The notes under the pieces were generated by a model that searched no databases, had not been told where the DNA came from, and saw only the letters and a list, made by a program, of their open reading frames with translations. A stretch of 28,857 bases of DNA from Candidatus Gastranaerophilales bacterium (GTDB taxonomy: Bacteria; Cyanobacteriota; Vampirovibrionia; Gastranaerophilales; Gastranaerophilaceae): the NCBI GenBank assembly GCA_900552525.1, contig UNSK01000026.1, positions 1-28,857 on the forward strand, given 5' to 3'. Positions 1 through 28,857 of this stretch are shown in pieces (the stretch's first letter is position 1; each line of letters starts with the position of its first letter). The position numbers were made by a program, and so were the translations under genes.

Positions 1-55
1 AGTTTATTAGGGCTTTTAAGCGAGGTGTTAACATGAAAATTAACACCAATCTATC
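1..55 (+). repeat. Flagellin leader repeat, copy 1
   Basis: The first 55 bases of the window are identical to 22786-22840. They cover the 5' leader, the ribosome binding site (GCGAGG) and the first codons of the flagellin gene. Identity stops at codon 8. The promoter of this copy lies outside the window. Confidence 0.95.
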
Positions 56-1901
56 AAGCTTAATAGTGCAATCCAGCTTAAAGGCATCAACCAACGGATT
101 AAATACAGCAATCGAACGTATGACAACTGGTTTTAAGATAAATCATGCGAAAGATAATGCTGCAAATTATTCAATTAATACAAAGTTATCAAGTAAGATT
201 AGTGCATATCAGGTAGCTGAAGATAATGCAATGATGGGCTTAGAGCTTGTTCAAACCGCTTCTAAGAGTTTGTCGACTATGTCAAATCTAGGCTTAAGGT
301 TAATGAATCTTGCTGTGTTAGCGGCAAATGGAACTAGTGCATCAAGTTCAATAGCAGCTTTGAATAAAGAAGCTGAACAATTAATCCGTGAAATTTATCG
401 GGAAAAAAGTAACTGTAAGTATAATAACATTGCGCTTTGGGGTGATGAAGTAAACTTTCACAATGATGCAATGGACTTAAAACTAAATTCACAGGGCTTT
501 TTGAAGGAAGTCAAAGTTCGTGATACATCTTCTATGACAGCGTTATCATCAGTGGATTCAAATACGGTAATCTCAAACGGTGCGTATAAAATTTCGAGTG
601 TCGGGGAATTGGCAAAATTGGCAGAAATGGTAAATGCAGGGAAGGTTACAGGGGGAGAATTTGTTCTGGCAGCTGATATTGATTTGAGTATATATTCTTC
701 AGGTGCAGGTTGGACACCGATTGGTTCAGGAGATAATCCATTCCAAGTAAGTTTTGATGGAAACGGACATACGATTTCTAATCTGTATATTAATAGTGGA
801 GACGGTGGTAAAGGATTATTTGGTAAAATTGCAAGTGGTTCAGAGGTGAAAAATCTCAGATTAGCAGATATATATATGCGAGCCTCTTGGAGTAGCGGTG
901 CTATCTGCTCATCCATAGCTTCTGGCGGAATTGTTACAAATTGCAGCGTAGAGGGTGGAACAATGGTGGATAGCTCAAACGGTGCATACTATGGCGGTAT
1001 AGCAAGCTCATGCGAAAAAGGAGGCATTTCTTATTGTTATACAGATTTAGATATTGATGTTCGGCAATTTGCTGGAGGTATTGTTGGACAAGGATATGCA
1101 GAATATTGCCTTTCAAATGCGACAATAACCAGGGCTGGTGCTGCTGGCGGTATTTGCGGACGTGGCGGCTATGTAACAAATAGTGCTTTTTCTGGCAGGA
1201 TTGTAAGCGACGATGGCTCTATCGGCGGTATCATCGGGGAATGGGGTTCTGCTACTGATTGTTATTTTAGTGGAACAATAAGCGGAACGTACAATGTTGG
1301 CGGAATTATCGGAACAGAGCGTTGGGGACACAATATGTCCAACAACTATGTTGCCGGAAGTGTGCAAGGAACTAATAATACAGGGATATTTGTTGGAAGT
1401 CTGTCTTCTAATATATCTTTGACAAATTCTTATTATGATTCAAGCAAGGTTGCTGGTTTGCCTGTATGTGGACTTGGTAATTTCAAAGAGTGCGATGTTG
1501 TTGATACATTTGCTTTTGCAAACTGGGATTTTCAAGTTGGTATAAATTCTACAGATTCTTCAATATTGAACTATACAATGCACATGGAAAATTTAGGCCT
1601 GTATGATATTTTAAATTCAGGGCTCAATTCTCCGAATTCTTTAGCTGTAATAGATAATTTTTTGAGCATAATTGAAAACGAACAGACCAAAATCGGTGCA
1701 ATAGAAAACCGGCTTGAAAGTGCGTTAGAACAGATTGGAGTTGCGTATGATAATTTAGTATCAACCCGGTCAACCATTCTCGATGCAGATATTGCAGAAG
1801 AAAGCAGTGCTTATATTAGAAACCAAATTTTGCAGCAAGCTGCTATGACGCTTATGGCTACGGCAAACCAAACACCAGCTATAGCATTGCAGTTATTATA
1901 A
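33..1901 (+). CDS. Flagellin with GLUG-repeat variable domain (intact copy)
   Basis: This encodes a 622-residue flagellin, the subunit of the flagellar filament, exported by the flagellar type III system. The N-terminal helical domain (about residues 1-135) opens with MKINTNLSSL and contains the typical ERMTTGFKINHAKDNAANYS stretch. The C-terminal helical domain (about 545-622) carries LESALEQIG, DADIAEESS and QILQQA and ends in LQLL. Between them, residues about 185-480 look like a beta-helical adhesin domain: an entry segment with WTPIGS and FDGNGHTISNLYI, then GLUG-type units such as GGIVGQG, GGICGRG, GGIIGEW and GGIIGTE. The start follows GCGAGG 7 nt upstream. Usual flagellins are 270-500 residues; the GLUG insert explains the extra length. 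The second half of its N-terminal domain is divergent (RECK-like wording replaced: REKSNCKYNNIALW where flagellins normally have a T-x-F/Y-N-G motif). Flagellin identity is certain; how well it polymerises is not. Confidence 0.93.
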   Translation: MKINTNLSSLIVQSSLKASTNGLNTAIERMTTGFKINHAKDNAANYSINTKLSSKISAYQVAEDNAMMGLELVQTASKSLSTMSNLGLRLMNLAVLAANGTSASSSIAALNKEAEQLIREIYREKSNCKYNNIALWGDEVNFHNDAMDLKLNSQGFLKEVKVRDTSSMTALSSVDSNTVISNGAYKISSVGELAKLAEMVNAGKVTGGEFVLAADIDLSIYSSGAGWTPIGSGDNPFQVSFDGNGHTISNLYINSGDGGKGLFGKIASGSEVKNLRLADIYMRASWSSGAICSSIASGGIVTNCSVEGGTMVDSSNGAYYGGIASSCEKGGISYCYTDLDIDVRQFAGGIVGQGYAEYCLSNATITRAGAAGGICGRGGYVTNSAFSGRIVSDDGSIGGIIGEWGSATDCYFSGTISGTYNVGGIIGTERWGHNMSNNYVAGSVQGTNNTGIFVGSLSSNISLTNSYYDSSKVAGLPVCGLGNFKECDVVDTFAFANWDFQVGINSTDSSILNYTMHMENLGLYDILNSGLNSPNSLAVIDNFLSIIENEQTKIGAIENRLESALEQIGVAYDNLVSTRSTILDADIAEESSAYIRNQILQQAAMTLMATANQTPAIALQLL

Positions 1902-2147
1902 TTCTGCGTCACTGCGTTCGTTCACGCAAAAAAAAGCTATGAACTTTTTATCGTGCATAGCTGTTGATTAGGGATATGTGTATCGTCGTTTTTTAAGGAG
2001 TATAGTTATATATTAGCAGTATATTTTTTAAATAAAATCATTAGAATGTATGATTTTGTAATGAATCTTAACAATTATTTTAGATAAGCTTTAAATAGGA
2101 TAGCCGGGCTAATACTATGTGAGTACGCCTGCTTGGCATTTATATTA
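1902..2147. other. Intergenic gap after flagellin 1 with two small stem-loops
   Basis: There is no credible gene here. Two hairpins follow the flagellin stop: TGCGT/ACGCA (1913-1928, 6-nt loop) and AGCTATG/CATAGCT (1935-1962, 14-nt loop). They are separated by a run of A, and neither is followed by a good T tract, so they are weak candidates for flagellin transcript termination. A small palindrome TAGCCGGGCTA occurs near 2100. An AGGAG sequence near 1996 is not followed by a usable reading frame. Confidence 0.4.
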
Positions 2148-2175
2148 TTGAAAAAAGATTATTATATATTAGAAT
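2148..2175 (+). promoter_or_regulatory. Sigma-70-type promoter for the VKOR operon
   Basis: TTGAAA (2148-2153), a 16-nt spacer and TAGAAT (2170-2175). Predicted transcription starts near 2182, leaving about 26 nt of leader with GGGAG before the ATG at 2208. Confidence 0.5.
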
Positions 2176-2207
2176 TAGTAGTGTAGATTAGACGGGAGCA
2201 TAATTGT

Positions 2208-3374
2208 ATGAATATAGATAAAAAGAAATTAACAGTACAGATTCTTGCACTCATCGGACTTGCGTTATCGATAAAACTTGCATGCATCTATTATGTTGCT
2301 AATTATGAAAAATATGCATTATCAAGCTTTTGTTCTATAAGTGAGTTTGTTGATTGTGACGGAGCCGCAAGATCAACAGTATCACAGTTCTGGGGAATAC
2401 CCCTTGCTTATTGGGGGATATTCTTTTATATAACAATACTTTTCTTAACTATTGTTGATAAATTAAAAGGAATTAGATTTTTAAAATTTCTAGAAGTCTT
2501 TAAAAATCCAATGTCTTATATAGCAGTTCTTGGTACTATCGCATTTACAGTATCAATGGTACTGGCCGGTCTGAGTATCTTTAAAATACATAAGCTGTGT
2601 ATTTTATGCGTGATAACATATTTTATTGATTTAATTATTGCACTGGTCGCATTTTCTAGAAATTCTATCATAGATACTTTCAGGGACTTTATTGATGGTG
2701 CAAAAAAATATACAAAAACCTTTATTGTACTTGTGATTTTAGCCGCTTCATTCTTGTGCTACAGCGGACTGACATATAATTTTGTTCCTCATATCAAGAG
2801 AAGCAAATCAATCATGAAGTATCGTAAAATGACTTATAATCCATACAGAGTTAACGGTAACCAGCTCGGACCAGAGAATGCTTCTGTTGTTGTAGAACTT
2901 TATTCCGACTTTGTGTGCCCTCTATGTTATATTCATAATATAATGCTGCATCAGGCAGTGAGCGAGTTTTCAAATGTAAAAGTTGTACACCACAACTTCC
3001 CGTTTGATAAAGAATGCAACCCATATATAAGCGTGAATATGCACCCGGGAGCATGCTTTATGTCAAAAGCCGCAATAGCAGCAAGAAATCAGGGAAATTA
3101 CTGGGGAATGAGTTCTATGCTATATGAAAATCAGCCATATAATGAGGCGGACGTATGGAAAATTGCTTCCGAACTAGGTTTAAATGCTGAAAAGTTACAG
3201 CAGGACATGAATTCTCAAAATACAATGGATGAAATAGAAACCGAGTTGAAAAAAGCTCAAGACCTCGGCCTTGATGCTACACCAACAATGTTTGTAAATG
3301 GAGAAAAAATTGTCGGTGTCAAACCTTATTATGAGCTAAAGGAAATTTTGGTTAAGCATGGTGCAAAAAAATAA
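2208..3374 (+). CDS. VKOR-DsbA fusion, disulfide bond formation protein
   Basis: This is a 388-residue membrane enzyme that makes disulfide bonds in exported proteins. The N-terminal half is a vitamin K epoxide reductase (VKOR) domain. It has several transmembrane helices, a loop cysteine pair C42/C50, the quinone-side pair CILC (131-134), and a conserved Ser/Trp loop near 57-62. A further membrane segment (about 171-190) leads into a periplasmic DsbA/thioredoxin-like domain with active site CPLC (237-240) and cis-proline loop ATPTMFVNG (cis-Pro 359). In known VKOR fusions, electrons pass from substrate to the thioredoxin domain, then through the VKOR cysteines to quinone. Here the fused domain is DsbA-like. 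Extra cysteines C270 and C283 lie in the DsbA domain. It overlaps queH by 17 nt. The fusion is clear; the natural substrates are unknown. Confidence 0.9.
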   Translation: MNIDKKKLTVQILALIGLALSIKLACIYYVANYEKYALSSFCSISEFVDCDGAARSTVSQFWGIPLAYWGIFFYITILFLTIVDKLKGIRFLKFLEVFKNPMSYIAVLGTIAFTVSMVLAGLSIFKIHKLCILCVITYFIDLIIALVAFSRNSIIDTFRDFIDGAKKYTKTFIVLVILAASFLCYSGLTYNFVPHIKRSKSIMKYRKMTYNPYRVNGNQLGPENASVVVELYSDFVCPLCYIHNIMLHQAVSEFSNVKVVHHNFPFDKECNPYISVNMHPGACFMSKAAIAARNQGNYWGMSSMLYENQPYNEADVWKIASELGLNAEKLQQDMNSQNTMDEIETELKKAQDLGLDATPTMFVNGEKIVGVKPYYELKEILVKHGAKK

Positions 3375-3930
3375 CAAAATATTAATACATGCATGCTGCG
3401 GAATTTGTTCAGGATATCCCATTTCTTTACTTAAGGAGATGGGATATGAACCTGTTGTATATTTTTGTAATCCAAATCTTGATACAAAAGAAGAATTTGA
3501 AAGACGTTTAGAAGCTCAAAAAATTGTGTGTATGTATCACTGGGTTGATTTAATTATAGAAGAGTACCGGCATGAAGATTTTTTGCGAGTTGCTAACGGA
3601 CTTGAAAATGAGCCGGAACGGGGCAGACGCTGTGATGAGTGTATAAAACTGAGATTAAAACAAGCAGCCCAAAAAGCTAAAGAGCTGGGTATAGGGTATT
3701 TTACAACTTCGCTTGTAATTAGTCCGCATAAGAACTTTTCTAAAATTACAGAGATTGCAAAATCTGTAGCAGGTGATTTGGAGTATATTGCAATAGATTT
3801 TAAGAAAAAAGACGGATTCTTAAAAACGAATACTCTTTCAAAGAAATTGGGTATATATCGCCAGAATTACTGCGGGTGTGAGTTTTCGAAAGGGCATTTG
3901 GATAAAGAGGAGATTAAGGATGGAGTGTAA
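3358..3930 (+). CDS. queH: Epoxyqueuosine reductase QueH
   Basis: This 190-residue protein belongs to the QueH (former DUF208) family. QueH carries out the last step of queuosine synthesis in tRNA, reducing epoxyqueuosine to queuosine, and is the non-cobalamin alternative to QueG. The conserved cysteines are in the right places: HACCG (C13, C14), RRCDEC (C92, C95) and YCGC (C172, C174). In studied QueH, cysteines of this set hold an iron-sulfur cluster and a nearby iron. The start lies inside the end of the VKOR-DsbA gene (17-nt overlap), which suggests translational coupling. The next gene starts 11 nt before this one stops. No other queuosine gene is in the window, so pathway completeness cannot be judged. 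Confidence 0.88.
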   Translation: MVQKNNKILIHACCGICSGYPISLLKEMGYEPVVYFCNPNLDTKEEFERRLEAQKIVCMYHWVDLIIEEYRHEDFLRVANGLENEPERGRRCDECIKLRLKQAAQKAKELGIGYFTTSLVISPHKNFSKITEIAKSVAGDLEYIAIDFKKKDGFLKTNTLSKKLGIYRQNYCGCEFSKGHLDKEEIKDGV

Positions 3931-4120
3931 GAGAGAAGAGAATTTATTGGAATGTACTTGCTCTGCAACAAAATGCGGCAACAGGGGAATTTGCTGCGAA
4001 TGCGTAAGACATCATAGAGAAGCCGGCCAGATTCCGGGCTGCTTCTTTCCCAAGAGCGCAGAATTAAAACACGACAGAAGCATAGAATACTTTATTGAAG
4101 TGTATTCAAAACTGAAATAA
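3920..4120 (+). CDS. Small Cys-rich protein, DUF6485-like
   Basis: A 66-residue soluble protein starting MECKREENLL. The ATG at 3920 is chosen because it follows GGAGATTAAGG closely and matches the usual N-terminus of the family; an upstream in-frame ATG at 3878 would overlap queH further. Seven cysteines lie in a compact N-terminal half: C3, then CTC, C-x-C-like KCG, ICCEC, followed by RHHREAG and PGCFFP. The cysteines suggest a bound metal or iron-sulfur cluster. I recall this pattern from DUF6485 proteins, which often sit in anaerobe genomes. Its function is unknown; the overlap with queH suggests co-expression. Confidence 0.72.
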   Translation: MECKREENLLECTCSATKCGNRGICCECVRHHREAGQIPGCFFPKSAELKHDRSIEYFIEVYSKLK

Positions 4121-4123
4121 TAA

Positions 4124-5284
4124 TTATAAACCGGTTTTAGAATCAAGGTTCAACTGCTTGGAAATTGCAAGAACAGAACATATTTCGTTTGCCATATCAA
4201 TGAATGTTGAAAACGTGGTTTCCTTTGTGATACTTCCCATCTGGAACATGTCTTTGTCTACTTGTATAAGTACTATTAGTTCTTCGCCTGTAAACTCTGC
4301 TCTGATGTTTTTTGCTTTAAAAGATGTTTTTAGGTTTTCAAACCTTTTCATAAATAATGTTGTAAGAAGATAACGTGCTTCAACTTGATTTGTTGAATAT
4401 GTATCAAATCTCTTTTCAAACTCAATGTCCTCAAGTACTATTTTTTGAAAAGGTTTAATCTTGTTTTTAGGCTTAAATGCATATTGCTTTTCAAAAATCA
4501 CTGTGTGCGCCTTGATGCGTTTTGGTATTTTGAAACGCAGTATTACGCTTCTGGAATTCTCTACAGCTTTTTTTGCACGGCTGATAAGGACAATTGGACC
4601 AATGATAATTGTAAGCAAAATCCCTAGAATTAACCAAGTAATTATCCACATCTGGTTCAAGACAGCAGAAATAATTATAAGCGCAATTACTCCAAATGGA
4701 ATAAGCTGCACAGCAAATACACCTGTCGCTACAGTGCTGATATTATTTAGTCCAACTCCCAATTTTGTTTCAATTATATCTGTCGGCACATCAAGTTCAT
4801 GTCCGTAAATTATATCGTCAAAAGTTTTAATGCAGGATTGTGCAAATATCTCAAGTTTATCGAGTTGCAGGTTGTAGTTTTGCGGGCTTCCAGCCGTGTC
4901 ATTATATTTATGCCATTTTAAATTACTTTCAAATATCTGGAGAAATTTTGGCATAAGCTGGCGTTTTAAAATCATTTCATAGTCGTCTTCAATATCCAAA
5001 TAATATGTTGTTTGCCCTGCAACTGTAACTTTTTTTATTTTTTTGTTTTTAGAAAAGGCACAATATGATATTAGTATAATACCTGATATAATGGATAGTA
5101 GTATAAGGTATGGAAAAATAAAACTGCCTAAAAAACCAAGCAGAGTTGTTATTATACAGGTATGTTGAAGAAGAACCGGCAGCATATCTTCTTTTCTTTC
5201 TTTTTCATATTTTTTTAGTAGTGGTTCAACTTCTTGTTTAAAAAATTTTTTAATTTCTTGATATAATTCAGCTCTGTCTTTCAT
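4124..5284 (-). CDS. DUF3137-family membrane protein
   Basis: A 386-residue protein that resembles DUF3137 proteins. The N-terminal 35 residues are a charged helix (KKFFKQEVEPLLKKYEKE). A transmembrane pair follows at about 47-75. A soluble segment with GLUG-unrelated alpha/beta character (TTYYLDIEDDYE onward) comes next, then a second pair of membrane helices near 180-235. The C-terminal domain holds the family-like pattern RYLLTTLFMKRFENL followed by FTGEELIVLIQVDKDMF. It lies 12 nt downstream of the winged-helix gene on the same strand and faces the DUF6485-like gene tail to tail, with only 3 nt between the stop codons. The role of DUF3137 is not established. Confidence 0.7.
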   Translation of the reverse strand: MKDRAELYQEIKKFFKQEVEPLLKKYEKERKEDMLPVLLQHTCIITTLLGFLGSFIFPYLILLSIISGIILISYCAFSKNKKIKKVTVAGQTTYYLDIEDDYEMILKRQLMPKFLQIFESNLKWHKYNDTAGSPQNYNLQLDKLEIFAQSCIKTFDDIIYGHELDVPTDIIETKLGVGLNNISTVATGVFAVQLIPFGVIALIIISAVLNQMWIITWLILGILLTIIIGPIVLISRAKKAVENSRSVILRFKIPKRIKAHTVIFEKQYAFKPKNKIKPFQKIVLEDIEFEKRFDTYSTNQVEARYLLTTLFMKRFENLKTSFKAKNIRAEFTGEELIVLIQVDKDMFQMGSITKETTFSTFIDMANEICSVLAISKQLNLDSKTGL

Positions 5285-5296
5285 AATATAACCTTA

Positions 5297-5611
5297 TCAG
5301 TATGTAAAATATCTGTCAAAATCAACATCCTCAAAGTTGCAGAGCAGATGAAAAATATCATCATCGTCATCCAATCTCTGAAAATTATATTCGTCAAAGA
5401 GCCAGTACTTAGGGTTAATGCCTTTTACTCTAACTATATTTTTGTCCTTTAATATCTGTAGTTTCTTTTTAACTTCGTCCAGCGGCAGATTTACAAGCTT
5501 AGCAAGCTCAACGGCAGTAATACCGTCTTCGTGGCTGTATTTTTCCGGGGTAAGGAACATGAGTTCCAGCCCTACCATTTTTAAATTTTTATCTTCAGCT
5601 TCCGAACTCAT
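5297..5611 (-). CDS. Small winged-helix protein
   Basis: A 104-residue acidic protein. Residues about 28-70 look like a winged helix-turn-helix: ITAVELAKLVNLPLDEVKKKLQ would be helices 2 and 3, and IVRVKG with KYWLFDE would be the wing. The C-terminal tail is strongly acidic with a run of five Asp. It could be a regulator of the DUF3137 gene 12 nt downstream, or a protein-interaction module. No Shine-Dalgarno sequence precedes the ATG. Instead a -10 box ends 6 nt upstream, so the mRNA is probably leaderless. No specific family name can be given. Confidence 0.72.
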   Translation of the reverse strand: MSSEAEDKNLKMVGLELMFLTPEKYSHEDGITAVELAKLVNLPLDEVKKKLQILKDKNIVRVKGINPKYWLFDEYNFQRLDDDDDIFHLLCNFEDVDFDRYFTY

Positions 5612-5617
5612 GCACTC

Positions 5618-5646
5618 ATTATAACACTGTTATATCAATTAATCAA
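5618..5646 (-). promoter_or_regulatory. Strong promoter giving a leaderless mRNA
   Basis: On the minus strand: TTGATT (5646-5641), 17-nt spacer, TATAAT (5623-5618), then 6 nt, then the ATG at 5611. The expected +1 is therefore the A of the start codon. Confidence 0.7.
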
Positions 5647-5654
5647 TTTTGAAG

Positions 5655-5690
5655 TGTTTATAAAAGAGGGTGACTTTTTAGTCACCCTCT
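5655..5690 (-). terminator. Rho-independent terminator of the 721-residue protein gene
   Basis: A perfect 11-bp stem AGAGGGTGACT/AGTCACCCTCT (5665-5675 with 5680-5690) with a 4-nt loop, followed on the minus strand by TTTATAAA. It begins 8 nt past the stop codon of the minus-strand gene. Confidence 0.88.
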
Positions 5691-5698
5691 GAAGATTT

Positions 5699-7864
5699 TT
5701 ACAAACCTGATTTTTTATTATTCATCAGAGCTTTTTGAATTCTTTCTTCACCGGTCAGAAAGTAATCAGAAGTTGCTAATAAGAGCGGATCCGTATCTTC
5801 TGATTGCCAGTTTGTGCCGAAAGCACTTTCGCCTTCTGCGAGTTCTTCTTTAACTTTTGTGACCAGAAGTTCTGCTAAATCCTGAATAGTGCAGTCTGAC
5901 GAAAGAATTGTATCAGGATATGTTTCCGGCATTGATTCGTGATATTTTGCCTGGATGCCTTCTCGTACGGCTTCTGTGATATAATAATTCAAATATTTAT
6001 CGACATTTACTTCGTCATACTCATAACCGTTTGCTTCCATTTGTTCTTTTATGTATGCCTTTAATTGCGGTTTCATTTGTTCAAGGTTAGAGTATATTTT
6101 TGCGGAGCTTGTATTTGTTGAAAAATTACCCCAGAGATTTTTACTGTTGAGAGCCGTATCTATATCCATGTAATCCCAATCAGTTGTCATAGAAGCAATA
6201 GTCGTACCGGCATCAGTCATTACGTTGTAATCAAATCCGCTGCCGTCAATTTTTTCAGGATCTTTGTCAAATTCTATATCCTGCATATCCGCTTTCATAG
6301 CTTTTTCTTCGTCAGACAGCAGGTAATCGGCTGTATTCAAAAGGTTATCTGTTATATTCATCGGAGCAAGCGGGTCTGTTTGCAAATGTTCTTTTAGTTT
6401 TGCATTAACCTCTTCAACAAGTTTATTAATGTCATAATTTTCAAAATTTGTAAGATTTCCTGCGACTTCAGTAATTACCGAGTCGATAAAAGTGTCAATT
6501 TCTCTGTCGGTAAATACATCAAGTGTTGTTTCCGCATAAATATCATTGTCAAAGATATCAGAGAGTGTTTGTTTGAAAGTATCTTTTTGGGCTGCTAAAT
6601 CATCGTATACATTATTAATTGCTGTATCGTTCTTGGTATCATTTGTAGCAGCTGTATTGAGTTCTTTTTGCAAATCTGTTAAGCCCATAAGATGAATTTG
6701 TGCAGCAGTCATTCCGCCGCCTTTGGAAGCTTCTTCTCTGATTTTATCAATACTGCCTACAAGCTCTTGTGCAGAATAGCCTGTTATAGAATGCTCTTGC
6801 AAGAATTGTTCTGCAACTTTTTCTTTAAGTGTATTAGCAAAATCATTTAAAAGCGTTTTTCGACGCTGCGCACCGGTCATTGGAGTGCCGGTATTGTATA
6901 TTTCCCGAATTTTGTCATAAATATCTTCAGGGTTTACATCTTTTATATTATGGTTATCAAGGAATTGAGTAATGGCTGACATTGAATAATTATCCTCGTT
7001 AAGTTCCGGGAGTAATAATTCACTAAGGTCATTGCGTATGCTTGTCATATTGGCGTACAAATCATTCAATTCGTCATAAGAAACAACTTCTGTTAATTGT
7101 GCATTTTCGACTGCGGCATTTAATTTTGTAATCAATTGTTCAAAAAGGGCCTTAGTTTCAACCTGTATAGGTGCATTGTCATAGGGCTGAGTCCATTTTA
7201 CTTCTTTTACAGTTTCCGCAACAGTTTGTTCATATATGGTATTAAAGACATCATCACTCAGTTTATCACCGTACTGACTTTTTAATTGTTCTTTATATCC
7301 GTTAAGAATAATTGCTGTAGATGTATTTTTTGTAATAGGCAGTGTTTTTATATAAGTTCCAAACGCGGAACAATCGACTTTGATTCCATCCACTTCAACA
7401 ATTGAGTCACTATTTGTAGTACTGTTACTCTTATCCGTTTCTTCTACATTGGTGGTTTTATCACTTTCAGCATTATTAAAGATTTCATACGTTTTGTTTA
7501 TTGAATTATCTATTTTTTCCATGACTGTGTCAATTAATAATGCTAATAGTTGATCTTCCGACGAAACATTTTGACCGTTAATTTGAATATCTGGTTTCAT
7601 CTCATATTTTTTTGTTTCGCTATTCCATTCAAAATATTTATCAATATCTGTTTTTGTAAATCCTTTTTGCAATAATTTAGTCATCTCTTGCACTTGATAA
7701 GCTTTTAATTTAAAAGAATCATCTAAAATAATAGTTGGCTGATTATTTGTACTTGTAGTTTCTTGTTTGTTTTGTTCTTCTTTTTCTTCAACTTCTGCTG
7801 GTTCTACCTTTTTCTTTAAAATAAGCTGCGGCTGTACCAGTTTGTGATTACTAATAAAAGTCAT
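5699..7864 (-). CDS. Large acidic protein of unknown function
   Basis: A 721-residue protein that I do not recognise. It has no signal peptide and no membrane segment. It is rich in Asp, Glu, Asn and Thr, mostly helical in character, and has only two cysteines. The first 55 residues are a low-complexity Lys/Glu/Asn/Thr linker after MTFISNHKLV. Middle and C-terminal parts contain several similar helical stretches ending in an LL-x-T/S-x-DYLL/F pattern: NTADYLLSDEEKAM near 530 and ATSDYFLTGEERIQKA near the end, so there may be an internal duplication. It has its own terminator and an AAAGGAG ribosome binding site directly beside a 42-nt palindrome. A surface, secreted or structural role is possible but unsupported. 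Confidence 0.85.
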   Translation of the reverse strand: MTFISNHKLVQPQLILKKKVEPAEVEEKEEQNKQETTSTNNQPTIILDDSFKLKAYQVQEMTKLLQKGFTKTDIDKYFEWNSETKKYEMKPDIQINGQNVSSEDQLLALLIDTVMEKIDNSINKTYEIFNNAESDKTTNVEETDKSNSTTNSDSIVEVDGIKVDCSAFGTYIKTLPITKNTSTAIILNGYKEQLKSQYGDKLSDDVFNTIYEQTVAETVKEVKWTQPYDNAPIQVETKALFEQLITKLNAAVENAQLTEVVSYDELNDLYANMTSIRNDLSELLLPELNEDNYSMSAITQFLDNHNIKDVNPEDIYDKIREIYNTGTPMTGAQRRKTLLNDFANTLKEKVAEQFLQEHSITGYSAQELVGSIDKIREEASKGGGMTAAQIHLMGLTDLQKELNTAATNDTKNDTAINNVYDDLAAQKDTFKQTLSDIFDNDIYAETTLDVFTDREIDTFIDSVITEVAGNLTNFENYDINKLVEEVNAKLKEHLQTDPLAPMNITDNLLNTADYLLSDEEKAMKADMQDIEFDKDPEKIDGSGFDYNVMTDAGTTIASMTTDWDYMDIDTALNSKNLWGNFSTNTSSAKIYSNLEQMKPQLKAYIKEQMEANGYEYDEVNVDKYLNYYITEAVREGIQAKYHESMPETYPDTILSSDCTIQDLAELLVTKVKEELAEGESAFGTNWQSEDTDPLLLATSDYFLTGEERIQKALMNNKKSGL

Positions 7865-7874
7865 TTTGGCTCCT

Positions 7875-7916
7875 TTCTTAAACGTAACGTTTTATACAAA
7901 ATGTTATGTTTAAGAA
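7875..7916. promoter_or_regulatory. Palindrome beside the ribosome binding site of the 721-residue protein gene
   Basis: Two 19-nt arms (7875-7893 and 7898-7916) with a 4-nt centre pair at 17 of 19 positions. The outer arm is TTCTTAAAC/GTTTAAGAA. On the minus-strand mRNA the hairpin ends directly at AGGAG, 7-8 nt before the start codon. It could be an operator or an mRNA hairpin controlling translation or stability. Confidence 0.7.
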
Positions 7917-8137
7917 AATTACGCAGAAATAAAGCATTACAAGAAAAAATACATATTAAAGTAAAAAAATAATTAAAATCTCAATGGCTAAAAAAGCAAA
8001 TATAACAAGATTTTAGCAACTAAGATAACAATATGTATAAAATGTTCTACTTTTTATTACGGCATATTTTTTGTAAACTTTAATCTTTTTATATATATCG
8101 TTACAAAAATTTACAATATAATGGAAGCTCTATATAT
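7917..8137. other. AT-rich divergent intergenic region
   Basis: This non-coding stretch separates the divergent 721-residue protein and MFS genes. It is very AT-rich, with no reading frame or hairpin of note. On the minus strand TTTACT, 18 nt and TGTAAT near 7935-7965 is a weak promoter candidate for the leftward gene. Confidence 0.4.
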
Positions 8138-8167
8138 TTGAAAATATAAATAGTCTTGAAATATAAT
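8138..8167 (+). promoter_or_regulatory. Promoter of the MFS gene, leaderless geometry
   Basis: TTGAAA (8138-8143), 18-nt spacer, TATAAT (8162-8167), then 6 nt, then ATG at 8174. The predicted +1 coincides with the start codon. No Shine-Dalgarno sequence is present. Confidence 0.68.
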
Positions 8168-8173
8168 ATAGAT

Positions 8174-9340
8174 ATGGAAAAAGGTTTACAAAATACAAAA
8201 AATGCTATAATTTGGCTGTGTTTGGCGCATTTATTTGCGGATGTATACAGCGGTTTTTTAAATCCAATTATGCCTTTTATTGCAGCAAAACTCGGGTTTT
8301 CAATGGCAGTTGCTACTATTATTATTAGTATTTCACACATTTGTTCATCAATGCTTCAGCCTATATTTGGCTTTTTTGCAGACAATATTTTGAAGCGATT
8401 TTTTATATTCTGGGGGGTAATACTGGCGTCACTGTTTATTCCATTGACCCCTGCTGCACCGAATGTATTTATACTTCTTATCTTTATGATATTAGGCAGT
8501 TTGGGCGGAAGCTTTTTCCATCCTCAGGCAATGGGGTTTATAAATTACTTCTCCGGTAAAGATTGTTCAAATACAATGGGTATTTTTATGAGCATGGGCT
8601 CGCTAGGGTTTGCATTCGGCCCTCTTATGGCAACATGGATAACCCAGTTTTTGGGGCTCGATGTTGTTTCTTATACTTCTCTATTTGGGCTTGCTTTAGC
8701 GTTTATGATGTTTATATTTGTACCAAAGCTTTCTAGAATAGAGAAGCAGCCTGAACACAAGGATTTTATTATCTCTTTTAAAGAAATTCTTGGCTGTCGT
8801 CAAATGAACTACTTGATGTTAGTTGCAATGATGAAATCTCTTATAACCAGTAGCTCCTGTATATTACTTCCATTCTTATGGAAATCAATGGGATATTCGC
8901 CTATTTATATAGGTTTTGCTTTATTCTTATTTGTATTTGCCGGAGCATTAGGTTCATTTTTAAGCCCTAAAGCTGAAAGAATATTTGGTTCAAAACCTGT
9001 AGTCTATTTTTCTATGTGGGCAACTTTCCCAATGATGTTAATTTTCGGATTAATTTATAAAACACAGCCGGTTTTGTCTATACTAGTATTTTTTATAATA
9101 GGTTTTACAACAATGCTTGCACAGCCTGTCACTATGGTTTGGGCACAAAGGACGCTGCCGAAGTATAAAAGTATTGTGGCCGGGTTTATCAATGGTTTTT
9201 GTGTGGGTACGGTAGCGCTTTGTATGTCGGTTTTAGGGGCTGTTGCACAAAAATTTGGCATTATGAATGTTTTGATTATTCTAAGTACTGTGCCTGCAAT
9301 GGCATCTTATTTTGTAAAATTCCTTAAAGAGGTGAAATAA
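8174..9340 (+). CDS. MFS transporter, fosmidomycin-resistance (Fsr)-like
   Basis: A 388-residue inner-membrane protein with about 12 hydrophobic helices, of the major facilitator superfamily. The segments LFADVYSGFLNPIMPF, GSLGGSFFHPQAMGF and MSMGSLGFAFGP resemble the Fsr-type efflux family, in which an FHP motif in helix 4 is typical. Members export drugs or unknown small metabolites. The ATG at 8174 is preferred over an in-frame TTG at 8156 because neither has a Shine-Dalgarno sequence, and the ATG sits exactly where transcription should begin. The TTG lies upstream of the predicted +1 and would not be in the mRNA. The gene is followed by a new promoter for the next gene. Confidence 0.82.
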   Translation: MEKGLQNTKNAIIWLCLAHLFADVYSGFLNPIMPFIAAKLGFSMAVATIIISISHICSSMLQPIFGFFADNILKRFFIFWGVILASLFIPLTPAAPNVFILLIFMILGSLGGSFFHPQAMGFINYFSGKDCSNTMGIFMSMGSLGFAFGPLMATWITQFLGLDVVSYTSLFGLALAFMMFIFVPKLSRIEKQPEHKDFIISFKEILGCRQMNYLMLVAMMKSLITSSSCILLPFLWKSMGYSPIYIGFALFLFVFAGALGSFLSPKAERIFGSKPVVYFSMWATFPMMLIFGLIYKTQPVLSILVFFIIGFTTMLAQPVTMVWAQRTLPKYKSIVAGFINGFCVGTVALCMSVLGAVAQKFGIMNVLIILSTVPAMASYFVKFLKEVK

Positions 9341-9354
9341 TTTTGTATTTTGCT

Positions 9355-9382
9355 TTGCCTATTTCCCCCTTTCTGGTATAAT
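9355..9382 (+). promoter_or_regulatory. Promoter upstream of the LptF/G gene
   Basis: TTGCCT (9355-9360), 16-nt spacer, TATAAT (9377-9382). Predicted start near 9389, which gives about 48 nt of leader to the ATG at 9437. Confidence 0.6.
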
Positions 9383-9436
9383 ATTTTAGAGCTTATGAAG
9401 GATTTGATTAAGAATATAATATATAATCTAAAAAAT

Positions 9437-10522
9437 ATGAAGAGGCTGGATAAATACATCCTTAAGCAGGTAATTGAGATGTTTATTATGGGTGTACTTG
9501 TTTTTACCTCAATCATTTTTGCTTCCGATACTTTTATAACTCTTATCAAACAAATTTCAATGTACGGCATTCCTTTTAAGTATGCAATTCTTATGATTAT
9601 TCTTCACCTTCCGGAAGTTTTTGTGATGACAATTCCAATGGGAGTATTGCTTGCAACAGTAATGACGTTGAACGGCTTGAGTTTGAGTTCAGAGATAACT
9701 GTAATGAGAGCGTGCGGAATCGGGTTGAACCGTATCGCTAAACCAATATTTATTTTTGCGATTGTTATGGCTTGTATAAGCTTTGTTATTAATGAAACTG
9801 TTGTACCTTTTTCAACAAGATTATCAACAAAGCTGGCGGGTGTGGCTTTTAGTCAGAAAAATGTTCCGGAAGGTAAACAGAACTTTACTTTTAAAGAAAC
9901 AAAAGAAGGCGGTTTGCTTAAACGTTTATTCTATGTTGGTGACTGCACAGATTCAAAACTGCATAATATAACTGTTTTAGATGCTTCTAAGGAAGGAACA
10001 ATACAAGTGCTTCAAGCAAGAGAAGGCGCTACAACACCTGGTGGATGGATATTCCAAAAAGGTGCTATTTATACGGTTACAGATAGTGGAAAAACACTTG
10101 ATACAACTCTTTTTGAACATACTAATATTAAATTTGGAATGGATTTGACAAAAGAATTAGATAAGAATCTTGCAAACCAGCATAATTTCATTCAGCTCTG
10201 CAGTGTTCTTGCTAAGTCAGATATTCCGGATAAACACATTTTGAAAATAAGCTTATTTGATAAAATAGCATTACCGCTTACCACTATAGTACTTGTATTG
10301 ATAGGTGTTCCGTTAGCGATAACTCCTCCGAGAGTAAGGTATAATAGAGGGTTTTTGTTTAGTATTCTGATTATTTTTGCTTATTACTTAATCAGAGCTC
10401 TGTCAATATCTTTTGGAGAAGCCGGATCATTAACACCTATGCTCGCAGCGTTTATGCCTGATATAATATTGTCACTCGCAGGTGCGGGATTGTACTATCG
10501 AAAAGTTTATACAATCTGTTAA
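9437..10522 (+). CDS. LptF/LptG-family permease
   Basis: A 361-residue inner-membrane protein of the YjgP/YjgQ family. LptF and LptG form the membrane part of the LptB2FG transporter that extracts lipopolysaccharide for delivery to the outer membrane. The N-terminus MKRLDKYILKQ matches the family's usual M-x-x-L-D-R/K-Y-I opening, so the ATG at 9437 is chosen. An in-frame ATG at 9395 is only 12 nt after the -10 box. Helices 1-3 lie in about residues 10-125 and helices 4-6 after about 275, with a periplasmic beta-jellyroll domain between them (NFTFKE, GGWIFQKG, GKTLDTT). One LptF/G-type gene is seen; a partner must lie elsewhere. It supports a double-membrane envelope. Confidence 0.87.
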   Translation: MKRLDKYILKQVIEMFIMGVLVFTSIIFASDTFITLIKQISMYGIPFKYAILMIILHLPEVFVMTIPMGVLLATVMTLNGLSLSSEITVMRACGIGLNRIAKPIFIFAIVMACISFVINETVVPFSTRLSTKLAGVAFSQKNVPEGKQNFTFKETKEGGLLKRLFYVGDCTDSKLHNITVLDASKEGTIQVLQAREGATTPGGWIFQKGAIYTVTDSGKTLDTTLFEHTNIKFGMDLTKELDKNLANQHNFIQLCSVLAKSDIPDKHILKISLFDKIALPLTTIVLVLIGVPLAITPPRVRYNRGFLFSILIIFAYYLIRALSISFGEAGSLTPMLAAFMPDIILSLAGAGLYYRKVYTIC

Positions 10523-10537
10523 AGAGGGTTATGGTAA

Positions 10538-11305
10538 ATGCAAAAAATGCGTTTAATAGGCACTGCAATAGCCTTATTAATATTATTGTTTACAATGTTT
10601 CCAATTCCATCAATTGTTATTTCAGTGGTATTTATATTTTCTTATGTATGCTTTACATATTTCTCTAAGAAAAACGTTGTAGACAGCGGTACTACTAGTA
10701 GACGAAAGGCTGCTCTATATGCAGCAAAAGCTTTTCTTGGTCATTATGACGATATATGGAGTAATCTTAAACTTTCTAATCAGTACTGCTATATTAGTAT
10801 GATTGATGAAATGACTATAATAGGTGTGGAAAAGAAACCTGATGGCGGAGATTACAGGACGTTTAAGGTTGTGAAATCAAATGTTCATGATTGGATTGAA
10901 CTCTGGAATATGTTTTGTATAAATTTTAGCTACAACAAGACTTATGATGGCCTGATAGAAGATTGCAGGCGTTATAATCTTGTAGTTGATGAAAAAATTA
11001 TGGAAATGCCTGAAAAACAAAATATTATTCCGGCAAAGATTAAACCGGAATCCGGAAATTTAGTTGACATCAACAATGCTTCTGAAGAAGAAATTGCAGC
11101 TTTACCAGGTATTAGCGTAATCATGGCTAAGAAATCCATAAAAAAAAGAGAAGAAATTGACGGTTTTAAAAATATCAATGAGTTTTTTGCATTCTTAAAG
11201 ATAAAACCCCATATGCAGGATCAGCTTATAAATTTAATATGTGTGAATAAAATTAAAAATACGGGTAAAATTGAACGATTCCAGGAAAGAAAAGTTGATT
11301 TATGA
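10538..11305 (+). CDS. Membrane-anchored helix-hairpin-helix (ComEA-like) protein
   Basis: A 255-residue protein. One or two hydrophobic segments occupy residues about 5-42. A central domain (about 55-150) of unknown fold contains ALYAAKAFLGHYDDIW and DEMTIIGVEKKPDGG. Residues about 172-235 form a tandem helix-hairpin-helix module: VDINNASEEEIAALPGIS and FKNINEFFAFL match ComEA-type domains. ComEA proteins bind DNA during natural transformation, but this protein has an additional domain and lies in an envelope/AAA operon, so it need not be ComEA. AGAGGG lies upstream of the ATG; the stop codon overlaps the next start by 4 nt (ATGA). Confidence 0.78.
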   Translation: MQKMRLIGTAIALLILLFTMFPIPSIVISVVFIFSYVCFTYFSKKNVVDSGTTSRRKAALYAAKAFLGHYDDIWSNLKLSNQYCYISMIDEMTIIGVEKKPDGGDYRTFKVVKSNVHDWIELWNMFCINFSYNKTYDGLIEDCRRYNLVVDEKIMEMPEKQNIIPAKIKPESGNLVDINNASEEEIAALPGISVIMAKKSIKKREEIDGFKNINEFFAFLKIKPHMQDQLINLICVNKIKNTGKIERFQERKVDL

Positions 11306-11895
11306 AGCTTAGAGTTTTCAATATTCTCAAAAAGACTAAAGTTGAAGGCCCGGGTACACGTTATTGCATATGGGTTCAAGGGTGTTCAAGGCATTGCAAA
11401 GGATGTCAGGCTGTTCATACTTGGCCGCATAGCGGCGGTAAATTAATTGAGGTAAAAGAAATTATCGCCGATATAGCTGCGCAAAAAGATATTGAGGGAG
11501 TGACTTTTCTGGGAGGAGAACCCTTTGAACAGCCGGAGGCATTGGGGATAATCGCAGAAAATGTAAGAAAAGCCGGTTTGAGTGTGCTGTGTTTTACCGG
11601 AGCTTTAATTGAAGATTTGAGGGTAAATCCTTTAAATAAAAAATTGTTGAATAATATTGACCTGCTTATAGACGGAGAGTTTATGATTGATAAGATTGAT
11701 TACTCGCGTCCCTGGTGCGGTTCTTCTAATCAAAGATATCATTTTTTAACCAGCAGATACAATGACGAAATTTTTGCAAAGTATAAAAACAAAGTTGAGG
11801 TAAATATTTCTAAATCCGGGGTTATTTTTATGAATGGAATGGGAAACTTTGATGAGATACTGCAAAAGATTGATTTAGTAATGCTTAAAAAGTGA
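11302..11895 (+). CDS. 4Fe-4S radical-SAM activating enzyme, NrdG-like
   Basis: A 197-residue single-domain radical-SAM protein. The cluster motif is CSRHCKGC (C28, C32, C35, spacing CxxxCxxC), followed by FLGGEPFEQPE, the SAM-binding glycine region. Small activases of this type (NrdG, PflA relatives) generate glycyl radicals on partner enzymes. No glycyl-radical enzyme lies in the window. The GPGTR stretch before the cluster is typical of NrdG-like proteins, but the sequence is not close enough to name it nrdG. It overlaps the HhH gene by 4 nt and precedes the AAA ATPase by 29 nt, so it is probably part of that operon. Confidence 0.78.
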   Translation: MKLRVFNILKKTKVEGPGTRYCIWVQGCSRHCKGCQAVHTWPHSGGKLIEVKEIIADIAAQKDIEGVTFLGGEPFEQPEALGIIAENVRKAGLSVLCFTGALIEDLRVNPLNKKLLNNIDLLIDGEFMIDKIDYSRPWCGSSNQRYHFLTSRYNDEIFAKYKNKVEVNISKSGVIFMNGMGNFDEILQKIDLVMLKK

Positions 11896-11924
11896 TATAA
11901 AGAGATAATGATAGTGAGGGTATA

Positions 11925-13538
11925 ATGAGCGCATACAAATTATCAAACCTTATAAGAGCAAGATTTCCTGTTATATACATAACAACTTTTGAAGAGGACA
12001 GAGTTACAAAGTATATTAAATCTGTTGTTACAGATGTTAAGCAGGTAAAGTTTGCACGTGAAGTTTTTACATGGACACAAACTAACGGACTTTACAACAC
12101 AACAACCTCAAAGACTGTAAATGATACAGCTTGCCCTTGTAAGATGCTTGAATTTATTCGCAGATATGAAAAAGATGCGGTATTTATAATCTATGATTTT
12201 TATGTCAATTTCGGGCCTAAAAATAGGACTCCGGATTATAACGTTATTAGAAAAATGCGCGACATAATTCCGGATTTGAAGCTGGGGGCTGTGAGAAAAA
12301 CTATTTTTTTAGTAGCGCCTGAACTTCTAATCCCAGAAGCTTTGCAAAAGGAAATTACAATTTTTGACTTTCCGCTTCCGACGTTAAAGGAAGTTAGAAA
12401 TAAGTTTGATGGAATGCTGAAACAAAATACAGGAGTGGAGGCCTCTATGTCAGAGGATGATAAAGATAGACTCTGTAAAGCTGCATTGGGGCTGACACTT
12501 CAAGAAGCAGAAAGTGCATTTGCTCTTGCAATGGTTAATGATGGCAAGATTGATATTAAAGATTTACCTGTGATTTTGCAGGAAAAGGTTCAAGTTATTA
12601 AGAAAACCGGCATACTAGAGTTCATTCAGTCCGATTACTCAATAAAAGATATCGGGGGACTGGATAATTTGAAAAACTGGCTTTTGAAGCGTAATAATTC
12701 GTGGTCAGAGCAGGCAAAAAAATATTGTATACCTGCACCAAAAGGTGTTCTTGTAACCGGCGTTCCCGGGTGTGGTAAGAGTTTGACTGCAAAAGCAATG
12801 AGCACAATCTGGCAGCTCCCGCTATTGAAACTTGATTTTGGAAAAGTCTTCTCTGGACTTGTAGGAAGTTCTGAAGAAAATATGCGCAGAGCTCTTGCAA
12901 CTGCAGAAGCGGTAGCACCTTCTATTCTATGGATTGATGAAATTGAAAAAGGTTTAAGCGGCTTAGGTTCTAATGGTGATAGCGGCGTTTCTTCACGAAT
13001 TTTCGGACAATTTTTAACATGGATGCAGGAAAAAGAAGCGCCTGTATTTGTAATTGCAACAGCAAACAATATAAGCAACCTTCCTCCTGAGCTATTAAGA
13101 AAAGGACGTTTTGATGAAATTTTCTTTGTTGATTTGCCTACTCTTGCAGAAAGAAAAGAAATTTTTAAGCTTCATCTGGAAAGACGTTTAAAAGATAAAG
13201 AAGTTGCAAGTGAAGTTGCCGGCATGAAGAATATTTGTACTGAACTTGCTAAGATGACCGAAGGGTTTATCGGCTCTGAAATCGAACAGGTTGTTATATC
13301 ATCTCTATGCGACGCTTTTTTTGAAAGCAGACCGCTTAAGTTTGAAGATTTGGCAAAAAATATTGCAAACACAGTACCGCTTTCAATGACTCAGCGAGAA
13401 CAAATACTTGCTTTAAGAGCCTGGGCAAATGTAAGAGCTGTTTCTGCTACCAAAACAGCAAATCTTAAACAGTATACAAAAGAAATTAACGAAGATAATG
13501 TTTCTACAAGCAGAGGCGGCAGAACGTTAGATTTTTAG
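11925..13538 (+). CDS. AAA+ ATPase, Ycf46-like
   Basis: A 537-residue AAA+ ATPase. The N-terminal half (about 1-235) is a degenerate P-loop-like domain (VIYITTFEEDRV, AVFIIYDFYVNF) without a Walker A motif, as in Ycf46 proteins of cyanobacteria and plastids. The C-terminal half is a working AAA module: GVPGCGKS (279-286), ILWIDE (334-339), sensor ATANN (378-382), arginine fingers RKGRFD (R392, R395), and a helical lid. Ycf46 in cyanobacteria has been linked to regulation of photosynthesis and CO2 use; here no photosynthesis genes are seen, so the role must differ. DUF1257-like and DUF2997 genes follow, an association I recall from several phyla. GAGGG precedes the start. Confidence 0.85.
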   Translation: MSAYKLSNLIRARFPVIYITTFEEDRVTKYIKSVVTDVKQVKFAREVFTWTQTNGLYNTTTSKTVNDTACPCKMLEFIRRYEKDAVFIIYDFYVNFGPKNRTPDYNVIRKMRDIIPDLKLGAVRKTIFLVAPELLIPEALQKEITIFDFPLPTLKEVRNKFDGMLKQNTGVEASMSEDDKDRLCKAALGLTLQEAESAFALAMVNDGKIDIKDLPVILQEKVQVIKKTGILEFIQSDYSIKDIGGLDNLKNWLLKRNNSWSEQAKKYCIPAPKGVLVTGVPGCGKSLTAKAMSTIWQLPLLKLDFGKVFSGLVGSSEENMRRALATAEAVAPSILWIDEIEKGLSGLGSNGDSGVSSRIFGQFLTWMQEKEAPVFVIATANNISNLPPELLRKGRFDEIFFVDLPTLAERKEIFKLHLERRLKDKEVASEVAGMKNICTELAKMTEGFIGSEIEQVVISSLCDAFFESRPLKFEDLAKNIANTVPLSMTQREQILALRAWANVRAVSATKTANLKQYTKEINEDNVSTSRGGRTLDF

Positions 13539-13579
13539 TGTCGCGCACGTAGACAACTGGTCGGTAGACATAGGTATAG
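13538..13579 (+). repeat. Intercistronic element A
   Basis: A 42-nt stretch starting at the last base of the ATPase stop codon. It matches 15403-15444 at 32 of 42 positions without gaps, and 7 of the 10 differences are transitions. The shared core reads CGCACG-x-AG-x-CAACTGGT-x-GGT-x-GACA. A weak GGTAG/CTACT stem (13563-13584) overlaps its end. Confidence 0.7.
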
Positions 13580-13609
13580 CTACTAATTCATAATAGGAGA
13601 AATTTTAAT

Positions 13610-14152
13610 ATGTCATGTACAGTTTTTGCTCTTCCATATGCAATAGCCTGGGTAGTTGGAGCAGTGTTTGCAAATGTTCCATATTCAGAAATTGCTTTAG
13701 ATAATGAAGGAATGAACAACATAGACTTTTCAGGTGATATAGATTTACCGACAGTTTGTGATGATGTGAGGGTTATTTCTGATAAACATTTTCTGGAAAA
13801 AAGCTTTGAAACAGCCTTTGTGGATAAAGAGCTTTTGATTAAAACTCTTGAAGAGCACGGGGTGAGTAACTTAAAAGAAAATGAGTACGGTAAAATTACT
13901 GCCAGAACCGGCAGTTATGAGCTGGCTTTTGAACGTATGGAAGCTGATAAACCTTATTTTCTTATGATAAAATATCTTGATACGGAAAGTGCCGAACAAA
14001 AACTTAATGACTTAAGCTCAGAATATGCTCTAAATGTTCAGGAAGAAAGTTATAGAAGTATTACGGAAAAACTTAAAGAAAATAACATGGAAATTGAAAG
14101 TGAAGAAGTCTATGACGATAATACAATCGTTTTGACGGTAAACATAGATTAG
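13610..14152 (+). CDS. DUF1257 (Ycf35)-like protein with N-terminal membrane segment
   Basis: A 180-residue protein. Residues about 4-23 (CTVFALPYAIAWVVGAVF) form one hydrophobic helix. The rest is soluble and acidic, with an alpha/beta pattern in repeats: KELLIKTLEEHGVSNL then a strand pair, and a second unit Y-R-S-I-T-E-K-L-K-E-N then IESEEVYDDNTIVLTVNI. That C-terminal pattern (Tyr, helix, then E-x-D-N/G-T-I-x-L) is like DUF1257, the family of plastid/cyanobacterial Ycf35. The position between a Ycf46-like ATPase and a DUF2997 gene supports this. Known DUF1257 proteins do not, to my knowledge, begin with a membrane helix. AGGAGA precedes the ATG. The family call is moderate. Confidence 0.6.
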   Translation: MSCTVFALPYAIAWVVGAVFANVPYSEIALDNEGMNNIDFSGDIDLPTVCDDVRVISDKHFLEKSFETAFVDKELLIKTLEEHGVSNLKENEYGKITARTGSYELAFERMEADKPYFLMIKYLDTESAEQKLNDLSSEYALNVQEESYRSITEKLKENNMEIESEEVYDDNTIVLTVNID

Positions 14153-14159
14153 AGGTAAT

Positions 14160-14369
14160 ATGTCAAAGAAATTAAAGATAAAACTTTTACCAAACGGCGA
14201 AATTCAAATGGAAACAGTTGGTGTAAAAGGAAAAAAATGTCTGGATTATATTGAAGTTCTTAAAAAACTGGTAGATGTTAAAGTAACAGATACTCAACTT
14301 TCACAGGAGTACTACGAAACCGAGAATGAAATTACGACTCAGGATTCAGCTGAAATACATCTTGACTAA
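14160..14369 (+). CDS. DUF2997-like small protein
   Basis: A 69-residue protein beginning MSKKLKIKLLPNGEIQMETVG. Residues about 5-38 match the DUF2997 pattern: beta strand, x-PNG/PDG turn, second strand, then GVKGKKCLDYIEVLKKLV. The C-terminal 25 residues are an acidic tail. DUF2997 proteins are small, of unknown function, and often found beside DUF1257 and AAA ATPase genes. AGAGGTAAT directly precedes the ATG, 7 nt after the previous stop, which indicates one transcript. Confidence 0.72.
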   Translation: MSKKLKIKLLPNGEIQMETVGVKGKKCLDYIEVLKKLVDVKVTDTQLSQEYYETENEITTQDSAEIHLD

Positions 14370-14377
14370 AATTTTCG

Positions 14378-14406
14378 TTGCATAAGTTGATATTTTGTGC
14401 TACTAT
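14378..14406 (+). promoter_or_regulatory. Promoter of the ATP synthase operon
   Basis: TTGCAT (14378-14383), 17-nt spacer, TACTAT (14401-14406). The predicted start is near 14413, with AGAGG before the atpB ATG at 14432. It separates the atp operon from the DUF2997 gene, although read-through is possible because no terminator is seen. Confidence 0.65.
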
Positions 14407-14431
14407 CAGATGGAATGAGAGAGGTTATTCA

Positions 14432-15127
14432 ATGAGCGAAGGACATTGGATTGTAAATAAAGTTATTGCCGGACATTCTATGGCATTTAATATGGATACA
14501 CTTGTTACAATGTGGGCAGCAATGGCATTTTTGATAATTGTGTCTTTCATTGCGACCAGAAAACTAACAATCTTTCCGACAAAACTTCAACTTGTGTTTG
14601 AAAATATACTTGGATATTTTTCTAATTTGGTTAATAACATGATGCCAAAAGAAGGACAAAAACACTTTCCTCTTATTGCATCATTATTTTTATTTATTGT
14701 AACTGCAAATATTATGGGACAGCTTCCTTTTAAAATGATTCAACTTAAACAAGGTGAGCTGGCTTCCCCGACTAATGATATAAACTTGACAGCAGGTCTT
14801 GCAGTTATTGTTCTCATCTATTATGTAACAGCCGGGTTGATAAAGAAAAAAGGACATTTCCTGCTTCACGAATTTTCATTTGTTGGTATAATTTCGATGC
14901 TTGTAGAGATACTTGAATTATTTACAAGACCTTTAACTCTTGCGTTACGACTTTTTGGAAACATTCTGGCAGGAGAAATCCTTATCACAGCTCTCTTAGG
15001 GCTTTGTGCCTGGGGATTGCCGCTTCCGATTATGTTTTTTGAAATACTGGTGGCCTGTGTTCAGGCGCTCGTATTTACAATGCTGACAACGGTTTATATC
15101 GCCACAGCAGTTAATACAGAAGAATAG
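14432..15127 (+). CDS. atpB: ATP synthase subunit a
   Basis: This 231-residue membrane subunit forms the proton half-channels of the F0 motor against the c-ring. The essential arginine is R173 in LALRLFGNILAGE, and the partner region QALVFTMLT (Q211) is in the last helix. About five to six membrane helices are visible. The ATG at 14432 is chosen because AGAGG lies 7 nt upstream; an in-frame TTG at 14378 coincides with the -35 box and is untranscribed. The operon continues with atpE 29 nt downstream. No atpI-like gene precedes it, unlike most cyanobacteria. Confidence 0.95.
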   Translation: MSEGHWIVNKVIAGHSMAFNMDTLVTMWAAMAFLIIVSFIATRKLTIFPTKLQLVFENILGYFSNLVNNMMPKEGQKHFPLIASLFLFIVTANIMGQLPFKMIQLKQGELASPTNDINLTAGLAVIVLIYYVTAGLIKKKGHFLLHEFSFVGIISMLVEILELFTRPLTLALRLFGNILAGEILITALLGLCAWGLPLPIMFFEILVACVQALVFTMLTTVYIATAVNTEE

Positions 15128-15156
15128 GTTATATATAAAATAAGAAGGAGAGAAAA

Positions 15157-15402
15157 ATGGAAGAAGTAAAAACAATTTCTGATTTAGCACAACTAGGTGC
15201 AGGTATAGCAATGGGGTTTGGGGCAATCGGTGCTGGACTCGGTATCGGTGTTGCTACTAAAGGTTTGATGGACGCTATCTCTAGACAACCTGAAATCGCA
15301 GGTAAAGCCGTTGGTTTCTTCCTTGTAGGTGCTGCTCTTGCTGAAGCTTGTGCAATTTATGCGCTTGTTATTGCTATGAAGTTATCAGGAATGATGGGGT
15401 AA
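15157..15402 (+). CDS. atpE: ATP synthase subunit c
   Basis: An 81-residue two-helix proteolipid that forms the rotating ring of F0. Helix 1 has the glycine-rich GAIGAGLGIGVA; the polar loop is SRQPE (42-46); helix 2 carries the ion-binding E63 in LAEACAIY. There is no Gln in helix 1 at the usual Na+ position and no Ser/Thr after E63, so proton coupling is more likely than sodium. An AAGGAGAG ribosome binding site supports high translation. It is followed by a structured intercistronic region. Confidence 0.95.
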   Translation: MEEVKTISDLAQLGAGIAMGFGAIGAGLGIGVATKGLMDAISRQPEIAGKAVGFFLVGAALAEACAIYALVIAMKLSGMMG

Positions 15403-15444
15403 GTGCTACGCACGCAGCCAACTGGTTGGTTGACAGAAGTGTAG
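15403..15444 (+). repeat. Intercistronic element B
   Basis: This 42-nt stretch starts directly after the atpE stop codon. It is the partner of 13538-13579 (32 of 42 identical, no gaps). Its end overlaps the left arm of the hairpin at 15428-15458. Confidence 0.7.
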
Positions 15445-15479
15445 TTCACTGGTCAACCTAAAAGTGAAACTATTAGGTT
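15428..15479 (+). promoter_or_regulatory. Mutually exclusive hairpins between atpE and atpF'
   Basis: Hairpin 1 pairs GGTTGAC (15428-15434) with GTCAACC (15452-15458), with an inner AGTG/CACT stem (15438-15441 with 15447-15450). Hairpin 2 pairs AACCTAA (15455-15461) with TTAGGTT (15473-15479). Both use 15455-15458, so only one can form. Hairpin 2 ends 18 nt before the atpF' start. No T tract follows, so this looks like a site for RNA processing, stability or translation control rather than a plain terminator. Confidence 0.55.
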
Positions 15480-15497
15480 ATAAAGAAGGTTAAAAAA

Positions 15498-15971
15498 GTG
15501 GAATTTAATGGAACTTTTTTAGTAACTATAATATCATTTGTATTGTTTGTCTTTGTGATGAACAAAATTCTATATGAGCCAATTAACAATATTGTTGCTC
15601 AAAGACGAGAGTTTGTGGATGAAAACCTGCGTACAGCAGATAGAAACCATAAAAAAGCAAATGAGATTTCTGCTCAAAAAGAAGAAAAGCTAAAAGGAGC
15701 TAGAAATGACGCCAGAAATAAGTATTCAGATTCAGTTGTAGATTTTAAAAATAAGAAAAATGATATTCTTAAAAATGCACAGTGTGATGCTGATAATGAA
15801 TTAATGCAAACATACGAAAATCTGAATAATCTTTCTAATGAGGCCAAAGAAGGTCTTAAAGGAAGAATGACTGATTTGGCAAATGATATTGTTGAAAAAA
15901 TGATTGGATACAGAAGTGAAGTTCAAGGATTTGACAACGATGCAGTTAATAGGATTCTCTATCAGGGGTAG
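15498..15971 (+). CDS. atpF': ATP synthase subunit b'
   Basis: A 157-residue peripheral-stalk subunit. One N-terminal membrane helix (about 5-24, LVTIISFVLFVFVMNKILYEPI) is followed by a long charged coiled coil that reaches up to F1. The opening with F-x-x-x-x-N/K-x-x-L-Y-E/K-P is typical of b-type subunits that begin with almost no periplasmic tail, as b' does. It is followed directly by a second, different b gene, so the stalk is probably a b/b' heterodimer as in cyanobacteria and plastids. The GTG start follows AGAAGG at 10 nt. It is called atpG in cyanobacterial nomenclature. Confidence 0.88.
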   Translation: MEFNGTFLVTIISFVLFVFVMNKILYEPINNIVAQRREFVDENLRTADRNHKKANEISAQKEEKLKGARNDARNKYSDSVVDFKNKKNDILKNAQCDADNELMQTYENLNNLSNEAKEGLKGRMTDLANDIVEKMIGYRSEVQGFDNDAVNRILYQG

Positions 15972-15985
15972 GTAACAGGGGGTAA

Positions 15986-16510
15986 ATGACAGAGGTAAAC
16001 ATGGAAAGTATCAGCGAAATTATCAATTACATAGGCAGAACAAATCTTTTCAACTTTGTTATATTCCTTGCTATAATTATTTTTGTATGTAAGAAGATAA
16101 ATGTGACAGGAAAACTTGAAGCTGCAAAGAAAGATGTTGTTAATAATATTGAAAACTCTAAGACGGCTAAATCAGACTCAGAATCAACATTAAAGGCAAT
16201 AGAAGAATCTGTTGCTCATATAGAAGAGGAAATCGACGAAATCATTAAAAAAGCAGAAGAAAATGCTCGTATGGTTGGCGGTAAAATTCTTGAAGATGCA
16301 GAAAAATCTGTAGAAAATATAAAATATAATTCAAAGAAAACAGCTGATGCCAGAGCCGGTTTAATAAGAAATGATATTATGAGGCGTGCTTCTGCTGCGT
16401 CAGTAGATGTGGCAAAAAATCATATAATTAATGAACTCAGAAACAATCCTGAGCTGCATAATAAATTGATTGATGAAAGTGTCGATGCTATAAATGGGGT
16501 GAAAATCTGA
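15986..16510 (+). CDS. atpF: ATP synthase subunit b
   Basis: A 174-residue second b-type stalk subunit. A short N-terminal segment MTEVNMESISEIINYIGRTN leads into one membrane helix (about 21-36, NFVIFLAIIIFVCKKI) and a long helical, charged coiled coil rich in Lys, Glu and Asn. The N-terminal tail before the membrane helix distinguishes b from b'. The start at 15986 follows CAGGGGG; M6 (16001) has no such site. The last base of its TGA stop is the first base of the next ATG. Confidence 0.87.
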   Translation: MTEVNMESISEIINYIGRTNLFNFVIFLAIIIFVCKKINVTGKLEAAKKDVVNNIENSKTAKSDSESTLKAIEESVAHIEEEIDEIIKKAEENARMVGGKILEDAEKSVENIKYNSKKTADARAGLIRNDIMRRASAASVDVAKNHIINELRNNPELHNKLIDESVDAINGVKI

Positions 16511-17079
16511 TGGGTACAAGCGTAAATTTTAAAGATTCTGAACTTGTTGCAAAACGTTGGGCTAAGGCACTTATGGAACTGGCTCAAGAGGATCCGGGAA
16601 TTTCAAAAGAAGATATTCTTGATGATTTGAGAGAAGTAGATGAAAATATCAAGTCATCAAAACAACTTTCAGAAGTATTAAATAATCCTTCAATTTCTAT
16701 AGAAGAAAAGCAGGCAGTATTATCTAAACTTTTTCAAAATAAATTAATGCCTATAGTATTTAACTTTATAACTACTTTAAATTTAAAAGGCAGACTAGGG
16801 ATACTTGATGCAGTCGCAGAGGAATTTTCTAAAGAACTTGAGATATTAAAAAATATTCTGAGGGTTGATATAACTTCAGCTATTGAATTAAATGATGATA
16901 AGAAAAACGCTATTAGAAATAACGTTGCAGATAAACTGCAAAAGGATGTTCGTGTCCAGTGGCATGTTGATTCTGATATTATAGGCGGGCTGATATTTAA
17001 TATAAATCAAACGATTGTAGATAACAGTATCAGACATAAATTAGAAGATTTAAAGGGGCAAATGGCTCTCAGAAGATAG
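16510..17079 (+). CDS. atpH: ATP synthase subunit delta
   Basis: A 189-residue subunit that caps F1 and binds the b/b' stalk. Family features include the N-terminal helical domain with AKRWAKALMELAQED, a KGRLGILDAVAEEF segment in the middle, and the C-terminal half with IIGGLIFNINQTIVDNSIRHKLEDLK, the usual delta signature (GG-x-x-x-x-I/V-x-x-x-x-x-D-x-S-x-x-x-x-L). It overlaps atpF by one base (TGATG), a sign of translational coupling. Cyanobacterial operons name it atpD. Confidence 0.93.
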   Translation: MGTSVNFKDSELVAKRWAKALMELAQEDPGISKEDILDDLREVDENIKSSKQLSEVLNNPSISIEEKQAVLSKLFQNKLMPIVFNFITTLNLKGRLGILDAVAEEFSKELEILKNILRVDITSAIELNDDKKNAIRNNVADKLQKDVRVQWHVDSDIIGGLIFNINQTIVDNSIRHKLEDLKGQMALRR

Positions 17080-17118
17080 TGAGAGATTACAAGCTTGGTA
17101 TAAATGAAAGGGTAGAAA

Positions 17119-18630
17119 ATGGCAGTAATAAATCCTGATGAAATAAGCTCTATATTAAAAGAAAATATTCGAAATTATGAAGCAAAAGCAGAGATTTCTA
17201 ATATTGGCAGCGTACTTGAAGTTGGTGACGGTATTGCAAGAATATACGGTCTGCGCAATGTAATGTCAAATGAGCTTGTTGAATTTGAAGATGGCAAAGG
17301 AACTCTAGGTATAACATTAAACCTGGAAGAAGATAATGTTGGTGTTGTAATATTGGGTGAGTATACTCATATTAAAGAAGGTATGACAGTAAAGACTACT
17401 GGTAGAATTGCCTCTGTTCCGGTAGGTGATGCTCTTATAGGAAGAATTGTAAACCCGACAGGTCGCCCGATTGATGGAAAAGGTGACATTGTTACAGATA
17501 AAACTCGTCCTATTGAAAGAGTTGCTCCTGGAATTGTTGCAAGAAAATCTGTTCACCAGCCGCTTCAGACAGGCTTAACTGCTATTGATGCTCTTACACC
17601 TATAGGAAGAGGACAGCGAGAATTAATTATCGGCGACAGACAAACAGGTAAGACAGCAATTGCAATTGATACTATACTTAACCAGAAAGGCGGCGACGTA
17701 ATTTGTATTTATGTTGCAGTTGGTCAAAAGGCTTCTACTGTTGCACAGCTGGCTAAAACATTAGAAAAACACGGCGCAATGGATTATTCTATCATTGTTT
17801 CAGCAACAGCTAATGAACCTGCTCCGCTTCAATATATTGCACCATTTGCTGGCGTAGCAATAGCAGAAGAATTTATGGAGCAAGGTAAGCATGTATTAAT
17901 AGTATATGATGACTTAACTAAGCACGCTCAGGCATATCGTGCAATGAGTTTGCTTCTTAAAAGACCACCTGGACGAGAAGCTTATCCTGGAGATGTTTTC
18001 TATCTTCACTCAAGACTACTAGAAAGAGCTGTTAAGCTTAACGATGAGCTTGGTGGTGGAAGTATTACAGCACTTCCTATTATTGAAACACAAGCTGGTG
18101 ATGTTTCGGCTTATATTCCGACTAACGTAATTTCTATTACTGATGGTCAGATATTCCTTGAATCTGCTTTGTTTAACTCTGGTGTAAGACCTGCTATTAA
18201 CGCCGGTATTTCTGTATCGCGTGTAGGTGGTGCAGCTCAGACTAAAGGGATTAAGCAGGTTGCAGGTAAGCTTCGTCTTGATTTGGCTCAATTCAGAGAA
18301 CTTGAAGCTTTTGCTCAATTTGCTTCTGACTTAGATGCTGCGACTAAAAAACAGCTTTTAAGGGGACAAAAACTTACAGAAGTTCTAAAACAACCACAAT
18401 ATAAGCCATTGTCTGTAGCGCAACAGGTAACAATCCTATTTGCTGCAAATGAAGGTTTCTTAGATGATATTGATAATAAAAATATCAATGATTATAAAAA
18501 CGGCTGGTTTGAATATTTTGAAGCTAATATGCCTGAATTGAGCAAAAGATTGAATGAAGGTGCTAAATTATCTGAAGAAGATATAGAGGCACTAAAGGTT
18601 CAATTAGAAACCTACGGAAAGAATTTATAA
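17119..18630 (+). CDS. atpA: ATP synthase subunit alpha
   Basis: A 503-residue F1 subunit of normal length that binds nucleotide at the non-catalytic sites. The P-loop is GDRQTGKT (172-179), and the conserved [11 protein letters not shown] lies near residue 365. The N-terminal beta-barrel (about 25-95) and the C-terminal helical domain are complete. It starts 39 nt after atpH with AAAGGG upstream. Downstream, 14 nt later, comes the B-box protein and then gamma. Catalytic beta (atpD) is absent from the window. Confidence 0.97.
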
Positions 18631-18644
18631 GGAGGGAATAGCCT

Positions 18645-18998
18645 ATGAAGTGTTATAATCACCACGATAGGGACGCTTTTGCAGTATGTAAATCCTGTGG
18701 AAAAGCTTTATGTTTAGAATGTGCAGAAGAATATAAAAATACATTTATATGTAAAGGTTCAAAAGCATGCAGGCACGTTGCAGATGTAGAATTTGTAAAC
18801 TATTTTAAAGATAATTCAGAAGGTGCATGGAGATTTAACAGAATTGCATTTATGCTTATTGGTGCATTTTTGCTTCTGTATATTCTTGTTAAATCATTTA
18901 TGTTCTTCATGATTCCTTGCCCTTGGTTAGAATCAGTTTTATTAATCTTATTAGCAATTTTACTTATTAAAAAGGGACTTGATTTAAAATTAAGATAG
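18645..18998 (+). CDS. B-box-type zinc-binding membrane protein within the atp operon
   Basis: A 117-residue protein lying between atpA and atpG. The first 48 residues resemble a B-box zinc finger: C3, H6/H7, C15-x-x-C18, C23-x-x-C26, C36, C42, H43, in the order CYNHHDRDAFAVCKSCGKALC. Two membrane helices follow (about 65-88 and 93-111). It has one of the strongest ribosome binding sites in the window (AAGGAGGG, 18630s), 14 nt after atpA, and ends 9 nt before atpG, so it is translated from the atp mRNA. Similar B-box plus membrane-helix proteins exist in bacteria with unknown roles. A link with ATP synthase assembly is inference from position only. Confidence 0.82.
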   Translation: MKCYNHHDRDAFAVCKSCGKALCLECAEEYKNTFICKGSKACRHVADVEFVNYFKDNSEGAWRFNRIAFMLIGAFLLLYILVKSFMFFMIPCPWLESVLLILLAILLIKKGLDLKLR

Positions 18999-19007
18999 GA
19001 TATAGCA

Positions 19008-19916
19008 ATGCCAAACTTAAAAGATATAAAAAGCAGAATATCAAGTGTGCAGAACACAAAAAAAATAACTAAAGCAATGAAAATGGTTGCTGCTGCAAAG
19101 GTTAAAAAAGCGGAAAATACCGTGAAAGCTGCACGTCCTTTTTCGGATGAATTATTACATTTGTTTAGAAAAATGCTTGCAACAGTAGGTGAGTATTCAG
19201 TAGCGGGACTTCATGTTCAGCGTGCACTGGATAATTATCCAGAACTGCTTGAAAAAAGAGAAATAAAAACAGAGGGACTGCTTGTTATAACATCAAATAA
19301 AGGTTTGGCAGGTGCATATAACTCTAATATTATTAAAACTGCTATCGCAAGAATAAGAGCTAATAAAGAACGCGGGGTTAATACCGTTATTTATCCTGTA
19401 GGACAAAAAGCTGTTTCTGCGTTTAAACACGCCGGTAAGTATTTTGAACTCAAAGAGGGTTATATAAGTATTGCAAATGATCCTACAGCAACGGGTGCTA
19501 ATATTATTGCAGAAGATATTGCAGAAGATTTTGTATCAGGCCATATCGATAAAATAGATATTATAACAACTCATTTTAATAATATGATGTCTTACAATGT
19601 AGTATCTTGGGATGTTTTGCCGGTAAAAGTAGAACAAGCAGATGCGCACGAATTAGATCCGGTTATGGAATTTGAACCATCTCCGCACTCTGTACTGCAG
19701 CAGCTTGTACCTATGTATATAACAAATTCAATTTATCAAGCATTGTTGGAAGCGAATGCCAGTGAACTTGCCTCTAGAATGACAGCAATGTCTGCTGCTT
19801 CAAATAATGCCGAAGAAATGATTAATACTCTAACTATTGATTACAATAAGGCGCGTCAGGCTGCAATTACTCAGGAAATTGTTGAAATTGTATCAGGAGC
19901 TCAGGGAGTTTCTTAA
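19008..19916 (+). CDS. atpG: ATP synthase subunit gamma
   Basis: A 302-residue central stalk subunit that rotates within the alpha/beta hexamer. The N-terminal helix has IKSRISSVQNTKKITKAMKMVAAAK; the C-terminal helix has ASRMTAMSAASNNA and YNKARQAAITQEIVEIVSGA, all typical. The Rossmann-like middle contains LLVITSNKGLAGAYN. The region after ITTHFNNMMSYNVV goes straight to LPVKVEQADAHELDP, so the 30-40-residue insertion of cyanobacterial and plastid gamma is missing. It ends the operon; the next gene is convergent, with only 2 nt between the stop codons. No epsilon gene follows. Cyanobacterial nomenclature: atpC. Confidence 0.95.
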   Translation: MPNLKDIKSRISSVQNTKKITKAMKMVAAAKVKKAENTVKAARPFSDELLHLFRKMLATVGEYSVAGLHVQRALDNYPELLEKREIKTEGLLVITSNKGLAGAYNSNIIKTAIARIRANKERGVNTVIYPVGQKAVSAFKHAGKYFELKEGYISIANDPTATGANIIAEDIAEDFVSGHIDKIDIITTHFNNMMSYNVVSWDVLPVKVEQADAHELDPVMEFEPSPHSVLQQLVPMYITNSIYQALLEANASELASRMTAMSAASNNAEEMINTLTIDYNKARQAAITQEIVEIVSGAQGVS

Positions 19917-19918
19917 TA

Positions 19919-20305
19919 TCAGGCTTGATAGTAAATTTGTTGAGCATTATGCTGCTTAAGAAGTTTATTGTTTCTGGATTCAATGTAGTTGCTGGAAGCT
20001 ACAACAGAACTTGTTGCACCGGCAATGCCTGCTAAAGTATTTATAATCCACCTTAGAGTTCCGCTTTTTATAAACTTTTTAGTTGCTAAACTAGAAAGAA
20101 GTACACCGCCGAAAATAGACGAAACAAATGCTGTGTTTGTAATGAAGGATGTGTTTTTATCATTTTTTTTATAATTTGCAATGAATGAATCTGCTTTATC
20201 TACAGGCACTTTAAAATATTTACTCTGCCCGCCTTTATTGCTGTTCACTTCAACCTGAACGCAATTATTATCTAGCTTGTTTGTAATTTTTATATCAATA
20301 CCCAT
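19919..20305 (-). CDS. Small membrane protein of unknown function
   Basis: A 128-residue protein. The ATG at 20305 is chosen because AAAGGAGTG lies 4-5 nt upstream; a start at 20341 lacks such a site. Residues 1-50 are soluble with two beta-rich segments (IDIKITNKLDNNCVQVEVNS, YFKVPVDKADSFI). Two hydrophobic segments follow, about 58-78 and 86-106 (FGGVLLSSLATKK, LAGIAGATSSVVASS). I do not recognise the family. It is convergent with atpG and divergent from the next membrane protein, which has a similar glycine-rich hydrophobic style, so the two may work together. Confidence 0.68.
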   Translation of the reverse strand: MGIDIKITNKLDNNCVQVEVNSNKGGQSKYFKVPVDKADSFIANYKKNDKNTSFITNTAFVSSIFGGVLLSSLATKKFIKSGTLRWIINTLAGIAGATSSVVASSNYIESRNNKLLKQHNAQQIYYQA

Positions 20306-20384
20306 ACAACACTCCTTTCCTATTGTAAAACGCGTGAACAAACAATATTGCCTTTCAAAAAAATATTTTTTACAATTCTTAACC

Positions 20385-20413
20385 TTGCGGAGTTGGATAA
20401 AGTGCGCTATAAT
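20385..20413 (+). promoter_or_regulatory. Promoter of the 233-residue membrane protein gene
   Basis: TTGCGG (20385-20390), 17-nt spacer, TATAAT (20408-20413). The predicted start is near 20420, only about 13 nt before the ATG at 20433, with TAGGAA between. Confidence 0.68.
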
Positions 20414-20432
20414 TCGCGTAGGAATAAAAATT

Positions 20433-21134
20433 ATGGTTAGCAGTATTAATTATAGATACCCTACGCTGGAAAGATTAGATTCACACCCGGAATACGGCGA
20501 TAAAAATAATAAATCAGCCGTAAGCTCCTTTATTGCAAAACGACATAAAGCACAGTATAGAGAGGTTAATACTCAGGATAAAATAAAATCTGGTATTGGT
20601 GCTGTTGCGGGAACCATAATACCGATGCTTTTTATGATGAAAAAACATAAAGTGAAAAATCCATTCAAGTTGCAATATGGCCTGAGTGATATGGTTGTTT
20701 TATCCGGAAGTTCTATCGTTGGAGGTGTTGCAGCCGGTATGATAGGAGAAGATAAAAAAACAAATAAAAATAAACTAAAAGAAGGTATTTTCCAATTTTT
20801 AAATGCATCTGTTCCAGCCTGGGTTGTTGGCGGAGGTTTAAAACTTTGTGAAGCCAGTAAAAATTTTAACAATATTCCCGGGAAAATTATGGCAATGGCT
20901 GGAGGTCTGCTAATTGGAATGTATGGTGCAGCATCATTGTCCAATCTAATTTGTGATCCTTATGATAAAGTTCCAGATAGAAAATTAACTTTATTAGATT
21001 GTATTGCAAATGTCGATGATGCTCTCGGTGTTCTCGTTCTGGCAAAATTTCCTTGTGCAGATAAACTTCATTTAGAAAGAACACTGCCTTTTGTTTACTC
21101 ATATTGTGGATATAGAGCGGGAAAAAGTAATTAA
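20433..21134 (+). CDS. Glycine-rich membrane protein of unknown function
   Basis: A 233-residue protein starting MVSSINYRYPTLERLDSHPEY. The ATG at 20433 is used because the promoter and TAGGAA place the mRNA start just upstream; longer in-frame reading to 20277 would cross the promoter. The first 60 residues are polar. Four glycine-rich hydrophobic segments follow: about 61-78 (GAVAGTIIPMLFMM), 92-109 (VVLSGSSIVGGVAAGMIG), 128-143 (VPAWVVGGGLKL) and 152-170 (MAMAGGLLIGMYGAASL). The C-terminal part contains DCIANVDDALGVLVLAKFPCADKLHLER. No family is recognised. A terminator follows. Confidence 0.75.
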   Translation: MVSSINYRYPTLERLDSHPEYGDKNNKSAVSSFIAKRHKAQYREVNTQDKIKSGIGAVAGTIIPMLFMMKKHKVKNPFKLQYGLSDMVVLSGSSIVGGVAAGMIGEDKKTNKNKLKEGIFQFLNASVPAWVVGGGLKLCEASKNFNNIPGKIMAMAGGLLIGMYGAASLSNLICDPYDKVPDRKLTLLDCIANVDDALGVLVLAKFPCADKLHLERTLPFVYSYCGYRAGKSN

Positions 21135-21137
21135 AAA

Positions 21138-21165
21138 AAAAGTCTGAACCGAAGCTCAGACTTTT
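21138..21165. terminator. Bidirectional Rho-independent terminator
   Basis: A 10-bp stem AAAAGTCTGA/TCAGACTTTT (21138-21147 with 21156-21165) with an 8-nt loop. CTTTTT-type T runs follow it on the plus strand and a T9 run on the minus strand, so it serves both the membrane protein gene and gatA. Confidence 0.88.
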
Positions 21166-21169
21166 CTTT

Positions 21170-22633
21170 TTATATATTTGCAAGTTGTTTATAATAATCA
21201 TGCGCCTGCTCAAACTTATAAGAAAGATTGAACAGCTTAGCTTCTGTAAGCTGCGGTGTCATTATTTGAAGTCCTATAGGCATTCCTTCAGTGTCAAAAC
21301 CGGCTGGAACAGATATTGCAGGAAGTCCCGCAAGGTTAGCAGAAATTGTTGCAATATCTGTAAGATACATAGCAAGCGGATCTTCAGTTTTTGCTCCTAA
21401 ATCAAATGCTGTATTCGGACAAGTTGGTGCAATAAGTGCATCAACTTGTGCAAATGCTTTTAAGAAATCTTCTGTAACAACTCTTCTCATCTGCAATGCT
21501 TTTTTGTAATAAGCATCATAATATCCAGAAGAAAGTGCATAAGTTCCGAGCATTATACGGCGTTTTACTTCCGGGCCGAAGCCTTCTGCACGTGTTTTAC
21601 AATACATTTCAAGCAGGTTTTTAGCATCAGCGGTTCTGTGTCCGTACTTAACTCCGTCGAAACGGGCTAAGTTAGAACTGCATTCTGCTGTTGCAAGAAT
21701 ATAATAAATACCTATTGAGTGCTTAAGGTTAGGAAGTGAAACTTCTACGACTTCTGCACCAAGTGATTTGTATGTTTCAATTGCAGATTGGATTGCTTTT
21801 TGAACATCTTCAGCAAGACCTTCTGAAACTAATTCTTTTACAACACCAATTTTCATTCCTTTGATGTCATTGTTTAAGCTGTTTCTGTAATTTTCAACAG
21901 GAAGCTTTAATGAAGTTGAATCGTGTTTGTCATACCCTGAGATAACTTCTAATAAAGCCGCTGCATCTTCAACTGTTCTTGCAAAAGGTCCAATTTGGTC
22001 TAGAGAAGAGGCAAAAGCTATCAAACCATATCTTGAAACTTTACCATATGTAGGTTTCATACCTACTATGCCACAGAAGCTGGCTGGAAGTCTTATACTT
22101 CCGCCTGTATCAGAGCCGAGAGCAAGTGCAGCTTCACAAGATGCAACAGATGCTGCGGAGCCGCCGGAAGAACCGCCAGGAACTTTGTTTAAGTCCCAAG
22201 GGTTATGAACCTTTTTGAAGGCAGAGTTTTCATTAGAAGAACCCATTGCAAATTCATCAAGGTTAGCTTTACCAACAATCGGAATTAAATTATTTAACAA
22301 CTTTTGAGTTGCAGTTGCATTGTATGGTGATACAAAGTTTTCTAATATTTTGCTTGATGCGGTAGTTTTTGAACCAATAAGGTTCATGTTATCTTTAAGG
22401 GCAAGAGGAACTCCTGCAAGAAGCGGTAAATCTTCCCCTTTAGCTATTTTTTCATCAACTTTTTTTGCCGTATCCAGCGCAATTTCTTCTGTTAAAGAAT
22501 TAAAAGCTCCAAGTTTTTCATCAATAGCTTTAATTCGTTCCAAAGAGACTTTAGTTAGCTCTACAGCAGAAATTTCTTTATTTTTTAGTGCTTTTGACTG
22601 TTCCATAGCACTCTTTTTTAATAGTTCCAGCAT
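21170..22633 (-). CDS. gatA: Glutamyl/aspartyl-tRNA amidotransferase subunit A
   Basis: A 487-residue amidase subunit of the GatCAB complex. It releases ammonia from glutamine so that misacylated Glu-tRNA(Gln) (and in many bacteria Asp-tRNA(Asn)) is converted to the correct amino acid. The amidase triad is present: K80 (PLALKDN), cis-Ser155 (GGSSGGS) and nucleophile Ser179 (SDTGGSIRLP). The length is typical. AAAGGAGAAG precedes the ATG, and a TATAAT lies at 22681-22676 on the minus strand without a clear -35. It stands alone; gatB and gatC are not beside it. Its presence implies that glutaminyl-tRNA is made by the indirect route. Confidence 0.96.
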   Translation of the reverse strand: MLELLKKSAMEQSKALKNKEISAVELTKVSLERIKAIDEKLGAFNSLTEEIALDTAKKVDEKIAKGEDLPLLAGVPLALKDNMNLIGSKTTASSKILENFVSPYNATATQKLLNNLIPIVGKANLDEFAMGSSNENSAFKKVHNPWDLNKVPGGSSGGSAASVASCEAALALGSDTGGSIRLPASFCGIVGMKPTYGKVSRYGLIAFASSLDQIGPFARTVEDAAALLEVISGYDKHDSTSLKLPVENYRNSLNNDIKGMKIGVVKELVSEGLAEDVQKAIQSAIETYKSLGAEVVEVSLPNLKHSIGIYYILATAECSSNLARFDGVKYGHRTADAKNLLEMYCKTRAEGFGPEVKRRIMLGTYALSSGYYDAYYKKALQMRRVVTEDFLKAFAQVDALIAPTCPNTAFDLGAKTEDPLAMYLTDIATISANLAGLPAISVPAGFDTEGMPIGLQIMTPQLTEAKLFNLSYKFEQAHDYYKQLANI

Positions 22634-22754
22634 AACTTCTCCTTTTATACCCTTAAAGTGTTATTTATTTACCTTATTATAGCAGAAACAAAACATAAAG
22701 ATTTGTAACAAAATTTATATAAATTTTAAACGAAATATGTTTAATCAATGACCC

Positions 22755-22781
22755 TGAAACCCCTACAGCTATAGGCAGATA
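22755..22781 (+). promoter_or_regulatory. Candidate sigma-28 (FliA) promoter of flagellin 2
   Basis: TGAAACCC (22755-22762), 11 nt, GGCAGATA (22774-22781). This resembles the flagellar sigma consensus TAAAGTTT-N11-GCCGATAA in spacing and several bases. The predicted start is near 22788, exactly where the leader shared by both flagellin genes begins. Confidence 0.5.
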
Positions 22782-22785
22782 CTCT

Positions 22786-22840
22786 AGTTTATTAGGGCTT
22801 TTAAGCGAGGTGTTAACATGAAAATTAACACCAATCTATC
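22786..22840 (+). repeat. Flagellin leader repeat, copy 2
   Basis: 55 nt identical to positions 1-55 of the window, covering leader, GCGAGG ribosome binding site and first codons. Confidence 0.95.
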
Positions 22841-24688
22841 GAGCTTAATAGTTCAATCGGGCTTAAAAACCTCAACCAATGGTTTAAATCAGGCAATCGA
22901 ACGTATGACCACTGGTTTTAAGATAAACCATGCCAAAGACAACGCTGCAAACTATTCAATAAGTACGAAATTATCTAGTAAAATAAGCGGCTATCAAAGC
23001 GTCAATGGGTTTAGACCTGGTTCAAACAGCAAGCTCAAGCTTAGAATGGTGCTTATGGGTATAAATCTATTGATGCAATAAATTCCGAAGCTCGTTCAAT
23101 AGTTCAGGAATTGAATCGTATAAAGCAGACAACCGAATACAACGGAATCAATCTATTATCATCGAGTGGTGAATCTGTTGCTTCGTCAGGCCAATTTATA
23201 GAAGAAATAACTCGTCGTGATACTTCCGGAATGACAACGTTAGCAAGTGTAGATGAATCAATATAACTAACAAGTGGTACTTATTCCATCTCAACAGCAG
23301 AAGAACTTGCAAAACTCGCCGCAATGACAAATAATGGGTTAATAGGTGAGAATACAGAATTTGTTTTAGCAAACGATATCGACCTTTCTGCTTACTCAAC
23401 AGGTGAAGGCTGGACGCCAATAGGAAGTCCTTCTAAAAGTTTTACAGCCACCTTTGATGGTAATGGACATGTGATTTCGAAGCTTTATATCAATCGACCA
23501 TCATCGGGTTCGGCTCTAGGCTTGTTTGGGCAAGTAGACGGTGCGGAGATAAAAAATATCGGTTTAGAGAATGTGAACGTGACGGGGAGGGAGCTATTTA
23601 TTGGTGGACTGCTTGGGCTTGGATTAAATGATACAATGATAACAAACTGTTATGTGACAGGTAGTGTAAACGGGGGGAGCTATACAGGTGGAATGGCCGG
23701 GAGTTCCGATGGAACCATTATAAACAGCTATGCCACAGGTAGTGTGACGGGGACTAGTTATCTTGGTGGTCTACTGGGACGGTCTGCAGTTTCTATAACG
23801 ATAACAAATTGCTGTTCAACGGGTAATGTGACTGGGTCTGGGCTTGGTCAATGTGTAGGTGGGCTGCTTGGGCTGGCAAAAGAAGCAACAATAAGTAACA
23901 GCTATGCCACGGGCAGTGTGACGGGGAGGATGTCTGTTGGCGGCCTACTGGGGGAGGGAAGCTCAGGTGCAACAACAACAATAATAAGTAACAGCTATGC
24001 CACAGGTAGTGTGACTGGGAGTAGTTATGTTGGCGGCCTACTGGGGTTGGGAGTTAAGGGTAGCGTAATAAATAGCTATGCAACAGGTAGAGTGACGGGA
24101 AATGACGATGTTGGCGGTCTGTTAGGCTTTGCAACTGGAACAACTCTTGATAATGCGTATTATACAGATACTACCGGTCAAACAAACGGTCTCGGTTTGG
24201 GAGTTCACTACGGAACAGCTCAACTGGTAACAATGGATGGTCTGCACGAGTTGATATCTCAAGGAATTTTACTTGATTATAGAGCTAAAACAGAAGATAA
24301 AAGTTCTTCAAAAGCTTACATTTTACAAATAGGAATCAATTCGGACTCATCATCCCAAATATCTTTTGAATTGTCAGGAATAGACATCTCTGCACTGGAT
24401 GGTCTTGATTTAGAAGAAGCGAATGCACTTTCTACAATAGACGAGGTATTAAAATCAATAAATGCGGAACAAACAAAACTAGGCGCATTAGAAAACCGTC
24501 TAGAAAGTGCATTAGAACAGATAGGCGTATCGTATGATAATTTAGTATCAACGCAATCAACAATTCGCGATGCAGACATCGCAGAGGAAAGCAGTGCATA
24601 TATTAGAAACCAGATTTTGCAGCAAGCTACAGCAACCCTGATGTCTACAGCAAATCAGACACCTGCTATAGCATTACAGTTATTGTAA
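22818..24688 (+). pseudogene. Second GLUG flagellin, disrupted by two deletions and a stop
   Basis: This is a paralogue of the flagellin at 33-1901. Codons 1-60 (22818-22997) are a normal flagellin N-terminus. After YQ the frame shifts: 4 nt replace what is 18 nt in the intact copy (VAEDNA), a net loss of 14. SMGLDLVQTASSSL (23002-23043) is then read in the second frame. A second junction at 23044 loses about 53 nt and moves to the third frame, which continues NGAYGYKSIDAINSEAR, the canonical TTEYNGINLLSSS, and then a TAA at 23264-23266 where the intact copy has a Val codon. The remaining 454 codons are open (from ATG 23324, without a ribosome binding site) through the GLUG repeats and a perfect flagellin C-terminus. 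As read, translation stops at 23081 after 87 residues. Promoter, leader and C-terminus are well preserved, which suggests recent decay or a silent donor copy. Confidence 0.85.
23630..24130 (+). repeat. Near-identical GLUG coding repeats in flagellin 2
   Basis: About six units of roughly 27-30 codons with the pattern NSYATGSVTG-x(3-6)-GGLLG. At DNA level, 26 nt starting at 23723 recur identically at 23990, with close copies at 23897 and 24071. The spacing is 174, 93 and 81 nt, so whole units have been gained or lost. In flagellin 1 the equivalent units are far more diverged. Confidence 0.85.
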
Positions 24689-24754
24689 TCCAACTTCTAT
24701 CTTTACTTTTCACACAAATATTAAGAAAAAATAAACATTACTCCTTTATCTGAT

Positions 24755-24782
24755 TTGATACCTTATAATTATCATATATAAT
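24755..24782 (+). promoter_or_regulatory. Promoter of grpE-dnaJ
   Basis: TTGATA (24755-24760), 16-nt spacer, TATAAT (24777-24782). The predicted start is near 24789, with AGGGGGG before the ATG at 24806. No CIRCE-like inverted repeat (TTAGCACTC-N9-GAGTGCTAA) is seen. Confidence 0.65.
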
Positions 24783-24805
24783 ATTACAGTAGGGGGGATA
24801 AAACC

Positions 24806-25411
24806 ATGAAAAATCCATTTAAAGGGGCAAATGAAGACGTAAATGATAATATCGAAAATGGAACAAATGAAGAAATAAAGGCTGATGAGGATAATATTGC
24901 AGCTGAAAATTCTGAAATTGAAGCAGAAGAAAAGATAGATGAAACACCTTTAACAGAAGAGGCTAATCCGCTTCAAGAAAAATATGATACATTGAATAAT
25001 CAGTACATACGATTAGCTGCTGATTTTGATAACTATAGAAAGCGTCAGGAGCAGGAAAAAGAAGCACTTTTGAAATATGGTGCAGAAAACACCTTGAAAA
25101 AAATGATAGAAGTTTTAGACAACTTTGAACGAGGTCTAAAAGCTCTCGAAACAGTAGAAGATTGTGATAAGGTTAAAGAGTGTTACAATCTTGCATACAA
25201 GAATTTTACCGATGTTTTAACAAAAGCCGGCCTTGAGGCTATAAAAGCAGAGGGTGAAGCTTTTGATCCTAATTTCCACGAAGCAGTTATGCAGACGCCG
25301 ACTTCCGAAAAGCCTGAGCACACAATCATTGCAGAGCTTCAAAAGGGTTATAAACTAGGAGATAAGGTGCTAAGGCCTGCACTTGTTAATGTCGCAGTAT
25401 CAGAGGGGTAA
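24806..25411 (+). CDS. grpE: GrpE nucleotide exchange factor
   Basis: A 201-residue co-chaperone that releases ADP from DnaK. The first 55 residues are a highly acidic, probably disordered tail. A long helix follows with LAADFDNYRKRQEQEKEALLKYGAEN, then LDNFERGLKAL. The C-terminal beta domain has the GrpE pattern FDPNFHEAVMQ and KGYKLGDKVLRPALVNVA. A good ribosome binding site and its own promoter are present. dnaJ follows after 69 nt; dnaK and hrcA are not here. Confidence 0.95.
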   Translation: MKNPFKGANEDVNDNIENGTNEEIKADEDNIAAENSEIEAEEKIDETPLTEEANPLQEKYDTLNNQYIRLAADFDNYRKRQEQEKEALLKYGAENTLKKMIEVLDNFERGLKALETVEDCDKVKECYNLAYKNFTDVLTKAGLEAIKAEGEAFDPNFHEAVMQTPTSEKPEHTIIAELQKGYKLGDKVLRPALVNVAVSEG

Positions 25412-25480
25412 ATGCATTTAGTTGGATTTAATCCGGCAATTCTAAATTACAAATAAGGAAAAGGGAAATATAGAATAGCG

Positions 25481-26605
25481 ATGAGTGATTATTATGAGAT
25501 ATTAGGCGTAGAGAAAAACGCTTCCAAAGACGAAATAAAAAGTGCTTTTAGAAAAATGGCAAGAAAATGGCATCCGGATGTTAATAAAGCTCCGGAGGCC
25601 GAGGCAAAATTCAAAGAACTGGGCAAAGCTTACGAAACCTTAATGGATGATGAAAAGCGCGCTACTTATGATAGATTTGGCGAAGACGGCCTGAAAAATG
25701 CAGGTTTTAATACTCAGGGGCCTTTTGCAGGCGGGTTTGGGGATTTAGATGAAGTTTTTAATTCGTTTTTCGGCGGTTTCGGATTTGGAGGCGGCAGCAG
25801 ACGCGCTGACCCGAATGCACCGCAGAGAGGCGATGATTTAAGACTTGATATCGAGATTGAGTTTGAAGAAGCTGTGTTTGGTTTGACTAAAGAAATCAAG
25901 ATTGACCACCTTGAAACTTGCTCATCTTGTAAAGGTACAGGTGCAAAAGAGGGTTCAAAACCTCAAGTTTGTAAAACTTGCGGTGGAAGCGGTTCTATCC
26001 AGCAAACCACAAGAACGGTTCTGGGCCATTTTACTCAAATTGTTACCTGCCCGCATTGTCATGGTAAAGGTACTGTAATATCTGACCCTTGTCCTGATTG
26101 CAGAGGAGAAGGCAGAAAAACTGTAGAAAAGAAAATTGAATTAAAAATCCCTGCGGGTGTAGATAACGGCTCGCGTATGCGTTTATCTCACGAAGGCGAC
26201 GCCGGTGTAAACGGAGGTGTTGCAGGTGATTTGTATGTCGTTGTTCATGTGAAACCTTCACTGTACTATAAACGAGAAGGAATAAATGTATTTACAAAAC
26301 TTGATATAACACCTGCTCAGGCTGTACTTGGCGATACTGTAACAATAAAAACGCTTGACGGTGATAGAGAAATATCAATTCCGGCAGGAATTCAGCATGG
26401 CGAAGTTGTTAAAGTCAGAGGAGCAGGGGTTCCAAACCTATCAAAACCGTCGGTTAGAGGAGAACATGTTGTTGTCGTCGGGATAAAAATACCGGCGCAT
26501 ATTTCAAATGATGAAAAAGTTTTGTATGAGAAACTTTATGAAATTCAGTCCGGACGCAAGGCGCGAGGCTCTGTCAAAGAACGGATAAAAGGTGTTTTTA
26601 AATAG
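25481..26605 (+). CDS. dnaJ: DnaJ co-chaperone
   Basis: A 374-residue type I Hsp40 that delivers unfolded proteins to DnaK and stimulates its ATPase. The J domain has HPD at 31-33. A Gly/Phe-rich linker spans about 74-108. The zinc domain holds four CxxCxGxG motifs (Cys pairs 147/150, 164/167, 190/193, 204/207). Two substrate-binding barrels and the C-terminal dimerisation tail follow. All parts are present and the length is normal. The nearest ribosome-binding-like sequence (AAGGGAAA) lies about 16 nt upstream, so initiation may be modest. Confidence 0.97.
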
Positions 26606-26607
26606 CA

Positions 26608-26629
26608 ATTCTTATGGTAGAATAAGAAT
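26608..26629. promoter_or_regulatory. Short palindrome after dnaJ
   Basis: A perfect 8-bp inverted repeat ATTCTTAT/ATAAGAAT with a 6-nt centre, 3 nt after the dnaJ stop and 22 nt before the next ATG. It contains a TAGAAT that could be a -10 box. A weak terminator or an operator for the next gene are both possible. Confidence 0.4.
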
Positions 26630-26651
26630 GTAAGAAAGCTCTGGAGAGATA

Positions 26652-28091
26652 ATGCGGAAGTTTTTAATATTACTTGGCATCTTGTTAATTAGTTGCAGCA
26701 ATGTATTTGCAGCAAAAATTCCTGTTGAGGTAAAGGATTATATATTAGAAAAAATTCCGCAGGCTGATATAAGATTTGACGGTGTAATTATTCTTCCTGA
26801 TAACACTATATATCTGCCGCTTTATCCGTCTTTATTTTCTAATGTAAAAAAATTAGATATAAAAGAAACTTATCCGGCAAAGCAGGAGCTTAAGCAGGAA
26901 CCAGATGTTGTAATTTTCAATAATGATTTTGTCTTGTTGAAAGTTCTTTCTGACGGAGAAGGGCACCGTACTGTTTTGCATATGACAAATCCGCCGCTAC
27001 AGGTCAGAACAGGCTTGCTTCCTCAGGATATGCTTGTTCCGGGTGGTTTGATAATCCCTGAAAATATAAAAGGTATTATTGGTAATTTAAAAATAGATAC
27101 TAAGAATGAAGATATGATTCGTGTAGAAAACACCGAATCTTACGAGGATTTCCTGTCGGAAACAGAGCCGGATACTCCGCAGAGCTTAATCAATCAGTTA
27201 AAAAATAAAATTTTGTTTGTCACAACAAATTACTCCAAAAATATTCAGGTTGTTGAGCCGGCAAAAGCCGTTCCAAGTTATTCTCTGGCCCAAAAATCAA
27301 TACCGATTGATGTAAAAGCTGTAAAGAATGGTAAATTTTTGCTTGTAACTACTTATGACAGACCTTTCGTTGATGTTGTATCTGTAGCTGATTCAAGATT
27401 TATTAAACAAATTAATTTACCGTCAAATCCTGACGAAATTTTGTTGGATGAGGCAAATAATAAGGCTTATGTAACATCACCTTCTGCTTCTACGATATTT
27501 GTAATTGACTTGAATACAATGTCTTTGGCGCAGAAAATCAAGATAAACGGGTATTGTGAAAATCTTTTATTAAAAGAAGATAAACTATTTTATGTTGACA
27601 AATTGAAAAATGAGATTTGGGCAATAGAGCTTAAAAATCAATACGAATTGAAAGATATTGGTATATTCCCGAATGTTTCTTCTCTGGCATTTACAAACAA
27701 TAAACTTTATATTTCAAGCAGAACCAAGAGTCGTATTGCAATAATTGACTATTCTACAATGGGGCTTATAACTGAGTTTACCACAGTGAATAAACCATTA
27801 GCCATGCTTCTGTATGACAAGACTCTTTACGTTCTTGGAGCTCAGAATAATGAAATCCAGAAGATAAATACTGCAAACGATCAAGTTATTGATACAATTG
27901 CACTTGGAACAGAAGGTTTTTCTTCCGGTCTGAATGCTATTGAGAATACTAATCTGGCTGTCGTAACAGATTTGAAAAATAACCTGTACTCAATATTGGA
28001 TTTATCTAAAGGAAAGCTCTTAAAAACTTATAAATTGAATGTTCCGATAAAATCGGTAATAATTACTAACAAGGTTAGTTTGTTTGATTAG
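26652..28091 (+). CDS. Exported YVTN-type beta-propeller protein, possible lipoprotein
   Basis: A 479-residue exported protein. The N-terminus MRKFLILLGILLISCSNVFAAK is a signal peptide. LISC (12-15) fits a lipobox, which would give a lipid-anchored Cys15; cleavage after VFA by the ordinary signal peptidase is the alternative. Residues about 25-190 are a domain I do not recognise. Residues about 205-470 hold repeated beta-propeller blades: GKFLLVTTYDRPFVDVVSVAD, NKAYVTSPSASTIFVIDLNTM, NKLYISSRTKSRIAIIDYSTM and KTLYVLGAQNNEIQKINT. YVTN propellers often act in envelope or surface binding. GGAGAG precedes the start. Its partner is unknown. Confidence 0.8.
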   Translation: MRKFLILLGILLISCSNVFAAKIPVEVKDYILEKIPQADIRFDGVIILPDNTIYLPLYPSLFSNVKKLDIKETYPAKQELKQEPDVVIFNNDFVLLKVLSDGEGHRTVLHMTNPPLQVRTGLLPQDMLVPGGLIIPENIKGIIGNLKIDTKNEDMIRVENTESYEDFLSETEPDTPQSLINQLKNKILFVTTNYSKNIQVVEPAKAVPSYSLAQKSIPIDVKAVKNGKFLLVTTYDRPFVDVVSVADSRFIKQINLPSNPDEILLDEANNKAYVTSPSASTIFVIDLNTMSLAQKIKINGYCENLLLKEDKLFYVDKLKNEIWAIELKNQYELKDIGIFPNVSSLAFTNNKLYISSRTKSRIAIIDYSTMGLITEFTTVNKPLAMLLYDKTLYVLGAQNNEIQKINTANDQVIDTIALGTEGFSSGLNAIENTNLAVVTDLKNNLYSILDLSKGKLLKTYKLNVPIKSVIITNKVSLFD

Positions 28092-28108
28092 GGTAGGAGG
28101 CCCCTGTT

Positions 28109-28675
28109 TTGGATATTTTAATGGATGATGTAACGTCAGAAACACTTGCTGAATTAGAAAAGACACAGAAGGATTTTTGGAATGTACCGAGAAAAACCGG
28201 TGTTCTTTTGAATATGTTTATAAAAATGATGGGGGCAAAAAGTGCTCTGGAGATTGGAACCTCAAACGGGTATTCCGGATTATGGCTTGCAAAGGCCTTG
28301 AAAGAAACGGGCGGGAGATTAACTACTATTGAATATTATGACAAACGGCAGAGCGTAGCGATAGAGAACTTTAAAAAATGTGGCGTTATTGATGTTGTAA
28401 GGCCTCTGCAGGGCTCTGCTTGTGAAGTTATAGAGGCTTTTGATGAGAGTGAGAAATTTGATTTTGTATTTATAGATGCTAATAAGCGAGAGTATGTAAA
28501 ATATTTTGAGCTTATAAAACCTCATTTAACTCCAAAAGCTATGATAGTAGCTGACAATATTATTTCTCATGCTGAGAAAGTTCAAACATTCATTGATGCA
28601 GTGGATGCCGATGAAGATTTTCAGTATGCAATAGTAGAGCTTCCTGGTGGGATATTAACTGCATATAGAAATTAA
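28109..28675 (+). CDS. SAM-dependent O-methyltransferase (catechol/caffeoyl-CoA type)
   Basis: A 188-residue class I methyltransferase. The SAM-binding motif ALEIGTSNGYSGLWLA lies at about residues 46-61, the acidic residue after strand 2 is in TTIEYYD, and FVFIDANKREYVKYFELI (about 118-135) matches the metal-binding region of family 3 O-methyltransferases. It is slightly shorter than typical members (about 200-220). The TTG start is preferred over ATG 28121 because GTAGGAGG ends 8 nt before it and 20 nt before the ATG. It lies 17 nt after the propeller gene. The substrate cannot be predicted. Confidence 0.85.
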   Translation: MDILMDDVTSETLAELEKTQKDFWNVPRKTGVLLNMFIKMMGAKSALEIGTSNGYSGLWLAKALKETGGRLTTIEYYDKRQSVAIENFKKCGVIDVVRPLQGSACEVIEAFDESEKFDFVFIDANKREYVKYFELIKPHLTPKAMIVADNIISHAEKVQTFIDAVDADEDFQYAIVELPGGILTAYRN

Positions 28676-28680
28676 TCCTC

Positions 28681-28709
28681 TTGAAAATAATTCTATTGTA
28701 AGTTATAAT
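28681..28709 (+). promoter_or_regulatory. Near-consensus promoter pointing out of the window
   Basis: TTGAAA (28681-28686), 17-nt spacer, TATAAT (28704-28709): the best match to consensus in the window. It would transcribe sequence to the right edge. Confidence 0.7.
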
Positions 28710-28857
28710 ATATAATAAGGATATAATTTGTCGTCAATTATGCAAAATTTAAGGATAGCAAATTTACAAGGAATATTTTGTGTAGACTTACAACACCGCT
28801 GTAAGCCAGTCATAGCGCCTGTTTTGACCCTTAGGGGGGGGGGGCAGAAATCCTATA
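28710..28857 (+). other. Right-edge region with a hairpin and a run of 11 G
   Basis: No gene can be assigned. A hairpin CTTACA/TGTAAG with a 7-nt loop lies at about 28787-28805. A run of 11 G starts at 28834, striking in AT-rich DNA. An ATG at 28740 opens a frame that stays open to the edge (39 codons) and reads through the G run as Gly codons, but has no clear ribosome binding site. The region may be a contig end. Confidence 0.45.

Follow-up and report, generated by a model that had tools for sequence, protein, structure and literature searches.

What does a flagellar filament present to its surroundings when the outer part of its subunit resembles an adhesin, and is such a subunit an accident or a recurrent design? 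This question is raised by the flagellin gene that opens the 28,857-nucleotide stretch of DNA analyzed here (the window). Our preferred reading, to which we give a probability of about 0.55, is that the gene encodes a filament subunit with a GLUG/IgA1-protease-type solenoid coat, belonging to a recombining multi-copy set in whose members from related genomes the coats are putatively switched by poly-G tracts.

An intact flagellin with a predicted beta-solenoid middle

The intact gene is organized as follows.

33..1901, + strand: flagellin gene, open frame of 622 amino acids (open reading frame call)
39..437, + strand: Flagellin_N helical region, residues 3-135 (Pfam; helices at residues 7-98 and 104-127 in the structure model)
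528..1505, + strand: GLUG-type beta-solenoid, about residues 166-491 (predicted fold, solved-structure matches and phmmer; Pfam Glug match absent)
1644..1898, + strand: Flagellin_C helical region, residues 538-622 (Pfam)

The original prediction, a flagellin with conserved helices at both ends, was confirmed by Pfam: Flagellin_N (PF00669; E 8e-22, 78.2 bits against a cut-off of 26.6) and Flagellin_C (PF00700; E 1e-16, 61 bits against a cut-off of 23) both score above their cut-offs within one open frame, as expected of a member of the flagellin family. The protein remained under the cut-off of all 25 NCBIfam flagellin equivalog models listed (best 25 of 26), an expected outcome for full-length scores because of its foreign middle. 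Ten cysteines are present, nine of them past residue 290; cysteine is usually scarce in flagellins. Residues 85-105 (window 285-347), which we take to be the location of the TLR5 site, read NLGLRLMNLAVLAANGTSASS and differ from what most family members have in the alignment.

The middle had been described as a GLUG adhesin-like array, and here the outcome was divided. A GLUG model match expected in residues 185-480 failed to appear, as Pfam Glug (PF07581) gave no match to the window protein up to E 1, whereas the expected beta-helix-like fold was recovered in the structure model (pTM only 0.63) as a predicted beta-solenoid, whose best matches among solved structures were solenoids of the IgA1-protease type, ahead of lyases and with solved GLUG/IgA1-protease members above unrelated solenoids. 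A phmmer search with residues 177-496 returned the putative IgA1 protease 3n6z (E 5e-5) as its sole match up to E 1. The GLUG assignment of the window protein is made because of its full-length similarity to Glug-positive relatives and its predicted fold. The model thus supports the presence of an IgA-protease/GLUG-type solenoid where the exposed outer domains of a flagellin sit, and passages of PMC7018530 describe those domains as ones whose removal or replacement leaves assembly intact. The terminal helical regions would build the filament core, and the predicted solenoid would replace the usual outer domains, so that many copies would coat the filament surface; judged from its fold and position, this coat may be adhesive or host-binding.

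Recurrence of the design and mosaic alleles among relatives

Our comparisons covered genomes of one bacterial class. The expectation that the design was no chance fusion was upheld by 1763 homologous proteins at E 0.001 among 7995 scored candidates, and other flagellins of the lineage do carry GLUG inserts: the best 120 of these homologues were listed and 44 members were aligned, of which all 44 have both flagellin regions, 31 are Glug-positive and nine match Peptidase_M26_N at E 0.001. In a sample of 79 genomes of the order (G001 included), Flagellin_N was found in 23 and Glug in 19, and the two occurred within one open frame in at least seven (G001, G009, G010, G016, G020, G023 and G079). 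The N-terminus together with the entry segment of the GLUG-type array (residues 1-330) was matched at E 1e-20 in 30 of 240 class genomes, and matches that begin in the N-terminal part and extend at least to residue 290 were seen in nine, among the matches listed. Within the nearest genus, the entry segment was present in 51 of 65 genomes, its carrier not always being a flagellin; FliF scored above its cut-off in 62, and Flagellin_N was found in all 65 with 5 to 19 matches per genome, counts that include contig-end pieces and perhaps hook-associated proteins, which have Flagellin_N as well. Seven loci came from named genomes (four from one Melainabacteria assembly, one Gastranaerophilales and two uncultured bacterium). 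These data support the recurrence of the GLUG-solenoid flagellin in the lineage, and the family is multi-copy.

Open frames of 4000-6100 residues with repeated entry-segment matches were also observed (G124 contigs C67 and C68, G120 C158, G126 C4 and G101 C224), and the module is therefore common to flagellins and giant proteins of the same genomes. One protein of 929 amino acids (P0017) holds two tandem entry segments, as judged by eye. A class of truncated flagellins, suggested by 75-81-residue N-terminal fragments in G001 and G002, was rejected because these fragments sit at contig ends. Searches of the open-licence PMC literature returned no paper combining flagellin and GLUG, none on topic for Gastranaerophilales and flagellin (judged by title), nothing on topic for flagellin, beta-solenoid and hypervariable, and archaeal papers only for the GLUG motif (also judged by title).

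The window protein and two homologues of equal length, P0001 and P0002, are about 92% identical, and the sites at which one of them differs from the other two form blocks. P0001-specific differences extend up to residue 267, with four P0002-specific ones among them; 24 window-specific differences follow in a row from residue 278 to 370, with none elsewhere; and P0002-specific differences occupy the region from residue 392 on, with one P0001-specific. A runs test on these allele-specific sites, from which four sites with three different residues were excluded, gave 11 runs against 44.8 in 5000 shuffles, none of which was as low. At the level of protein sequence, the three alleles are a block mosaic with its joints in the solenoid region, an observation that is new here, and recombination between alleles or paralogues would be its simple reading. 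Recent conversion of 5' ends between paralogues in one genome is not claimed because the first 210 nt are only 0.50-0.82 identical (L013 rows excluded); three G003 genes share 0.88-0.90 identity over 120 nt upstream.

In the family alignment, column entropy drops from about 1.6-2.2 bits over residues 261-500 to 0.2-0.8 bits across the C-terminal 60 residues. Both this high solenoid entropy and the mosaic would fit diversification free of any ligand, with the solenoid acting as a passive structural and antigenic coat that is varied by phage and immune pressure in the manner of ordinary outer flagellin domains, which passages of PMC7018530 present as antigens and phage attachment sites under limited constraint. 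We regard such a coat lacking a specific ligand as rather unlikely, since one specific fold class is kept across the 44 homologues and is not swapped for unrelated domains, although the fold itself is silent on ligand. Under the preferred reading of a recombining set of solenoid-coated subunits, the coat would form the binding, antigen-varying surface of a gut commensal.

Poly-G tracts and overlapping leader ORFs before the genes of relatives

Runs of at least 11 G occurred in 33 of the 65 nearest-genus genomes. In G001, 65 consecutive G at the end of a contig (L010, 3335-3399) are probably a sequencing artefact that inflates the raw G-run count of that genome. For the GLUG flagellins, 64 loci were taken from the entry-segment list of the nearest genus and from G001-G003; three loci without a start and four starts with less than 150 nt upstream were dropped, leaving 58 starts, one of which, a second flagellin-type start in L024, is only putatively GLUG-bearing. 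Within 400 nt upstream, 16 of the 58 starts had at least nine consecutive G, and 18 had either this or ten G in 12. Insertless flagellins had no poly-G within the same distance (0/24 in a first set, 0/40 by coordinates and 0/50 different genes combined; P 3e-6 for 18/58 against 0/50), these controls being the best-scoring among the Flagellin_N matches listed, mostly alike at their N-termini and including one locus (L192) that ends at a contig end with its insert region out of view. G001 and G003 had suggested the poly-G idea, and five loci owed their inclusion to a tract; without G001-G003 and these five, the counts were 8/40 against 0/50 (P 0.001), one of the eight (L134) sitting where the tract search also listed a place (L074).

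Tracts were not confined to flagellins. Among 95 collected tracts of at least ten G, a biased set gathered from the loci with the window's own tract included, 20 preceded a flagellin-type start by no more than 400 nt and 6 by a larger distance, 24 were at most 150 nt away from a contig end, and the other 45 lay elsewhere with no flagellin in reach. Stretches resembling AAACCC...TTTT were observed on one or both sides of many tracts (e.g., L081, L082 and L113), also before non-flagellin genes. In L088, L090 and L103, the poly-G falls in the 5' portion of an ORF continuing, by eye, into a secretion-signal-like stretch, and on this basis the tracts may switch other surface proteins too.

In all 19 tract-bearing genes, of which three have an 8-G or interrupted run and three an alignment-placed, non-ATG start, the 36-382 nt between tract and start were open in exactly one of the three phases; the product of the shuffle probabilities was about 1e-15, the related genes not being independent. 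The open phase stopped at +1 to +14, a position that carries no weight because it is partly forced by the first codons of the flagellin. For 43 GLUG genes that start with ATG and have 300 nt of upstream DNA, we measured the longest phase that overlaps the start out of frame. Its median was 171 nt, against 66 in dinucleotide shuffles, and it reached P<0.05 in 29 of the 43 or, when the two groups were run apart, in 8/13 tract-bearing and 20/30 tract-less genes. The corresponding values for insertless genes were 60 against 51 in shuffles, with 4/50 at P<0.05 and nonetheless a small combined excess (P 7e-4). When G001-G003 were left out and mononucleotide shuffles were used, 24 of 31 GLUG genes had a long overlapping phase. 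A further new observation is the tendency of GLUG-flagellin genes in relatives to be preceded by an ORF extending over the flagellin start.

In a subset of these genes, this overlapping leader ORF holds a poly-G tract, and slippage of the tract would decide whether ribosomes reach the flagellin start and re-initiate, thereby turning single coats on or off. Counting against a simple switch, of the 17 genes whose leader ATG is recognizable only one has it in the phase that is open at the tract length of the assembly, a share below one third (P 0.01); most coats may be silent at a time, or the true leader start may lie elsewhere. For these gut relatives of cyanobacteria we tentatively propose, at somewhat less than even odds, a recombining GLUG-flagellin set with poly-G slippage in a leader ORF acting through translational coupling, next to insertless flagellins without the switch, so that the flagellum would become a phase-variable display of adhesins or antigens.

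The DNA flanking the tracts is similar across the loci of relatives, but its reading frame differs between them, which also counts against a simple switch and makes a role at the DNA or RNA level possible. Within the mRNA leader, the poly-G could serve as a spacer or as a target, for instance of a small RNA, or it could be part of a mobile repeat, with no frame switch at all; many tracts do lie away from flagellins, and RepG acts on a variable G-repeat in the mRNA leader of Helicobacter pylori tlpB, where, in the relevant passages of PMC8295292, direct translational coupling is thought not to be involved. This explanation appears doubtful to us because one phase is open from tract to start in every tract-bearing gene, up to 382 nt, and because tract-less GLUG genes also keep the overlapping phase. 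An Rfam search of the window and three loci gave no matches at the gathering score.

A second, broken copy and the window edges

The window holds a second flagellin and further features at its edges, as follows.

1..36, + strand: 32 nt upstream of the intact gene (copy 1), identical to those before copy 2; open phase ending in a TGA that overlaps the ATG
22723..22821, + strand: open phase of 96 nt that reaches over the copy 2 start, with no ATG and no poly-G; length not beyond chance (P 0.14)
22818..24688, + strand: second flagellin (copy 2), broken, with pieces 22818-22997, 22996-23046 and 23036-24685 in three frames and a TAA at 23264-23266
23324..24688, + strand: open part of copy 2, in which Pfam finds six Glug stretches and Flagellin_C
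28740..28857, + strand: short ORF with an 11-G tract (28834-28844), resembling the tract-bearing leaders of relatives

The second flagellin had been cited as sharing the design of the first, and its layout is indeed alike, with six Glug stretches in its open piece (E 9e-21, 73.2 bits against a cut-off of 20.5), but the gene is broken: compared with the intact relatives P0020 and P0042, residues 1-60, 65-81 and 96 onward lie in three different frames. Copy 2 therefore provides no second working example. Identity between the two copies is high at the ends, 84-91% over window positions 1-200 and 84% over 1701-1900, and falls to 39-63% in 100-nt bins between 301 and 1700. This pattern of alike ends and divergent middles, the mosaic alleles and the broken state of copy 2 would suit a scenario in which the intact gene is likewise silent or decaying, serving at most as a recombination donor and not expressed as a filament protein; we find this improbable in view of its open 622-codon frame and of homologues of equal length at 92% identity (P0001 and P0002).

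The window begins 32 nt before the intact flagellin gene, and the rest of any leader falls outside it; no poly-G was found upstream of copy 2. The phase-variable switch is accordingly one that we infer from the genes of relatives and not from the window's own. The 11-G tract ends 13 nt from the window end, in a window with a GC content of 36%, and its ORF is probably the leader of a gene beyond the window. Given that 5' flagellin sequence is likewise found at the ends of G001 contigs and that 24 of the 95 tracts lie near contig ends, we infer repeated flagellin-type sequence past both window edges. A scan for sigma-28-like promoters before 31 flagellin-type starts reached P<0.05 against shuffles in two only (L010, 0.01; and L013, with an N-terminus unlike that of a flagellin, 0.035) and gave P 0.25 before copy 2. 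Positions 1-2300 contained 9 promoter-like sites (9.4 in shuffles) and 2 terminator-like sites (1.3 in shuffles).

If the preferred reading is true, an uncultured gut lineage has flagella that carry a solenoid of the IgA1-protease/adhesin type, with recombination and slippage as sources of its variation, which would link filaments, colonization and immune recognition in gut Melainabacteria. We suggest a metagenome search for such switches in the form of G-tract ORFs that run into the start of the following gene.

Comparison with known systems

The window protein shares both terminal helical regions with bacterial flagellins (PF00669 and PF00700) and differs from them in the GLUG-type solenoid of its outer part. 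Compared with GLUG/IgA1-protease (M26) solenoids (7uvk, 6xjb and 3n6z), its solenoid is borne by a flagellin, comes with no protease domain found and is missed by Pfam Glug. Flagellinolysins, as described in passages of PMC5595980, offer a likeness in that a natural flagellin has a foreign domain in its hypervariable region and displays it on the filament, theirs being an HExxH metallopeptidase. An enzymatic insert, either a flagellinolysin-like protease or a polysaccharide lyase (many lyases share the beta-helix), is very improbable here, as HExxH occurs in 0/44 aligned members, Peptidase_M26_N matches the window protein only under the Pfam cut-off (E 0.021) and in what Pfam names a non-catalytic N region, which leaves the protein outside the M26 IgA1 proteases, and IgA1-protease solenoids rank above lyases in the structure matches.

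Flagellins of Melainabacteria belong to the same broad lineage; passages of PMC3787301 and PMC7018530 describe flagellated members with several diverse flagellin genes, and, in the former, each genome analyzed has one or more flagellins with a TLR5 site, while GLUG inserts, solenoids and poly-G leaders go unmentioned in those passages. The poly-G contingency loci of Campylobacter and Helicobacter (PMC6321876 and PMC8295292) resemble the tracts described here in placing a long G tract, expected to slip, at or near a surface gene. They differ in that the tract here, known from assembly consensus sequences, lies inside a short ORF that extends over the start of the gene after it.
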